Under the pieces are notes generated by a model. That model did no database searches. It was not told the origin of the DNA and saw nothing but the letters and a program-made list of their open reading frames with translations. A program made the translations under genes and the position numbers. A stretch of DNA of 64,000 bases, from assembly GCA_018698675.1 (NCBI GenBank), contig JABIPA010000004.1, positions 1-64,000 on the forward strand. Direction: 5' to 3'. Numbering within the stretch: position 1 is the first letter of the stretch; each line of letters starts with the position of its first letter. This DNA is from a bacterium (GTDB lineage Bacteria > Margulisbacteria > Marinamargulisbacteria > JABIPA01). This document shows, in pieces, positions 1 to 64,000 of the stretch.

Positions 1-99
1 ACCGATAAACAATCAAAGAAAGAACAGCTACCTATATTGAAGATATCTCCAGTTCCACATACAATACTTGAATCAGTAGGTACTAAAGATAGAAAATAG
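1..99 (+). CDS. C-terminal end of an unrecognised protein (partial)
   Basis: An open frame enters from the left edge and stops with TAG at 97-99, leaving 32 codons (last residues SVGTKDRK). The tail is hydrophilic, with many Lys residues, and has no motif I recognise. It ends 9 bases before lipA on the same strand, so it is probably the preceding gene of the same operon. The product cannot be named from this fragment. Confidence 0.5.
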   Translation, partial: TDKQSKKEQLPILKISPVPHTILESVGTKDRK

Positions 100-108
100 G
101 TATTAAAA

Positions 109-1047
109 ATGGAAAACAGTAAAATTGAAACTAAGCGATCGAAACGACTTCCTTCTTGGTTTAGAGACTTAGGAAGTAAACGAAAAGCAACATCATCTCT
201 TAACAATCAGTTAAAAGAAACCCGAAAATTACAGGATATTCCTGCGAGTATTTGTGAAGAAGCAAAATGTCCAAACCGTTCAGAATGTTTTGCTAAAGGT
301 GTGCTAACCTTTATGATTTTAGGTACTACATGTACTAGAAACTGTGGTTTTTGCAGCGTTGCTCACGGAACACCGATGCCCCCAGATAAAAATGAAGCAT
401 CCAAAATCGTTGCATCTATCGAAGCTCTTAATTTAAAATTCGTAGTACTGACTTCCCCTAATAGAGATGATCTTCCTGACGGAGGAGCTGCTCATTACGC
501 TTACATTATTCAATCTATTCATGACAAATTCCCTAAAGTTAAAGTTGAGGTATTAATTCCTGACTTTCAGGGAAGAGTTGAAGATTTAAAAACAGTTTTA
601 GATGCGAAACCTGATGTTCTTAACCATAACTTGGAAACTGTTCCGTCTTTATATACCACCGTTCGTAGGGGATCTTTATATCAACGATCGTTGGACGTGC
701 TTCAAAATTCAAAAAAACTAGCGCCTGATATTCTTACAAAAACAGGAATAATGATGGGATTAGGAGAAGAACGTGAAGAACTTATTGAGATTTTTAAAGA
801 TATCAATAAATTAGATGTAGATATTCTTACGATGGGTCAATATTTAAAACCTGACAAAGAAAGTTTAGAAGTTGTTCGATACTACTCTCCCGAAGAGTTC
901 GATACACTAAAATCTCTTGCAGAAACTGAAAATATTCCATATGTTTTTTCTGGACCTTTAGTTAGAAGTTCTTACTTAGCAGACAGTGTTTTTGAGGATA
1001 TAGAATCGAAGGACTTGAAATCTTGCTTAAAGAAATCATTGGGTTAG
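109..1047 (+). CDS. lipA: lipoyl synthase (radical SAM)
   Basis: LipA inserts two sulfur atoms into octanoyl groups bound to carrier domains, making lipoate for 2-oxoacid dehydrogenases and the glycine cleavage system. The 312-residue protein has both cysteine triads of the family. The auxiliary cluster motif CEEAKCPNRSEC (C49, C54, C60) ligates the sacrificial [4Fe-4S] cluster, and the radical-SAM motif CTRNCGFC (C75, C79, C82) follows. A conserved RSSY stands near the C terminus. Length is normal for the family. The ATG at 109 is the first start; its Shine-Dalgarno is weak. The 3' end overlaps plsY by 25 bases, indicating co-transcription. No lipB is visible here. Confidence 0.97.
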   Translation: MENSKIETKRSKRLPSWFRDLGSKRKATSSLNNQLKETRKLQDIPASICEEAKCPNRSECFAKGVLTFMILGTTCTRNCGFCSVAHGTPMPPDKNEASKIVASIEALNLKFVVLTSPNRDDLPDGGAAHYAYIIQSIHDKFPKVKVEVLIPDFQGRVEDLKTVLDAKPDVLNHNLETVPSLYTTVRRGSLYQRSLDVLQNSKKLAPDILTKTGIMMGLGEEREELIEIFKDINKLDVDILTMGQYLKPDKESLEVVRYYSPEEFDTLKSLAETENIPYVFSGPLVRSSYLADSVFEDIESKDLKSCLKKSLG

Positions 1048-1607
1048 GCTTAATCGCCTATCTCTTAGGCGCCATCCCTTTTGGACTACTCGTTTGCAAA
1101 CTTAAAGGACATGATCTTAGAAAAACAGGTTCTGGGAATATCGGTGCAACAAACGTCTATAGAGGACTTGGTTTTAAATATGCATTTCTCGTATTTTGTT
1201 TAGATTCTTTCAAAGGGTACCTTCCCGTTTATTTATCGTTTTTTCTTTCCGATCAACCCTATGTACATATTTCTATCGGATTCATATCTATTATTGGTCA
1301 TAGTTTAACTATTTTTGCAGGATTTAAAGGTGGAAAAGGAGCAGCTACTGGATTAGGTGTTTTACTCGCGCTGGCCCCAGACGTATTTATGATTCTTTTT
1401 GTTCTTGCAATTCTCCTTATATTTGGTACAAAATATGTGTCAGTAGCAACAATTTCATGTAGTGTCTTGGCACCCATATTATTGCTTATCTTAGATTACC
1501 CGGAAGTTTACGTGTTTTTTATAGGAATTATTTGCTTATTTATTATATGGAGACATAAGGCAAATATCGAGCGATTGTTAAAAGGACAGGAAAATAAAAT
1601 AAGATGA
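1023..1607 (+). CDS. plsY: acyl-phosphate:glycerol-3-phosphate acyltransferase
   Basis: PlsY transfers an acyl group from acyl-phosphate to the sn-1 position of glycerol 3-phosphate in the inner membrane, the first step of phospholipid synthesis. The 194 residues form several hydrophobic helices and carry the family loops GSGNIGATN (about 36-44) and GFKGGKGAATGLG (about 100-112), which bind substrate and phosphate. The start is a TTG at 1023 inside the end of lipA; no ATG lies near the conserved N terminus. It overlaps gpsA by ATGA, so the enzyme that makes glycerol 3-phosphate and the one that uses it are translationally coupled. Confidence 0.95.
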   Translation: MLKEIIGLGLIAYLLGAIPFGLLVCKLKGHDLRKTGSGNIGATNVYRGLGFKYAFLVFCLDSFKGYLPVYLSFFLSDQPYVHISIGFISIIGHSLTIFAGFKGGKGAATGLGVLLALAPDVFMILFVLAILLIFGTKYVSVATISCSVLAPILLLILDYPEVYVFFIGIICLFIIWRHKANIERLLKGQENKIR

Positions 1608-2608
1608 AAACAGTAGCCGTTATTGGATGCGGGGCTTGGGCCTCAACAGTTACTTGTCTCCTTGCCGAAAAAAATAGTCCTTCATTAAACAATACAACAA
1701 TTAAAATTTGGTGCCATGATAAGACTTTATCTGACCATATTGATCAATTTCATAAACACCCTCAATTTGACCATATTAGCTTTGACTCCGATATCGAAGC
1801 GACGCATGATCTTGACGAACTAATCGCAGAATCAAGTCATATCATATTAGGAGTTGCTTCACCTTTTCTTTCTATTTTAGAACAAATAAAAAAAAACTAT
1901 ACGAACCAACCGATACTCATTCTTACAAAAGGTGTCGTTGAAAATGGTCCCTCTATTTTCGTATCCGAAAACGTTAAGCATTATTTGGGCGACATTCCAT
2001 TTGCTACATTATCTGGTCCAAATTTGGCCACGGAAATTCAAGATAAAAAACCTGCGACTACAGTTATCTCATCTCCATATTTAAAAGTTGCTGAAGACTT
2101 TCAAAGCTTACTTTCCTGCCCACGGTTTCGTGTATATACATCCTTAGACCAAAAAGGAGTCGAAATAGGAGGCGTGCTAAAAAATAGTATTGCAGTTGCC
2201 TGTGGAATTTCTGAAGGCTTAAATTTAGGAAATAACTGTCGTTCATCATTAATCACACGTGGACTTCAAGAAATTATTAGATTTGGAACATTATTTGGTG
2301 GAGAAGAAGAAACCTTTTATGGGCTATCTGGAATGGGTGATTTAATCACAACGTGTTCGTCTAGTTCTAGTAGAAACTATCGATTAGGTTTTGCAATTGC
2401 GGAAGGAAAAACTATTTCTGAAGCTATCGATCTCTTGTCTCCTCAAGTTGCAGAAGGTTATAAAACGACTAAACTTATTCATAAAATTGCTGAAACTAAA
2501 TCTATTGAAATGCCTATTGTTTCTGAATTATACAAAATTTTGTATCACGATAAGCGACCAATTGATGCGTTAATGTCTCTAATGAGCAGACCTCTAAAAA
2601 GTGAGTAG
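1604..2608 (+). CDS. gpsA: glycerol-3-phosphate dehydrogenase [NAD(P)+]
   Basis: GpsA reduces dihydroxyacetone phosphate to sn-glycerol 3-phosphate, the substrate of PlsY encoded just upstream. The Rossmann motif GCGAWAS is at residues 8-14, and LTKG at 107-110 holds the substrate-binding lysine. The C-terminal half has the family block around GISEGLNLGNN and SLITRGLQEI. The 334-residue length is typical. ATG at 1604 overlaps the plsY stop (ATGA), and its own end overlaps the next gene by 8 bases, giving a four-gene chain lipA-plsY-gpsA-sugar transferase. Confidence 0.96.
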   Translation: MKTVAVIGCGAWASTVTCLLAEKNSPSLNNTTIKIWCHDKTLSDHIDQFHKHPQFDHISFDSDIEATHDLDELIAESSHIILGVASPFLSILEQIKKNYTNQPILILTKGVVENGPSIFVSENVKHYLGDIPFATLSGPNLATEIQDKKPATTVISSPYLKVAEDFQSLLSCPRFRVYTSLDQKGVEIGGVLKNSIAVACGISEGLNLGNNCRSSLITRGLQEIIRFGTLFGGEEETFYGLSGMGDLITTCSSSSSRNYRLGFAIAEGKTISEAIDLLSPQVAEGYKTTKLIHKIAETKSIEMPIVSELYKILYHDKRPIDALMSLMSRPLKSE

Positions 2609-4082
2609 ATCTAAAACATCACTTTTAATATTTTTAACCCGATTATTTTCTGATATATCAGTTATTCTATTTAGTATCGTTCTTGCTTATAGTTTAAAAT
2701 TTAAAGTTGGATGGATACTTTCGAATTACTTTCGACTTGATTGGGGAGAAATCTATTCGCATGCTCAGATTGAACCTTATTTAAAAAGTTCCGGCCTTTT
2801 AATTGGCATTTGGATTCTTACCTTTGTTTTCTTCGGTTTATACCGTTCAAGAGCGGGTCTTATGCCGGAAGCTGATGAGTGCTTATCTATTATAAAAGCA
2901 TCTACAATAAGTACCATACAAATAATGGCAATAACTTTAATTTACAAAGATTTACCCGAGTCGAGAGGTGTTTTAGTTTATACGTGGGCTCTTGGTATAA
3001 TACTCCTCTCCTTTTCGCGGCTAGCTATTTTAAAGTTTGAACATAATGTTTTTAAAAGAGGAAAAGGAACAAAACGCTCGGCAATTATGGGAAATGACCT
3101 GTTATCTCAAGATATAGCAGAAAAATTCTTTCTTTTTCCGACGCTTCGTTTTTTTTATATTGGCCACATTAATGATACACCTCCTGATCAACTCCATTTC
3201 CACCTAAAAAAAAGATATAACAATATTGGCCTTCCCAGCGACTACAAATCGATTCTTATAGAGAACAACATCAAAGTACTTTTTGTTACTAACTATACGA
3301 AAGAAAAAGAAACGAACACTCCAATTGAACAAAAAACAGGCCCGGATATTAGCGAAGTCGTAAAATTTTGTAAAAAAAATATGATTATGTGTTATGTCAT
3401 ACCTAGCGTATACGAATTTACAAACTCGCCTATATCTACCTTAGATTTTGATGGACTTTCCTTTATTCAGATCCTTTTACATACAAATTCCGGCTTCAAC
3501 CTAATAGGTAAACGAGTGTTTGACATTTTGTTCTCAGCAGTTATGTTGATACTTTCAAGCCCCATTTTTATTGGGGTCTATCTAATAATAAAAGTTGTAT
3601 CTCCAGGACCTGTTTTTTACCATCAAACCCGTTTAACAAAGGGCGGTAAATCATTCGAAATGATTAAATTTAGAACTATGATTCCGGATGCAGAAAGAGG
3701 ATCTGGTCCAGTAATGGTATCTGAAACTGATGAAAACCGATTCATTAAATATGGTCAATTTCTTAGAAAATCATCAATTGATGAACTTCCTCAGCTTTTA
3801 AATGTATTTAGAGGCGAGATGAGTATTGTAGGTCCTCGTCCAGAACGACCTCATTTTGTAGAAAAATTTTGTAAAGAAATCCCTGGTTTTGAGCAACGCA
3901 CAGACATGAAGGGAGGAATCACAGGATGGGCTCAAATCAATGGTCGTTCTGTTTTAACACGCCGTCCAGAACATAAACTCAAATACGATTTATACTATAT
4001 TTATCATTGGTCATTTTTATTCGATCTTAAAATACTGATCAAAACATTTTTTGTTGTTTTTAAACGGGAAGAAGCATACTAA
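2601..4082 (+). CDS. undecaprenyl-phosphate sugar phosphotransferase (polyprenyl glycosylphosphotransferase)
   Basis: This inner-membrane enzyme should start a surface polysaccharide by moving a sugar 1-phosphate from an NDP-sugar to undecaprenyl phosphate. The N-terminal half has about four hydrophobic segments (within residues 7-145), then a soluble middle domain. From about residue 299 comes the bacterial sugar transferase domain: a re-entrant helix (RVFDILFSAVML), then KFRTM, LRKSSIDELPQLLNV, SIVGPRPERP and GITGWAQINGR, all catalytic blocks of the WbaP/WecA-unrelated family (PF02397). The start is a GTG at 2601 inside gpsA. The sugar cannot be told from sequence. It probably serves the glycan genes at 14-46 kb, although it sits apart from them. 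Confidence 0.93.
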   Translation: MSRSKTSLLIFLTRLFSDISVILFSIVLAYSLKFKVGWILSNYFRLDWGEIYSHAQIEPYLKSSGLLIGIWILTFVFFGLYRSRAGLMPEADECLSIIKASTISTIQIMAITLIYKDLPESRGVLVYTWALGIILLSFSRLAILKFEHNVFKRGKGTKRSAIMGNDLLSQDIAEKFFLFPTLRFFYIGHINDTPPDQLHFHLKKRYNNIGLPSDYKSILIENNIKVLFVTNYTKEKETNTPIEQKTGPDISEVVKFCKKNMIMCYVIPSVYEFTNSPISTLDFDGLSFIQILLHTNSGFNLIGKRVFDILFSAVMLILSSPIFIGVYLIIKVVSPGPVFYHQTRLTKGGKSFEMIKFRTMIPDAERGSGPVMVSETDENRFIKYGQFLRKSSIDELPQLLNVFRGEMSIVGPRPERPHFVEKFCKEIPGFEQRTDMKGGITGWAQINGRSVLTRRPEHKLKYDLYYIYHWSFLFDLKILIKTFFVVFKREEAY

Positions 4083-4128
4083 ATCAACTCCTGAAAGTAC
4101 TAGTTTATCTCTAAAAACAATTAATCTT

Positions 4129-5322
4129 ATGTCTAAATCCAATCAATATAAAACACTTACACTTGTTAACCATTCATCACATAAACTCATAATATTAGGC
4201 GGTACATTTGACCCTTTTCATAATGGTCACTTTTCTATCATTAAAGCAATAAAAGAGTATTTCCCTAATTCAAAAATATTATTAATACCTACTTATCAAT
4301 CTCCTTTTAAAAAAGAATCGATGCTTTCTGCAAGACAACGGCTACTTCTTTTAACAAAGTTATCTATAATCATCCCAAATTTGATAATCGACCCCTATGA
4401 AATAAACAAAGAAAAAGTTTCTTATTCAATCGACACCATTGCGTATATAAAAAATAAGTTCCCCTCTTTCGATTTGTATTTTTGTATGGGTGAAGATGCA
4501 GCACAATCATTTACAAAGTGGAAAAATTTTAAATCCATACTCGGTCTTACGACCTTATTAATAGTTCCAAGAACAAGTTCCCAATCTTCTAGAGTTCTCG
4601 AAAAACTAACTTACCCCCCTCAATCTGTTCTACTACCTATGACAAAAATAGATATTTCTTCTACAGAAATAAAAAGCAAAAACAGGCCGTTTACAAAGGA
4701 AACTTTTCAAAAATGGTTTCCTGAAACATTAATTAAAGAAGCAAAGATTCTTCTTAATACAGCCCCCATTATCGGACTTACTGGACAAGTAGGAACGGGT
4801 AAAACTGAAGCAACAACATTCCTATCTAAAACATTCGCTATTGAAATTATTGATCTGGATTTGATAGGACACTCTATATTGGAAGAAACTCCTACAATTA
4901 AAAACCTAGTTTCAACTTTTGGAGCAACTATTCTTGATGAAACAAACAAAATTTCAAGAACACATCTTGGAAAAATTGTTTTCTCAGACAAGCACAAATT
5001 AGTTCTTTTAAACAAAATCGTTCATCCCTTAATTTTAGAAAAAACACTAATTCTTCTTTCAAAACGTGATAAACCAACTATTATCGTAGGATCCCTTTTG
5101 CAAGAAATTGGAATTTTAGACTATTGTTCAAAAGTCGTATGTATAACAGGGAAATCAGATACTATAATTAAACATATTGGAGAAAAAAAATATAACAGAC
5201 GCCAATTTCAACAATCGGAAAAAACGCTTCTTCGTAACTCTGACCATACAATTTCAAATGACTATACAAAAAACTTTTATTCAAAATTAACTGAACTATT
5301 CAACTCATTGTTAGGTTTATGA
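4129..5322 (+). CDS. nadD-coaE: fused nicotinate-nucleotide adenylyltransferase / dephospho-CoA kinase
   Basis: One frame encodes two cofactor enzymes. Residues about 18-205 are NadD (adenylation of nicotinate mononucleotide): GGTFDPFHNGH at 24-34, a YSIDTI block, MGEDAAQSF with a following tryptophan, and ISSTEIK. These are NadD rather than CoaD signatures. Residues about 213-397 are CoaE (phosphorylation of dephospho-CoA): P-loop GLTGQVGTGKT near 215, the DLDLIGHSIL block, GKIVFSD and HPLI. I chose ATG 4129, after the stop of the previous gene; the frame is open upstream to a TTG at 4051, but that stretch overlaps the sugar transferase and matches nothing. The TGA abuts the birA stop on the other strand. 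Confidence 0.9.
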   Translation: MSKSNQYKTLTLVNHSSHKLIILGGTFDPFHNGHFSIIKAIKEYFPNSKILLIPTYQSPFKKESMLSARQRLLLLTKLSIIIPNLIIDPYEINKEKVSYSIDTIAYIKNKFPSFDLYFCMGEDAAQSFTKWKNFKSILGLTTLLIVPRTSSQSSRVLEKLTYPPQSVLLPMTKIDISSTEIKSKNRPFTKETFQKWFPETLIKEAKILLNTAPIIGLTGQVGTGKTEATTFLSKTFAIEIIDLDLIGHSILEETPTIKNLVSTFGATILDETNKISRTHLGKIVFSDKHKLVLLNKIVHPLILEKTLILLSKRDKPTIIVGSLLQEIGILDYCSKVVCITGKSDTIIKHIGEKKYNRRQFQQSEKTLLRNSDHTISNDYTKNFYSKLTELFNSLLGL

Positions 5323-5949
5323 CTATTTTTTCAAGTACTCCCTTATAGAATCCGTAATCGCTTCCTGAACTTCTTTTTTGGATATAGTCATCTTGAGTTC
5401 CCGGTATATCGAAGTTGCTATCGGTTTTAATTCATCGGGGAATATTTTTTGAGATACATTTATTCCAATTCCAATAATAAGATATGGAAGCTTAGAAACA
5501 CTATTTTTAGTATTTGTTTCTATTAAAACGCCTCCTATTTTCTTTTTGTTTAATATTATGTCATTCGGCCATTCTATCAATATTTCTGGGTTAATATCGT
5601 GCTTGCCTAAAATTATATTTTTTAGACATTTAATACAAATATTTCCTATATCCATCGTTATAGTTGACGGTATTATCCAATCCTTATTTGGAAAATGAAG
5701 ATAAGTATAGTATAGTCCTCCATTAGATTGGGAATGCCAAATTCTTCCAAATTGGCCACGTCCTTTGTATTGACGAGAGGAAATAATGACGCAGTCCGAT
5801 GGATTTTGTTTTAAATTACTTTTTACAATACGCTTGGCATAGTCATTGGTAGAGTCAATTGATTCAAGTTGAATGAGTCTCAAAAAATATTCCTTCACAA
5901 AATTAGTTTTTTTTTGTGTAATCTTATAAGACATTCTATTTTCGAACAA
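5323..5949 (-). CDS. birA: biotin--[acetyl-CoA-carboxylase] ligase, catalytic type without DNA-binding domain
   Basis: It attaches biotin to the biotin carboxyl carrier protein through biotinyl-5'-AMP. Visible family motifs are LESIDSTNDYAK, the biotinyl-AMP loop GRGQFGRIWHS, EWPNDIILN and KIGGVLIET. At 208 residues it lacks the N-terminal winged helix of E. coli BirA, so it should be an enzyme only and not a repressor. A short C-terminal domain is present. Met6 is a possible alternative start. The gene is convergent with nadD-coaE with no base between the stops, and divergent from the ankyrin gene at 6056. Confidence 0.95.
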   Translation of the reverse strand: MFENRMSYKITQKKTNFVKEYFLRLIQLESIDSTNDYAKRIVKSNLKQNPSDCVIISSRQYKGRGQFGRIWHSQSNGGLYYTYLHFPNKDWIIPSTITMDIGNICIKCLKNIILGKHDINPEILIEWPNDIILNKKKIGGVLIETNTKNSVSKLPYLIIGIGINVSQKIFPDELKPIATSIYRELKMTISKKEVQEAITDSIREYLKK

Positions 5950-6055
5950 TAATAAAATGGAAGATAAGAAAAAGGGTATTACTTCTGAAAAGAAAATGAT
6001 TCAAATTGAATAAAAAAGGGAATGTATTTACCAAATTAATGTTTAGGCAAAAAAA

Positions 6056-7333
6056 TTGAAAAATCAAAAAGATACGAAACCAGAATCTAAGCAATTGAAT
6101 ACAAAAAAAATAAAATCATTAGAAATTGATTTTGAAAATAAAGGCGTAGAACTTCTCGAAAAAGGAAAATCGTTCTTAAAAGCCCATGATTATATTTTTA
6201 CCAAAGAAAAACTTCTTGGTTCTGTCGACTACTTTAAAAAAGCTCTAAACGATAAACCTCAAAGCAAAATTTCAAGGGAAGGTCTAATGGAAGCATGGGA
6301 GTGCCTAAGTACACTACATCCTCTTTCTCCAAAAACACATTCAAGCTTAAATGGTAAAAATGGACATCACAAAGGCCTTTCTACTAATGTCTTGTCAAAA
6401 AAACTTAGGAATATTTTTATAGACAATTTAATTGAAATTGAATGGAAAAAACAATCCCATGGTAAATTTGGTCCATCTAAACCAAATACACTAAGTTGGA
6501 AAGAGTTTTATTTAATTAATGAAAAAGAATTAAATGAATTAGAGTCAATTACAGATAAACTTTGTTGGGCAGTTGAAAAAGGCCATGAGAAGCTAGTCCA
6601 ATACTATGTCGAAAATGAAAAAGCAGATGTTAACATCCAAAACAAAAATGGGGATTATATTTTGCAAGTTGCAATCGCTAAAAAATATCAATTAATATTT
6701 AAAGTCCTTTTGGAATCTGGGGCGAGCGTTACTAATAAAAGTAAAAAAGGATGGGCTGCTATCCATTATGCCGTAAAAAGCCAAGTCCTTTCTATCTTTG
6801 ATAAAGTTATCGAAGAAGGTGGAGATCCGAAGATTTTAGATAGCGAAAAAAATTCTACTCTTCATATTGCTGCCTTTCTTGGAAACCTAGAAATTTCAAA
6901 AAAACTCATCTCGTTAGGAGTCAATATTAATTCTAAAAACAACGGAAATATTACAGCCCTTCATCTTGCAATCAATCATGGAGGTTATATGTTAGCCTCC
7001 TATTTACTAGAAAATGGAGCATCTGTCGTAGATAAAGATAAATTTGACCAAACTATTATCCATTGGTCAGTAGTGTCCAATTCACGAACAATTCTTAAAC
7101 AAGTTCTTGAAAAAACAAATGAAGGCATTAATCAAATTGACGTATTTGGACGGTCACCCTTACATTGGGCAGCCCAAAAAGGAGATTTGGATGTTGTATC
7201 TCTTCTAGTTGAGCGTGGAGCGAAAATTAATATTAAAGATAAATACGAACAAACGGCATTATTAATTGCAGCATTTTATGGCCATCCATCTATCGTTACT
7301 TACCTATTTAACCGTGGTGGAAGCATAGATTAA
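6056..7333 (+). CDS. ankyrin-repeat protein
   Basis: The 425-residue protein has a Lys-rich N-terminal part (about 1-150, with a helical segment around SVDYFKKALNDKP that resembles a TPR helix) and about eight ankyrin repeats from residue about 165 to the end. Clear consensus pieces are NSTLHIAAFLGNLEISKKL, ITALHLAINHGG and SPLHWAAQKGDLDVVSLLV. Ankyrin repeats bind proteins; the target is unknown. There is no signal peptide or membrane segment. The start is a TTG at 6056. An ATG at 6039 would be in frame if the 7-A run at 6049-6055 had one more A, so the start is uncertain. Confidence 0.82.
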   Translation: MKNQKDTKPESKQLNTKKIKSLEIDFENKGVELLEKGKSFLKAHDYIFTKEKLLGSVDYFKKALNDKPQSKISREGLMEAWECLSTLHPLSPKTHSSLNGKNGHHKGLSTNVLSKKLRNIFIDNLIEIEWKKQSHGKFGPSKPNTLSWKEFYLINEKELNELESITDKLCWAVEKGHEKLVQYYVENEKADVNIQNKNGDYILQVAIAKKYQLIFKVLLESGASVTNKSKKGWAAIHYAVKSQVLSIFDKVIEEGGDPKILDSEKNSTLHIAAFLGNLEISKKLISLGVNINSKNNGNITALHLAINHGGYMLASYLLENGASVVDKDKFDQTIIHWSVVSNSRTILKQVLEKTNEGINQIDVFGRSPLHWAAQKGDLDVVSLLVERGAKINIKDKYEQTALLIAAFYGHPSIVTYLFNRGGSID

Positions 7334-7510
7334 ACTTTAGGTACTCTTCTTCCTATCCGTTACCTGCTTATCAATAGATCTCCTGAACAAATCAAGTATC
7401 AATCTCGTCTATCGTAATTACAAACAGCATATATAAACCCTTAAACACCTCATCGCCATCTATTTTTTTACCTACTTGAAAAAGAAAACTAAAATTGGTT
7501 TTATCTTTAA

Positions 7511-7877
7511 ATGAATAAAAAAATACTATCAGTCGGAAACGACAACACCATTAGGGATACAAATTCTAACCCTCAAAAAAAAAGGAAAATGGATTCTGTA
7601 CTTTCAACTCCCATCAACGATTTAACCGAAAAAAAAAAAAAATAAACAAGATTTAGCTCCGTCACATTCTGTAATATCCTCCGATTTATTTATTTCAAAC
7701 GAAACCTACGAAGAATCTGTGACATATTCTGATTTTAAAATACCCATTCAGAAAAAGGTCCTTCTTGATACTATTTTAAAAGTGTATGTCACATTAGATT
7801 TAAGCTCAGAAACAACGTCTAATGAGACAACACAAACTCAAAATAATTCGGATCAAAACTTACCATCGGAAAAATAG
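7511..7877 (+). pseudogene. 5' part of a broken ankyrin-type gene (frameshift at A14 run, then amber stop)
   Basis: ATG 7511 opens a 44-codon frame ending at TAA directly after a run of 14 A (7629-7642). Reading with one A fewer, the frame continues open from 7641 to a TAG at 7875-7877, and beyond that stop the same frame is open into the gene at 7971. Together 7511-8948 would encode a protein of about 478 residues if one A were removed and the amber codon read. The segment is Ser/Thr/Asn-rich with no domain I recognise. The run may be a slippage hotspot, an assembly error or true decay. Confidence 0.6.
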
Positions 7878-7970
7878 AATCTTGAGTATGCATACCTTAT
7901 AGACGAGCAATGGTATTTTCAATCGACCATAAAAGAAATTTATAAAAATCGACATCAATTCAACTTTTCA

Positions 7971-8948
7971 GTGCCTCACAACAGAAAAGAGTTCCCTTCA
8001 TCGGTCATAGAAGACTGTTTAATAAAAAATTATTCTTGTTCAGAATTAATCGAAATCTTAAATTATCCTGCCACAGAAAGCAGTATTATCGATTATCTAT
8101 GTGAAATAAAAAAACACCAAATTCAGGATGCGCTCTGCGATCTAGTCAATCACTTTTTGTCTCAAGGACATGATTTACAAAATGTGAAAATTGAGAATGC
8201 CTCTCTTTTATATTGGGCATGTTTTTTCGACTCTCCAAATGCAATCAGTCTTTTGGAAGAAAATCAATTTAACCTACATATTGATTTAGGTATGGAAGAA
8301 TTAAACGAATACGAGGAAATGACCTCAAGACAGTCAAGTTTTTATATTGCTGTCGTAAAAAATTCATTGAATTCACTTACTAAATTAGGAGAACTTGGCT
8401 GTCGTTTTAATGATGACATAGGACATGAAAACTATGACGACTCATTAAATTTATCAGAACGAATGTCCAGTTTTTATTGCGCGATTCAAAAAAATGCCAG
8501 TGAAATAGTAACAATCTTTTTAAAATACGGATATGATTTCAATACTGATTTCGGAGAAGAAAAATATGATTCTGGAGAAATAAGTGTAAAGTATCCATTC
8601 TTATATACATGTGTAGAAAATAAATCAAAAGAAGCTCTGCAAGCCGTGCTACCTTTTAATTACAAACTAGAATCAAACAAACATATTGAATATTTTGACG
8701 AGTATGGAGAGAAAAAAGGAACTTATTCCGTATTATTTGAATTTATTCAGAAAAGTTCTGTAGAAAATGTTCGGTTTTTAGGAGAAACAAATTATAACTT
8801 TACTGATGATGTCTGTATCGAGGACTATACTGAAGAGCAAACTCAGCAACTTAAATTCTCACTTTATTCCCAGCGAAATCACTCCACTGAAATGAAAGAA
8901 CTTTTTAAGAAGTATGCTTCAAACCGTCTTTGTGTAACAGCTCCATAA
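7971..8948 (+). CDS. protein of five tandem 43-44 residue ankyrin-like repeats (probably 3' part of a broken gene)
   Basis: From GTG 7971 this frame gives 325 residues; the same frame is open back to 7878. Residues about 77-305 form five tandem units of 42-44 residues, each starting like an ankyrin helix pair (SSFYIAVVKN, SSFYCAIQKN, FLYTCVENKS, LFEFIQKSS), then a turn of the type YxFNxDxG, then an acidic loop with ExYD. The units look like ankyrin repeats lengthened by about ten residues. I do not recognise a named family. No Shine-Dalgarno precedes the GTG, which supports the view that the true start is at 7511. It follows the ankyrin gene at 6056. Confidence 0.6.
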   Translation: MPHNRKEFPSSVIEDCLIKNYSCSELIEILNYPATESSIIDYLCEIKKHQIQDALCDLVNHFLSQGHDLQNVKIENASLLYWACFFDSPNAISLLEENQFNLHIDLGMEELNEYEEMTSRQSSFYIAVVKNSLNSLTKLGELGCRFNDDIGHENYDDSLNLSERMSSFYCAIQKNASEIVTIFLKYGYDFNTDFGEEKYDSGEISVKYPFLYTCVENKSKEALQAVLPFNYKLESNKHIEYFDEYGEKKGTYSVLFEFIQKSSVENVRFLGETNYNFTDDVCIEDYTEEQTQQLKFSLYSQRNHSTEMKELFKKYASNRLCVTAP

Positions 8949-8974
8949 AAGACGGTTAAACGACGGTTTTTTTT
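8922..8974 (+). terminator. rho-independent terminator with two alternative 3' arms
   Basis: AACCGTCTTT (8922-8931) can pair with AAAGACGGTT (8948-8957), giving a 10-bp stem that contains the stop codon of the upstream gene. Its first seven bases can instead pair with GACGGTT (8962-8968), which runs directly into eight T residues (8967-8974). The second pairing has the terminator geometry but a long loop. It should end transcription of the ankyrin-like gene. Confidence 0.6.
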
Positions 8975-9005
8975 AATATGTCGAGAGTTTCTAAGCGAGA
9001 TTACT

Positions 9006-9731
9006 CTACCGAGATAGTTTAGAAATAATGTCTAAGCTTAACACTCCCGACAAAAAAGCCTTACCTATAATACACCCGGATATATTTTTCACTTTATGAA
9101 TATCTAAAATATCATCTGAGTTTCTAACTCCCCCAGAAGCTGTTATTGGAATGGTCGTCATTGAGCCAATGTTTTCCAAGCCTTTCAAGTCAGGACCTAT
9201 CATCATTCCATCGTGCTTAATGTTTGTAAAAATAATTCCAGCAACATTTAGTCGCTCTAACTCTTTCAAGACGGCTGGCAATGGTTCGTCTGATGTTTCT
9301 AACCAACCTTCTGTAGCTATTTCGCCATTAATCATATCAAGTCCAATAATTACTCGTTCTTGAAACTGTTCGATTATTCTTATTGCTTCATCTCTATTTT
9401 TAATTAACAACGAACCTAAAATCAAATTATCAACGCCCAAATCTAACCATTTTTTTGCAGTATCAACTGACCGTATTCCGCCACCTAGTTCTAAGGTACA
9501 CGAAACAGCTTTTCGAATATCAGAGATAGTCTCTCCATTAGATACTTTCCCCTCTTTTGCCCCATCTAAATCTACAATATGAATTCGAGTTGCTCCTGCA
9601 TCCTCAAACGATTTTGCAACGTCTACCGCACTTGATTTATACTTGGTTACTTGGTCATATTTACCTTGAACCAAACGAACAACTTGTCCATCTATGATAT
9701 CAATTGCTGGAATAACTTCGAATTTATTCAT
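9006..9731 (-). CDS. hisA: 1-(5-phosphoribosyl)-5-[(5-phosphoribosylamino)methylideneamino]imidazole-4-carboxamide isomerase
   Basis: HisA carries out the Amadori rearrangement of ProFAR to PRFAR in histidine biosynthesis. The (beta/alpha)8 barrel motifs are present: VIPAIDIIDGQVVRLVQG at the N terminus (catalytic Asp), IHIVDLDGAKEG, LGGGIR, and a second phosphate site ITASGGV. I chose ATG 9731, which overlaps the aspS stop as TAATG; an upstream in-frame Met adds only six residues. It is the only histidine biosynthesis gene in the window and lies behind two tRNA ligase genes. Confidence 0.95.
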   Translation of the reverse strand: MNKFEVIPAIDIIDGQVVRLVQGKYDQVTKYKSSAVDVAKSFEDAGATRIHIVDLDGAKEGKVSNGETISDIRKAVSCTLELGGGIRSVDTAKKWLDLGVDNLILGSLLIKNRDEAIRIIEQFQERVIIGLDMINGEIATEGWLETSDEPLPAVLKELERLNVAGIIFTNIKHDGMMIGPDLKGLENIGSMTTIPITASGGVRNSDDILDIHKVKNISGCIIGKAFLSGVLSLDIISKLSR

Positions 9732-11503
9732 TATTTTGCTACCTTCCATTGTAGATTCAACTCATCAAGTTGCTCATTGTCTACTCCAGAGGGAGCATCT
9801 GTTAAGGGGCACGCCATATTTTGTGTCTTTGGAAACGCAATTACGTCTCGAATCGAAGGAGACTTCGTCAATAGCATTACAAGTCTGTCTAAGCCTAGAG
9901 CCAATCCTCCATGAGGAGGAGTTCCATATTTTAAGGCTTCTATGAAAAAGCCAAATTTTGCCTGAATATCAGACTCACTCATCCTCAAAAGTTCAAAAAT
10001 AGTATTTTGAACTTCAGGATCATATATTCTTAAACTACCTCCACCGATTTCATGACCGTTTAGAACAACATCATAACCACAGGATCTACATTTCGTTGGA
10101 TCCGTTTTTAAAAAATCTAAATCATCATCATTTGGCTTTGTAAATGGATGATGCATCGCTTGTATAACGCCTTCTTTATCTCTTTCAAATAATGGAAAAT
10201 CTGTAACCCACAAAAGGCCCCATTCTTTTTCTAAGAATTGGTCTCTAAAGGATAATCTGATTTTTCCTAACGCTTCCAAAGCAGTCGTCGTATTTTCGTT
10301 TGCAAGAATGATAATAGAATCACCTTGTTCCGCTTGCATTTTACTGGTAATTTCGGACAATAAGTCGTCTGTAAAAAACTTTCCAATAGGAGACTGTAAC
10401 CCTGTTTCCTTTAAATGAATCCAACTTATCCCTTTTATCTCAGGCTTCACTGATTCTTGTAAATTATCTAGTTTTTTTCGAGATAGAAAGGAAACGCCAC
10501 CTGGGACTCTAATCGCTTTTACACTTCCCCCATTTTCGACAATCGTCTTAAAAACAGAAAAACTAGATTGACTCGCTTCATTTGATAAATCCACTATCTC
10601 TAATCCGAATCGAATATCTGGTTTATCGGAACCATATCTTTCCATAGCTTCTTTATACGGCATTTCAATGATTTTATCTGGGAAAGGAATGGATACTCTA
10701 TCGAATACGGCCTTCAGTAATCCATTGATAAGAGACACAATATCAGATTGTTCTATAAAAGAAGCTTCTATATCCACCTGAGTAAATTCAGGTTGCCTAT
10801 CGGCTCTCAAATCTTCATCTCTAAAACATTTAACGATTTGATAATATTTTTCAAAGCCTGAAACCATTAATAATTGTTTAAACAATTGTGGAGACTGAGG
10901 TAAGGCAAAGCATGCACCGTCGCGAATTCTCGAAGGAACTAGAAAATCACGAGCGCCTTCAGGAGTGCTTTTGGTTAACATTGGAGTTTCTACATCTATA
11001 AATGATTGTTCGTCTAAATAGGTTCGAATTGTTTGAGTAATATCAGATCTCATTTTTAATTTAGAGAACTGCTCACTTCTTCGTAAGTCCAAATATCGAT
11101 AAGTTAATCGTGTTACTTCATCAGAGTCAGAGTCATAAGACACACCTATTACAGGAGTCTTTGCCTTCGACAAAACATCGATATTTGAAATTAGAACTTC
11201 TATATCCCCATTTTTCAAATTTTTATTACGGCCTTCTTCTGTTCGTAAACGAACCGTACCTTCTACTTTTACAACCCATTCCGCCTTTAATTCTGCACCT
11301 TGGTTTTGTAGCAATTTAGAAACTGTATCATCAACAACGACCTGAATAATTCCAGACCGGTCTCTCAAATCAAAAAAAATAATCCCGCCCAAGTCTCTTT
11401 GTTTATGAACCCACCCAGATAGCGTAACGACATCATTTACAGTGTCCGTATTAACATCCGCTATATTATGACTTCTGAATTTATTGATCTTATTTGCTAT
11501 CAT
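9731..11503 (-). CDS. aspS: aspartate--tRNA ligase
   Basis: A class II tRNA synthetase of bacterial type, 590 residues. It has the N-terminal OB-fold anticodon-binding domain (to about residue 110), the class II core with ETPMLTKSTPEGARDF and QSPQLFKQLLMVSG, motif 2 CFRDEDLRADRQPEF, an inserted GAD-type domain around 290-420, and motif 3 GLALGLDRLVM near the C terminus. It overlaps hisS by 14 bases and hisA by one, so hisS-aspS-hisA form one coupled transcript. Whether it also charges tRNA-Asn cannot be told here. Confidence 0.97.
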   Translation of the reverse strand: MIANKINKFRSHNIADVNTDTVNDVVTLSGWVHKQRDLGGIIFFDLRDRSGIIQVVVDDTVSKLLQNQGAELKAEWVVKVEGTVRLRTEEGRNKNLKNGDIEVLISNIDVLSKAKTPVIGVSYDSDSDEVTRLTYRYLDLRRSEQFSKLKMRSDITQTIRTYLDEQSFIDVETPMLTKSTPEGARDFLVPSRIRDGACFALPQSPQLFKQLLMVSGFEKYYQIVKCFRDEDLRADRQPEFTQVDIEASFIEQSDIVSLINGLLKAVFDRVSIPFPDKIIEMPYKEAMERYGSDKPDIRFGLEIVDLSNEASQSSFSVFKTIVENGGSVKAIRVPGGVSFLSRKKLDNLQESVKPEIKGISWIHLKETGLQSPIGKFFTDDLLSEITSKMQAEQGDSIIILANENTTTALEALGKIRLSFRDQFLEKEWGLLWVTDFPLFERDKEGVIQAMHHPFTKPNDDDLDFLKTDPTKCRSCGYDVVLNGHEIGGGSLRIYDPEVQNTIFELLRMSESDIQAKFGFFIEALKYGTPPHGGLALGLDRLVMLLTKSPSIRDVIAFPKTQNMACPLTDAPSGVDNEQLDELNLQWKVAK

Positions 11504-12746
11504 TTAGAACATCCACTACCTTATCTAATGAGACCAACTGTTGCTCTCTTTTTATCATATTTTTAACTATAACCGTTTGGCTTAGAGCCTCATCGTCACC
11601 CAAAATTATCACATTTGAAGCACCCATTTTATTTGCTTTTTTCAAACATTTATTTAAGTCAGATCCTGAGTAATCAATCTCACATTTAAATTCATTTCGT
11701 CGCAATTCGTTTAAAAGTTTAAATAATGCAGGTCTGTTAGATTCTCCCAAAGGAACCAAATAAATAAGAGGATTCGCTTTTTGAATAATATCTGAATGTT
11801 GTTTCAAAACCATGACAGCTCGTTCGACGCCAAATGCAAATCCTACAGCAGGAGTCTTTTTCCCACCGAATTGTTCTACGAGATAGTCATACCTCCCACC
11901 GCCACAAATTGCATTTTGAGCACCTAGATGTTCAGACACAATTTCAAATGTAGTTCGTGTGTAATAATCCAAGCCTCTAACTAAAGTAGGGTCAATTTTA
12001 AACGGAATTCCCATTGCTTCTATATAATCAATTACAGAACTGAAATGATCTGCACATTCATGGCAATGCGAATCATGAATATTTGAATTTCCTGTTAAAT
12101 AAGTTTTACATTTTTTATTTTTGCAATCGAGTAACCTCAGAGGTCGTCCGTCGAACCGTTTCTGACAATCTCCACATAACTTTTTAAGATTTGAACCTAT
12201 AAATTGTTTGAGTCGTTCTTCAATAACAGGTCTACATACGGGGCATCCAACTGAGTTTATAGACACAGACAACCCCGTCAGGCCAAACTCATCAAAAAGA
12301 TGAATACCTAAAGCAATAACTTCAGCGTCGGCGTATGGGTGTTCATTTCCAATACTCTCAACCCCAATTTGATGGAACTGACGATATCTACCAGCTTGAG
12401 GCCGTTCATATCTAAACATAGGTCCACAGTAATAAAACTTTGACTGACCACTTTTTTTATCAAGTCCATTTTGTAAATAAGCCCGAACGATAGGAGCTGT
12501 CCCTTCAGGACGAAGAGTAATTCGCCTATCCCCTTTATCTGTAAAGGTATACATTTCTTTTTCAACAATATCTGTATCATCACCAATACCCCGTTCAAAT
12601 AACTCCGTCATCTCAAAAATAGGCGTTCGTAATTCTTCAAAATTATAATAATTAAATAAATTTCGAGATATCGATTCGATATGATGCCAGTACTGCATAT
12701 CCTCTGGCAAAATATCTTTCGTTCCTCTTAAACATGTGTATTTCAT
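11490..12746 (-). CDS. hisS: histidine--tRNA ligase
   Basis: Class II HisRS, 418 residues from the chosen ATG at 12746, where the protein begins MKYTCLRGTKDILPED as the family does; the open frame extends 26 codons further upstream without similarity. Motif 2 MFRYERPQAGRYRQFHQ, the His signatures LVRGLDYYTRTTFE and GGGRYDYLVEQFGG, and a C-terminal anticodon domain are visible. Four cysteines around residues 168-219 (CPVC...CGDC) look like a small zinc-like insertion. It is the first gene of the minus-strand hisS-aspS-hisA unit and divergent from comM. Confidence 0.97.
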   Translation of the reverse strand: MKYTCLRGTKDILPEDMQYWHHIESISRNLFNYYNFEELRTPIFEMTELFERGIGDDTDIVEKEMYTFTDKGDRRITLRPEGTAPIVRAYLQNGLDKKSGQSKFYYCGPMFRYERPQAGRYRQFHQIGVESIGNEHPYADAEVIALGIHLFDEFGLTGLSVSINSVGCPVCRPVIEERLKQFIGSNLKKLCGDCQKRFDGRPLRLLDCKNKKCKTYLTGNSNIHDSHCHECADHFSSVIDYIEAMGIPFKIDPTLVRGLDYYTRTTFEIVSEHLGAQNAICGGGRYDYLVEQFGGKKTPAVGFAFGVERAVMVLKQHSDIIQKANPLIYLVPLGESNRPALFKLLNELRRNEFKCEIDYSGSDLNKCLKKANKMGASNVIILGDDEALSQTVIVKNMIKREQQLVSLDKVVDVLNDSK

Positions 12747-12818
12747 AGTGGAGACTAATTTTATCACTTTCAAATCCGTTGTAAAAGTTTTTGTTAACAG
12801 AATAGACTCAAAAATTCC

Positions 12819-12848
12819 TTGCATTTTTATTTCTTTACGTAATATAAT
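12819..12848 (+). promoter_or_regulatory. candidate sigma70 promoter for comM
   Basis: TTGCAT (12819-12824) and TATAAT (12843-12848) are 18 bases apart. Transcription would begin close to the comM ATG at 12856, implying a leaderless or nearly leaderless message. The -10 is perfect, the -35 is only fair. Confidence 0.4.
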
Positions 12849-12855
12849 TTATATT

Positions 12856-14475
12856 ATGATAATTCCTATACATACCGCGACAATATTTGGAATATCTGCG
12901 TGCTTAGTTGAAGTTGAAGTAGACACACGACGTGGATTACCAGGTGAAAATATCGTCGGACTGCCAAATGCCGTTGTAAAAGAAAGCAAAAACCGAATTA
13001 AAGCAGCCATACGCCAATCGGGGTTCGAGTACCCACTTCTTTCTTATACAATCAACTTAGCCCCAGCCGATCTAAAAAAAGTAGGAGCATTTTTAGACCT
13101 TCCCATCGCAGTTGCAATTTTATGTGCTACGAAACAATTAAAATTCCCTAAAAAAACTATTTTTGTTGGTGAACTATCCTTAAGTGGAAACTTAAGACCT
13201 ATATCTGGACTTGCTGCCATCGGACAACTTGCGAAAGCGGAGAACTTCGAAACAATTATTTTTCCAACTGGGAATTTAAGTGAATCAGACTATATAACAG
13301 ATATTAACCTTGTAAATTTAAGCACCTTATCTGAACTAAAAGATAAATGGATCCCTACACTGAACAACCAGCTACCTCCCGATTCCTCGCCAATCGGTGT
13401 AAATAAAAATTCGTTTTCTCAAATATCGGGTCATGCTTTCGCAAAAAGAGGTGCTCTTATTGCTGCGGCTGGCGGGCACAATATGCTTTTAGTAGGCCCC
13501 CCCGGTTCTGGAAAGTCTATGTTGGCAACTGCAATTCCAGGTATTTTACCCCATCTTTCGGACTCAGAGTTATTAGAAAAAATCAGTATTCATTCGATAA
13601 AAAATAAAACTAAAATTGGAGAAAACAAAAAAAATATGAAGACGGTATTTTCTAGAACGCCGCCAATATCAGCGCCTCATCATACCGTTTCAAGTGTTGG
13701 ACTTGTTGGTGGCGGATTTAAAGGAACTCCGGGCGAACTTAGCCTTGCCCACAGAGGCATTCTCTTTTTGGACGAACTTACGGAGTTTTCGTCGACAACA
13801 TTAGAATCTCTTCGTACTCCTTTAGAAACGCAATCTATTACTATTTCACGAATGGCCTATTCACTTACACTTCCTTGCGATTGCATGCTTATCGCGGCGA
13901 TGAATCCTTGTGTATGTGGTTACTACGGATCGTCAACACGCCAATGCAAATGCAGTGAGCAGGTTCTCAATAAATATTGGAGAAAAATATCAGGCCCACT
14001 TCTAGACCGATTCGATATGGTAATTTATATGAACCCCGTGCCAATAGACGACATACTGAATAAAACAACTTCCTCTCCTGCAAAATTAGGAAAAAATATT
14101 GGAATAAAAACAAATACCGACGAACCGACAAGACAAGCTAATGATAAAAATGATGGTCTAAATCAAACAGATCTGCACAAAGAAGACCTTTCAATATCGT
14201 TTAAGCAACAATCTATTGATGCTCGCCATGCCCAAAATAAACGTCAAAAAAACATTAATTCTCGATTAAGCCCTCATCAAATTTCTATGTATTGCCGACT
14301 ATCACAACCATGCCAAACCCTAGTTCAAAAATATGCAAAGCAAAAAAAATTAACATCCAGAGGAATTCACAAATTGTTAAAAATTTCTCGAACTATTGCA
14401 GATCTCGAAAACTGCATAGACATTGATGAAACCCATATTTTAGAAGCTGTGTCGTTTAAACAATCCGTTTTTTAA
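12856..14475 (+). CDS. comM: YifB/ComM-type Mg chelatase-like AAA+ ATPase
   Basis: ComM is a hexameric helicase that drives branch migration during natural transformation in Gram-negative bacteria. The order is: N-terminal ChlI-type domain (VEVEVDTRRGLPGENIVGLP), Walker A GPPGSGKSMLA near residue 217, Walker B ILFLDEL, the family Cys block AAMNPCVCGYYG, arginine finger DRFDMVIY, and C-terminal domain with SRGIHKLLKISRTIADL. The start at 12856 gives the conserved N terminus; an open frame of 40 codons upstream shows no similarity. About residues 395-450 form a polar, low-complexity insertion not usual in the family. Confidence 0.94.
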   Translation: MIIPIHTATIFGISACLVEVEVDTRRGLPGENIVGLPNAVVKESKNRIKAAIRQSGFEYPLLSYTINLAPADLKKVGAFLDLPIAVAILCATKQLKFPKKTIFVGELSLSGNLRPISGLAAIGQLAKAENFETIIFPTGNLSESDYITDINLVNLSTLSELKDKWIPTLNNQLPPDSSPIGVNKNSFSQISGHAFAKRGALIAAAGGHNMLLVGPPGSGKSMLATAIPGILPHLSDSELLEKISIHSIKNKTKIGENKKNMKTVFSRTPPISAPHHTVSSVGLVGGGFKGTPGELSLAHRGILFLDELTEFSSTTLESLRTPLETQSITISRMAYSLTLPCDCMLIAAMNPCVCGYYGSSTRQCKCSEQVLNKYWRKISGPLLDRFDMVIYMNPVPIDDILNKTTSSPAKLGKNIGIKTNTDEPTRQANDKNDGLNQTDLHKEDLSISFKQQSIDARHAQNKRQKNINSRLSPHQISMYCRLSQPCQTLVQKYAKQKKLTSRGIHKLLKISRTIADLENCIDIDETHILEAVSFKQSVF

Positions 14476-14495
14476 AATAGACGGTCTAAATTAAT

Positions 14496-15479
14496 TTATT
14501 TTTTCATTTGCTCAAGAATCCACTTATACGTCAGCCCTAGGCCTTTTTTAAGAGAATAATTAGGATCCCAGTTTAAGTTCTTTTTGATTAAATCATTGTC
14601 AGAATTTCGTCCTCTAACGCCCAAAGGACCTTCAATGTGGTTCAATTTTAATGATTTACCTGAAATATCTATCGCCATTTCAGCAAGTTTATTTATTGTT
14701 ACCATTTCTTCTGATCCAATATTTACAGGTCCCGTAAAATCGGAAACCATTAACCGCCGTACTGCTTCAATACATTCATCAATATACAAAAATGATCGTG
14801 TTTGTTTTCCATCTCCCCAAATTTCAATAGAGTCTCCAGAAGTAGCTTCTCCAACTTTTCTGCAAATTGCAGCGGGAGCTTTTTCTTTGCCACCTGTCCA
14901 TGTCCCCATAGGTCCAAAAATATTATGAAACCTTGCTATTCTTACATTCAATCCATAATTTCTTTGATATGCTAAATATAATCTTTCACTAAAAAGTTTT
15001 TCCCAGCCATACTCACTATCTGGTGCAGCAGGATATGCAGAATCTTCAGAACATTTTGGATTATCTGGATCTAATTGATTATGTTCAGGGTACATACAAG
15101 CCGAAGAAGAGTAAAAAACTTTCACGTCTGGAATATTTTTTGAATACTCCGCAATATTTAAGTTTATTTGAGCTGAGTTATGCATAACATTTGCGTCATT
15201 ATTTCCCGTAAAAATGTACCCTGCTCCACCCATATCTGCCGCCAATTGGTAAATTTCAGTGTATTTATATTTCTTGAAAATTGATTGGCAAAATAATTGC
15301 TCTCTTAAATCGCCTTGGCAAAATTCGTCCGCATCCGTTTTTCCAAATTCTGGAAACTTCAAATCTGAACCGATCACGGTGTATCCTTCTGATTTTAGGC
15401 GAGTCACTAAATGACTCCCAATAAACCCACCTGCTCCACAGACTAGAGCTATTTTTTCTTTATTTTTTAAGTTTGACAT
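14496..15479 (-). CDS. GDP-mannose 3,5-epimerase-like NAD-dependent epimerase
   Basis: The 327-residue SDR-extended protein matches plant-type GDP-mannose 3,5-epimerase closely over its length: Rossmann motif GAGGFIGSHL, AADMGGAGYIF, the catalytic-cysteine segment YSSSACMYPEHNQL, YGWEK, RFHNIFGPMGTWTGG, KEKAPAAICRK, GDGKQTRSFLYIDE and GVRGRNSDN. That enzyme converts GDP-D-mannose to GDP-L-galactose and GDP-L-gulose. Here it probably supplies a sugar for the surface glycan. No GDP-mannose-making gene is visible in the window. It is transcribed alone from the 383-base gap to its right. Confidence 0.88.
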   Translation of the reverse strand: MSNLKNKEKIALVCGAGGFIGSHLVTRLKSEGYTVIGSDLKFPEFGKTDADEFCQGDLREQLFCQSIFKKYKYTEIYQLAADMGGAGYIFTGNNDANVMHNSAQINLNIAEYSKNIPDVKVFYSSSACMYPEHNQLDPDNPKCSEDSAYPAAPDSEYGWEKLFSERLYLAYQRNYGLNVRIARFHNIFGPMGTWTGGKEKAPAAICRKVGEATSGDSIEIWGDGKQTRSFLYIDECIEAVRRLMVSDFTGPVNIGSEEMVTINKLAEMAIDISGKSLKLNHIEGPLGVRGRNSDNDLIKKNLNWDPNYSLKKGLGLTYKWILEQMKK

Positions 15480-15862
15480 GGTTTATCTCTCTTTCTTCTA
15501 TCTAATCTTAAGTACTAAAATTATCTTTACCCTTTATATACAAATTATTACGTTTCAAAATTATAACTTAATGAACCCAACATTATAAAATTTTAATCTC
15601 GGCTTAAACTATCTATTTATTTAAATAGTTAAACTGTATTTATTCGGCGAATATTCACGAGCTATCTGATAGTTTTTTACCCAGATAAATAGCTTATAAA
15701 CCTATTAAAGAAATTTAAATCTATTCAAATAGTAATCATAAAAATTTTAGCATATTTTAAAAAAGTAATCTTAAAAATAACACTTTTTCTTCAACGCTCT
15801 TTAACATCGTTAAAAGCCCACACAATTTTATTGTAAAATTAATTAAAGATATTTAAACTAAA
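15480..15862. other. 383-base AT-rich intergenic region with imperfect inverted repeats
   Basis: No open frame or RNA gene is seen. The region separates two divergent genes. It contains several imperfect inverted repeats built on CTATTT/AAATAG and CTAT/ATAG words (about 15608-15632, 15660-15692, 15705-15732). It probably holds the promoters of both neighbours and possibly an operator. I cannot assign a defined promoter. Confidence 0.4.
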
Positions 15863-15868
15863 GTGTTA

Positions 15869-16612
15869 ATGCATAGACTATTTATAAATTCTCTGACTAT
15901 TATTCAAGAAAAAAAATTCACAAAAGCAAACCCGAATTTTCACCATCTCATTAATGTCCTTAAACTAAAGCCAAAAACAAAACTAGAACTGTGCCTACCT
16001 AACACATATATTTTTACGGTATTCATCTCTTCTACAACGAAATCGGAACTTATTTTCGAAGTTATAGACAAAAAACCAGTGCCACAAAAAAATATTCTTA
16101 TTACATTATGCCAATCTCTCCCAAAAGGAGAAAAAATGCCCACAATATTAAAAATGGGAACGGAAATAGGTATTGATCATTTTCAACCAGTCACGTCCGA
16201 CAATTCAGTTGTAACCATAAAAAATTCAACGTCAAAAATAAAACGATGGACCTCTGTTTTAGAATCAGCAAGTGCTCAATCCAAACAGTCTAGAATACCT
16301 TCCATTTATGAGATACTTCCCCTAAAAACGTATTTAGAAAATTTAACCGATCCAAACACATCTCTTATTGTTTTAAATGAATTCACAAAAGACTTATCAA
16401 TTAAAGATCTTTTATCATCAATTAATTTAACCAAAATAACTACGAAACATACTATTATTTTTGTTGTTGGTCCGGAAGGCGGCTGGTCCAAAATGGAAAG
16501 AGAGTTTTTTGAATCAAAAAACATCTCCTGCGTTTCGATTGGACCAAATATTTTAAGAACAGAACATGCCGGTTACTTTGCTGCAACCTGTGTAAAATAT
16601 GAACTTCTTTAA
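15869..16612 (+). CDS. rsmE: 16S rRNA (uracil(1498)-N(3))-methyltransferase
   Basis: RsmE methylates N3 of U1498 in 16S rRNA. The protein (247 residues from ATG 15869; a GTG two codons upstream is possible) starts MHRLFINS and has a small N-terminal PUA-like domain. The SPOUT domain follows with QSLPKGEKM, KMGTEIGIDHFQPV, ESASAQSKQSRIP and the knot motifs VVGPEGGWS and SIGPNILRTEHAG, which bind SAM. It is followed 26 bases later by an acetyltransferase gene on the same strand. Confidence 0.95.
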   Translation: MHRLFINSLTIIQEKKFTKANPNFHHLINVLKLKPKTKLELCLPNTYIFTVFISSTTKSELIFEVIDKKPVPQKNILITLCQSLPKGEKMPTILKMGTEIGIDHFQPVTSDNSVVTIKNSTSKIKRWTSVLESASAQSKQSRIPSIYEILPLKTYLENLTDPNTSLIVLNEFTKDLSIKDLLSSINLTKITTKHTIIFVVGPEGGWSKMEREFFESKNISCVSIGPNILRTEHAGYFAATCVKYELL

Positions 16613-16638
16613 ATTAAATATTTTCCTAGGATCTTTAC

Positions 16639-17190
16639 ATGAACCCCATCGAAACTGATCGGCTAATATTACGAGAATTCAGAAAAGACGACATCTCCCA
16701 TTTAGTATTATTAAACCAAAACGAAAAGGTCATGAACTTTTTCCCAGCCACTTTAAACAAAAACGAATCATTAACTTTTTTATTGTCTATTCTTACTAGC
16801 TATCAACTTAGAAATTTCGGTTTATATGCATGTATCTGTAAAGATACAAATCAATTTATGGGGTTTATAGGATTAAGCGTACCAAGTTTTTCTTCTCATT
16901 TTACACCCTGCATAGAAATAGGATGGAGACTATCTCCCGAATTTTGGAATAAAGGGTATGCTACGGAAGGAGCAAAAGCTATTTTAAATTATGGATTTAA
17001 GGAGCTTCACCTAATGGAAATAGTATCGTTTACTTCTATTTTAAACAAACCGTCCATTCGAGTTATGGAAAAAATAGGAATGACTACAAATAAAACAGAT
17101 AATTTTAAGCACCCTAAAGTAGATAAAAAAAGCAAATTATCTGAGCATGTGCTGTATCGCCTATCTAAAAAAAATTTTGAACAACTTTAA
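16639..17190 (+). CDS. GNAT family N-acetyltransferase (RimJ/RimL-like)
   Basis: A 183-residue acetyltransferase of the RimJ/L subgroup. It begins TDRLILREFRKDDISHL, has GWRLSPEFWNKGYATEGAKA with the acetyl-CoA pyrophosphate loop (NKGYATEG), and a C-terminal NKPSIRVMEKIGM block. Substrates of this group are protein N termini or small amines; none can be chosen here. A Shine-Dalgarno-like AGGA lies just upstream of ATG 16639. It probably shares a transcript with rsmE. Confidence 0.88.
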   Translation: MNPIETDRLILREFRKDDISHLVLLNQNEKVMNFFPATLNKNESLTFLLSILTSYQLRNFGLYACICKDTNQFMGFIGLSVPSFSSHFTPCIEIGWRLSPEFWNKGYATEGAKAILNYGFKELHLMEIVSFTSILNKPSIRVMEKIGMTTNKTDNFKHPKVDKKSKLSEHVLYRLSKKNFEQL

Positions 17191-17206
17191 CGAAATTTAA
17201 AATTAT

Positions 17207-18475
17207 TTAAGTAACTTGGGAATTTATAGAACCATTTCTTAAACATAGAGCAAAAAAGCACAATTGGGGTACCAATAACCCCATATAATGTCGTTCATAA
17301 CCAAAACCAACGACAAATGGGAAACAATATAAAATAAAAAACAATAGATATAAAACCGAAGGTCTATAAAGATGTTTCTTTTTCTTAAGAAAAATAGCCA
17401 CAATAAACCCAATATTCAGTAAAAAAACAAGCCTATGAAATACCATAGCTACAGACCCCAAAATATGAATTGGGTTCTTATATAAACCACCTTCCAAAGA
17501 ATATTGAGCCCAAGGACGAATTTCAAAGAAAAACGTTCTCACTTTTATAAAAGTTAAATATGACGAATGCCTTATGCTTTTAAAAATACTATCTGTAGCA
17601 CGTCGTTTATAGAAGTCATAAAATTCCCACTCGGTATTTATGTCTTTCCCTTCAATTTCAGCAGCGATTCTTGGGCTCATAATATCTGGAGTATATTTAG
17701 GAAAGTAGTCTAAAAAGTCATCATGAAACCCGTGATACACCGTGAATGTTGATAAAGAAGAAGAAGGTGTGAATTTTCCGGCGCGTTTAAAATGAAGCCC
17801 GCTTAACATAGTCAACGAAAGAATCAAAACAAGCGCCTGAATTCCCAATAATCGAACATTCTTATGATTCAAAAAATAGGCAAAAGGAAACAAAAAAGTT
17901 AAATAAAGCGTTGCAGATTTTATCCATAAAACACTTGCCATCAAGATCGTTATGAATATCCACTCACTTTTTCCGAGGCGGACCTTAAACAAAGCGATAA
18001 TAAATAAAAGATTAAGTATAAATAATATATACCCTTCTTCATAACTGAAGTTAAATGAATGAAATAGCCATTGAGGAGTAATTAATAATGTTGAATATAA
18101 AATCCAATCTTTCACATTCATACCTACCCTCTTAAGTAAAACTATTGAGTAAATAATAATAGGAGAAAACAGGATATTTTTAATCACTAACGCTGTCGTC
18201 AAATTCTCACCAAAAACTTTGAATATTAAAAGTAAAAAGTATGGAATAAATGGTAAGCGATGCGTTTGAAATGTTATTCCATATAATGAGTTTTGAAACC
18301 CTTTTCCATTCATCATATTAGCGACTAATTTACCGAAGTAAAAAGGTATATCAACGACCCTTAAAGAAGATAAACCTTCGTGTTTTGCAACTAAAAATGA
18401 GATTCCTATGGAAAAAAAAACGACGATACTACTAATAAAAAATAAGCCTATTCTCTTTCGGAAAAAACTAGTCAT
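17207..18475 (-). CDS. multi-pass membrane protein, GT-C/PMT-like glycosyltransferase
   Basis: About ten hydrophobic helices alternate with short loops over 422 residues. An N-terminal loop (VVDIPFYFGKLV...) and a RLPFIPYFLLLI segment resemble the RxPxYP region of GT39/ArnT-like enzymes, which move sugars from a polyprenyl-phosphate carrier outside the inner membrane. The start at 18475 overlaps the upstream methyltransferase as ATGA. Together with the GtrB-like gene two positions upstream this looks like a lipid-linked sugar relay. Family membership is judged from topology and the short motif only. Confidence 0.65.
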   Translation of the reverse strand: MTSFFRKRIGLFFISSIVVFFSIGISFLVAKHEGLSSLRVVDIPFYFGKLVANMMNGKGFQNSLYGITFQTHRLPFIPYFLLLIFKVFGENLTTALVIKNILFSPIIIYSIVLLKRVGMNVKDWILYSTLLITPQWLFHSFNFSYEEGYILFILNLLFIIALFKVRLGKSEWIFITILMASVLWIKSATLYLTFLFPFAYFLNHKNVRLLGIQALVLILSLTMLSGLHFKRAGKFTPSSSLSTFTVYHGFHDDFLDYFPKYTPDIMSPRIAAEIEGKDINTEWEFYDFYKRRATDSIFKSIRHSSYLTFIKVRTFFFEIRPWAQYSLEGGLYKNPIHILGSVAMVFHRLVFLLNIGFIVAIFLKKKKHLYRPSVLYLLFFILYCFPFVVGFGYERHYMGLLVPQLCFFALCLRNGSINSQVT

Positions 18476-19182
18476 CGTTTTCTTGCTATACAAACACATG
18501 TTAATCCAAAAAATGGATTACTAATATAATGTTCAATCTTGTGAATTTTCGACAAAATAAAATTCACCATCTTAGAATGGTCCTTCATTTCAGATTTAGG
18601 AGCCAAATTAAAAAACGTAAAACATTTTTTAACAATACGAATTAGGGCTACAATCGGAAACAGTAAATAAAAAGAATAAAAAATCTTAATAGGTTCAAGA
18701 CCAGCCTCTTCAACAACGGACTTTAACGCTTTTCTGCTGTATCGCCTAAAATGTTTTAAGTAAATATCATGCGCAGAAAATAAAAAATTAAAGGCAGGAA
18801 CAGTAATAAAGTAGACAGTCCCTTTTTCACTTTTGTTTACGACGTCCTTTAAAAAGGACTTGTCATTCTCAATGTGCTCCAACAGATCCATTAATAATAT
18901 TAAGTCACAATTATAACGATCCATGTTCGTGTAAAAACTAAGTCGTTTATCAATTGAAACATTTTCGTTTTTTTTATCTTTATCGTAATTAATATCGACA
19001 GCATCTGCAGCAACGAATGAGGTATTCTGTAAAAATAATCGAGAAAAAATAGCAGACCCTGCACCAATATCGATCAATCGATTGTGAGCCGGAACCAACT
19101 TTAGATACTTTGTCAAAATTTTATATTTTGTATAGTAATACCAATGGTTTAACGAAATCGTAGTGTCTTCTAAAAGGTCCAT
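18472..19182 (-). CDS. class I SAM-dependent methyltransferase
   Basis: The 236-residue protein has motif I LIDIGAGSAIFS, an acidic motif II at DAVDINYD, motif IV LILLMDLLEHIENDKSFL, and YFITVPAFNFLFSAHD followed by HFRRYSRKAL. This matches UbiG-like methyltransferases that sit with GT2 and membrane glycosyltransferase genes in lipid-linked sugar clusters. A hydrophobic helix near residue 175 may attach it to the membrane. It starts directly after the GT2 stop and is coupled to the next gene. The methyl acceptor is unknown. Confidence 0.82.
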   Translation of the reverse strand: MDLLEDTTISLNHWYYYTKYKILTKYLKLVPAHNRLIDIGAGSAIFSRLFLQNTSFVAADAVDINYDKDKKNENVSIDKRLSFYTNMDRYNCDLILLMDLLEHIENDKSFLKDVVNKSEKGTVYFITVPAFNFLFSAHDIYLKHFRRYSRKALKSVVEEAGLEPIKIFYSFYLLFPIVALIRIVKKCFTFFNLAPKSEMKDHSKMVNFILSKIHKIEHYISNPFFGLTCVCIARKR

Positions 19183-20148
19183 TTACAATTCCTTTTCCTG
19201 CTTAAGGTGCTCGTCAACAATATATAAAGGACGATGTTTTACTTCTATAAATATTCTCGATATGTATTCACCTAATACGCCTAAATTTATTAATAATAAT
19301 CCATTGCAAAATAACATCACTATCAATAATGACGCATAGCCAGGAACATCAATACCTCTTGTTAAAACCCTAAAGAAAATAAACCCACCGTAAAGCAATG
19401 AGATAAACGAACAGAAAAACCCTATATATGTCCAAATACGGACGGGAATCGTCGAAAAAGATATGATTCCATCAAGAGAGTACTCCCATAACTTTGAATA
19501 ATTCCATTTTGTCTTTCTACCTTTATTAACTTTTCTTTCATATGAAATCGAGGTACTTCGAAACCCTACCCAATTAAAAAGCCCCTTTGAAAAACGAGTT
19601 CTCTCTGGCAATCTCAACAAGGCGTTAACAACCCTCTTATCAAAAAGGCGAAAATCCCCGCTATTTTCAAAAATTGGAGTTTTAGAAAGAAATTTTATTA
19701 CCTTATAAAAAGCCAATGCTGTATTTCTTTTAACAAACGTATCATTTCTAGATGACCGAGTGGTGTAAACAACATCATATCCCTCTTGCCATTTGTTAAT
19801 CATGGGCAATACTAACCCTATAGGATCCTCTAAGTCGCAATCCATTAAAATAACAGCGTCCCCTTTCGCATAGTCAAAACCAGCTTTGATAGCCATTTCT
19901 TTTCCAAAATTTCTGCTGAACCGAATTATCTCAATGTTTGAATTACTTTTTTTAATTGTTTTTAAAAGACTAAATGTATCGTCTGAGGAGCCGTCATCAA
20001 CACAAATAAATTGATAAGAGAAGTTTTTAGGAAAGTTAGTTAATTCTTTCGATAACTCTTTAAAAAAAAGAACGATACCTTTTTCTTCGTTATATACTGG
20101 AAAAATAAAACTTATGGTCGTCATTTCTTTTTCGTTTTTCGATTCCAC
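19183..20148 (-). CDS. GtrB/DPM1-like polyprenyl-phosphate glycosyltransferase (GT2)
   Basis: This enzyme should move a sugar from an NDP-sugar to undecaprenyl phosphate on the cytoplasmic face. N-terminal GT2 domain: SFIFPVYNEEKG, CVDDGSSDDTF, RFSRNFGKEMAIKAG, and the DxD-type metal site ILMDCDLEDP. Two C-terminal transmembrane helices (about 230-290) end with LGVLGEYISRIFIEVKHRP, typical of GtrB/YkcC. The start is GTG 20148, preceded by a clear GAGGAG; an internal ATG at 20124 is less well placed. It heads a three-gene minus-strand operon. Confidence 0.92.
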   Translation of the reverse strand: MESKNEKEMTTISFIFPVYNEEKGIVLFFKELSKELTNFPKNFSYQFICVDDGSSDDTFSLLKTIKKSNSNIEIIRFSRNFGKEMAIKAGFDYAKGDAVILMDCDLEDPIGLVLPMINKWQEGYDVVYTTRSSRNDTFVKRNTALAFYKVIKFLSKTPIFENSGDFRLFDKRVVNALLRLPERTRFSKGLFNWVGFRSTSISYERKVNKGRKTKWNYSKLWEYSLDGIISFSTIPVRIWTYIGFFCSFISLLYGGFIFFRVLTRGIDVPGYASLLIVMLFCNGLLLINLGVLGEYISRIFIEVKHRPLYIVDEHLKQEKEL

Positions 20149-20348
20149 GTACTCTTTCTCCTCAATTTAAATAGTTATATAAATTACGACGTCCCATTTA
20201 ACAAAAAATCTAGTTTAAACAATTACAAAGACTATTAATGATACCCTTTTCTAAAAATCTATATTTGATTTTTATTCCGAATAAACAACATCATAAATGA
20301 ATTGTTCAATATTAATGTTCGAATGCGGGACTTTTTAGGACAAAAATA

Positions 20349-20377
20349 TTTAAAGATTAACTAAAAAACTATATAAT
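20349..20377 (+). promoter_or_regulatory. candidate sigma70 promoter for the GT4 gene
   Basis: TTTAAA (20349-20354), a 17-base spacer and a perfect TATAAT (20372-20377) lie 54 bases before the ATG at 20431. A Shine-Dalgarno AAAGGA follows at the right distance. The region is AT-rich, so the -35 is weak evidence. Confidence 0.45.
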
Positions 20378-20430
20378 ATTTTCCTTTGAAAGACAATTAA
20401 TTTGGCTCGTAAACACCACAAAGGAACACC

Positions 20431-21597
20431 ATGAGTATCAAGCAAAAACATAATTCTGAAAAACAATTTTCTCTGCTCCTTTTGCTTAACGTTAACTCGT
20501 GTCATTCCAATAAATTCATCAAATATTTTTCGAAAAATGATTCCATTAAAAACTTCCACGTATTTACGGTAGACCCTACGTCATTCAACTATGAGTCTGA
20601 TAACGTTACCATAATAAGTTGTGTGAATTTCTTTCCGCGAATGAAATTTTTGGGCAAATTAATATTTTATTTTTCAGCCCTACTTAAACTTAGAAAATTG
20701 ATACGAACACATAATTTTGATGTTGTACACGCTCACTTCGCAACAACCTATGGATTACTAGGTGCTTTAGCTTCTCCATATAATTTTATTCTCTCGTTAT
20801 GGGGTAGTGATATATTTGTATTTCCAAAAAAATCCCTTTTATGGAAGCTTATACTCAAATTCAATCTCTCTAGAGCAAAACGTATTTTATCTACCAGTCA
20901 TGCTATGAAAAAAGAATGTAAAAAATATACATCGAAAGAAATTGAAGTTACTCCTTTTGGAATCGATACAGAAAAATTCAAACCGTTTCCTCCAAGAAAT
21001 CCAATTTTTGATAGTGAACCGATTGTTATCGGTTGCGTAAAAATGTTGGAAATTGTTGCTGGTGTGGATATATTAATTCATGCATTTAATTTACTTTTAA
21101 AAAACACGCCTGATACAGAAAACTACAAACTTTTAATAGTTGGAGGGGGAAGCCAATATATAAATTTAACGGAGCTTGTTTTATCCCTAAATATAGAAAA
21201 GCATGTTCATTTTACTGGATTTATAGAACCAGAAGATATCCCGAATTACCATAATATGATGACGATTGAAGCGTACCCGTCACGTCATGAAAGTTTTGGA
21301 ATTTCTATATTAGAAGCAATGTCTTGTGGTAAACCGGTAATTGTTTCGGGAGTTGAAGGGTTACCAGAAATTATTGACGCATATATCTCTGGGATAATTG
21401 TTTATAAATTAACTAAAGAGCGGCTGTATGAAAAAATATTAGAGTTGGTTCAAAACACCGACTTAAAACTATCACTTAGTAAAAAAGCTCGAATTCACGT
21501 CGAAAATAAATATGAATATAATAAAAGTATGAGTTTATTTATTGAAATTTATGAAGCCTACAAAGCTTCAAGTAAAAAAAATAACTCATACACGTAA
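20431..21597 (+). CDS. glycosyltransferase family 4 (GT-B fold)
   Basis: A 388-residue cytoplasmic glycosyltransferase. The N-terminal domain has VVHAHFATTYGLLGALA and LSLWGSDIFVFP, then the C-terminal GT1-type domain with IVGGGSQ, FTGFIEPEDIPNYH, and the donor-binding ESFGISILEAMSCGKPVI. It retains the conserved glutamates of the E-x7-E element. It should add one sugar during assembly of the surface glycan. It starts a plus-strand stretch with the HAD phosphatase gene 147 bases downstream. Confidence 0.9.
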   Translation: MSIKQKHNSEKQFSLLLLLNVNSCHSNKFIKYFSKNDSIKNFHVFTVDPTSFNYESDNVTIISCVNFFPRMKFLGKLIFYFSALLKLRKLIRTHNFDVVHAHFATTYGLLGALASPYNFILSLWGSDIFVFPKKSLLWKLILKFNLSRAKRILSTSHAMKKECKKYTSKEIEVTPFGIDTEKFKPFPPRNPIFDSEPIVIGCVKMLEIVAGVDILIHAFNLLLKNTPDTENYKLLIVGGGSQYINLTELVLSLNIEKHVHFTGFIEPEDIPNYHNMMTIEAYPSRHESFGISILEAMSCGKPVIVSGVEGLPEIIDAYISGIIVYKLTKERLYEKILELVQNTDLKLSLSKKARIHVENKYEYNKSMSLFIEIYEAYKASSKKNNSYT

Positions 21598-21744
21598 TAT
21601 ATTTAACAAGTGGGCTTCTTTACAGTAAATATCCTTATTGGTATGCTCAATTAAATGCTCGCACTATTAGTGATAAAATTAGATACTCAGGTGTATAGAG
21701 ACATTCTTAAGAAGACATTCATATTTATGGAAATTTAAAATAAA

Positions 21745-22221
21745 ATGTTTAAAAATATAAAAGTTTTAATATACGACTTTGATGGAGTTATGACCGATAA
21801 CAAAGTTCATGTAGATGAAAATGGTCGAGAATCGGTATCTGTTAACAGATCTGATGGGCTGGCTATTAGTATTTTAAAAAAAATGGGTTTCTCTCAATTT
21901 ATTTTGTCTACCGAAACAAATCCCGTTGTTTCAAAACGCGCCGAAAAACTACAAATTTCTTGTATTCAAAGTTGTGAAGATAAAAAGACTGCTATCCTCG
22001 CCTATTCAAAACAAAATAAAATAGAGTTAAATCAAATTCTATTTGTAGGAAACGATATCAACGATTTAGAAGCAATGAAAATTATTGGAATAAAAGTTGT
22101 TCCAAACGATGCTCACTCATCTGTTAAAAACATTACAGACATTTGCTTAAAGGCAAAAGGCGGTGACGGCGTCATTCGTGAACTTTTGGATCTAATATTA
22201 GAATTAAAATCAAAAACTTAA
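21745..22221 (+). CDS. KdsC-type HAD phosphatase (ulosonic-acid 8/9-phosphate phosphatase-like)
   Basis: This 158-residue capless HAD protein has motif I DFDGVMTDNKV, motif II LSTET, a motif III lysine near CEDKK, and motif IV GNDINDLEAM, then a C-terminal KGGDGVIRELLDLIL tail, all typical of KdsC and of the phosphatase domain fused to some CMP-sialate synthetases. Such enzymes remove the phosphate after a NeuB or KdsA condensation. This fits the NeuB-like and CMP-sugar synthetase genes at 27-29 kb. Its 3' end overlaps the flippase gene on the other strand by 12 bases. Confidence 0.88.
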   Translation: MFKNIKVLIYDFDGVMTDNKVHVDENGRESVSVNRSDGLAISILKKMGFSQFILSTETNPVVSKRAEKLQISCIQSCEDKKTAILAYSKQNKIELNQILFVGNDINDLEAMKIIGIKVVPNDAHSSVKNITDICLKAKGGDGVIRELLDLILELKSKT

Positions 22222-23745
22222 TACCTTTTCCCTAAAATTCACAATAACACTGGAGACTTTTTGAATATCTTCTTTCTGAAGATAAAACATACTTGGCGAT
22301 TTTATTCCCCAAACTATTAATACCAAAGTATAAAGGAATCCACTTAATAAAAAAGAAATCAATCCATTTAAACCAAAACTTTCAATAAAAAAAATAGCCC
22401 CATAGGCAGGCAAAATCGTGACAGCGATAAAATAAAATTGTTGGAAAAAATATCTTCTAAAACTTAACCCCAATTTTTTCAAACTATAATAAAGATTTAA
22501 ACTCGACATAATAAAAAACGTAATTAAAGTTTTAATTGCCAGCCCCAATGAACCCAAGTCTAAGCCAAAAAACTTCTCGGATGATATTAAAAAATATCCC
22601 AAACACATTCCAAAAAGAATGGAAGGTACCTGAATATTCTTAATCGTTTCAGTTTTTTCATATGCATATAATATTGCCGCAGCCATTTGAGACGATATAT
22701 AAAAAATATAACTAATACACAAAACTATCAAAGTGAATGACGCATCCAAGTAAGATTTTCCGCCCACAAACAGAATAATAAACTTACTTTGACAAGCAAT
22801 AAAAACTAAAAAATATGTAATCAATAGCCTAGAAAAAGGAAAATATCTTTCGAATAGTCTGACACACTCTTCTGTTCTATTACTTCCAATTGCACTCGAA
22901 ATATCACGGGTAAATACTGGAATCAAAGGTGAAATAATTAGCAAAGGAATAGAAATAATTTTAAACGAAAATCCAAAATAACCTTGTTGAACAGAACCAG
23001 AAAAAAATTGTAGATACCAAAGATCCAAAAATTGTCCCAATGATCCTAAAAAACTTAAAAAAATTAAGGGAGACGAATATTTAAAAAACTCTTTCATCAA
23101 TAAAATTAATCTATCTGAAGAAAGATGAGAAAAAACGGACACCCTCTTTTTTCTTAACACAACTAAAATACTAAAAATAAGAAATCCGAAAAGAAGATAC
23201 TGATAATAAAAAAAATACTCAATCGTAAAAAAATTAAAAAACAACATAGTTCCTACTAAAATTAACGAAAACATTTTCTGAATCATTTTTATTATTTCTG
23301 TTTGAACTGTAAGAGCTAAAGCATCTGTCAATGCCGTCAAATTACTAGAATACCAATTCATTATATTCCAAATATAAGCTAGTCCAATCAAGGAAATCGT
23401 AATATCAGGCCATATTCTCGAGTTCATTTTTATCGCAAAAACAACCACAATTGCTAATCCCGATAAAAAGAATATCACCGTAGCAAAATATAAAAACATG
23501 AATGATATAGGCTCATGGCGATTGTTATCTTTAGAAAGTTTAATAAATAGACAATTAGAAAAAGAAAGATTAAAAAAACTAAAAAAATTTAAAATATTTT
23601 GAGTAATAAATGAAAAATTGCCGTAAGCTAAAGGCCCTAATTTTCTAGGAAAAATACCCATCACTAATATTCCAATTAACAAGCCCCAAAAATTAGAAAA
23701 TATTTTTGAAAAATATCGCTTTTTTAAAGAAATTACTGACTTCAT
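22210..23745 (-). CDS. Wzx-type oligosaccharide flippase (MATE/MOP superfamily)
   Basis: A 511-residue polytopic membrane protein with about 12-14 hydrophobic helices. The N terminus (LLIGILVMGIFPRKLGPLAYG) is typical of polysaccharide translocases. It should flip undecaprenyl-diphosphate-linked repeat units to the periplasm. It is the last gene of the seven-gene minus-strand run that starts at 28584 and follows the SDR gene by 14 bases. No Wzy polymerase is evident nearby. Confidence 0.85.
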   Translation of the reverse strand: MKSVISLKKRYFSKIFSNFWGLLIGILVMGIFPRKLGPLAYGNFSFITQNILNFFSFFNLSFSNCLFIKLSKDNNRHEPISFMFLYFATVIFFLSGLAIVVVFAIKMNSRIWPDITISLIGLAYIWNIMNWYSSNLTALTDALALTVQTEIIKMIQKMFSLILVGTMLFFNFFTIEYFFYYQYLLFGFLIFSILVVLRKKRVSVFSHLSSDRLILLMKEFFKYSSPLIFLSFLGSLGQFLDLWYLQFFSGSVQQGYFGFSFKIISIPLLIISPLIPVFTRDISSAIGSNRTEECVRLFERYFPFSRLLITYFLVFIACQSKFIILFVGGKSYLDASFTLIVLCISYIFYISSQMAAAILYAYEKTETIKNIQVPSILFGMCLGYFLISSEKFFGLDLGSLGLAIKTLITFFIMSSLNLYYSLKKLGLSFRRYFFQQFYFIAVTILPAYGAIFFIESFGLNGLISFLLSGFLYTLVLIVWGIKSPSMFYLQKEDIQKVSSVIVNFREKVLSF

Positions 23746-23759
23746 AAATTAAACATCCA

Positions 23760-24533
23760 CTACCACACGGATCTACCTCCGTCGATTACAATATTTTGTC
23801 CCGTCATATAAGAGGAATCATCCGAACATAAAAACTTAATCGCTCCGTGATATTCAGAAAATGAGGCCATTCGTCCCATCGGAATAAGATTAGATACTTT
23901 TTTTACAAATGAATCCGATTGATTATTATATACTCCGCCTGGAGATAAAGCGTTTACTCTAACGCCTTGGTTAGCCCAATATGTCGCCAAATAACGAGTC
24001 AGTCCGACTAACCCGGTTTTAATAACGGAATAGGTAACAGGTTTGACTGAATCTTCATAAATGCGTTGGTCCGGCGCTATTACCGATAAATCACTAGCTA
24101 TATTTAAAATAATTCCCTTTTTTCGTTTCGCCATTTCTTTACCGAAAATTTTACTGCATAAAAAAGCTCCCGTGAGCCCTACATTAATCTCTTTATTCCA
24201 AATATCAAGTTCAAAATCTTCTAGTCGTACACCTTGGACGGCATTCTTTGTCACTTTCGGGTTTAATGCCGCATTATTAATTAAAATCTCTACTCTTAGG
24301 CCATCGTCTACACATGCCTTTTGAACGTCGCATATAGAGTTTTCAGAAGTAATATCCATCACATATGAATAAACCAATTCCGGAAATTGATTCGATAACT
24401 CCGAAGATGTCCGTCGAAGTGACTTTTTATCAATATCGGTCAATATTACAGATGTCCCAGCATCTAAAAGTGCATAAGCATGCTCTTTACCTAGTAAACC
24501 GCTACCACCTGTAATTAGGGCACATGATTTCAT
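23760..24533 (-). CDS. SDR family oxidoreductase
   Basis: Classical short-chain dehydrogenase, 257 residues. Nucleotide-binding TGGSGLLGKEHA at the N terminus, NNAALNPK, catalytic Ser in NIASDLSVIAPD, YxxxK as YSVIK, and a C-terminal MTGQNIVIDGGRSVW. The cofactor loop has an acidic residue (TDID), which suggests NAD(H). It overlaps the previous SDR as TAATG. In this operon it may oxidise or reduce a sugar intermediate of the ulosonic-acid route. Substrate unknown. Confidence 0.9.
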   Translation of the reverse strand: MKSCALITGGSGLLGKEHAYALLDAGTSVILTDIDKKSLRRTSSELSNQFPELVYSYVMDITSENSICDVQKACVDDGLRVEILINNAALNPKVTKNAVQGVRLEDFELDIWNKEINVGLTGAFLCSKIFGKEMAKRKKGIILNIASDLSVIAPDQRIYEDSVKPVTYSVIKTGLVGLTRYLATYWANQGVRVNALSPGGVYNNQSDSFVKKVSNLIPMGRMASFSEYHGAIKFLCSDDSSYMTGQNIVIDGGRSVW

Positions 24534-25285
24534 TAAAAACTCCTTGTCTGCCCACCATCAACAATATAATTTGCACCCGTTATGAATGAGGCTCTATCAG
24601 AAGCCAAAAACATTACCATATTAGCGATATCATCGGGCGATCCAAAACGCTGCAAAGATACAGCTTCACTTATCATCTTATAAACTGCTTCTTTATCTTT
24701 TTTAATTTTTTTTTCCCAACTCGACCCTTGAAATAAAACATTTCCAGGGGAAACAACGTTCACCCGAATATTCTCTTTCCCTAATACTTTGGAAAGTGAT
24801 TTTGAATATGCAATTAATCCAGCTTTTGCAACCATATATCCGGTCGGACATCCAAGGTTTTCTACTCCGCAAATTGACCCGACTAAGGTAATCGTTTTAT
24901 TTTTAGAATGAGATGCCTGAATCATAGAGAGTACTTTTTTAATCAATTGAACTGTCCCATTCAGGTTGATCGTCATCATCTTCAAATACCCATCATAAGT
25001 TTCATCCCCTGGAGGGACTGAAACACCTGAGCCGATATTACAAACGACATGATCTAATTCTCCAAACGTATCCAATACAAATTGACTTAATCCGCCTATC
25101 TTTGATTCTTGAAGTAAATCCCCTTCATACTTATATGAATTTGGTCTTGAGATAAAACAACTAATCGATCTCCCAGTCACAATGACAGAAGCGCCTTCGT
25201 CTAAAAAAGAAGATGCAATTTGAAGGCCAATCCCTTTAGTCGAACCCGTTACTAAAACCCGTGACTCTTTTAAATTCAAATCCAT
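24533..25285 (-). CDS. SDR family oxidoreductase
   Basis: A second classical SDR, 250 residues: TGSTKGIGLQIASSFLDEG, an Arg after the second strand (VTGRS) that suggests NADP(H), CNIGSG, catalytic Ser in LVGSICG, YMVAK, and FITGANYIVDGGQTRSF. It lies 3 bases after the TIM-barrel gene. Two consecutive SDRs with different cofactor-loop residues suggest an oxidation and a reduction step in one pathway, for instance around a keto intermediate used by the aminotransferase; this is inference. Confidence 0.9.
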   Translation of the reverse strand: MDLNLKESRVLVTGSTKGIGLQIASSFLDEGASVIVTGRSISCFISRPNSYKYEGDLLQESKIGGLSQFVLDTFGELDHVVCNIGSGVSVPPGDETYDGYLKMMTINLNGTVQLIKKVLSMIQASHSKNKTITLVGSICGVENLGCPTGYMVAKAGLIAYSKSLSKVLGKENIRVNVVSPGNVLFQGSSWEKKIKKDKEAVYKMISEAVSLQRFGSPDDIANMVMFLASDRASFITGANYIVDGGQTRSF

Positions 25286-25288
25286 TTA

Positions 25289-26137
25289 TTATAACACTAA
25301 CGCCTTTTTTATATAGGAACTAACTATCTTTTTATATTCGAGTATTATTTCTTCATGATACCCATTTTTATCTCTTGCTGATTGAAGAATATAATAGTTA
25401 GTGTAGCCACTCTCTACCAATAATTTAATTATACGTCTAATATTCGTATCCCCTGTTCCAAATGGAACAGTTGTTCCACCATAAAGCCTATCCTTAACAT
25501 GAACATGTATTATTCTTGGTCCGTAAATAGATACTTCTTCTTCTTCATGAAACCCGAGTGCAGCACTGTTTCCCATATCATAATTAATCCCAAACCTAGC
25601 TACTGGCCATAGATCGATAAACTTTTTTAATTTAATAGGATTAAAATCAGATTCAAATGCAATTTTTATGTCTGTTTTATTCAAGACCTGGGACACTTTT
25701 TCAAAACTTTTTAGAAGCCGATTCACCTCATCTCGATGCTTCAAAGATCCTTTATCAACTAAAGGAAAAACAATTACTTTTATCCCTGTCAAAAAACAAG
25801 CGTTTATCACCTGCTTTAGAAGATTACAGCCTTCATCAAACGATTTCTCATCTTTATAATATGGAAATTGCATAAAACAATCTGCTGTAAGGGCCGGAAT
25901 ACTTATCTTCAATTTTCTTTTTAAAAAATTTATTCTTTCCTGCCCCTCTTTTGTCATAAGTGGATTTTCTGTCCATCCATCATAATCCAACGTCCATTCC
26001 ACTACATCTAGACCCAATTTAGAAGCTGAAACAAGCTCTTCTTGCCAAAGTCCCCATGGAAATGCTTGAATTTTCCCGTCAATCGGATCAACGAGACGTC
26101 CTTGAATAAATCCTATTTTTTTATGTGATTCTGACAT
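25289..26137 (-). CDS. sugar phosphate isomerase/epimerase-like TIM-barrel protein
   Basis: The 282-residue protein (ATG 26137, two bases after the aminotransferase stop) begins KKIGFIQGRLVDPIDGKIQ and has acidic metal-ligand positions in FESDF, NYDMGNSA, HVHVKDR and GTGDTNIRRII, as in the xylose isomerase-like (AP endonuclease 2) superfamily. These enzymes isomerise or epimerise sugars or inositols. In this operon it probably prepares the aldose or ketose precursor of the CMP-activated sugar. Exact reaction unknown. Confidence 0.85.
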   Translation of the reverse strand: MSESHKKIGFIQGRLVDPIDGKIQAFPWGLWQEELVSASKLGLDVVEWTLDYDGWTENPLMTKEGQERINFLKRKLKISIPALTADCFMQFPYYKDEKSFDEGCNLLKQVINACFLTGIKVIVFPLVDKGSLKHRDEVNRLLKSFEKVSQVLNKTDIKIAFESDFNPIKLKKFIDLWPVARFGINYDMGNSAALGFHEEEEVSIYGPRIIHVHVKDRLYGGTTVPFGTGDTNIRRIIKLLVESGYTNYYILQSARDKNGYHEEIILEYKKIVSSYIKKALVL

Positions 26138-26139
26138 TC

Positions 26140-27426
26140 TTACTCTTCGCACATTATGCGAAAGGCTTCTTCTATTATTAAAATTGCTTTTCTTAACATT
26201 TCTTCAGAAATTATTAATGGAGGCCCAATTTTTATTGACTCCCTCCCCGTGTGCACAAGAAGAACTCCATGAGATTTGCAATAATTACAAATTTTAGTCG
26301 CCAGTTCTTTATCAGGAACCCCCTCTTTATTTTGAGTTATTATTGCGGCAACTAATCCTTTACCAAAAATATAGGAAATATGATCTGAAAACCTATCGCG
26401 GATTCTATTTAACTCACTGTGTAATACGTTCCCTTTATGTCTCGCCTGGTCTACCAACTTTTCCTGTTCAACAATCTCCAAAGTCGCCAGCCCCGCTGCA
26501 CAACTTAAAGGATTAGCTGAATGAGTACTACTCATACTTCCCGTCTCCGGGATATCCAAAATCTTTGCAGACCCAATTACTCCTGATAACGGTGGTCCAG
26601 AACTAATCCCTTTCCCAAAACAAACTAAATCTGGCGTAACTCCATAATGCTCATACGCAAAAAACTTACCTGTTCGCCCAATTCCTGATTGAATCTCGTC
26701 AAAAACCAACAATATATCATTCTCTTTAGCAAATTTTTCAATTGCCTGAACATATGCTTTCGGAAAAAATATCGCACCCCATCCAATATAAGACTCAATA
26801 AATATAGCTGTAATATTTTTCGGATCCAACTTTTTTAAGTTTAGAAGTTTATCAATATCAGATTCAAAAGATGGACGTCCTTTATTTGGAAAAGGGAATT
26901 CAAGATGATGAATATTTGGGTCCATATAACCAATCCATTCCTCCGATTTTGGGTCTCCTTTTAACATTTCGGCTCCCAATGTTCTTCCATGCATTGCGCC
27001 CCTAAAAGATATAATTGCCTTTTTGTCTTTTCTAATATTTATTCCATACATCCTTGAAAGTTTAATTGCACATTCTGTCGCCTCTGTTCCTGCTGACAAA
27101 AGAAAGGCCTTCTCAAAGTACTCTGGAGTAGATTCTATTAATTTCTTTAAAAAGTTCCGGCGAAATTCATGGGTAAACGTATATGTATGAAGTAAAGGTT
27201 TATCTAAAACCGATCGAAGAGCAGATAAAACCTTAGGATGGGCATGTCCCGTATTTGCAACAAATATTGTTGATGTTAAATCAATCCACGTATTCCCAGA
27301 AATATCAGTAACTGTTGCTCCTTCCGCTTTATCCCAGACCACTGGTAATTGTCCATGCATTGCGCGGGCTTCATATTTTGATAAATCTGAGAAAATATCG
27401 TCTTCTAAATTACTCATTCTCGCCAT
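26140..27426 (-). CDS. class III PLP-dependent aminotransferase
   Basis: A fold-type I aminotransferase of 428 residues. SAGTEATECAIKLSR binds PLP phosphate, FDEIQSGIGRTG holds the ring-binding Asp, and the Schiff-base Lys is in VCFGKGISSG. It is related to glutamate-1-semialdehyde aminomutase and omega-transaminases. Position between a CMP-sugar synthetase and a sugar isomerase suggests it aminates a terminal aldehyde or a ketone of a sugar acid. It overlaps the synthetase gene by 17 bases; Met4 is an alternative start. Confidence 0.9.
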   Translation of the reverse strand: MARMSNLEDDIFSDLSKYEARAMHGQLPVVWDKAEGATVTDISGNTWIDLTSTIFVANTGHAHPKVLSALRSVLDKPLLHTYTFTHEFRRNFLKKLIESTPEYFEKAFLLSAGTEATECAIKLSRMYGINIRKDKKAIISFRGAMHGRTLGAEMLKGDPKSEEWIGYMDPNIHHLEFPFPNKGRPSFESDIDKLLNLKKLDPKNITAIFIESYIGWGAIFFPKAYVQAIEKFAKENDILLVFDEIQSGIGRTGKFFAYEHYGVTPDLVCFGKGISSGPPLSGVIGSAKILDIPETGSMSSTHSANPLSCAAGLATLEIVEQEKLVDQARHKGNVLHSELNRIRDRFSDHISYIFGKGLVAAIITQNKEGVPDKELATKICNYCKSHGVLLVHTGRESIKIGPPLIISEEMLRKAILIIEEAFRIMCEE

Positions 27427-28156
27427 AGTTCTTCTTTAGATATGTCAAACTGCTCACTTTTGAATCAACGACTTCTCTCCTTAAAATAGATAAATCCTTT
27501 TCCTGATCAACTTCCGTAACATACGGAGTGAAGTACCCACGAATTTTCGAACCGCTCAAAAGTCCTTTTTCACGAATATAACTTGGTTTAACAATATCAA
27601 TATACCCATTAGGAAGGTATACAGATGGAAATGCCTGGCGTGGAAGGTTGAAATATTCCAAACGTTTCTCATTTGGATATAATCCTACTAAATAATTATT
27701 TTTCATAAAAAACATCTTGTGAGGAGACTCTGCAACTTTTGACACAGACTTCATAGATGTCGCTGTTTCATCGCTTAAAAAAACTCTAATTGCGTCATCT
27801 ATTACCGAAATTTCTCTCAAGGGAGTCGTCGGTCTAAGGTGAATAAAAATATCTGGTAACTCTCGAGACTGAGAATCATACCATGAAATTAAATGATTAA
27901 AAAAATCTAAGTCAGTTGACTCATCCTGAGCAAACTCATCAGGTCTTAAGAAGGGAACCTCTGCGCCAAAAGAAGTCGCTATAGACGCAATATTGGAACA
28001 ATCGGTAGACACGATTGTCTCAGTAATGAAAGAAGACCCCAAACTTGCCGCTATACTGTATGCAATTAAAGGAAAACCACCTAGTGTGACAATATTCTTA
28101 TTTGGAATACCTTTGGATCCTGCCCTCGCCGGTATAACACAAACAATTTTAGTCAT
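27410..28156 (-). CDS. acylneuraminate (CMP-ulosonate) cytidylyltransferase
   Basis: A NeuA/KdsB-type enzyme of 248 residues that activates an ulosonic acid with CTP. Signature CVIPARAGSKGIPNKNI at the N terminus, then STDCSNIASIA, FAQDESTDLDFF and HLRPTTPLR, which line the nucleotide and sugar sites. No C-terminal phosphatase domain is fused; the separate HAD gene at 21745 could supply that step. It overlaps the VOC gene by 4 bases upstream. Confidence 0.92.
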   Translation of the reverse strand: MTKIVCVIPARAGSKGIPNKNIVTLGGFPLIAYSIAASLGSSFITETIVSTDCSNIASIATSFGAEVPFLRPDEFAQDESTDLDFFNHLISWYDSQSRELPDIFIHLRPTTPLREISVIDDAIRVFLSDETATSMKSVSKVAESPHKMFFMKNNYLVGLYPNEKRLEYFNLPRQAFPSVYLPNGYIDIVKPSYIREKGLLSGSKIRGYFTPYVTEVDQEKDLSILRREVVDSKVSSLTYLKKNYGENE

Positions 28157-28584
28157 AATTCCTGGACCAATTCTACGAATGAGCCATCTGGATCTCTACA
28201 ATACACAACTTTTGCAAAATTATCTGGAGAAACTACGGGAACAGATAAAAACGTTACACCTTTTTCGCGGTACTCTTCATATATTTCATCAATGTTCGAT
28301 ACTGATAGTGCAATATGAGAGCATCCGATAGGAGTTACCCCAGGAAAAGAAGATTCCTCAGGGTGAGATAAAAATTGTAATAGCTCTATTAGGACGCCGT
28401 CTGGACTCGATAACTTGACGATGTGAACACGGCCTTTTGGAAGGGCTAATAGCAACGAAATATATTCACCGCTTTCGACACGATCAATTTGAATTTTAAA
28501 CCCAAGTAAATCTCTATAAAATTGAAGAGATCTTATCATGTCAGTTACGACTATCCCCGTGTGCCTAAAATTTTGGATTCTCAT
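28153..28584 (-). CDS. VOC (glyoxalase/dioxygenase) superfamily protein
   Basis: The 143-residue protein carries two beta-alpha-beta-beta-beta units: FRHTGIVVTDMIRSLQFYRDL and CSHIALSVSNIDEIYEEY, with metal-ligand His and Glu positions (RHTG, LIELLQF, CSHIAL, SFVELVQ). The VOC fold supports glyoxalase, epimerase and dioxygenase activities. Being first in a sugar-acid operon it is more likely an epimerase or isomerase than a detoxifying glyoxalase, but this is not proven. It is divergent from the NeuB-like gene. Confidence 0.88.
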   Translation of the reverse strand: MRIQNFRHTGIVVTDMIRSLQFYRDLLGFKIQIDRVESGEYISLLLALPKGRVHIVKLSSPDGVLIELLQFLSHPEESSFPGVTPIGCSHIALSVSNIDEIYEEYREKGVTFLSVPVVSPDNFAKVVYCRDPDGSFVELVQEL

Positions 28585-28680
28585 ATTTTTTTGAAGTATA
28601 CCAAAATATCGGTAGCTGATACAATGCCCACATACACGTAAAAGGTTACGATACTGTTGCTAAAAAGGAGAAAAAAAAAC

Positions 28681-29532
28681 ATGTCTATTTTTATTATAGC
28701 TGAGATCGGGATTAATCATAATGGGGACCTAGAAATTGCAAAAAAATTAATAGACGGCGCAGTTTTTTCGGGATGCAACGCGGTCAAGTTTCAGAAACGA
28801 ACTATTGAGGACGTTTATTCAAAAGAGGAACTGGACAAACCTAGAGAAAGCCCTTGGGGAACAACAAATCGAGAACAAAAAAATGGTCTTGAATTTAAAG
28901 AAAAAGAATACGATGAAATTAATAAATATTGTAAAGAACGAAATATAGAATGGTTGATTTCAAGTTGGGATTTAAAAAGTCAAATTTTCACGCAAAAATA
29001 CAATTTAAAATACAATAAAATTGCTTCAGCAATGTTAACTGATAAAGATTTTTTAACACTGGTAGCAAAAGAAGGTCGCCACACATTTATTTCAACAGGA
29101 ATGAGTACCCTTGAAGAGATCAACGCAGCAATTAATATTTTTAAAAATAACACTTGTAGCTTTGAATTAATGCATTGCAACAGTTCTTACCCTATGCTTC
29201 CGGAACAAGCAAACCTATCACTTATTCCATATTTTAAAGAAAAACATGGTTGTAACGTTGGATATAGTGGTCACGAAGCTGGCTTGGCCGTTTCAGTTGC
29301 TGCCGCAGCTTTGGGAATTTCTTCTCTAGAACGACATATTACATTGGATCGAAGCATGTATGGTTCAGATCAATCTGCATCTGTTGAAATTACGGAAATG
29401 CACCGATTGGTTGACTATGTGAGAACAGTTGAAACAGCAATTGGACAACCAATTAAAAAGCTTTACCCAAACGAAGAAGAGTCTATGAAAAAACTTAGAA
29501 AAGTAAATAACACTTTAGTTACGTCATCTTAA
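28681..29532 (+). CDS. NeuB-family ulosonic acid synthase without SAF domain
   Basis: NeuB-type enzymes condense phosphoenolpyruvate with an aldose to give an ulosonic acid. The barrel is complete: IIAEIGINHNGDLEIAKKLI, AVKFQKR, FISTGMSTLEEI, LMHCNSSYPMLPEQANL, VGYSGHEAG and the catalytic HITLDR. The protein stops at residue 283, just after the barrel, so the C-terminal SAF (antifreeze-like) domain of sialic acid synthases is absent. The start at 28681 is set by AAAGGAG about ten bases upstream. It shares its divergent control region with the VOC-first operon. Confidence 0.9.
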   Translation: MSIFIIAEIGINHNGDLEIAKKLIDGAVFSGCNAVKFQKRTIEDVYSKEELDKPRESPWGTTNREQKNGLEFKEKEYDEINKYCKERNIEWLISSWDLKSQIFTQKYNLKYNKIASAMLTDKDFLTLVAKEGRHTFISTGMSTLEEINAAINIFKNNTCSFELMHCNSSYPMLPEQANLSLIPYFKEKHGCNVGYSGHEAGLAVSVAAAALGISSLERHITLDRSMYGSDQSASVEITEMHRLVDYVRTVETAIGQPIKKLYPNEEESMKKLRKVNNTLVTSS

Positions 29533-29535
29533 ATA

Positions 29536-31254
29536 TTGAAAAATCTTGTTTTAGGACCAATTCCTGAAAACTTTGATAAGACAACACATATTCCAATTGA
29601 CATAAGGTGCTTTCTCAATAGAGAGCACCTTTTTTCTGACGTTGAGAAGATTTCATTTGTAACCCCTTTCAAAAACGAAGTACGACATGAACTAGTAGAT
29701 AAATTAAATAAATTTGCGATTACTCTATGCAAACGACATGGAATTCGTTTAAACAAAATTCACAATAAAAAATATAGCCAAAAATTTTGGCAACTCGCGT
29801 TAGGCCCTTGGCTAATTCATTTACTTTATACAACCTGGAGTAACTACTGTGATTTAGAAGAAATATTTAAAAAACACAAAAAAAAAGAACTGATATGCAC
29901 TTCATTAACACCTCCTAAAAACTGGAACATAGAAACCACCGAAAACTATTTTTCAAACTTTATGCTTAACCCTGTTTTTAACTGGTGGACGTATTCAGTT
30001 TTTCTTTCATCTTTTGTTAATAAAAGTCAGATTCGAATCGAAAAATTTTCAGATTGGGAAGCAATATCTTCCACGTACGCTAAAAATAACACAGTAGATA
30101 AATCCATTATTTCTTTTTACAAACAAAAAATTAATAATTCACTAAGATGCAAAAATGTTGATGGAATACATTTCTTTGGACGGCTATGCCTATCATTGTT
30201 TCTAAAATATTGTCCAAAATCACAATCAACGATCAGTCCAAGTATAGACACGCCTTTAAATACTCAAATAGAAGACTTCCCTCCTAACTTTTTGAAAGGA
30301 CTAGATCTAATCATAAAAAAAAGCATCCCTAATTCTCTGTCCAAAAACTTCATCGACTACGCGAAAATATTCGAAAAACAAAAATATTATCCAGGCAAAT
30401 TCAATATCGTTCAAACTGAATTGTATTGCCCTGAAAAAAATAATTTTACAATTGCTTTTGCAAAAGAAAACGATGAAAAAATTCTATGTGTTCAGCATGG
30501 TGCTGGATATGGTGAACTACTAACCTATCCATATTTACAGTTCATCGACTATGGTCAAGATGGGTTTATATCTTGGGGATGGCGAAATCATGGAAATTAC
30601 AAGGTAAAGACACTCCCGCTTCCCGCCCCGAAACTATCAAGAATTATAAATAAACATTCACAATGTAACGAAAACATTATACTTGTTTCTCATGAAGCAA
30701 ACGCAACAAGAAACGGGTCTCTTTTTTCAATTCCGTCAAAAAACGACATTTTCACATATCGAAAAGAGAAAGTATTATTTCTAAACAAACTCGAAAAAAA
30801 TCTATTACCAAATGTCAAATTCAAACCTTACGTTTCAAACTCTTTCCTTTGTGACAAAACATTTCTTAATAAAACATTTCCAGATATTCCAGTAATCGAC
30901 ACTGACTTTCATGACCATTTGTTAACTTCAAAAATTACAATAATAGATCACCCGGGAACAACTTTAATATTGGCATTAGTGGCAAATGTACCTACCATTG
31001 CCTTTTGGGATCCTAAGTTATGGATTTTCACAGATTTCGGTAGAGAGACTCATAAGAATTTACTTAATGCTGAAGTTTTATTCCACTCTCCCGAACAAGC
31101 CGCAAATCAAGTTAATTCGGTTTTTCCGAACGTTTCTCATTGGTGGAATAGTGAAAAAGTACAACATGCAAGAAAAGAATGGATAAAACACTACGGATAC
31201 ACTAAGAAGCACTGGGTGTTAGACTGGATGAAAGAAATCAAAAAAATCAATTAA
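29536..31254 (+). CDS. LIC12162-type putative transferase
   Basis: A 572-residue soluble protein starting with TTG 29536, three bases after the NeuB stop. It resembles the LIC12162 family (TIGR04331) found in O-antigen loci. Recognisable parts are an N-terminal block ending in LALGPWLIHLLYTTWSNY, a central QHGAGYGE where a nucleotide- or phosphate-sugar would bind, a WGWRNHG, and a C-terminal IIDHPGTTLILALVANVP typical of GT-B-like capsular transferases. It likely transfers the CMP-activated sugar made next door. The exact reaction is unknown for the family. Confidence 0.78.
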   Translation: MKNLVLGPIPENFDKTTHIPIDIRCFLNREHLFSDVEKISFVTPFKNEVRHELVDKLNKFAITLCKRHGIRLNKIHNKKYSQKFWQLALGPWLIHLLYTTWSNYCDLEEIFKKHKKKELICTSLTPPKNWNIETTENYFSNFMLNPVFNWWTYSVFLSSFVNKSQIRIEKFSDWEAISSTYAKNNTVDKSIISFYKQKINNSLRCKNVDGIHFFGRLCLSLFLKYCPKSQSTISPSIDTPLNTQIEDFPPNFLKGLDLIIKKSIPNSLSKNFIDYAKIFEKQKYYPGKFNIVQTELYCPEKNNFTIAFAKENDEKILCVQHGAGYGELLTYPYLQFIDYGQDGFISWGWRNHGNYKVKTLPLPAPKLSRIINKHSQCNENIILVSHEANATRNGSLFSIPSKNDIFTYRKEKVLFLNKLEKNLLPNVKFKPYVSNSFLCDKTFLNKTFPDIPVIDTDFHDHLLTSKITIIDHPGTTLILALVANVPTIAFWDPKLWIFTDFGRETHKNLLNAEVLFHSPEQAANQVNSVFPNVSHWWNSEKVQHARKEWIKHYGYTKKHWVLDWMKEIKKIN

Positions 31255-31266
31255 TAAGGGAAAATA

Positions 31267-31944
31267 ATGAAAAGCAACTCATACTTACAAACCATTTATA
31301 ATCAAAAAAGAACTCCATATACAGGGTATCCAAAAAAATTATGTACCTATTTAGTAGATCGATTCAGGCTCTCACGCGGAGAAACATTAATTGAAGTTGG
31401 GTGTGGAAGAGTTGAACACTCCTTAATTTTTAAATCATTAGGGTTAAACGTATCAGGAATAGACCTATCAGAAGATTCTAAACAGTATTCAAATGGCATA
31501 AAAATTCATATCGTGAACGTCGAAACCGAAAAATTTCCTCTTAAAAATGATTCTGTCGATATTATCTACTCTAAGTCATTTATCGAACACCTTCTTCACC
31601 CAGAAAACTTCATGAAAGAATGTATGAGAATTTTAAAACCGGGTGGAAAAATGATACATCTAGTTCCCGATTGGGAATCTCAATACAAAACCTATTACGA
31701 CGACTACACACATAAAACACCTTACACAACAATCGGTTTAAAAGACTTACATATTATATTTGGATTTGAGTCAGTTAATGTAGAAAAATTTTATCAGCTT
31801 CCAATAGCCTGGAAAATTCCGTGGATCAAATACATATGTATACTAATATCCCCATTTATTCCGGTCAGAATAAATATTGGATGGCTTCGATGGTCGCGAG
31901 AACTTATGCTTCTTTCTTCTGCTAAAAAGCCAACAATAAAATAA
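31267..31944 (+). CDS. class I SAM-dependent methyltransferase
   Basis: Motif I LIEVGCGRVEHSLIF, acidic GIDLSEDS, motif IV DIIYSKSFIEHLLHPENFM and motif VI RILKPGGKMIHLVPDWES mark a Methyltransf_11-type enzyme of 225 residues. A hydrophobic segment near the C terminus (IKYICILISPFIP) may associate with the membrane. A good AAGGG Shine-Dalgarno precedes ATG 31267. It follows the LIC12162 gene by 12 bases and probably modifies the same glycan. Confidence 0.85.
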   Translation: MKSNSYLQTIYNQKRTPYTGYPKKLCTYLVDRFRLSRGETLIEVGCGRVEHSLIFKSLGLNVSGIDLSEDSKQYSNGIKIHIVNVETEKFPLKNDSVDIIYSKSFIEHLLHPENFMKECMRILKPGGKMIHLVPDWESQYKTYYDDYTHKTPYTTIGLKDLHIIFGFESVNVEKFYQLPIAWKIPWIKYICILISPFIPVRINIGWLRWSRELMLLSSAKKPTIK

Positions 31945-32127
31945 TTCTAAAAAAAAAGAAATGCTTATCTATGGAAAACAAATAAAACTAATTTTCGTGA
32001 AAGAAAAAAGATTTAGATAAAATCCATACATAAAAAAGAATAAATTCCAGAAACGAAATCTATACATATTAAAATATTTTATGTTAAAATTTTTGTTTAT
32101 CCTCATTATAAATAAGGCTCAACTTTT

Positions 32128-33162
32128 ATGAAAATATTCGAAAATGAATTAATATCATTATTTCCGAACACGGACAAAGGCGTACTTTTCAATAAAAAAG
32201 TAGCCGGATATTGGTCAAATATCGAGAAAGCAGAAAATAAAAAACTAATAGACGACCTTGACAATAACTCAACAGAAACTGTAATACAAAAATATTTACC
32301 CCATCTAACACGCGTCATTTTTTCTAATGAACGAAGTGGAGGATTAGAGCTCTTAAATCTAACTGGAAATGAAACGTGTATTGATTACGGATGCATGTGG
32401 GGAGGAATGACAATCCCTCTTTCCAAAAGAACAAAAACAGTTGTTGGAGTGGACCAAACCTTAGAGTCATTAAAATTTCTAAATCATAGAGCTCAAGAAG
32501 AAAATCAGGACAATATTATTCTTATAAACGAAGACATTAAAGAATTTCCTTGCCTTGAAAATAAAGTAGATATTGCGATAATAAATGGTGTATTGGAATG
32601 GGTTCCAGAACATGGCAGCATAGAACTTTCCAAATACTATGGAAAATTCTCGAAAAAAAACTACAAGCAAACGCCAATAGAGATCCAAAAAAACTTTTTA
32701 AAGAAAGTTCATAATAACCTATCTTCGAATGGACAATTATATTTAGCAATCGAAAATAGATACGATCTAAATATGTTTATTGGATTACCTGACCCACATT
32801 CAAATTTAAAATTTACATCAATTTTGCCAAGGAGACTTGCAAACCTTGTATCAAAAGCTCTACTAGGCAGACCTTACGTCACTTGGATATATTCATTTAA
32901 TAAACTTAAAAAGTTACTAATCGATTCCGGATTTTCTGATGTCGAATTATATATGTGCTTTCCAAACTATCGTTTCCCAAAAAAGATATTACCCTACGAT
33001 TCTCAACATTTATCTGATTTTCACACATTGATTCCCGAAAAAAATGATTTTGGAAAAACAACTATTAAAAGAAGAATTAGAAGAAAGTTAGAAAATTTTA
33101 TATTTAGAACATTAAAAATGAAGTTTTTCTCGCCGTCTATTATCGCCATAGCTAAACAATGA
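32128..33162 (+). CDS. class I SAM-dependent methyltransferase
   Basis: A larger methyltransferase of 344 residues. After an N-terminal helical segment it has motif I CIDYGCMWGGMTIPLS, GVDQTLESL, IAIINGVLEWVPEHG and LSSNGQLYLAIENRYDL. The motif I core DYGCMWG is an unusual form of DxGxGxG. The C-terminal 130 residues are basic and may bind a lipid-linked or polyanionic substrate. It ends in an ATGA overlap with a kinase-like gene, so the two probably act on the same substrate. Confidence 0.82.
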   Translation: MKIFENELISLFPNTDKGVLFNKKVAGYWSNIEKAENKKLIDDLDNNSTETVIQKYLPHLTRVIFSNERSGGLELLNLTGNETCIDYGCMWGGMTIPLSKRTKTVVGVDQTLESLKFLNHRAQEENQDNIILINEDIKEFPCLENKVDIAIINGVLEWVPEHGSIELSKYYGKFSKKNYKQTPIEIQKNFLKKVHNNLSSNGQLYLAIENRYDLNMFIGLPDPHSNLKFTSILPRRLANLVSKALLGRPYVTWIYSFNKLKKLLIDSGFSDVELYMCFPNYRFPKKILPYDSQHLSDFHTLIPEKNDFGKTTIKRRIRRKLENFIFRTLKMKFFSPSIIAIAKQ

Positions 33163-33893
33163 TAAAGCTGCTTCGAAATGCCACCCATCAAAATTCCATT
33201 TGCCTGTATTCTTTTAACTTAATAAATTCTTCTTTTTACAGAAAAACAACATATGATAAGTCTAGTCTTTGTTACATAGAAAATGAAATAAAAGGATGGC
33301 AATGGTATGAAAAAACAAACAAGTCCATTTCCAACTCAATATTAAACCATAAATTGTTTTCAAACTTCGGGCTTGTTGATATAAAAAAAATTAACGGCCA
33401 AATCCATCCGACTTGGAAAGGCTATACACCTCAAAGCAAAAAAACAATCGTTCTAGCCGTAGAACATTATTTTCGCATATGGAAAAAAGAACACACACAT
33501 CTTTACCCTATCCACGGTGATTTATCATTAGATAACATAATCGTAAATAATAACGAAATTACTTTTATTGACTGGGAACACTTTCAAACTAAAGCGACAC
33601 CATTTTGGCACGATATTTTTTATTTACTATTTGAGACATTTTGGTGTACTTTTCGAAAAAATAATAAAATTTGTGTAGACAGCCTCATGTTTATAAAAAA
33701 AACTGTCCAATCAATGCACAACAAAAAGCAACTAGACTCCACTTATTTAAAGGCTCCTTTAAAAACAACGATTAACATTGTTAAACAACTATGGGACGAG
33801 AGTGATACATCGATTCGCATAAATAACAAATTTCCTATTCTAAACTTTTCAAATTCAGAAATCTTAGAAATCGATACATTTATCAAAAAATAA
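33159..33893 (+). CDS. APH/choline-kinase-like phosphotransferase
   Basis: The 244-residue protein has the catalytic loop HGDLSLDNIIV and the metal-binding IDWEHFQ of the aminoglycoside phosphotransferase/choline kinase fold. The N-terminal lobe is short and lacks a clear glycine-rich loop, so ATP binding may differ or the lobe may be reduced. Position directly after a methyltransferase in a glycan region suggests phosphorylation of a sugar or an alcohol used to decorate the polymer. Substrate unknown. Confidence 0.75.
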   Translation: MIKLLRNATHQNSICLYSFNLINSSFYRKTTYDKSSLCYIENEIKGWQWYEKTNKSISNSILNHKLFSNFGLVDIKKINGQIHPTWKGYTPQSKKTIVLAVEHYFRIWKKEHTHLYPIHGDLSLDNIIVNNNEITFIDWEHFQTKATPFWHDIFYLLFETFWCTFRKNNKICVDSLMFIKKTVQSMHNKKQLDSTYLKAPLKTTINIVKQLWDESDTSIRINNKFPILNFSNSEILEIDTFIKK

Positions 33894-33922
33894 AGGCTCT
33901 CTTTTTTAGCTTTTTTTAATTT

Positions 33923-34819
33923 TTAAATTACATTTTTTATATAAGCAACAATTGCCTTAGCTACATATTTAAAACACAAAATATATGGACGTCTATTTTT
34001 TAGATTAATAAAGTCACAAAGAAACTCCCTAAATCGAAATCTCGATAAATTAATGATGGAAGACTTTCTCAATATAAACATATTAATTCGCCTATCAACT
34101 AAGTCTATATTTTTTCTATCTAAATTCATTCTCTTAAACTTATTTAAAGAATAAATGACTTCGTCAGGAAACGATTCCTTAAAGGTGTTTGTAAGATTTT
34201 CATTATGAAACCTATAAATGGATAATGGTTCATGAATATATTTAGCCTCACAGTAATATAAAATTCTCATGAAAAAATCATAGTCTTCTGCTAGATTAAG
34301 ACTCGTATCAAAATAATGGCTTAAGTGACGTAACAAACTTTTCCGAAAGATAACCGTAAGAATTCCACATTGATAATCATTTAAGGCTAAACTAAAAATA
34401 TCTCCCGACGGAGCTTTATTTTTAAAAATAAGTCGTTGAGATTGATTATTCTGATCAAAATAAAAATAATTACTATATGAAAAACCAACCTTAGGGTTAT
34501 CCATAAATGTCTTCACCTGAATTTCCAAATTATTTGGCAACCACCTATCATCACAATCAAGAAATGCTATCAAATCTCCAGATACTTTTTCTAGAGCCAT
34601 ATTTCGTCCTGCACCCAATTTCAAGTATTCCCCAGTCAAATAATACTTAAGTTTATCAGAATAAGATTTCGCAATTTTCGGGCTATTGTCTGTAGATTGA
34701 TTATCTATAAATATAATTTCCCAATTCGTATACGTCTGACTATATATACTTTCAATTGCCTCTCTCAAATATTTGTCAGAATTATAGCAGTTCATTATTA
34801 CAGAAACTTTTAAAGACAT
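33923..34819 (-). CDS. glycosyltransferase family 2
   Basis: A 298-residue GT-A enzyme. SVIMNCYNSDKYLREAIES, IFIDNQSTDNSP, the donor Asp-rich site IAFLDCDDRWLPNN and a later EDYDFFMRILYYC (acceptor/base region) are typical of GT2 rhamnosyl- or hexosyltransferases. No transmembrane helix is obvious except possibly at the extreme C terminus. It is the last gene of the minus-strand CDP-sugar operon and may transfer that sugar. Confidence 0.9.
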   Translation of the reverse strand: MSLKVSVIMNCYNSDKYLREAIESIYSQTYTNWEIIFIDNQSTDNSPKIAKSYSDKLKYYLTGEYLKLGAGRNMALEKVSGDLIAFLDCDDRWLPNNLEIQVKTFMDNPKVGFSYSNYFYFDQNNQSQRLIFKNKAPSGDIFSLALNDYQCGILTVIFRKSLLRHLSHYFDTSLNLAEDYDFFMRILYYCEAKYIHEPLSIYRFHNENLTNTFKESFPDEVIYSLNKFKRMNLDRKNIDLVDRRINMFILRKSSIINLSRFRFREFLCDFINLKNRRPYILCFKYVAKAIVAYIKNVI

Positions 34820-34820
34820 T

Positions 34821-35264
34821 TTATTCCCAAGAATATGGAATCAGAGATTGTTCCACATTCATTATTTCCGCTTCATTTGGGTCATGTAGTCCATCGGGCG
34901 TATTAACAAGTAAAGATGTAGAAGAAAAACAAGATTTAAAGCCGTACCAAATATTTGGAGGAATCGTTAAACGAACATAATTTGAGTTCCCAATAATGAC
35001 CTCATTTATTTTTTTATATGTAGTACTTTCTTCCCTATCGTCAAATAACACAACTTTTATCAAACCCAAAGGAACCGACAATTGCTGCGTGACTACATAA
35101 TGTTTCTTCCATGCCTTAACTTTATCTTTAAATATAGACGAACAATAAACCTCTTTGACTTTTGAAAGCGCTTTTTTCTCATTCACGACATGAAAAACTT
35201 CGCCTCTATCATCTGGAATTTTTTTTAAGGGAGTAATACGGACTCCCTCTATTAAGTCTAGAAT
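34821..35264 (-). CDS. RmlC-like cupin sugar epimerase, probable ATT start
   Basis: A dTDP-4-dehydrorhamnose 3,5-epimerase-like cupin: LKKIPDDRGEVFHVV, KAWKKHYVVTQQLSVPLG, VVLFDDRE, VRLTIPPNIWYGFKSC and HDPNEAEI match the RmlC-like proteins of CDP-sugar operons. The first standard start (GTG 35186) would remove the conserved segment containing the DRG motif. The frame is open upstream to a stop at 35283-35285 with no ATG, GTG or TTG. ATT at 35264-35262 overlaps the rfbG stop as TAATT and follows AAGGA by 8 bases, giving 147 residues. It probably epimerises the CDP-4-keto sugar. Confidence 0.78.
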   Translation of the reverse strand: MLDLIEGVRITPLKKIPDDRGEVFHVVNEKKALSKVKEVYCSSIFKDKVKAWKKHYVVTQQLSVPLGLIKVVLFDDREESTTYKKINEVIIGNSNYVRLTIPPNIWYGFKSCFSSTSLLVNTPDGLHDPNEAEIMNVEQSLIPYSWE

Positions 35265-35277
35265 TAGAAACGTCCTT
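35262..35277 (-). promoter_or_regulatory. Shine-Dalgarno and probable ATT initiation codon coupled to the rfbG stop
   Basis: On the minus strand AAGGA (35277-35273) is followed after 8 bases by ATT (35264-35262), whose first base is the last base of the rfbG TAA. The layout equals the TAATG couplings elsewhere in this window, with T in place of G. The conserved N terminus of the cupin begins a few codons further on. Confidence 0.6.
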
Positions 35278-36367
35278 CGAAATCAAATTTTTCGCACATA
35301 TCATTATATTGTTCAATCTGATCACGCGTGAATTTTTGAATTGATTCGGGATTTTTGTAATAGGATAGGTACCAAGTTGCAGTATATTTAATTGTCGCCT
35401 CAAAATCCAATATAGGCAACCAATCTAGTCGAGATAAAGCCTTGTCACAACAAAGCTTTAATAAACCGTGTTCAATATTTTTAGATTCAGATGCCTTTTC
35501 AATCCACTTTATATTCTCAAAATAGGAAGAAAATGACTCCAATAATTCTGAAACAGATTTTATGAGTCTAGCGTCAGGTCCAAAATTAAAGCTTTCTCCA
35601 TGATTTTCAGAATCATTTAATAAATCCTGACCTAATTCTAAATACCCTCTCAAAGGCTCAAGAACATGTTGCCAAGGCCGAGTAGATTCCGGAGATCGAA
35701 TAGATAATGATTCATTATTTTTCCAAGACCTAATAATATCTGGAATTAATCGTGAATCACTCCAGTCACCACCTCCGATGACATTTCCCGCTCGCGCAGA
35801 CGCGATATTCGGTAAGCCTTTCTTATCTTTAAAAAACGATTTGACGTACGATTGAATAATTAATTCAGCACACCCTTTTGAAGCGCTATACGGATCATCG
35901 CCCCCTAGTTCGTCTGATTCTCTGTAGCCCCAAACCCATTCTTTATTTTTATATGCTTTATCGCTAGTAATAAGAACGACTGCTTTCGGCTTATCTCCTA
36001 CTCTTATAGCTTCTAATACATTCATAGTGCCAACGGCATTCGACATAAACGTTCCCAAAGGGTCGGAAAAACCAATATTCACGATTGATTGCGCTGCTAA
36101 ATGAAATACGATATCCGGTGCCGCTTTATTTATCTCGTCAAGAACACTTGAATAATTAGTAATATCTATTCTTATATCAGAAATTGAATCTTTTAAATTT
36201 AAAACGTCAAATAGAGACGGATTTGTAGGGACTTTATCTGACAACCCAGTTACTTTAGCGCCCAACATCAACAGCCATTGAGTCAACCAGCTACCTTTAA
36301 ACCCAGTATGCCCAGTAATTAAAACTCGCTTATTATAAAACGTATTTCCAAAAGAACCAGTTTTCAT
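35264..36367 (-). CDS. rfbG: CDP-glucose 4,6-dehydratase
   Basis: It converts CDP-glucose to CDP-4-keto-6-deoxyglucose. The 367-residue extended SDR has RVLITGHTGFKGSWLTQWL, GLSDKVPTNPSLFD, FHLAAQSIVNIGFSDPL, ITSDKAYKNKEW, catalytic YSASKG and VIGGGDWSDSRLIPD, all distinctive for RfbG. It follows rfbF by 9 bases. This makes the operon a CDP-linked 6-deoxysugar route, distinct from the dTDP route at 44-46 kb. Confidence 0.95.
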   Translation of the reverse strand: MKTGSFGNTFYNKRVLITGHTGFKGSWLTQWLLMLGAKVTGLSDKVPTNPSLFDVLNLKDSISDIRIDITNYSSVLDEINKAAPDIVFHLAAQSIVNIGFSDPLGTFMSNAVGTMNVLEAIRVGDKPKAVVLITSDKAYKNKEWVWGYRESDELGGDDPYSASKGCAELIIQSYVKSFFKDKKGLPNIASARAGNVIGGGDWSDSRLIPDIIRSWKNNESLSIRSPESTRPWQHVLEPLRGYLELGQDLLNDSENHGESFNFGPDARLIKSVSELLESFSSYFENIKWIEKASESKNIEHGLLKLCCDKALSRLDWLPILDFEATIKYTATWYLSYYKNPESIQKFTRDQIEQYNDMCEKFDFEGRF

Positions 36368-36376
36368 AGAGTTCTA

Positions 36377-37147
36377 TTATTTCCAAACCTTCCAAGGTGC
36401 TTTTTTTTCTGACCATAAATTTTCAAGCATTCTTTTATCACGTAATGTGTCCATACATTGCCAATAATCATGATGTTTATATGACATTAACTGCCCTTTT
36501 TTAGCAAGCGTCTCCAGTGGATGTTCTTCCAGAACCGTTTTGTCATCTGTTAAAAAATCAAATATTTCAGGATTGAAAACAAAAAAACCTCCATTTATCC
36601 ACCCCTCATCTGTTTGCTTTTTCTCTCGAAAAGAAACAACATGATCTCCGTCAAATTTGATAGCCCCAAACCGTGCCGACGGACGGACTGCAGAAACAGT
36701 CCCTATCCTCCCATGAGACTTATGAAATTCCACTAATTTTTTAACATCAATATTTGCGACCCCATCACCATAAGTAAGCATAAAAGGCTCATTTTTTAAG
36801 TGCTTTTTTAATCGTAAAAGACGGCCACCCGTCATGGAATCCATTCCGGTATCTATTAAGTTTACTTTCCAATTAAACGGGGCCTTTTTCTGATTCTGTA
36901 CACTTCCAGATTCTAGATCAATTTGTAAATCACTGTTCCTATTATGAAAATTCAAGAAATAATCTTTTATATAAGCCCCTTTATAACCCAGAGCTACATA
37001 AAAATCGTCAAACCCATAATGACTATAAATTTGCATTATATGCATTAAAATTGGAATCCCTCCAATCTCAACCATAGGCTTAGGTTTAACAGAGGTTTCT
37101 TCGCTAAGCCGGGTCCCTAAACCACCTGCCAAAATAATAACTTTCAT
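36377..37147 (-). CDS. rfbF: glucose-1-phosphate cytidylyltransferase
   Basis: RfbF makes CDP-glucose from CTP and glucose 1-phosphate. The 256 residues start MKVIILAGGLGTRLSEETS and continue with KPKPMVEIGGIPILMHIM and YGFDDFYVALGYKG, the signature of the cytidylyl rather than thymidylyl enzyme. TYGDGVANID and WINGGFFVF contribute to the active site. It precedes rfbG and follows the DegT aminotransferase gene by 49 bases. Confidence 0.96.
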   Translation of the reverse strand: MKVIILAGGLGTRLSEETSVKPKPMVEIGGIPILMHIMQIYSHYGFDDFYVALGYKGAYIKDYFLNFHNRNSDLQIDLESGSVQNQKKAPFNWKVNLIDTGMDSMTGGRLLRLKKHLKNEPFMLTYGDGVANIDVKKLVEFHKSHGRIGTVSAVRPSARFGAIKFDGDHVVSFREKKQTDEGWINGGFFVFNPEIFDFLTDDKTVLEEHPLETLAKKGQLMSYKHHDYWQCMDTLRDKRMLENLWSEKKAPWKVWK

Positions 37148-37196
37148 ATTCGAATAATAACATCGACAGAAACGAAATTCTAGTTTTACCTTAGTC

Positions 37197-38312
37197 CTAA
37201 TCGAAAAACTTCTTAATTATTTTACAGATAAAAATTTGGTCTTTATGAGAAATTTCTGGATGAAGAGGCAACGATAATAGAGTATCGTATAAAGCCTCTG
37301 ATTTAGGCAAACAAAGATCGGAATCAGAAAAATAAGATAACTTATGATTTGGAAAATAGTGAATTCCCACTTCTACATTATTACGAGAGAACTCTTCTTT
37401 TAACTCATCCCGATTTTTAAGAACCTTAATCGGAAAGATGTGTGGCACTGTATGCTCGAAGTTAATATCAAAACATTCAACATTATCGATATTTGATAGT
37501 AACTTTGTATAAGCTATAGCCAATACTTGTCGTTTAACCTTAAACTCACTTTCAAAGCGTTCGAGCTGAACAAGCCCGATTCCTGCAAATATATTACTCA
37601 TGTGATACCGAAACCCTTGATGATTAACTTGAAATGCCCAAGATCTTTTCCCTTCATACCTGGCATCAGTATCTTTTTGTATACCTAATAATCGTGCGTC
37701 TTTGACAAAGGCTAAAACGGATTTATCTTGAGTAACGATTGCACCACCTTCTCCTGATGTAATATTTTTAATTCCATCGAAACTGAAACATATAATATCT
37801 CCGACGGACCCAACACGATTTAAGTTAGGGTACACAGACCCGAATGCATGTGCTGCGTCTTCTATCACTCTCAATTTGTATTTTTTTGAAAACGAACTTA
37901 AAGATTCAAAATCCATAGGACTTCCCGCATAATGAACAGGAATTATCGCTTTAGTCTTTTTTGTAACCTTTTTTTCAGCATCCTTTAAATCAATATGTAC
38001 CGTGTTCAAATCAACATCACAAGAAATGGGAATTGCGCCGGTTGCGGTGACAGCTTGATAAGTAGCAACATAAGTTATTGAAGGAACTAATACTTCATCA
38101 CCTGCCGTCATCCCTATAGAAACTAAAGCTAGATGTAATGCAGCTGTCCCACTATTTACGACAACTACGTTATTTTTTAAATATTCTGCTAATTTCAATT
38201 CAAATTGTCGAACATAATCTCCCATTCCAAGGTATTCATCTGACATAACGCGTAAGACCATTTCCTTTTCTTTGTTTCCGATGACAGACTTTGACAATTT
38301 AATAGGCTTCAT
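37197..38312 (-). CDS. DegT/DnrJ/EryC1/StrS family sugar aminotransferase
   Basis: A PLP enzyme of 371 residues. NSGTAALHLAL binds the phosphate, VIEDAAHAFGS holds the pyridine-binding Asp, and FSFDGIKNITSGEGGAIV contains the Schiff-base Lys in its usual place. The Lys rules out RfbH, the CDP-sugar 3-dehydrase in which it is replaced. With rfbF and rfbG downstream it may aminate CDP-4-keto-6-deoxyglucose or an epimer, giving a CDP-amino-6-deoxysugar; this is inference. It is first in the operon and divergent from a methyltransferase. Confidence 0.9.
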   Translation of the reverse strand: MKPIKLSKSVIGNKEKEMVLRVMSDEYLGMGDYVRQFELKLAEYLKNNVVVVNSGTAALHLALVSIGMTAGDEVLVPSITYVATYQAVTATGAIPISCDVDLNTVHIDLKDAEKKVTKKTKAIIPVHYAGSPMDFESLSSFSKKYKLRVIEDAAHAFGSVYPNLNRVGSVGDIICFSFDGIKNITSGEGGAIVTQDKSVLAFVKDARLLGIQKDTDARYEGKRSWAFQVNHQGFRYHMSNIFAGIGLVQLERFESEFKVKRQVLAIAYTKLLSNIDNVECFDINFEHTVPHIFPIKVLKNRDELKEEFSRNNVEVGIHYFPNHKLSYFSDSDLCLPKSEALYDTLLSLPLHPEISHKDQIFICKIIKKFFD

Positions 38313-38430
38313 TATGGGGTATCATTTTATCGTCTTTGATAGAACTTTGAAACTTACTATTTACATACCTACTACATTTACCATTTTTTTTGATGTCCCG
38401 TTATAAAATTTTTGATAGTATTCATACTAT

Positions 38431-39249
38431 ATGGTGAAATCAAAATGGATTCATAAGCTATTTTCTGAAGTTCCTTTATATCAAACTCAATGGCAAGGAA
38501 TTTTATTATCTGATATTGCTAAGGAAAAAGGCATTTCACCTAGAAAAATTGCGTCGACAGATTTTTATGAAGCCTTTTACAAAAAGTTGGAACTCACAAA
38601 TTTTTCATTCGACCCAAGCTGGAAAAAGAAAAAGAAAAAACTGTCCAACTTTGTTCTTCAATACCTTAAACCACTTATATCTAAAAACCCTTCCGCCACT
38701 ATACTAAGCTTAGGCGCTGGAACAGGAATCGTGGAAGAAGACCTTTTAAAAGCTGGCTTTAAAATTGATCTTCATGAAACTCAGACGACAAGTTTGAATT
38801 ATTTAAAAACCAAAAACATTAATTTCAATGAGTTTATAAGTCAGGATTTATCTTCTTTTGAGTCCGATAGTTACGATCTAATCATGGCGTTTAGCATCTC
38901 ATATTGCTTTTCATATGAGGACTACGAAACACTTTTTAAAGAAGTTTTTCGTATCCTTAAAAAGGGAGGTCTATTAATTATGTGGGATCCTTCTCCAGAA
39001 ATTCATAGCTCAAAATTTCATATGCTTTTCTGTAAAATAATTAGAAAATTAAGACAAAACACAAAACAGATTTTATTACAAAAAGCATCTCATGAAGTCT
39101 TTTGGGGATGGCTCCGTCAAGGCTCTCTTCACAAAAAATTAGCGCAAAATGCCGGACTTAAAGTAAACGATTCATTTTATACAAACGATAATTGGGTTAA
39201 ACAAGAGTATTCTAAAGGATGTTTTTCATGGTTCATACTTAGCAAGTAG
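38431..39249 (+). CDS. class I SAM-dependent methyltransferase
   Basis: The 272-residue protein has motif I ILSLGAGTGIVEEDLL, a motif II Asp/Glu at IDLHETQ, motif IV DLIMAFSISYCFSYEDYE and motif VI RILKKGGLLIMWDPSPEI. The N-terminal 80 residues are helical and basic. It is a single plus-strand gene at the edge of the glycan region, with its ATG in the short gap divergent from the DegT gene. Substrate unknown. Confidence 0.85.
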   Translation: MVKSKWIHKLFSEVPLYQTQWQGILLSDIAKEKGISPRKIASTDFYEAFYKKLELTNFSFDPSWKKKKKKLSNFVLQYLKPLISKNPSATILSLGAGTGIVEEDLLKAGFKIDLHETQTTSLNYLKTKNINFNEFISQDLSSFESDSYDLIMAFSISYCFSYEDYETLFKEVFRILKKGGLLIMWDPSPEIHSSKFHMLFCKIIRKLRQNTKQILLQKASHEVFWGWLRQGSLHKKLAQNAGLKVNDSFYTNDNWVKQEYSKGCFSWFILSK

Positions 39250-39361
39250 TCGGCAGATACATATTCATTTTAGAGTTCGTAAAGCCAGACAAATCTATTA
39301 TGTTGTAATTAAGAACGCTATTTATTAAAAATGGTAAAAAATCTATTAGCCCTATATATAA

Positions 39362-39452
39362 TGGCGGAGAGAGAGGGATTCGAACCCTCGCTGCCCTTTC
39401 GAACACTAACGGTTTAGCAAACCGTCCCCTTAAGCCACTTGGGTATCTCTCC
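39362..39452 (-). tRNA. tRNA-Ser (anticodon GCU)
   Basis: On the minus strand a complete class II tRNA can be folded: acceptor GGAGAGA (39452-39446) with TCTCTCC, discriminator G, encoded CCA at 39364-39362, T arm around GTTCGAATC, anticodon loop with GCT between ACGGTTT and AAACCGT, and the long variable arm of serine tRNAs. The length with CCA is 91 bases. It reads AGY serine codons. Confidence 0.95.
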
Positions 39453-39658
39453 TAAAAACATTTCAAACGCAATTCGAACACTAACTATACCAAAAAAACA
39501 AGCTCAATAAAACACCTTTTCGCTAGCCCCCCAACTCTTTCAACTCAATGCATTAACTATGTATTAAATAAGCAATTCAAACTCGAAGACATTCTGACAA
39601 CAATACGTTAATATAAATAGTTGTAACCTTAAAATAAAAAGAAAAAAAAGTAACCACC

Positions 39659-40903
39659 ATGAAACAAATACTAATCGTAGAAGATGAACCTGAAGAAAGA
39701 GAAATTCTAGACGAATTTTTAAAAAGAGATTACAGCTTGTTATTTGCGGAAACAGGACAACAAGCTGTCGACTTATTTAAAGAACATAATGAAGAAATTG
39801 ATCTCATTTTATTAGACATAAACCTACCTGATTTTTCTGCTTTCGACGTCTATAAAAAGTTTTGTGAATTAACAGTAACAGGCATTCCGAACATCATTAT
39901 GGTAACCGCATACAACAGAACCTCTGATGTTGTAAAAACGCTTACAGAAAATTATGCCTTTTATCATTTAGAAAAACCTTACTCTAAAAAATCGATTACA
40001 TCTATTATTGAAAAAGCATTAATTAGTTCAAATTTCATTAGAAAACAACGATTGATTGACGAGTCTGTCCAACTAGATAGAATAATTATGGATAGGAACT
40101 TCAAACTCATCAATGAGCGGTTAAATACGAATATGAAATTCAATATACCTTTCAATGAGAATGAATCTCAATCCCTCGTTTGCCACATAAAGCCTTTAAA
40201 AGCAGAAGACAGTACACTTTCCAACGTTGTTAAAATATTTGAAGACGATACAGGAATTAAAATGCCACAATCTGAAGTAAAATCTATTCTAATAGTGGAA
40301 GACGAAGAAGAGTTTTCAAACTTATTATATGAATTTTTGGAAGAAAAATACAAAGTTGAACGAACGCCCACAATACAAACTGCAAAACAAGAAATAGAAA
40401 AAAACAATTATGACATAATTCTTCTCGACATCGGACTTCCCGATGGTAGTGGTGAAGAAATAATAGAACTCATTAGCTTTAAAATTGATAATCAAAACTA
40501 CAAACAACCTACAATCATTGTGCTTAGTGCATTTGTAAATAAAGAAATAATTACCAAGGTTATAAAATCTGGAGCCGATACCTTCTTATCAAAACCAATA
40601 TCTTTTTCAAACTTAGAATCAAAAATAGAAAATTTATCTAATAAAAAACAATCCACTGAAAAAATAAACCGTTTATCTCGACTGTTGCACCAACAACCTA
40701 TGTCCTTTAGAGGAAAATTGCATGAGCTTAACTGTCTATTCTCAGCCTCACCATTTTGTATTGACGATATTTCTCAATTTTTAGAAGACAACAAATTTGA
40801 GTCTAGTTTTATTTCAAATAAATCAAATTACACATTTGAATGCATTAAAGACGCTCTTTATAAGATTAACCATATAGCATATACATCAACAGTTTATACA
40901 TAA
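39659..40903 (+). CDS. response regulator with two receiver domains
   Basis: Residues 1-125 are a receiver domain (acidic pair in LIVEDEPEE, phospho-acceptor D53 in LILLDINLP, switch Thr in VTAYN, Lys in EKPYS). Residues about 207-330 are a second one (LIVEDEEEF, D257 in IILLDIGLPDGSG, VLSAF, SKPIS). An 80-residue linker joins them. The last 80 residues are helical and match no output domain I know; I cannot say whether they bind DNA. The gene is convergent with the histidine kinase, 8 bases apart, so they are probably partners. Confidence 0.9.
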   Translation: MKQILIVEDEPEEREILDEFLKRDYSLLFAETGQQAVDLFKEHNEEIDLILLDINLPDFSAFDVYKKFCELTVTGIPNIIMVTAYNRTSDVVKTLTENYAFYHLEKPYSKKSITSIIEKALISSNFIRKQRLIDESVQLDRIIMDRNFKLINERLNTNMKFNIPFNENESQSLVCHIKPLKAEDSTLSNVVKIFEDDTGIKMPQSEVKSILIVEDEEEFSNLLYEFLEEKYKVERTPTIQTAKQEIEKNNYDIILLDIGLPDGSGEEIIELISFKIDNQNYKQPTIIVLSAFVNKEIITKVIKSGADTFLSKPISFSNLESKIENLSNKKQSTEKINRLSRLLHQQPMSFRGKLHELNCLFSASPFCIDDISQFLEDNKFESSFISNKSNYTFECIKDALYKINHIAYTSTVYT

Positions 40904-40911
40904 ATCTCGTA

Positions 40912-42285
40912 TTACTCTTTATCATCAGTAGGCAAAAACAGCGAAAACGTACTCCCAACGCCTATCTCAGACTCAGCTTTTATAACTCCATTATTTTCAG
41001 TTGCAATTCGATATACTATCGATAGCCCAAGACCAACATTTACGCCATTAGATTTCGATGTAAAATAAGGATCAAATATATTTTCCAAAACGTCGGCCTC
41101 CATCCCACTCCCTGTATCTACGACCTTTATTACAGCTCCGCTTCTTTCAAATCCATTTGGACCGATATATGTTTCTTTTTTTAGAATGATAGAAATAGTG
41201 CCTCCTTGTATTGAATGTTCGATAGCATTTAACACCAAATTTAAAATCGCTTGATATATATAATCTTTTACTCCAAAAACTTGCATAAAATCATCGACAT
41301 CGGTTTTCAATCCAATCTTTTGGGTTTTTAACTTCGCGCTAGATAAATCAACTAACTCGTCCACCATCTCTTTTACCAAAAAAAATTCCTTAACCGAATA
41401 TGTTTTTCCTAAACTGCCATACGTCAGCATCGGCTTTACAATCCGATTAAGCCTGTCGACATTTTTAATTATTGAATTCGAAAAAGATATTACCGAATTC
41501 TTATCGTCAAAATTCTCGAGCATAATTTCCGCCCTACCTCGTAACATTTGCAATGGATTTTTAATTTCGTGGGCAATCCCATTTACTAACCTTGCATATG
41601 CTGCTTGCATCATCATTTCTTTTTGAATTTCTTCGCTTCCTTTAAGTTCCCTATTCTTTTTCTTTAAGTTTTCGACAGTATCTACTAGTTCTCCCTCTGC
41701 AGCCTCTTTTAAATTAAAATACCCCCTAATAGTAAACGCAATAATAATAAAAGTAATTATATGAACAAGAAAAAAAGATACTAAACTAACATCCTTTTGA
41801 AGGGGCAAAATTTTAAATCCAAAAGATCCAAATATTTCATAATATATTGACAAAAAAACTGGCACGGCCATTAAAAAACGTCTTATCCAAACTGTGGATG
41901 CATCGAACAAAACAAGAGGTAAACAGAACATCCCAAAATACAAGGATTGTATACCTACATCTTCACCCAATATGCTTGAGTAAAAATAAATAGCAATATT
42001 TGAAATTAATACGAGTAGAAATTTAGAAACTATATGAAATTTAATATAATTCAAAAAAACACAGAAAAAAAACCCAAGAGACAAAAGAACGATTAAACTC
42101 CCTTGAAGGCGATACCCAGATATATTAAATAAACATAAAAGAGGCATGGTCAACACGCCAAACATGATAGACATCTTATTTGAAACAATAAGTGTTCTGT
42201 TAATTTCTGAGCTATTATCTTCAGATGTTCCTATAAAAAAAAGAGCCCTGTAAAAATTATGCATAAATAATATAGTATAAAACAA
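40912..42285 (-). CDS. membrane sensor histidine kinase
   Basis: 457 residues. About six hydrophobic helices fill residues 38-190 with no large periplasmic domain, followed by a short coiled coil (200-228). The HisKA helix NGIAHEIKNPLQMLRGRAE has the phospho-acceptor H239. The catalytic domain shows the N box (NLVLNAIEHS), G1 (VVDTGSGM), F box (IFDPYFTSKS) and G2 (GLGLSIVYRI). The signal is probably sensed within the membrane. Convergent with the double-receiver regulator. ATG 42264 (Met8) is an alternative start. Confidence 0.92.
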   Translation of the reverse strand: MFYTILFMHNFYRALFFIGTSEDNSSEINRTLIVSNKMSIMFGVLTMPLLCLFNISGYRLQGSLIVLLSLGFFFCVFLNYIKFHIVSKFLLVLISNIAIYFYSSILGEDVGIQSLYFGMFCLPLVLFDASTVWIRRFLMAVPVFLSIYYEIFGSFGFKILPLQKDVSLVSFFLVHIITFIIIAFTIRGYFNLKEAAEGELVDTVENLKKKNRELKGSEEIQKEMMMQAAYARLVNGIAHEIKNPLQMLRGRAEIMLENFDDKNSVISFSNSIIKNVDRLNRIVKPMLTYGSLGKTYSVKEFFLVKEMVDELVDLSSAKLKTQKIGLKTDVDDFMQVFGVKDYIYQAILNLVLNAIEHSIQGGTISIILKKETYIGPNGFERSGAVIKVVDTGSGMEADVLENIFDPYFTSKSNGVNVGLGLSIVYRIATENNGVIKAESEIGVGSTFSLFLPTDDKE

Positions 42286-42380
42286 TCCAAAATCTAGAAA
42301 GTATAATTAAAAAAAACGAGACAACCCCCTGATTTTTTATGGACTAGATTCATTGTTTTACTCCTTAGAAAAATAAAAAA

Positions 42381-42409
42381 TTTAATTTTCAAAAGCAGTA
42401 TCGTATAAT
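42381..42409 (+). promoter_or_regulatory. candidate sigma70 promoter for purU
   Basis: TTTAAT (42381-42386), a 17-base spacer and a perfect TATAAT (42404-42409) lie about 50 bases before the purU ATG; AAAGG precedes the start. The -10 and spacing are good, the -35 is weak. Confidence 0.45.
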
Positions 42410-42460
42410 TTATTGTACCAATCTAATTTAGACTCATATTAAAAAAAAGGCATTCTACTA

Positions 42461-43333
42461 ATGACAAAATTTTCTCAAGCTAAAAAAGGGGTTTTCTTAA
42501 TCCATTGTCCAGACAAAAAAGGCATAATTGCTTCTGTGACCGACTACATTTTATCTAAAAAATGGAACATCACGTGTCTTCAACAAAACGTCGATTCAGA
42601 AGATTCAATATTTTCAATGAGAATTGAATGGGAATATAGTGACGAAAATCTTTCCGAAGATGACTTAACCCAAGAATTTAACAATAAAATCGGAAAAAAA
42701 TATAATATGTATTTTCTTTGCTTCCTCAATGAGACGGCCGTGTCTACGGCCCTATTTGTTTCAAAAGACAGCCATTGTTTGTTAGACCTGCTTTCGAGAT
42801 GGAAATACAAAGAACTTCCTATCAATATCAAGTTAATCATTGGGAATCACGAAGAAATGAAAACATATGCAGACATGTTTTCCGTCCCTTTTTACTATAT
42901 TCCTATCTCATCCAAAACAAAGCCCGCCGTCGAAAAGAAACAACTTGAACTATTAAAAAAGTATAATATCAATTTAATAGTATTGGCCCGATACATGCAA
43001 ATCCTGTCCCCTGCTTTTATTTCAAATTACAGATATAAAATTATTAATGTACATCATTCTTTTTTACCAGCATTCCCTGGCGCCAAGCCGTACCACCATG
43101 CCTATCAACGTGGAGTTAAGTTGATAGGGTCCACCAGCCACTATGTCACCCCGGAACTTGATGCTGGTCCAATTATTTCGCAGCATGTTACAAATGTAAG
43201 CCACAGAGAAAGCATTCAGGACTTTGTTCGAATGGGTCGTGAATTGGAAAAAAATGTTCTAGCGAATGCCGTTTGGAACCATGCAAACAGAAAAACGCTA
43301 GTAATCAAAAATAGAGTGGTGGTATTTGACTAA
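42461..43333 (+). CDS. purU: formyltetrahydrofolate deformylase
   Basis: PurU hydrolyses 10-formyltetrahydrofolate to formate and tetrahydrofolate, balancing one-carbon pools and feeding formate to purine synthesis. The 290 residues have an N-terminal ACT domain (LIHCPDKKGIIASVTDYIL, about 10-90) and a C-terminal formyltransferase domain with LARYMQILSP, NVHHSFLPAFPGAKPYH, the catalytic GSTSHYVTPELDAGPII and a conserved Asn-His pair. It overlaps the cytochrome gene as TAATG. Confidence 0.95.
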   Translation: MTKFSQAKKGVFLIHCPDKKGIIASVTDYILSKKWNITCLQQNVDSEDSIFSMRIEWEYSDENLSEDDLTQEFNNKIGKKYNMYFLCFLNETAVSTALFVSKDSHCLLDLLSRWKYKELPINIKLIIGNHEEMKTYADMFSVPFYYIPISSKTKPAVEKKQLELLKKYNINLIVLARYMQILSPAFISNYRYKIINVHHSFLPAFPGAKPYHHAYQRGVKLIGSTSHYVTPELDAGPIISQHVTNVSHRESIQDFVRMGRELEKNVLANAVWNHANRKTLVIKNRVVVFD

Positions 43334-43818
43334 TGATAAAAAGTAACCCGGTCACGAATGGATTAAGTAAACTTATAAAAGGAATAGTCATATCTAGTTT
43401 GATACTACTATCATCCTGCAACACAGATGATTCGACACCTTCCTCTTCCAAAAACAAACTCGAGCCTCAATCAACGTGGGACTCAGTACAAACCATATTT
43501 TCGTCTAAATGTATTTCATGCCATCGTTCGGGACGAAGGCATGCCGCTACTTCTGGTTTAATTTTAACTCACAACATGGCCTACGAGTCACTTGTTGACA
43601 CAAGCCCAAAAAACGAGCAAGCCCTATTAGATGGCTTCAAACGCGTATCTACATCAGGAAACGCAGAAGAGCGTCTTTCTAAGAGTTTCCTCTGGAAAAA
43701 GGTTCAAATAATTACGAATTCGGCATACGGAAAAAAAATGCCAACAAGAGGTTCACTAACTTCCTCAGAAATTGCTATTATTAAATCCTGGATAGAATCT
43801 GGGGCTTTAAAAGATTAA
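43333..43818 (+). CDS. monohaem cytochrome c-type lipoprotein
   Basis: The 161-residue protein has a basic N terminus, a hydrophobic helix and a lipobox LLSSC (lipid-modified C29), so it is an exported lipoprotein. One haem-binding site CISCH (C60, C63, H64) and a late KKMPTRG that may give the axial Met follow. The end TSSEIAIIKSWIESGA is typical of Planctomycete-type cytochrome c domains. The role may be electron transfer at the membrane. Coupling to purU by TAATG is unexpected for a periplasmic protein. Confidence 0.82.
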   Translation: MIKSNPVTNGLSKLIKGIVISSLILLSSCNTDDSTPSSSKNKLEPQSTWDSVQTIFSSKCISCHRSGRRHAATSGLILTHNMAYESLVDTSPKNEQALLDGFKRVSTSGNAEERLSKSFLWKKVQIITNSAYGKKMPTRGSLTSSEIAIIKSWIESGALKD

Positions 43819-43844
43819 GTTTTCCACTATTAAAATAACTACTT

Positions 43845-43873
43845 TTTACACCAAGCCAATAATTTGGTATGAT
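43845..43873 (+). promoter_or_regulatory. sigma70 promoter of tRNA-Arg
   Basis: TTTACA (43845-43850), a 17-base spacer and TATGAT (43868-43873) match the sigma70 consensus well. The expected transcription start is about ten bases before the mature tRNA 5' end. Confidence 0.7.
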
Positions 43874-43889
43874 TTTTGTTTTTAAATAT

Positions 43890-43966
43890 GCGCCCGTAGC
43901 TCAGCTGGATAGAGTAACAGACTTCGAATCTGTGTGTCGGGAGTTCGAATCTCTCCGGGCGCACCA
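43890..43966 (+). tRNA. tRNA-Arg (anticodon UCG)
   Basis: A complete cloverleaf: acceptor GCGCCCG paired with CGGGCGC, D arm around GCTCAGCTGGATAGAGT, anticodon stem ACAGA/TCTGT with loop CTTCGAA (anticodon TCG), T arm GGGAGTTCGAATCTCTC, discriminator A and encoded CCA. Length 77 with CCA. It reads CGN arginine codons. Confidence 0.97.
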
Positions 43967-43981
43967 CTAATTCAAGTCTTT

Positions 43982-44707
43982 TTAACTCGAAATTTCGTTC
44001 CAAACCAAGTCATTTGCAACTTTATAAGAATCAATAGTACCTGCGTCCGTCCACCAACCTTGAAACTGATTAAATTCACAATTTCCTGACTTTATATAAA
44101 AATTATTCACATCGGTAATCTCAAGTTCTCCTCTTTGAGAAGGCGAACATTTTTTAACAAAATCAAATACGGCTGCATCATAAAAATAAATGCCTGTAAC
44201 AGCCATCTTTGATTTTGGAACGTTCGGCTTTTCTTGAATAGAAACTACTTTGTCACCAATCAACTCGGCGACTCCAAATCTATTTGGATGCTCAACCTCT
44301 TTTAAAATTAAACGAGCGCCTTCTTTCTGATTTTTAAACGCATCCACATACGGAACCAAAGAATCTTCAAATATATTATCGCCTAAAATAACCACTGATT
44401 TACTTCCATTGCAAAAATTTTCAGCAAGACCTAAGGCTTCGGCTATTCCTCCAGCTTCATCTTGAACTTTATAACAAAACTCACAATTATACTCGCTTCC
44501 AGACCCTAGTAAACTAACAACAGCCCCCATATGTTCTTTTCCGGTAACAATAAGTATTTCTACAATTCCGGCTTCTACTAATTTAGTTACAGAATGCACT
44601 ATCATGGGGTTCATTCCGACTGGCAATAAGTGCTTATTCGTAACCTTTGTTAGAGGTAATAATCGAGAGCCGGTTCCTCCTGCTAAAATAATTCCTTTGA
44701 TATTCAT
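43982..44707 (-). CDS. rmlA: glucose-1-phosphate thymidylyltransferase, short form
   Basis: RmlA makes dTDP-glucose. The 241-residue protein begins MNIKGIILAGGTGSRLLPLT, has KHLLPVGMNPMI, ILGDNIFEDS with the metal-binding Asp, and IQEKPNVPKS and GIYFYDAAVFD. It lacks the C-terminal extension of the approximately 290-residue RmlA, as many archaeal and Gram-positive short forms do. Three bases separate it from rmlB upstream. No rmlC or rmlD follows, so the final dTDP sugar is unknown. Confidence 0.9.
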   Translation of the reverse strand: MNIKGIILAGGTGSRLLPLTKVTNKHLLPVGMNPMIVHSVTKLVEAGIVEILIVTGKEHMGAVVSLLGSGSEYNCEFCYKVQDEAGGIAEALGLAENFCNGSKSVVILGDNIFEDSLVPYVDAFKNQKEGARLILKEVEHPNRFGVAELIGDKVVSIQEKPNVPKSKMAVTGIYFYDAAVFDFVKKCSPSQRGELEITDVNNFYIKSGNCEFNQFQGWWTDAGTIDSYKVANDLVWNEISS

Positions 44708-44710
44708 GTT

Positions 44711-45718
44711 TTAACTCGTTTCATATTGTTCCTTATAATAAGTCATATATTCTTTGCTTTTTACATTATCTAGCCATTTCTTATTGTTCTCGTACCAACT
44801 TACAGTATTTTTCAGTCCAATTTCGAGTCCAATCTTAGGATACCATCCACATTCCTTAGAAATCTTTGAAAAATCGATTGCATACCTCTCGTCATGAGCC
44901 AATCTATCTTTAACAAATTCAATATTTGGAACGACTCCTAGTTCATCCGCAATTTTGTGTACCAAATCAATATTCTTAATCTCGGACCTTCCTCCGATAT
45001 TATAAATTTCTCCCGTTCTACCCTTCGTAATTACGGAATAAATACCTTCGCAATGGTCCCCAACATAAATCCAGTCACGAATATTCTCTCCCTTTCCATA
45101 TATAGGTAAAGGCTTACCTTCGAGAATGTTAGAAACCATTAAAGGTATTAATTTTTCAGGATATTGATATGGACCATAATTATTTGAACATCTAGTAATT
45201 TTAGCTGGGAATTTATGTGTTCGAATTGCAGCAAGAACCATTAAATCGGAACTTGTTTTAGATGCTGCGTATGGACTATTTGGATGAAGCTCAGATTCCT
45301 CGGAAAACTTACCTGGGTCATCAATGCTTCCATATACCTCGTCGGTAGACACATGTATAAATTGTTCAACTGAATATTCTCTAGAGACATCAATTAATGA
45401 TTGAGTCCCTTCTACATTTGTTTTTACAAACTCAATACCAGATAAAATACTTCTATCCACATGTGATTCTGCCGCAAAATGAACAACTATATCTATTTTT
45501 TTTGACTTAAAAATCGTTTCCAAAGTTTTTTTATCACAAATATCTACCTTGTAAAAAGAGTATCTGTCATTCTTTTCAAATTCAGATAAATTTAAGGGGT
45601 TTCCTGCATATGTCAATTTATCAACATTACATACTGTAGTATTGGGCAAGCTCATTACAAACTTTATGAAATTTGACCCAATAAAACCGCATCCTCCGGT
45701 AACTAAATAATTTATCAT
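44711..45718 (-). CDS. rmlB: dTDP-glucose 4,6-dehydratase
   Basis: It makes dTDP-4-keto-6-deoxyglucose. The 335-residue extended SDR has TGGCGFIGSNFIKF, NVDKLTYAGNPLNL, VHFAAESHVDRS, the catalytic VSTDEVYG and YAASKTSSD, and RCSNNYGPYQYPEKLIPL. These are diagnostic for RmlB. Its start overlaps the DUF502 gene by 4 bases and rmlA follows. Together they supply a dTDP-6-deoxysugar precursor for the surface glycan. Confidence 0.95.
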   Translation of the reverse strand: MINYLVTGGCGFIGSNFIKFVMSLPNTTVCNVDKLTYAGNPLNLSEFEKNDRYSFYKVDICDKKTLETIFKSKKIDIVVHFAAESHVDRSILSGIEFVKTNVEGTQSLIDVSREYSVEQFIHVSTDEVYGSIDDPGKFSEESELHPNSPYAASKTSSDLMVLAAIRTHKFPAKITRCSNNYGPYQYPEKLIPLMVSNILEGKPLPIYGKGENIRDWIYVGDHCEGIYSVITKGRTGEIYNIGGRSEIKNIDLVHKIADELGVVPNIEFVKDRLAHDERYAIDFSKISKECGWYPKIGLEIGLKNTVSWYENNKKWLDNVKSKEYMTYYKEQYETS

Positions 45719-46347
45719 TTTCGCGCCTCCTGCTTTTCAAATGGGTCAACAACCCCTGCCGACATCAATATTTTTATACTATCCTCGACAGACAACTGGA
45801 GAGGTTTTACCGAAGCCTTGTCTACAAAAACAAAAAAGCCAGAGGTTGGATTGGGTGTCGATGGAAGAAAAATAGATATTTTATCTTGTCCCATATCAAC
45901 ACCATCAACATCGACAAGACCATTGACATTCTCTCTCGTGACAAATCCAATTGACCACAAGCCCTTCCGAGGGTATTCAACCAATACGGCGCGCATAAAA
46001 TTTTTATTCCCGTTACTGAAGGACCCAATTATGTGCTTAATAGAGCGATAGATTTTATTTACAAACGGTATCTTAAATATAATTTCGTCAATAATATTAA
46101 TTATAAAGGAACCTACATAGTATCTAGTCATTAGCCCAATGAAAAAGACAATAATAATAGATAAAATTACGCCATAACTTTTTGACAAATTAGCGCCAAA
46201 AAGTTTGACAGCCGGAATTGATATTAGATCGATACAAAACGATACAAACCAAAAAGTAACAATTATTGGAATCAAAACAAGCATTCCATAAACAAAATCT
46301 TTTTTTAAAGACTTCAAAACCCCGATATTTTTTTTCTCATTTTTCAT
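45715..46347 (-). CDS. DUF502 family membrane protein
   Basis: The 210-residue protein has two transmembrane helices near the N terminus (about 16-37 and 55-75) and the DUF502 core: LVLIPIIVTFW, IIFKIPFVNKIYRSIK, YPRKGLWSIGFVT, FLPSTPNPTSGFFVFV and SAGVVDP. It is thought to be an inner-membrane protein of unknown role, homologous to a plant protein involved in trafficking. Here it is the first gene of a minus-strand unit with rmlB and rmlA. Confidence 0.9.
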   Translation of the reverse strand: MKNEKKNIGVLKSLKKDFVYGMLVLIPIIVTFWFVSFCIDLISIPAVKLFGANLSKSYGVILSIIIVFFIGLMTRYYVGSFIINIIDEIIFKIPFVNKIYRSIKHIIGSFSNGNKNFMRAVLVEYPRKGLWSIGFVTRENVNGLVDVDGVDMGQDKISIFLPSTPNPTSGFFVFVDKASVKPLQLSVEDSIKILMSAGVVDPFEKQEARK

Positions 46348-46484
46348 ATTATCTTTCCTGAAATTAAAATTAGTATTAAATAGTTATACTAAAATAATTA
46401 TAGACTTACCTACGACAAGTAAGCAAACTACCAAAATAGTATCTAAACATACCTGTAATTAATATCAAATTTCTTTTTTTGTAA

Positions 46485-46513
46485 TTGACACTTAATAGGG
46501 CCTTTGATAGAAT
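46485..46513 (+). promoter_or_regulatory. sigma70 promoter of guaB3-guaA
   Basis: A perfect -35 TTGACA (46485-46490), a 17-base spacer and TAGAAT (46508-46513) are followed by AGGAG (46538-46542) and the guaB3 ATG at 46551. The arrangement also argues against starting the protein upstream at 46485. Confidence 0.75.
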
Positions 46514-46550
46514 TTTGCAAATTATTTTCTCCCCAGTAGGAGCTGAACCA

Positions 46551-47708
46551 ATGGCAACAATAACAAAAACATTTACAAGAGCATACGGACTAGATGAGAT
46601 AGCGCTAGTTCCATCAAATAGAACATTAGATATGGAGCTTGTCGATATATCTACGACAATCGGTGGTGTCAAATTAGACATACCAATTATCGCATCTGCA
46701 ATGGATTCGGTAGTAGATACTAAAACTGCAACAGAGCTAGGAAATCATGGATCTGTCGGAGTTCTAAATCTAGAAGGTGTTCAAACCAGATACGAAAATC
46801 CAGAAAATGTTTTAAAACAAATTTCATCTGTAAGCAAAGCGGACTATGTTGAACTTATGCAAAAAATTTACAAAGAAAACGATGTAAAAGATGAATTGGT
46901 TTTAAAACGTATTAAAGACATTAAAGCTAGTGGGGTTCCTTGTTTCGTTTCTTCAACACCTCAAAATGCAGTCCGATTTGGTAAATTAGCAGAAGAGGCA
47001 AAAGCCGATGTATTTATTGTACAATCTACTGTTGTATCCACACACTTTATTACTAAAGATAAATCAAAAAATTTAGATCTATCTGTTTTCTGTAAGTCAA
47101 TGTCAATTCCAGTATTAGTAGGAAACTCTACAACAACTGAAGTAACCCTTGATTTAATGAGAATGGGAGTACAAGGAATTTTTATTGGAATCGGACCTGG
47201 CGCGGCTTGTACAACTAGAGGCGTGCTAGCTATTGGAGTTCCAATGGCAACTGCAATATTAAACGGAGTAGCTGCTAGAAATGCATATTTCGAAGAATCT
47301 GGACGATATGTTCCAATTATTGCTGATGGCGGAATTGTTAATTCTGGGGATATTTGTAAAGCATTGGCTTGTGGTGCTGACGCTGTAATGATTGGATCTC
47401 CAATTGCAAAAGCGTCTGAAGCTCCTGGTAATGGGTTTCATTGGGGAATGGCAACACCAAATGCAGTTCTTCCTCGAGGAGCTCGAATTAATGTTGGTAC
47501 TAACGGAACACTTAAAGAAATACTTCACGGACCATCAAATACAGATGACGGTTCTCAAAACTTTTCAGGTGCAATTCAAACTGCGTTTGCAACTCTTGGA
47601 GCTGCAAACATTAAAGAAATGCATGATGCAGAAGTTGTTATAGCACCTTCTCTTTTAACTGAAGGAAAAGTTTATCAAAAAGCACAAAGCTTAGGTATGT
47701 ATAAATAG
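46551..47708 (+). CDS. guaB3: GuaB3-family IMP dehydrogenase-related protein
   Basis: A 385-residue (beta/alpha)8 protein of the IMP dehydrogenase/GMP reductase superfamily. It starts with TKTFTRAYGLDEIALVPS, has IPIIASAMDSVVD, the catalytic-Cys loop GIGPGAACTTRGV and IADGGIVNSGDI, and lacks CBS domains. These are GuaB3-subfamily traits, known from cyanobacteria and actinobacteria. The ATG at 46551 is fixed by AGGAG 8 bases upstream. guaA begins at the next base, so a role in IMP to XMP is suggested by context, but the subfamily may instead act as a GMP reductase. Confidence 0.9.
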   Translation: MATITKTFTRAYGLDEIALVPSNRTLDMELVDISTTIGGVKLDIPIIASAMDSVVDTKTATELGNHGSVGVLNLEGVQTRYENPENVLKQISSVSKADYVELMQKIYKENDVKDELVLKRIKDIKASGVPCFVSSTPQNAVRFGKLAEEAKADVFIVQSTVVSTHFITKDKSKNLDLSVFCKSMSIPVLVGNSTTTEVTLDLMRMGVQGIFIGIGPGAACTTRGVLAIGVPMATAILNGVAARNAYFEESGRYVPIIADGGIVNSGDICKALACGADAVMIGSPIAKASEAPGNGFHWGMATPNAVLPRGARINVGTNGTLKEILHGPSNTDDGSQNFSGAIQTAFATLGAANIKEMHDAEVVIAPSLLTEGKVYQKAQSLGMYK

Positions 47709-49238
47709 ATGATAGCAATCCTGGATTTTGGTTCTCAATACACTGAATTAATTGCGCGTAGAATTAGAGAAATAAATGTTTATTCAGAAGTTATTCCATA
47801 TGATACGCCCGCTTCAAAAATAAAAGAGAAATATTCAGGAATTATTTTATCTGGTGGCCCATCTTCTGTATTTGAAGAGAACGCCCCTATATGTGATCAA
47901 GATATATTCTTTTGTGGTCTTCCTGTTTTAGGAATTTGTTACGGAATGCAACTTATGGCACATAAACTTGGCGGTAAGGTAGCTCGTGGTACAAAACATG
48001 AATATGGAAAAGCTAATCTATTTATTACAAACAATTTCACTTTATTGGAAGGCTTATGGCTAGAAATGAATATTTGGATGAGTCATAGCGATTCAATTGT
48101 TGAGCTTCCTCAGGGATTTCAAGAATTGGGACATACTGATAACTGTAAATATGCAGCTATTGGAAACCCCGCCGCTAAACTTTACGGAATTCAATTTCAT
48201 CCGGAAGTTGTTCATACCCCAAAAGGAAAAGAAGTAATTAAAAACTTTGTTCATAATGTTTGCAAGTGTGAACCTAACTGGACGGCACAATCTTTTATTG
48301 ATGAAGCACTAGAAAAAATACACGAAGAAGTCGGCGATACAAAAGTTTTGTGTGCCTTATCCGGAGGGGTAGACTCTACAACTGTTGCCGCTCTTCTGAA
48401 AAAAGCCATTGGGCCACGATTAACGTGCATGTTTATTGACCAAGGGTTTATGAGAAAAGATGAGGCATCTCGAATTGTTCGTCTTTTTGATGAATTTGAT
48501 ATTAACTTAATCCATATTGATGCAACTGAGCGATTTTTTAAAAAAGTTAAAGGAATTACGGATCCCGAAGTAAAACGCAAACAGATCGGAGAAGAATTCG
48601 TTAGAGTCTTCGAAGAAGAATCTAAAAAAATTAAAGGTGACTTTAAATTTTTAGCACAAGGAACTCTTTATCCAGATATTATTGAATCGGCTGCAATTGG
48701 AGCATCTGGAACTGCTGTAACAATAAAAACGCATCACAATGTAGGTGGATTACCAGATGATATTGATTTTGTAATCCTTGAACCATTAAAAAAACTATTC
48801 AAAGACGAAGTAAGGAAAGTTGGCCTAGCATTAGGGGTTCCTGAAAATATTATTTTCAGACAACCATTTCCGGGTCCTGGACTTGCAATTCGTATTCTAG
48901 GTGAGGTAACTCCTCCTAGAGTAAAAATTCTTCAAGAAGCAGATGCTATTGTTATGGAAGAAATTAAAAAAGCAGGTTTATATAGAGACATATGGCAAGC
49001 ATTTGCCGTGTTATTACCAGTTAAATCAGTTGGTGTTCAAGGAGACAAAAGAACATACCAAAATACAGTAGCTATTCGTGCCGTGACGTCCGAAGACGCA
49101 ATGACAGCACAATGGGCACGGTTACCATATGATTTACTAGAAATTCTCTCTAGCAGAATAATTAATGAAGTCCCTCAAATAAACAGAGTTGTTTATGATA
49201 TTTCATCTAAGCCTCCTGCTACCATTGAATGGGAATAG
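47709..49238 (+). CDS. guaA: GMP synthase [glutamine-hydrolysing]
   Basis: GuaA aminates XMP to GMP. The 509-residue protein has the class I amidotransferase domain ([18 protein letters not shown], nucleophile in [14 protein letters not shown]), the ATP pyrophosphatase domain with [16 protein letters not shown], and the C-terminal dimerisation domain with [17 protein letters not shown], ending PPATIEWE. It starts at the base after the guaB3 stop. A strong terminator follows. Confidence 0.97.
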
Positions 49239-49281
49239 TTACTTTTAACCCATTTTTCTAAACCGTAATTAACAACGAATT

Positions 49282-49326
49282 AAAAACCCAAATAAAGTAG
49301 GTAGTCCTTATTTTATTTGGGTTTTT
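49282..49326. terminator. bidirectional rho-independent terminator
   Basis: AAAAACCCAAATAAA (49282-49296) and TTTATTTGGGTTTTT (49312-49326) form a 15-bp perfect stem with a 15-base loop. T-rich tails exist on both strands, so it can end guaA on the plus strand and the M32 gene on the minus strand. Confidence 0.9.
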
Positions 49327-49429
49327 AGATTGCTTTCTTCTGAAGTACTAGTATTTGAGAAGCCAAACATTCCTCACAATACCAGAGTTATACCCAAACA
49401 ACTTTTAATGAAAGATTTTTTAAGAATAC

Positions 49430-51001
49430 TTATCTAAGATATTTTTTATCTAAATAGTTTATGAACGGATCAATTGAAATCGAAGAGTTTGTAATATTTG
49501 AAACCAATTCTGTTGCAGAATACCGTCGTCCATATTGATGAATATTTTCATTTAACCAATTCTTTATTTTTCCTAATTGGTTACGCCTAATACACTCTTC
49601 TACGTTTAATTCATTACTCATGGCTTCATAAAACTGACTCGCATAAATATTACCCAATGTATACGTCGGAAAATAACCTATTCCTCCAGATGACCAATGA
49701 ACATCTTGTAAAACACCATTTGCGTCTGAACTAGGCGTCACACCAATAAACTCCGAATACGCATTATTCCAATATTCAGGTAAATCCTTAGGGGCCAAAC
49801 TTTTCTCAATTAATTTTTTCTCAATATTATATCGAATTAAAATATGGAAATTATAAGTAACTTCGTCTGCCTCAACTCTAATTTCACCTGGATTAACCAG
49901 GTTAATATCATTATAAAAACTTTCACAATCTGTATATTTTAACTGTTCTGGAAATATATCTTTAAGAATCGGATAATACACAGACCAAAATGCTCTGCTT
50001 TTTCCCACAATATTTTCCCAAAATCTAGACTGACTTTCATGAATACCTAAAGACGTTGATTCGCAAAAAGGAGTTCCGAACCATTCTTCTAGAAGACCTT
50101 GTTCATATAGTGCATGACCGCCTTCATGAACTGAACTAGAAAGTCCTTCAAACAAGTCATTTTCCTTAAACCTCGTTGTTATTCGAACATCATTTGGATG
50201 AAAATTTATAGTGAACGGATGACTACTTTTTTCTTGATACCCTTTTTCAAAATCATACCCCATATCTTCTAATACTCGTATCCCAAAATCCCACTGTCCC
50301 TTTTCGTCGAAAAATGGCTTTGTTTTATGAAGAGATTTAATTCCCATTTTCTTAGGAGTTGTGTTTTTAGATTGAATTTTTTGAAGTATTTCTTTCAAAC
50401 CGATTTCCAATTTGCTAAATAAAGGATCTAGTTCATTTACCGTCATACTCGACTCATACTCATCAAGAAGAAAATTATATGGGTGCCCAGTTAATTCTTT
50501 TTGAGAGTTGAAAGCAGATGAATTTTGATAAAACTCGATTTTTTGATTCGACAAATTGACTACCTTTTCTAAATAAGGCAAAAATAATTTAAAATCATTT
50601 TTTTCTCGAGCCTCCGCCCAAATGTTCTGACTAATGCTGATTGTTTCTTGATATTCCCGCACAAAACTTTCTGGCAAACAAGATGACTTTACCCAGTCTT
50701 TGTGAATTTCTCTTAACAAACGTGTCTCCAATTCAGATGCGTTTTTTAAAACACAGTCCCCTGTCCGTAAATCGACACATTTTTTTAAAACGTTTTCAAA
50801 TTCAGGACCACTTTGAAGTCGATGAATTGTCGATGCAATAGTCCCTAACTGCTCAGTTCTGGAACCGATTGCTTCTTTTGGCATTTTTGTTTCTTGGTCC
50901 CAATGTAAAAGAGACTGAATTCCATTTAAATGGGCAATCTCTTTTAACTTACCTAAAAGAGATTCTAAATTTGAATTAAGGGAATTTTTTAAATTTTTCA
51001 T
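49430..51001 (-). CDS. M32 family metallocarboxypeptidase (Taq/Pfu type)
   Basis: A zinc carboxypeptidase of 523 residues, normal length for the family. The active-site motif is HEGGHALYEQG, with the third ligand in HESQSRFWENIVG; HPFTINFHPNDVRITTR and IRVEADEVTYNFHI are further M32 blocks. The protein is cytoplasmic, without a signal peptide. It releases C-terminal residues from peptides. It is a single gene between the shared terminator and the divergent ilvD. Confidence 0.95.
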   Translation of the reverse strand: MKNLKNSLNSNLESLLGKLKEIAHLNGIQSLLHWDQETKMPKEAIGSRTEQLGTIASTIHRLQSGPEFENVLKKCVDLRTGDCVLKNASELETRLLREIHKDWVKSSCLPESFVREYQETISISQNIWAEAREKNDFKLFLPYLEKVVNLSNQKIEFYQNSSAFNSQKELTGHPYNFLLDEYESSMTVNELDPLFSKLEIGLKEILQKIQSKNTTPKKMGIKSLHKTKPFFDEKGQWDFGIRVLEDMGYDFEKGYQEKSSHPFTINFHPNDVRITTRFKENDLFEGLSSSVHEGGHALYEQGLLEEWFGTPFCESTSLGIHESQSRFWENIVGKSRAFWSVYYPILKDIFPEQLKYTDCESFYNDINLVNPGEIRVEADEVTYNFHILIRYNIEKKLIEKSLAPKDLPEYWNNAYSEFIGVTPSSDANGVLQDVHWSSGGIGYFPTYTLGNIYASQFYEAMSNELNVEECIRRNQLGKIKNWLNENIHQYGRRYSATELVSNITNSSISIDPFINYLDKKYLR

Positions 51002-51223
51002 ATGTTACGAGCATAGTATACACAAAGACATTTCAAAGGGGCAATTATGAGCCAATAGTTTCAAGAAAATGAAGGGCATCTTTTTCTTCTACACAATCCA
51101 AGTCTCATTTTGTTTTTCCCGTATCCTAACAAATAAACCAATTGCTAATATTAAATTTTCAAAAAGATAAGAATATTGTAAACTTAATTTACACAAAAAT
51201 ACTTATATAAAAGGATGCGTACC

Positions 51224-52915
51224 ATGACTACAAATAACAATTCAAATGACTCTCGAATTTTCTCGTCTCAAATAGTAGATGGTGCAGACAGAGCTCCTTC
51301 TAGGGCAATGTTACGCGCGGTAGGATTTTCCGACAATGATTTTAAAAAACCTCAAATTGGTGTTGCTTCAACATGGAGCATGGTTACCCCTTGTAACATG
51401 CATATTAATGACTTAGCAAAAGAATCAGAAATTGGGATAAATAATTCCGGTGGAAAAGCTGTCATGTTTAATACAATTACGATATCAGACGGGATTTCTA
51501 TGGGAACCGAAGGAATGAAATATTCTTTAGTTTCTAGAGAGGTTATTGCTGACTCTGTCGAAACGGTTGCTGGTTGCGAAGGCTTCGACGGAATCGTTGC
51601 CATCGGTGGTTGTGACAAAAACATGCCCGGATGTTTAATAGGAATGATTCGTCTTAATCGTCCATCTGTATTTGTATATGGAGGAACGATTCTTCCTGGA
51701 TGTCATGACAAAAAAGACGTTGATATTGTTTCTGTATTTGAAGCAGTGGGATCTCACGCAAAAAAAGATATTGATGATGCAGAACTCTATAGAATTGAAT
51801 CATGTGCAATCCCTGGCCCTGGGTCATGTGGTGGAATGTACACCGCAAATACGATGGCATGTGCAATAGAAGCGCTTGGAATGAGCTTACCTAATAGTTC
51901 GGCTCTTGCCGCGATTTCTGATGAAAAAAAGAAAGACTGTCAGGAAGCAGGATCTGCTGTTCTAAACTTACTTGATTTAGATATTAAGCCAAGCGACATT
52001 CTATCTAAAAAGGCATTTGAAAATGCTATTACGTTAGTCACTGCGCTTGGGGGATCTACAAACGCAGTGCTTCATCTTCTTGCAATTGCAGACGCAGCTG
52101 GAATTGACCTTTCGCTTGATGATTTTACTCGCATTGGCAAAAACACCCCCGTTCTTGCAGACCTAAAGCCTAGTGGTCAATTTACGATGTCTAAACTTGT
52201 TGAAATCGGAGGAGTTACGCCTCTTCTTAAACGCCTACTTAAAAAAGGTCTTCTTCACGGAGATTGTTTAACAGTTACTGGTAAAACGATGAGTGAGAAT
52301 TTAGAAAATGTATCTGATTACCCAGAAGGTCAAGAAGTCATAAGACCATTCTATGCGCCAATTAAATCATTTGGTCACTTAGTTGTTTGTTATGGGAATG
52401 TTGCTCCAGAAGGATCTGTTGCTAAAATTTCTGGAAAAGAAGGAACAAAGTTTTCTGGACAAGCAAAAGTTTTTGACTCCGAAGAACTAGCTCTTAAAAA
52501 AATATTAGACGGAACAATCGTTAAAGGTGATGTAATCGTTATTAGATACGAAGGACCAAAAGGCGGTCCAGGTATGAGAGAAATGCTTCACCCTACGTCT
52601 GCTGTCATGGGAAAAGGTCTGGGAAAAGACGTTGCGCTTATTACTGATGGCCGATTTTCAGGGGGAACTCACGGATTCGTGGTCGGGCATATCACGCCAG
52701 AAGCATTTGAAGGTGGTCCCTTGGCTATTATTCAAGACGGAGACAAAATCACTATAGACGCAACAAATAGTGAAGTAAATCTAGACATTTCTGATGAAGA
52801 AATAAAAACGCGTTTAAAAGGATGGACTCAACCAGAACCCAACTATAAAAAAGGCGTATTAGCAAAATACGCGAAATTAGTATCCTCAGCGTCTTTAGGT
52901 GCGGTTACAGACTAA
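51224..52915 (+). CDS. ilvD: dihydroxy-acid dehydratase
   Basis: IlvD dehydrates dihydroxy-isovalerate and -methylvalerate in valine, leucine and isoleucine biosynthesis. The 563-residue protein carries cysteines in [16 protein letters not shown] and [15 protein letters not shown], which ligate the Fe-S cluster, and the C-terminal [14 protein letters not shown] and [13 protein letters not shown] 51224 is preferred because AAAGGA stands 8 bases before it; ATG 51215 lies inside that site. It heads a plus-strand run to panD. Confidence 0.97.
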
Positions 52916-52921
52916 TTTAAC

Positions 52922-53980
52922 ATGGCTTTTTTAATAACATTCTTAGCCCTAAACTTTGTTGTCTTTTTCCATGAGCTTGGTCATTTTTTGGCCGCAAAAA
53001 GAGCAGGAATTGGGGTTACAGAGTTTAGTTTGGGAATGGGTCCTTTATTAGCATCGTTCAACTATAACGATACGCAATTTTCATTTCGTCTCTTGCCTCT
53101 TGGTGGATTCGTTAAGCTTGCCGGATTAGACGATGCTAATTGTCCCGACGAAAAAAATTACTTTAAAAAAACAATTTCTCAACGGGCATTTACGCTTGCT
53201 GCTGGTTCGATAATGAATGCAATACTAGGTTTTTTAATTCTGTTTTCCTTAGCATTTGTTCTTGGAATCCCAGCTATTAAACCTCAGATTAATAAAGTTA
53301 TGCCCGATAGTCCCGCATCTATCGCGGGTATTGTTTCTGGCGATATCGTGACTCATATCGATGGAAATAAAATCAAAAATGTTAAAAATGACTTTATCCA
53401 ATATATAGGATCCCATTCGGATACACCTATTTTGATATCTTTAAAAAGACAAGGTGCAGATGTGGAACTTTCCGTTACTCCAAAAGAGTCGGATGGAAGA
53501 GGCCTTATAGGAATAGAGCTAGACTACCATCGAAAAAAGTATCGTCCGTTTCTTTCGATTAAAGAAGCTACAAAAGATAGTCTCTTCTATGCCTCACTCG
53601 TTTTCAAAAGCATTGATATGCTTATAAGCGGCAAAGTTGATATTACTGAAATGTCGGGACCTGTAGGTATAGTTCAGGTTGCATCGAACCAGCTTAATCA
53701 GGGTATCATTCAGTTTTTATCTATAATAGCTATGATCAGCATTAGCCTGGGAGTCATCAATCTGTTTCCATTTCCTATTTTAGATGGCGGACATCTTTTG
53801 TTTTTGGCCATTGAAAAAATTAGAAAGAAACCTATAAATAAACGTGTGGAAAATTGGGTAAATAATGCGGGAGTTGCACTTTTAGCTCTACTAACGATCA
53901 CCATTCTTTTGAACGATATTAAGCAATGGTCTCCAAGAACTAAAATGTTAGATACGATGAACTCCCAACTAGAAAAATAA
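52922..53980 (+). CDS. rseP: RseP/M50 site-2 zinc metalloprotease
   Basis: This intramembrane protease of 352 residues has the zinc motif FHELGHFLAAKR in the first helix, a GFVKLAG loop, one PDZ domain (about 118-190, SPASIAGIVSGDIVTHIDG), and the third ligand in NLFPFPILDGGHLLF. It cleaves membrane anchors of anti-sigma factors or signal peptides. A single PDZ domain is the usual number outside gamma-proteobacteria. It follows ilvD by 6 bases and abuts ftsE, so it may be co-expressed with the division transporter. Confidence 0.94.
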   Translation: MAFLITFLALNFVVFFHELGHFLAAKRAGIGVTEFSLGMGPLLASFNYNDTQFSFRLLPLGGFVKLAGLDDANCPDEKNYFKKTISQRAFTLAAGSIMNAILGFLILFSLAFVLGIPAIKPQINKVMPDSPASIAGIVSGDIVTHIDGNKIKNVKNDFIQYIGSHSDTPILISLKRQGADVELSVTPKESDGRGLIGIELDYHRKKYRPFLSIKEATKDSLFYASLVFKSIDMLISGKVDITEMSGPVGIVQVASNQLNQGIIQFLSIIAMISISLGVINLFPFPILDGGHLLFLAIEKIRKKPINKRVENWVNNAGVALLALLTITILLNDIKQWSPRTKMLDTMNSQLEK

Positions 53981-54658
53981 ATGATAAAAATTAAAAACCT
54001 TGAAAAGGTTCATAAAAATGGGTTTAAAGCCTTAAAAAAAGTTAACCTTCACGTTGGAAAAAACGAGTTTATTTATCTTGTAGGTCCTTCAGGTGCAGGT
54101 AAAACGACTCTTTTAAATATGATATTTAAATTCGACACACCTACCTCCGGAGAAATATTTATCGATAACTGTCCTCTATCTTCGATTCATGACAGACAAA
54201 TCCCGCACCTTCGTAGAAATATAGGGGTCGTATTTCAAGACTTTAAATTGCTTCCAAAACGAACCGTTTATGAAAACATTGCCTTCGCGTTGAAGGTCAT
54301 GCACTATAGCAGGGCAAACATAAGGCGAAAAGTTAGCCAAGTATTAGACCTTGTTGGATTGACACAAAAAGAATCATATTTCCCCAACCAGCTATCTGGT
54401 GGAGAAAAACAAAGAATATGTATTGCGCGTGCCATTGTTAACGATCCTCCCATATTACTCGCTGATGAGCCTACAGGAAGTCTTGATCCAGACACTTCTT
54501 GGGAAATCATGCATTTACTCAGCAAAATTAATGCTCGAAATACTACAGTTATCGTCGCTACTCATAATAAGGGACTCGTCGACGATTTAAGAAAACGAGT
54601 CGTTACTCTCGAATCCGGTAAAATTATTAGAGACCAACAAATAGGGTTTTATCAATAA
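53981..54658 (+). CDS. ftsE: cell division ATP-binding protein FtsE
   Basis: An ABC ATPase of 225 residues: Walker A GPSGAGKTT, Q loop FQDFK, signature LSGGEKQR, Walker B ILLADEPTGSLD and the switch His in VATHN. With FtsX it forms the complex that activates cell-wall hydrolases at the division site. It abuts rseP and is one base from ftsX, the order found in most bacteria. Confidence 0.96.
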   Translation: MIKIKNLEKVHKNGFKALKKVNLHVGKNEFIYLVGPSGAGKTTLLNMIFKFDTPTSGEIFIDNCPLSSIHDRQIPHLRRNIGVVFQDFKLLPKRTVYENIAFALKVMHYSRANIRRKVSQVLDLVGLTQKESYFPNQLSGGEKQRICIARAIVNDPPILLADEPTGSLDPDTSWEIMHLLSKINARNTTVIVATHNKGLVDDLRKRVVTLESGKIIRDQQIGFYQ

Positions 54659-54659
54659 A

Positions 54660-55544
54660 ATGATATTCAGCAATATAAAGTTTTTCATATATGAAGCAAT
54701 TATTGGACTTAACAGATCTAGACTAATGTTTTTAACGTCCATCGCAACTATTGCCGTTTCCTTAACTGTATTTGGTTTTTTTATTCTAGTTTCTCTCAAC
54801 CTCCACAGTATAAGTAACTATATGTCGTCAAAATTTGAAATTCTAGTAACCGTACAAGAAAACTTGCCTCAACAAGATATCAAACGACTTCGTGCGAAAC
54901 TTTCTCGAATGCCTCTCGTTCACTCGGCAACGTTTGTCGATAAAGATAAAGCCTGGGCCGAATTCAAAAAAAAGTATACACATTTAGAACTAGCCAATCT
55001 AATCGACGTTAACCCACTACCTCATTCTATTACACTGCAGGTTGTCGAACTTAACGAAGTAAAAGGATTGGTTGCTTCACTTAAAAAAGAAACGCCTACG
55101 ATCGACGATATTATTTACTCGGGAGACCTATCTGAAAAACTTATCGTATTCGCCAAATACTCGCAAATCATAGGACTTTGTCTTGTTGGATTTCTGTTAT
55201 TAGCGACTCTTCTAATTATCATTAACACTATTCGCTTAACTGTTTTAGCTCGCATCGAAGAAGTAACCATCATGCAGCTCGTCGGCGCGACGAACGGGCT
55301 CATTAGAGGGCCATTCCTTTTTGAAGGAATGATTATAGGTTTGATTGGGGCGTTAACGGCAAACCTAATTTTGTATTTCGGGTATCAATATATTACCCAA
55401 GTATTCTTTGAGTTTGCGCCATACTTCCCGATAGTATCCGATAAGGCTATCGTATTTACTGTCTTATTAATTGTCGGCGCTAGTGGCCCGCTTATAGGAC
55501 TATTAGGATCTAACATTTCGATTTCTCGATCACTAAAATTATAA
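54660..55544 (+). CDS. ftsX: cell division permease FtsX
   Basis: The 294-residue protein has the FtsX topology: a helix at about 20-45, an extracytoplasmic domain (about 50-165), then three helices (about 170-195, 215-240, 260-285). Conserved pieces are LSRMPLVHSATFVDKDKAW and EEVTIMQLVGATNGLIRGPF, the coupling helix that contacts FtsE. It transmits ATP hydrolysis to periplasmic peptidoglycan hydrolases. Confidence 0.95.
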   Translation: MIFSNIKFFIYEAIIGLNRSRLMFLTSIATIAVSLTVFGFFILVSLNLHSISNYMSSKFEILVTVQENLPQQDIKRLRAKLSRMPLVHSATFVDKDKAWAEFKKKYTHLELANLIDVNPLPHSITLQVVELNEVKGLVASLKKETPTIDDIIYSGDLSEKLIVFAKYSQIIGLCLVGFLLLATLLIIINTIRLTVLARIEEVTIMQLVGATNGLIRGPFLFEGMIIGLIGALTANLILYFGYQYITQVFFEFAPYFPIVSDKAIVFTVLLIVGASGPLIGLLGSNISISRSLKL

Positions 55545-55706
55545 AACCTTCAACTACTAGGGAAATTCTACTAAACTACCATGTAAGAATTCTTTCGAAA
55601 TACTAAATTTTGTTTCTATTAGGGTCTCTCCATTAATAATAATTTTTATCAATTCGTGAAATTCTAAATTTTATACACTTAAGACACAGACTTATAGGAG
55701 TTAATA

Positions 55707-57296
55707 ATGTTAAACTTTTTTAGAAAATACGCGACGACAATCGCATGGACAATCGTTATATTTTTTGGTGGGACGATGTTTGCTGGAACATTGATATTTG
55801 GAAGAAAAGATAATAGTCAGCAAACTTCAATTAGCAAAATAGACGCACTTAAAAATGCGATTGCTACAATCGATTCAGTTCCGGTTGATTCCAACATATA
55901 CACTGAACTTTTATATCAATACATGGCTACGTTTCAAGGCGAAAACAAAAATGCCGTTATCCCTCCCGAAATAATAGAACTAGCTAGATTCAGGGCTTTT
56001 AACCAAGCCGTTAACTACTCTCTGTTTTTAGACTACGCCAATTCACAAAAAATAAAGGTAAGTAAAAAAAATGTGTCCTCCCGATTGGACCAATACACAT
56101 CTTCATACAATTTAAAAAATAAAAAAGAACTAAAAGAACTTTTGAAAAAAAATAACTATCCATACAAAGCATTTTTGAATAAAACAAAAAATAATTTAAA
56201 AGTAGAAAAAATAAAAGATACGCTAATCTCATCCGTTTCTGTAAACGACAAAGATTTGGAAAACAATTACAAACGAATTAAACTTAGTCACATATTAATT
56301 AAATTCGATCCTTCATCGGCTGACAGTCAAAGTAAATCATTTGAAAAAGCTAGCCAAGTTTCAAAAAAAATCAATTCATCCGAAATCGAATTTGAACGAG
56401 CAGTTTCAGTTTTTTCAGAAGACGAAATTACTAAGAAAAAATTCGGCCAATTTCCAAATTGGAAGTCGCCAGGACAGCTTCATAGAAATATAGAGGCAGC
56501 TGCATTTTCATTACCTATAGGCATATATTCTGAACCAATCAAATCAGACATTGGGTATCACATAATTGTTGTCACTGACTCGAAGTTTGTATCTAAACCT
56601 AAAGACTATAATAAAGAAGACCTTAGAAAAGAAATTACCACGAATAAAGAAAATGCAGTTTTGAGTGCATTCATTCAAAACAAAATTACTAGTTCAAACT
56701 TTACAATTAGAGACCCATATATAAAAGCCGTCACATCTAAATTTAATGGCAATTATGCTGAAGCTATATTTAGTTATCAACAACAAATTTCTAAAGATCC
56801 AAATAGTCCTCTACCTCATTACTTTATTTCCAAAATTAGAAATTCACTTGGCGAAACATCTCAAGCATTAAACCAATTAAATAAAGCCAAAATCAAAGGA
56901 AAGCTTTATCCAACCTTAGATTTTTCAAACCTTCATCTAGAGCTAGCTAATACGGAAGCAATGGCAATGTACGAAAATAAATCATTAAAAAGAAAAGTTC
57001 AACGAGCCATTCAAAAATATGAAAAAGGAACTCCGATTACAGGAGCTATCGTATTACAAGAAATTGGAAAAAATTATAAACAAGCTAACGTTCCTCCTGT
57101 GCTAACCGACGAAATAATTGCCGCTTGGACCTTAGCGAATAATGATCCGGGTTCACTAAATCTAGTACGTGCTTCAGCGGCCCTATTACAGCTTTCCGAT
57201 ATCACATCTAGTATCGATGCCAAGCTAAAATTACTCGAAACTGAAAAAGACAATTCTGTGAATTCGGATCAAACGAAAAACAGTTTTAAAAAATAA
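55707..57296 (+). CDS. membrane-anchored PpiC-type peptidyl-prolyl isomerase (SurA/PpiD-like)
   Basis: A 529-residue protein with an N-terminal transmembrane anchor (about 9-32), a SurA_N-like helical region (about 80-175), and a parvulin domain at about 185-295: IKLSHILIKFD, a central FPNWKSPGQL and SDIGYHIIVV. The C-terminal 190 residues are helical and TPR-like (HYFISKIRNSLGETSQALNQL). It should help fold exported proteins at the outer face of the inner membrane. AGGAG precedes ATG 55707. It follows ftsX after 162 bases. Confidence 0.87.
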   Translation: MLNFFRKYATTIAWTIVIFFGGTMFAGTLIFGRKDNSQQTSISKIDALKNAIATIDSVPVDSNIYTELLYQYMATFQGENKNAVIPPEIIELARFRAFNQAVNYSLFLDYANSQKIKVSKKNVSSRLDQYTSSYNLKNKKELKELLKKNNYPYKAFLNKTKNNLKVEKIKDTLISSVSVNDKDLENNYKRIKLSHILIKFDPSSADSQSKSFEKASQVSKKINSSEIEFERAVSVFSEDEITKKKFGQFPNWKSPGQLHRNIEAAAFSLPIGIYSEPIKSDIGYHIIVVTDSKFVSKPKDYNKEDLRKEITTNKENAVLSAFIQNKITSSNFTIRDPYIKAVTSKFNGNYAEAIFSYQQQISKDPNSPLPHYFISKIRNSLGETSQALNQLNKAKIKGKLYPTLDFSNLHLELANTEAMAMYENKSLKRKVQRAIQKYEKGTPITGAIVLQEIGKNYKQANVPPVLTDEIIAAWTLANNDPGSLNLVRASAALLQLSDITSSIDAKLKLLETEKDNSVNSDQTKNSFKK

Positions 57297-57308
57297 AGAG
57301 TACACTTT

Positions 57309-57677
57309 ATGAGATTTTTTCTGAGATCCAAAATACATAATGCGGTTGTCACTGAAGCAAACTTGTCATATGTAGGAAGTATTACTATCGACAAAGAATT
57401 AATGGAAAATGTGGGGCTTGATATAGGTGAAAAAGTCTTGGTCGTCAGCAATACAAGTGGCTCACGTCTGGAAACATATGTTATTGAAGGAGCTCCTGGC
57501 TCAAAAGTAATTTGTATGAATGGAGCGGCTGCTCACCTTATTAAAAAAGGTGAGCAAATAATTATCATGGGGTTCGAATTAGCAAAAGCCCCCATTTCTC
57601 CCAAAATTATAATATTAAATTCTAAAAATGAAATAGTGGACACAAAAACAAAAGAAGAGCACTCGACCCACTCCTAA
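57309..57677 (+). CDS. panD: aspartate 1-decarboxylase
   Basis: PanD makes beta-alanine for pantothenate. The 122-residue proenzyme has the self-cleavage site between G23 and S24 in SYVGSITID, which creates the pyruvoyl group, and the substrate residues in SGSRLETYVIEG and MNGAAAHL. Length is typical. It follows the PpiC gene by 12 bases and is convergent with cutA. With nadD-coaE at 4 kb the organism appears able to make CoA. Confidence 0.95.
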   Translation: MRFFLRSKIHNAVVTEANLSYVGSITIDKELMENVGLDIGEKVLVVSNTSGSRLETYVIEGAPGSKVICMNGAAAHLIKKGEQIIIMGFELAKAPISPKIIILNSKNEIVDTKTKEEHSTHS

Positions 57678-57679
57678 GA

Positions 57680-57991
57680 TTAGGAAAGACTCTTATCTAT
57701 CCACGATTTATAAGCTGCGTCCAATTTTTCTAATCTTATAGCAACAATCTGAGGGGTATCGTATGTATGTTTCTCTTTTATAAATCGGATAAGAAGATTT
57801 ATTCTTGGTTCTATCGTTTTAATCGAAATTAAAACTTCTACTTCTGACTCAATTTTCCCTTCCCAAGAATAGATACTCTCCACATTTTCCTTAATTTGAA
57901 CGCACGCACCTAGTTTTCTTTGAATAATTTCTCGGCCAAGCTCTTTGGCAAACGTCTTATCATCACAAGATGTCTCGACCTGAAAATACAT
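57680..57991 (-). CDS. cutA: CutA family protein
   Basis: A small trimeric ferredoxin-like protein of 103 residues. The core ELGREIIQRKLGACVQI, YSWEGKIESEVEVLISIKT and YDTPQIVAI is typical of CutA1, named for divalent cation tolerance though its role is not settled. The CVQI segment with SIYSWEGKIE is the family hallmark. It is the last gene of the clpX-yggS-sepF-mazG-cutA run and starts one base after the mazG-nudix stop. Confidence 0.93.
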   Translation of the reverse strand: MYFQVETSCDDKTFAKELGREIIQRKLGACVQIKENVESIYSWEGKIESEVEVLISIKTIEPRINLLIRFIKEKHTYDTPQIVAIRLEKLDAAYKSWIDKSLS

Positions 57992-57992
57992 T

Positions 57993-59201
57993 TTATTGAG
58001 CTAAACTATTCTGAATTTTATCGAGGTTATTGGCAAAAAAGATGGAATCACTTGGATGAGTGAGTTTCTTCGATACATCGCGAGGATCTATCCATGAAGC
58101 CACCGGGTTTTTCTCGTCTTCTGGACACAATGTATCTTCCGTTGTTTCGAATAAGAAAAATACGAGAGTTTTTCTTTCAGATTTATCATCACGGCCATCT
58201 TTACCAATTTTGTACCGGGTATATTCCCCTAAATTTTCTATAAAGGATATGTTTTTCAGACCAGTTTCTTCCTGAATTTCGCGTAGAGCCGCGTCCATAT
58301 CGGACTCATTACTTTCCAGATGGCCCTTGGGTAAACTCCAAGAGTTCCCATTTTGACTGACCATAGCAACTTTTCCTAAACGTCTGTTAATCACAACACC
58401 CCCTGCACTTCGGGTATCAAAAACTTTACCAACCGCCTTAGCATCGTTCCAATAACGGTCCCAATTTACTAGCGTCAAACTTTTTAATGAAACATCATCT
58501 TTTTTAGCCAATGACTCCATCATATTAAATCTAGATTTAAATTTATCATTTGAAAATTGAAGTGCTGCTTCACAATCTATTTTAAGATATCGCCCGACGT
58601 TCACTATCGAGAACAGTACATCACCGAATTCATCTATTTGTTTTTCGTCAATCTCACCTTTTGAAACAGCGTCAGAAAACTCACTAATTTCTTCTTTTAA
58701 CTTTTCTAGAGGCCCCTGAATAGATTTCCAATCGAACCCAGATTTAGCTGCCTTTTTCTGAAGCTTTTCAGCCCGTTTCAAAGCTGGTAATTGATTAGGT
58801 ATAGATTCCAAAACACCCTCATCTTTTTCGGTAGACTTAATCATATCCCAATTTTTCCAAACATCATCAACTGAATCTACTTTTATGTCTCCAAAAACAT
58901 GGGGGTGCCGACGAATCATTTTTTCGGATACGTGCGCCGCAACATCTGATAAGGAAAACTCACCTATTTCACTCGCCATCTCAGAGATCATTACAACGTG
59001 TAATAATACGTCTCCCAATTCTTCCCTTAAAAGACAAAAATCCTGTTTATCCAAAGCATCTACCAGTTCATAGGCCTCTTCAATGACATGAGGTTTTAAA
59101 GAGATAAACGTTTGTTCTTTATCCCAAGGGCAACCGTCTTTTCCTCTTAAGTCTTTCACTATATTTTTAAGTTTTTCTAATTCAGTCATACGTTTACTCA
59201 A
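57993..59201 (-). CDS. mazG: fused MazG nucleotide pyrophosphohydrolase - NUDIX hydrolase
   Basis: Two house-cleaning enzymes in one 402-residue chain. Residues 1-250 are MazG with two copies of the metal-binding fold (WDKEQTFISLKPHVIEEAYE and EELGDVLLH; LKEEISEFSD and DEFGDVLFSIV), which hydrolyses aberrant NTPs. Residues about 262-402 are a NUDIX domain of the Ap4A-hydrolase type, with AGGVVINRR and the box GHLESNESDMDAALREIQEE. The start is TTG 59201, supported by AAAGG 8 bases upstream; ATG 59189 has no ribosome site. Confidence 0.92.
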   Translation of the reverse strand: MSKRMTELEKLKNIVKDLRGKDGCPWDKEQTFISLKPHVIEEAYELVDALDKQDFCLLREELGDVLLHVVMISEMASEIGEFSLSDVAAHVSEKMIRRHPHVFGDIKVDSVDDVWKNWDMIKSTEKDEGVLESIPNQLPALKRAEKLQKKAAKSGFDWKSIQGPLEKLKEEISEFSDAVSKGEIDEKQIDEFGDVLFSIVNVGRYLKIDCEAALQFSNDKFKSRFNMMESLAKKDDVSLKSLTLVNWDRYWNDAKAVGKVFDTRSAGGVVINRRLGKVAMVSQNGNSWSLPKGHLESNESDMDAALREIQEETGLKNISFIENLGEYTRYKIGKDGRDDKSERKTLVFFLFETTEDTLCPEDEKNPVASWIDPRDVSKKLTHPSDSIFFANNLDKIQNSLAQ

Positions 59202-59219
59202 AATGATTACCTTTTCAAT

Positions 59220-59666
59220 TTAGTCAACGGCAATTTTCTCGAAAAAGGCGTCTCTTTTCTCTGTCTCTTGATTAGATAAACTCGTCTTATCATCAGGGTT
59301 GGCAATGTTAACATTGGCAGGAGTGAATAAAAAAATATTTTCGCCTACTTTTAACATATGGCCATTAATTGCGTATGCGGTCCCGCAAACAAAGTCAATT
59401 AAACGTTTTCCGGAATCAGCATCTAAGTGTTTCAAGTTTACAATAACTGGTTTGTTTTCTCTTAAATATGTAGCAATACTTAAAGAATCTTCGTAGATTC
59501 TTGGCTCTTCGACTTTTATTTCAGAAACAGGAAAGGGTGATAAATTTTGATTTCGTACCACAGGTTCCTTAAAGGTTCCTAAGCTAGGAATAGGAGCTAA
59601 CTCCTCATCATAACTGGTTTCTTGAAATCCAAAAAATTCTTTTATTTTACTCATCGTCTCTGACAT
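59220..59666 (-). CDS. sepF: cell division protein SepF
   Basis: SepF anchors FtsZ to the membrane in bacteria that lack some proteobacterial division factors. The 148-residue protein has an N-terminal amphipathic start and a variable linker, then the conserved domain (about 55-125): DSLSIATYLRENKPVIVNL, DSGKRLIDFVCGTAYAI and NIFLFTPANV. Strong GAGGAG lies just before ATG 59666. It follows yggS, the same neighbours (ylmE-ylmF) as in Gram-positive and cyanobacterial genomes. Confidence 0.93.
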   Translation of the reverse strand: MSETMSKIKEFFGFQETSYDEELAPIPSLGTFKEPVVRNQNLSPFPVSEIKVEEPRIYEDSLSIATYLRENKPVIVNLKHLDADSGKRLIDFVCGTAYAINGHMLKVGENIFLFTPANVNIANPDDKTSLSNQETEKRDAFFEKIAVD

Positions 59667-59710
59667 ACTTTTCTCCTCGGTTGTTTTTCATGCATTACGT
59701 AACAAGACAA

Positions 59711-60391
59711 TTAATTAAAAAAATATCGTCCAATTCGAACCATAGATGCCCCATTTTCAGCAGCAATTAAAAAATCATTTGTCATCCCCATGCTTAATGT
59801 CTCAAAGAATGGATAAGTTTTTTTCAATCTTCCAAAACATTGAAAGACCTGCTGATAGCACTTTTTAATTTTATTAGTGTCGTCCGTCAAAGGCCCCATT
59901 GCCATAAGCCCTCTTATCTTAACATAAGTAGGCAATTCTATCTTGGATAAGACGGTAGATATTTCTTTCTCAGAAAACCCAAACTTGTTTTCTTCCCCTG
60001 TAAAATTTACCTGTAAATACACAGAAATATATTTTTCTTTTTTTATAGCAATTTCAATAATTTTATTTAATATTTTTTCGCTATGAACCGACTGAATAAC
60101 ATCAAAGTACTCAACTATCTTTGATAATTTGTTTGTTTGTATCGGTCCAATAAAATGCCAATTAAGATCAGACGGTAGGCTTTGGATAAGTGGAATTGCA
60201 TGTTGAAGTCTATTTTCACCAAGTTCAGTAAACCCGGCATCAATTAATTGTAAAACTTTGTCAGCTTCATAGTACTTCGTTACCGCTAAAATATCGATAC
60301 CTGTATCAACACTATTTAAACTAGTCTTTAACGTATTTACTCTCTGTTTTAGAGACTCAGTGGAAAACACTCTTTCGCTAGCCCTTTTCAT
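59711..60391 (-). CDS. yggS: YggS/PLPBP family pyridoxal phosphate homeostasis protein
   Basis: A 226-residue alanine-racemase-like barrel that binds PLP and buffers its level. The PLP Lys lies in ILAVTKYYEADK, followed by LGENRLQHA, WHFIGPIQTNKLSKI, VNFTGEENKFGF and the C-terminal SMGMTNDFLIAAENGASMVRIG. It overlaps the clpX-like gene by 14 bases and is followed by sepF. Confidence 0.95.
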   Translation of the reverse strand: MKRASERVFSTESLKQRVNTLKTSLNSVDTGIDILAVTKYYEADKVLQLIDAGFTELGENRLQHAIPLIQSLPSDLNWHFIGPIQTNKLSKIVEYFDVIQSVHSEKILNKIIEIAIKKEKYISVYLQVNFTGEENKFGFSEKEISTVLSKIELPTYVKIRGLMAMGPLTDDTNKIKKCYQQVFQCFGRLKKTYPFFETLSMGMTNDFLIAAENGASMVRIGRYFFN

Positions 60392-61802
60392 TGCTAATGA
60401 TTGACGATTTTAACCTACTTCCACGTTTCTTTAATTTCTTTAGCTCTTTTTCAGACCCGTCCAATATATCATCAGAAACCGTCCACTTTCCCTTAAACTC
60501 ATTTGGCAACTCAAATTTGAAATCTCTAAAAGCTTTTTCAATAACGGTCATTAATCCCCGTGCACCTGTTTTTTCTAATATAGCCAAAGATGCAATTTTT
60601 TTAAGAAGTTTATCCGAAATTTTAGTTTCAATATCATAATAACTAAAAGAAGCAATTAACTGATTGAGAATAGATGCCTCAGACTCTTTCAAAATCTTGA
60701 ACAAGTCGTGTTCGTCGAGTGAATTGCATACAACTCGTACCGGTAACCGTCCTACAAATTCGGACTCCAATCCATAATCAATAAAATCTTGAGTTGATGA
60801 GAAACTTGCCAATTGATTATCTTCATAACCTCTATTTTTTCTCTCAAATCCAAACTTACTTCCTTCGACCCGTTTTCTTACAATATTTTGGAGGCCATCA
60901 AAAGCGCCGCTTACTATGAATAATATATGACGTGTATTTATCGTCTCTTTTTTCTTATTCTTTTTCCCAAGAATCCCCTGCAATTGTGACTGAATATCCC
61001 ATGCCGTTTTTAAGGGGACCTCTGTTTCTTCCATCAATTTTAATAGGTTTGATTGCACGCCTCTTCCGCTCACATCTTTACCGACCTTATCTGAAGATCC
61101 CGAAATCTTATCAATCTCGTCTAAGTAAATAATTCCATATTGAGCAAGGTCTGTATTTCCGTTTGCTTTTGCTACGAGTTGTCGAACAAGATCTTCGACA
61201 TCACCCCCAACATAGCCCGTTTCAGTAAATTTAGTTGCGTCACTTTTTATAAAAGGAACTCCAATTAAATCAGCTATACACTGGATTAAAAATGTTTTTC
61301 CGACGCCTGTTGGGCCTACCATAATAACGTTCTGTTTATGATAGCTCTTGCACTTAGCTTTTGATTTCAAACATGATTTAACGTGATTAAAATGGTCACA
61401 AACTGCGATTGATAACACCTTTTTTGCGTCATCTTGTTTGATAACAAATCTGTCCAAATGTGTCTTTATTTGTTTAGGGATATAGTCAAATGCCAAATCT
61501 ATTGGTTCCGGTTCATCTTTCGATTCCGAGTCGGACTTAGACTCTTCTGTCTGTCCAAATTCTTGAAAAAACAATTTAGATTTTAGCCCCTGGCTCTTAC
61601 CCATTAGTTTTGTAATTTCACTAGCCAAATCATCAATATTTGTTAATCGCTTTTTTGCAGAGGTATCTGCTTTTTGGGTATCTCCATTAAAAGGGGGTAA
61701 AGGAGTAAATACTCTTTCCTCATCGTTCTCATTCTTTATATCGCCAGAATGTTTACCTTTTTTATCCTTGTTCGATTTAATATCGTCAGTATTTTTTTCC
61801 AT
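60378..61802 (-). CDS. ClpX-like AAA+ ATPase without zinc-binding domain
   Basis: An unfoldase of the ClpX family with 474 residues from ATG 61802 (another Met lies 18 bases upstream). The first 95 residues are polar and charged and lack the four-Cys zinc domain of ClpX. The AAA+ core has GPTGVGKTFLI near 163, FTETGYVGGDVEDLV (pore loop GYVG), IIYLDEIDKI and LESEFVGRLPV. The ClpP-docking IGF loop is replaced by KFGF, and the RKH loop is absent: a Lys-rich KKNKKKETINTRHILF segment stands there. It may work without ClpP or with another partner. Confidence 0.85.
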   Translation of the reverse strand: MEKNTDDIKSNKDKKGKHSGDIKNENDEERVFTPLPPFNGDTQKADTSAKKRLTNIDDLASEITKLMGKSQGLKSKLFFQEFGQTEESKSDSESKDEPEPIDLAFDYIPKQIKTHLDRFVIKQDDAKKVLSIAVCDHFNHVKSCLKSKAKCKSYHKQNVIMVGPTGVGKTFLIQCIADLIGVPFIKSDATKFTETGYVGGDVEDLVRQLVAKANGNTDLAQYGIIYLDEIDKISGSSDKVGKDVSGRGVQSNLLKLMEETEVPLKTAWDIQSQLQGILGKKNKKKETINTRHILFIVSGAFDGLQNIVRKRVEGSKFGFERKNRGYEDNQLASFSSTQDFIDYGLESEFVGRLPVRVVCNSLDEHDLFKILKESEASILNQLIASFSYYDIETKISDKLLKKIASLAILEKTGARGLMTVIEKAFRDFKFELPNEFKGKWTVSDDILDGSEKELKKLKKRGSRLKSSIISNEKG

Positions 61803-61889
61803 TAAGGAAAGTATACACATGACAATTTTATGCGTCGAGACTCCCCCTAAATCTTGACGTCCTCTTTTTTATACTGATATGTTGGTCAA

Positions 61890-62141
61890 ATGAATCTTGG
61901 ACTATCTTTAATTTTGACCCTTTCTTTATTCTTAACCTCATACGGTTTATTCCTTTTTTTCAAAGTATCCAAAATCAAAACAGACACCCCAAATCAAAGC
62001 TTCGTTACGAGCCTAGTTGTCGACGGTCTTAAAGCGTATTGGTATCGTTTATTTAGCTCCATAATCCAAGTTCTAATCTCACTAATTGTTGTTGTTGCAG
62101 TGTTTACTTACTTTTTTGACAAACAATTTATGGTAGACTAA
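61890..62141 (+). CDS. N-terminal fragment of a membrane pyrophosphatase homologue (ends at in-frame TAA)
   Basis: The 83-residue frame encodes two hydrophobic helices (about 4-27 and 57-77) with a linker that includes VVDGLKAYWYRLF. This matches the first two helices of membrane pyrophosphatases, where the linker has a GAxAFLxRQY motif, here degenerate. The TAA at 62139-62141 is followed in the same frame, after five sense codons, by the ATG of the next gene. The fragment is therefore either one subunit of a split protein or the start of an interrupted gene. Confidence 0.6.
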   Translation: MNLGLSLILTLSLFLTSYGLFLFFKVSKIKTDTPNQSFVTSLVVDGLKAYWYRLFSSIIQVLISLIVVVAVFTYFFDKQFMVD

Positions 62142-62156
62142 ATATTAGGGTTCCTT

Positions 62157-63902
62157 ATGGGTGGGGTCGCTATGCTTCTTGTTTCATTTGTTAGCTTTAC
62201 TTTATACCCTAAACTCATCCCCGCAATTATTAATCAAAACTTAGGATACCTAAAAGATGGAATTCTTATCCAATATAAAACGACGTCATCTCTATCCTTT
62301 TTAATTAATAGTCTCCCAATGATCTTTCTTTGTATCTCACTATTAATATTCGATATTGAAGTCATCATTGGGTTTAGTTTAGGGCTAATATTCACAGCAT
62401 TGTTTTTACGGATAGGAGGTGGTCTTTATTATACTAGTTCAGACTTAGCCAACCAACTAAGCTTCGAGTTTGGTGAAAACATTCCTCAAAACGACAAACG
62501 AAACCCGGGATCAATCATGGAACTCATTGGCATTTATATTAGCCAAATAACTGGTTTCATTTGCGACGTTTTAGGATCTTATATATTTTCCGTTGCGGGT
62601 TGTTTATTAACAATTTTTAGCTTAACCAAATTTCAAATTGTTCCCCACGATATACTTAACAACTTTTACTTTTTTCCATTTATGATGATATTTACAGGAC
62701 TTGCTTCTTCTTTTATTTCTTACATTTTTTGTGTAGTTAGAATCAAAAGTGAAAATCATTCAAATTTTTTACTAGAAGGAATCTACTTATCTATTTTCCT
62801 ATGTGGCCTTTCTGCATTTATTGTTTCTCGCATTACAGCTAATCAAATTGTTTCATTTTCACCGTTTATATTTGGCTTAATCGGTGCCATTTTAATATGC
62901 TTTTTATCTGAATATATTACGTCCCAACGTTTTCAACCAAGTAAACCATCGTGTACAAATGCCCAGTTTGGAAGCATTCTTCCCTTTTTAAGTAGTAGTT
63001 CATTAGGTTACAAAACTAACAGCGTATTTCTATTCATTTCATTTTCTTTTCTATCTGCAAGTTATTTAGTTTCAGGCACTGTGGGAATGATTATCGCAAT
63101 TTTTGGATTCGTTTGTGTCACGCATACGATATTGCAAACCAAAATATTCTCCCATTTTTCTGTAATAACGGCAAAACTATCGACGCTTAGCTCTGCTAAA
63201 CAAATATCTGTCCAACATTTAAAAAAAACAGAGTCAATTGGTGCCACTACGGTAGCCGTCGGAAATGGATACGCTACAGCTGCTGCAATACTTGCAACGT
63301 TCTCTATATTGTTTTCGTTTATTTATATTCAGCACTACGACTTCAAATCACTTCTTGTCGTCGACTTTAGGTTATTAATAGGTATTCTTATAGGACTAAC
63401 ACTCCCGTTCACGGTTGTAAGTTATTTATTGAAAGCATTATCGTCACAGACGATAGCTCTTCTTAAAGAAATATCGAGACAATACAAAGAAATCCCCTAT
63501 TTGATGGAAAACAAATCTCACCCCGATATAATTAAACTGTCTGACCACACAACATATATGTCTATGAACGCTATGATTGTCCCTGGAATACTTATTGGAC
63601 TCGTTCCCATAGCATTGGGCTTTGTTTTCGGTATAAAGCTCAGCATCGGCCTAATAATCGGTTGCTTTTTTACAGGATTCAACCAAGGTCTATTCTGGGC
63701 GGTGACCGGAGACAGTTTGCACTTCGCTAAACGTCATATAGAAGATGGGCACTTTGGAGGAAAGGATAGCTCGACATTTTACAACATTCGAAGTGTTGAC
63801 CATATAGGAAAAGCATACCGAGATCTTTTAAATCCAACCTTAAATATTTTAATAAAGGCAGTTACAATTATATCTATATTCGTCATATTAAATCTCGCTT
63901 AA
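62157..63902 (+). CDS. membrane-bound pyrophosphatase homologue with lost catalytic residues
   Basis: The 581-residue protein has about 13-14 transmembrane helices and aligns without gaps to H+/Na+-translocating pyrophosphatases at several blocks. Where active enzymes have TKGADVGADLVGKVE it has YTSSDLANQLSFEFG; where they have IADNVGDNVGD it has IMELIGIYISQ; the DNAGGIAEM region is not recognisable. In the last catalytic loop only two of three Asp remain (VDHIGKAYRDL). The fold-defining parts remain (SIGATTVAVGNGYA, IEDGHFGGK, PTLNILIK). It is unlikely to hydrolyse pyrophosphate. AGGG before ATG 62157 could permit separate initiation. Confidence 0.75.
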   Translation: MGGVAMLLVSFVSFTLYPKLIPAIINQNLGYLKDGILIQYKTTSSLSFLINSLPMIFLCISLLIFDIEVIIGFSLGLIFTALFLRIGGGLYYTSSDLANQLSFEFGENIPQNDKRNPGSIMELIGIYISQITGFICDVLGSYIFSVAGCLLTIFSLTKFQIVPHDILNNFYFFPFMMIFTGLASSFISYIFCVVRIKSENHSNFLLEGIYLSIFLCGLSAFIVSRITANQIVSFSPFIFGLIGAILICFLSEYITSQRFQPSKPSCTNAQFGSILPFLSSSSLGYKTNSVFLFISFSFLSASYLVSGTVGMIIAIFGFVCVTHTILQTKIFSHFSVITAKLSTLSSAKQISVQHLKKTESIGATTVAVGNGYATAAAILATFSILFSFIYIQHYDFKSLLVVDFRLLIGILIGLTLPFTVVSYLLKALSSQTIALLKEISRQYKEIPYLMENKSHPDIIKLSDHTTYMSMNAMIVPGILIGLVPIALGFVFGIKLSIGLIIGCFFTGFNQGLFWAVTGDSLHFAKRHIEDGHFGGKDSSTFYNIRSVDHIGKAYRDLLNPTLNILIKAVTIISIFVILNLA

Positions 63903-63934
63903 AATACAACCTATAAATAGAAGGAGCCCCAAGT

Positions 63935-64000
63935 AATGAGAAAACCGATAATTGCAGCAAACTGGAAAATGAATAAAACAATTAAAGAAAGTAAGCTATT
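63935..64000 (+). CDS. tpiA: triosephosphate isomerase (N-terminal part, runs off the window)
   Basis: The first 22 codons encode MRKPIIAANWKMNKTIKES, the invariant N terminus of triosephosphate isomerase with the catalytic Asn and Lys in NWKMN. A strong AAGGAG precedes the ATG. The rest lies beyond the right edge. It is 32 bases downstream of the pyrophosphatase homologue, possibly on the same transcript. Confidence 0.93.

Follow-up and report, generated by a model that had tools for sequence, protein, structure and literature searches.

The locus raises the question of whether a single polypeptide in a little-known marine bacterium of the Ca. Marinamargulisbacteria carries both NadD and CoaE and, if so, whether both halves are active enzymes. 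The window (the whole stretch of DNA analysed, 64,000 nucleotides long) comes from a genome of 2.49 Mb in 74 contigs that is 91% complete (G000). Its nadD-coaE open reading frame occupies positions 4129-5322 of the plus strand, runs from ATG to TGA and encodes 397 residues; the five remaining frames over this interval hold 15-38 stops apiece. As the original prediction proposed, NadD and CoaE lie in one polypeptide, in a single frame and with both domains above curated cut-offs, and the motifs that it quoted (GGTFDPFHNGH, YSIDTI, ISSTEIK and a P-loop, which reads GQVGTGKT) are all found in the sequence. The gene and its N-terminal part comprise the following features.

4129..5322, plus strand: fused nadD-coaE gene, 397 aa (open reading frame, Pfam and NCBIfam matches)
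4192..4677, plus strand: NadD (nicotinate-nucleotide adenylyltransferase) domain, residues 22-183 (PF01467, TIGR00482; PDB 5db4, 4ymi; fold 3e27, 8aih)
4219..4230, plus strand: HxGH nucleotide-binding motif, H31-N-G-H34 (sequence)
4678..4767, plus strand: NadD C-terminal helices and linker, residues 184-213 (no in-frame ATG, GTG or TTG; AlphaFold model)

Several lines of sequence evidence confirm that the N-terminal domain belongs to the NadD family. Residues 22-183 match the Pfam CTP_transf_like family (PF01467, E 1.5e-22), the NadD model TIGR00482 gives 126.6 bits against a cut-off of 112.45, and the ISST.(I/L)(K/R) motif of NadD is present as ISSTEIK. H31, G33, H34, S177 and T179 are invariant across the five full fusions described below. 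CoaD identity of this domain was considered and is excluded: the fused protein scores 22.9 bits with the CoaD model TIGR01510, far below the cut-off of 103.3, and a true coaD is encoded elsewhere in the genome (194.8 bits with the same model, contig C21). The original prediction of NadD rather than CoaD is therefore borne out.

Homology of the second half to CoaE, also predicted, is not in doubt on sequence grounds, since residues 214-362 match Pfam CoaE (PF01121) with E 2.5e-23 and 83.1 bits against a cut-off of 27, and TIGR00152 gives 95.2 bits against 65.55. An AlphaFold model built from an alignment of 45 sequences from the class and phylum has two domains (mean pLDDT 92, pTM 0.86), and in Foldseek its halves match NadD (3e27, 8aih) and dephospho-CoA kinase (DPCK; 2grj, TMt 0.87, and mouse CoA synthase 2f6r). 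The features of this half are as follows.

4768..5319, plus strand: CoaE (dephospho-CoA kinase) domain, residues 214-397 (PF01121, TIGR00152, PDB 2grj, fold TMt 0.87)
4783..4806, plus strand: P-loop GQVGTGKT, residues 219-226 (sequence)
4858..4860, plus strand: D244 of the DLD motif, equivalent of catalytic Asp32 of Mycobacterium tuberculosis CoaE (alignment)
5173..5175, plus strand: H349, where the essential lid arginine R140 sits (alignment; PMC3019153 for essentiality)
5176..5208, plus strand: shortened lid, residues 350-360, 11 residues (alignment)

Could the fusion be an assembly or frameshift artefact, or be made as two proteins through internal initiation? Only a small frame change separates the split genes of relatives from the fused form, and one of the fusions (G018) sits at a contig end. 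Against this, a codon scan finds no ATG, GTG or TTG between residues 171 and 245, which makes a clean separate CoaE unlikely, and an internal start of that kind was ruled out on this ground. Moreover, the fusion occurs whole and in one frame in five genomes from different families of the class, so neither chance nor a one-off misassembly accounts for it, and the junctions vary among the fusions, some of which lack the C-terminal end of NadD. We regard an artefact as highly improbable. The two results named beforehand as counting against the fusion, a CoaD identity and an internal start, were both absent from the sequence.

Among 27 genomes of the class (G000-G026), the fusion is whole in five (G000, G002, G014, G020 and G025) and cut by a contig end in two (G018 and G024). 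The two genes are adjacent but separate in eight (G004, G006, G007, G009, G010, G015, G021 and G022) and lie on separate contigs in six (G003, G005, G011, G012, G016 and G019). CoaE alone was seen in G017 and G026, and neither gene was seen in G001, G008, G013 and G023. G001 is the only genome of the same genus, and its contigs end on either side of the locus, so that the absence there reflects an assembly gap. The fusion was not seen in the 47 remaining genomes of the phylum, in 399 Bacillota at E 1e-38 or in 399 Pseudomonadota at E 1e-46, searched with a query that detects the fusion within the class, and phage records gave single-domain matches only. No NCBIfam model spans both halves. The earlier remark that no described NadD-CoaE enzyme was known to its author agrees with our searches of the open literature, in which no description of such a fusion was found, and the domain architecture is apparently undescribed. 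Two of the full fusions depart from the two-domain form. In G020, the fused frame stops early, after ADKTIF, at two consecutive stops (L117 3661), and the C-terminal end of CoaE is lost. In G002, a third domain, Lnt (apolipoprotein N-acyltransferase; PF20154 and PF00795), follows in frame.

L115 3038-5830, plus strand: triple fusion NadD-CoaE-Lnt of G002, 922 aa

The split relatives suggest that co-expression of nadD and coaE preceded their fusion. The stop codon of nadD overlaps the start of coaE as ATGA in G004, G007, G009, G010 and G021 and as GTGA in G006, which implies translational coupling, and the two genes nearly touch in G015 and G022. Such neighbouring genes would fuse through a small frame change at the overlapping junction. 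SCGC AG-410-N11 (L037/L165), a member of the same class, has the same nadD-coaE order and a short-lid CoaE, but there the two are separate proteins whose stop and start overlap as ATGA. G021 gives the same matches as L037, which puts the window in this class. The NadD C-terminal end is lost in G014 and G025 and retained in G002 and G024. In a concatenated tree, G000 and G002 carry sister copies of the fused gene (95/96). The seven fusions fail to group as a single clade (p-AU 2.9e-5) because the fused G018 is sister of the split G015 (100/100). A single origin is thus rejected when G018 is included; once G018 is left out, the test does not reject a single clade of fusions (p-AU 0.157). The fusion probably arose more than once, but this is not secure, given that the evidence for fusion in G018 comes from the end of a contig. 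The coexistence of fused and overlapping split forms in one class allows the steps of a gene fusion to be followed.

The other NAD and CoA genes of the genome bear on what the fusion does. The original prediction suggested looking for separate nadD, coaD and coaE genes; coaD indeed stands apart, and the fusion is both the sole NadD and the sole CoaE match. PF01467 has three matches in the genome, namely the fusion, the coaD on C21 and an rfaE2-like gene on C31 that adjoins an rfaE1-like gene (both named by sight), and Pfam profile searches of this 91% complete genome gave no second NadD-like or CoaE match; another copy of either could sit in a gap. CoaBC was found, and the archaeal-type DPCK (PF04019) is absent across the class genomes, so the pathway should include a DPCK, for which the fusion is the only candidate found.

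The original prediction described CoaE with an intact P-loop. The P-loop stands, and G219, G222, G224 and K225 within it are invariant across the five full fusions. Overlooked was that the lid is shortened and that its essential arginine is a histidine. In M. tuberculosis CoaE, mutagenesis showed that Lys14, Asp32 and Arg140 are critical; R140 is reported to be strictly conserved and essential, its replacement by alanine abolishing activity and Arg140Lys crippling it (PMC3019153). In the fused protein, K225, D244 and L323, the equivalents of Lys14, Asp32 and the DCoA-binding Leu114, are kept, as is the HP motif, and H349 takes the place of R140. From the R140 position to the conserved Gln, the lid of CoaE in this class measures 10-11 residues, compared with 17-18 in Escherichia coli and the phylum's other classes. 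Of 20 class members aligned, 13 have lost R140, with H, K, Q, N, I, L or Y in its place, and the other seven, G020 and G025 among them, retain it alongside an equally short lid; Lys, Asp, His and Gln are retained at their positions in all 20. Fused, overlapping and unlinked members all show the loss, which hence is not a consequence of fusion. The class CoaE sequences form a single clade (support 100/97) once G003 is set aside, whose CoaE has a long lid and falls outside. Among solved structures, the CoaE half is closest to the Thermotoga maritima dephospho-CoA kinase TM1387 (2grj), whose lid appears in the alignment to be just as short, which gives the short lid a precedent; it differs in being solved as a stand-alone DPCK and in keeping, as read from the alignment, the arginine that corresponds to R140.

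We favor the hypothesis, at a probability of about 0.72, that the fusion of neighboring nadD and coaE genes has yielded a two-domain enzyme with both activities working, and this preference follows from the fusion being the only DPCK candidate. The protein is most likely a bifunctional nicotinate mononucleotide (NaMN) adenylyltransferase and dephospho-CoA kinase. The N-terminal domain would convert ATP and nicotinate mononucleotide to deamido-NAD, and the C-terminal domain would phosphorylate dephospho-CoA to CoA, with the shortened lid supporting catalysis without R140. H349 at the R140 position weakens the sequence-based case for DPCK activity, and a different reading is that the NadD half works while the CoaE half, its kinase activity lost or weakened, acts as a partner that senses nucleotides or CoA, an unrecognised kinase completing CoA. 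The shortened lid and the replacement of R140 in most of the class are consistent with such decay, and the PLLFE-type motif is altered too, although R140-retaining classes elsewhere in the phylum share its altered Pro. However, the P-loop Lys, the Asp32 equivalent, the His and the Gln are retained class-wide as in an active kinase, no second DPCK candidate was found, seven members combine R140 with a short lid, and the T. maritima kinase is also short-lidded. We therefore consider a degenerate kinase unlikely. Because the lid arginine held to be essential is lost in the sole CoaE found in these genomes, a textbook catalytic claim becomes testable.

A further reading concerns NADP. NAD_kinase_C (PF20143) was detected in one of the 27 class genomes, G003, with a profile that, among 14 known genomes used as a control, failed to score in two (Thermus and Deinobacterium), so a divergent NAD kinase is possible in the class. 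In G000, phmmer and a home-made profile revealed no convincing NAD kinase in the 1.68 of 2.49 Mb (67%) that was searched. The apparent lack of NAD kinase is only a lead, which raises the question of how the class makes NADP. Besides or in place of dephospho-CoA, the CoaE-like domain could phosphorylate NAD or deamido-NAD on the adenosine ribose and so replace the missing kinase. In keeping with this, the one genome with a PF20143 match is the one with a long-lid CoaE, the more sensitive search of G000 was negative, and the CoaE-like domain is repeatedly linked to NadD. On the other hand, PF20143 also misses the two control genomes named above, the more sensitive profile covered two thirds of G000, the CoaE-like domain is the only DPCK candidate as well, and several genomes lacking a detected NAD kinase have CoaE unlinked to NadD. 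Replacement of NAD kinase by this domain is very unlikely in our estimation. The specific form in which the short-lid, NadD-linked CoaE is a dual-purpose ribose kinase making both CoA and NADP, in place of the undetected NAD kinase, has a slimmer chance still; if it were true, the fusion would be an enzyme finishing both cofactors.

Under the favored hypothesis of a bifunctional enzyme, the architecture would tie adenylylation in the NAD pathway to the final step in making CoA. Neither reaction depends on the other, and ATP is all that they have in common, so channelling of an intermediate is not expected. The suggestion that the fusion couples control of the NAD and CoA pools is unproven: there is no shared intermediate, and co-expression appears to be the earlier state. 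Most likely, joining the domains fixes their stoichiometry and their co-expression, the latter as the overlapping genes of relatives do.

The fusion can be set beside known systems of related composition. The animal CoaD-CoaE fusion COASY likewise places a nucleotidyltransferase domain before a CoaE domain in one chain, and the mouse CoA synthase structure 2f6r is among the sequence and fold matches of the fused protein. Unlike COASY, whose first domain is a phosphopantetheine adenylyltransferase and which carries out consecutive steps of one pathway through a shared intermediate, the Marinamargulisbacteria fusion has NadD first and a separate coaD, consistent with its low TIGR01510 score. PRK07152 / NF005519 also joins an N-terminal NadD to an extra domain, which is C-terminal and which we take to be an HD domain. 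In the fusion the partner is CoaE, and only the NadD half matches this model (136.9 against a cut-off of 315). PRK03333 / NF002879 resembles the fusion in having CoaE with an added domain, presumably one other than NadD, and the fused protein scores 63.4 against its cut-off of 215.

In several relatives, nadD-coaE comes after gpsA-like and sugar-transferase genes, which in the window are the following.

1604..2608, plus strand: gpsA-type gene (named by sight), in the same conserved block (open reading frame list, relatives)
2601..4082, plus strand: sugar-transferase gene (named by sight), upstream, adjoining nadD-coaE in several relatives

Near the fusion, the window also holds ankyrin-repeat-like open reading frames at 6056-7333 and 7971-8948, and in G018 a frame similar by sight directly follows nadD-coaE (L119 792-2039). 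Other members of the phylum encode long proteins with CoaE and CTP_transf-like parts (L153 3-2021, minus strand; L154 1551-3584, minus strand; L155 945-2864, plus strand), of which L154 has an added metallo-beta-lactamase domain, whereas L153 and L155 have stretches that by sight are HD-like. In G034, NadD is in frame with a part that looks PurL-like by sight (963 aa, L156 1006-3894, plus strand), and G046 has a frame of similar length. Masked bases (4000 N in 12 kb) probably account for an open frame in G011 that spans 23,367 aa. In G000 itself, an open frame roughly 10,000 residues long, surface-protein-like by sight, lies at about 70000-100000 of contig C40 (L263-L264).
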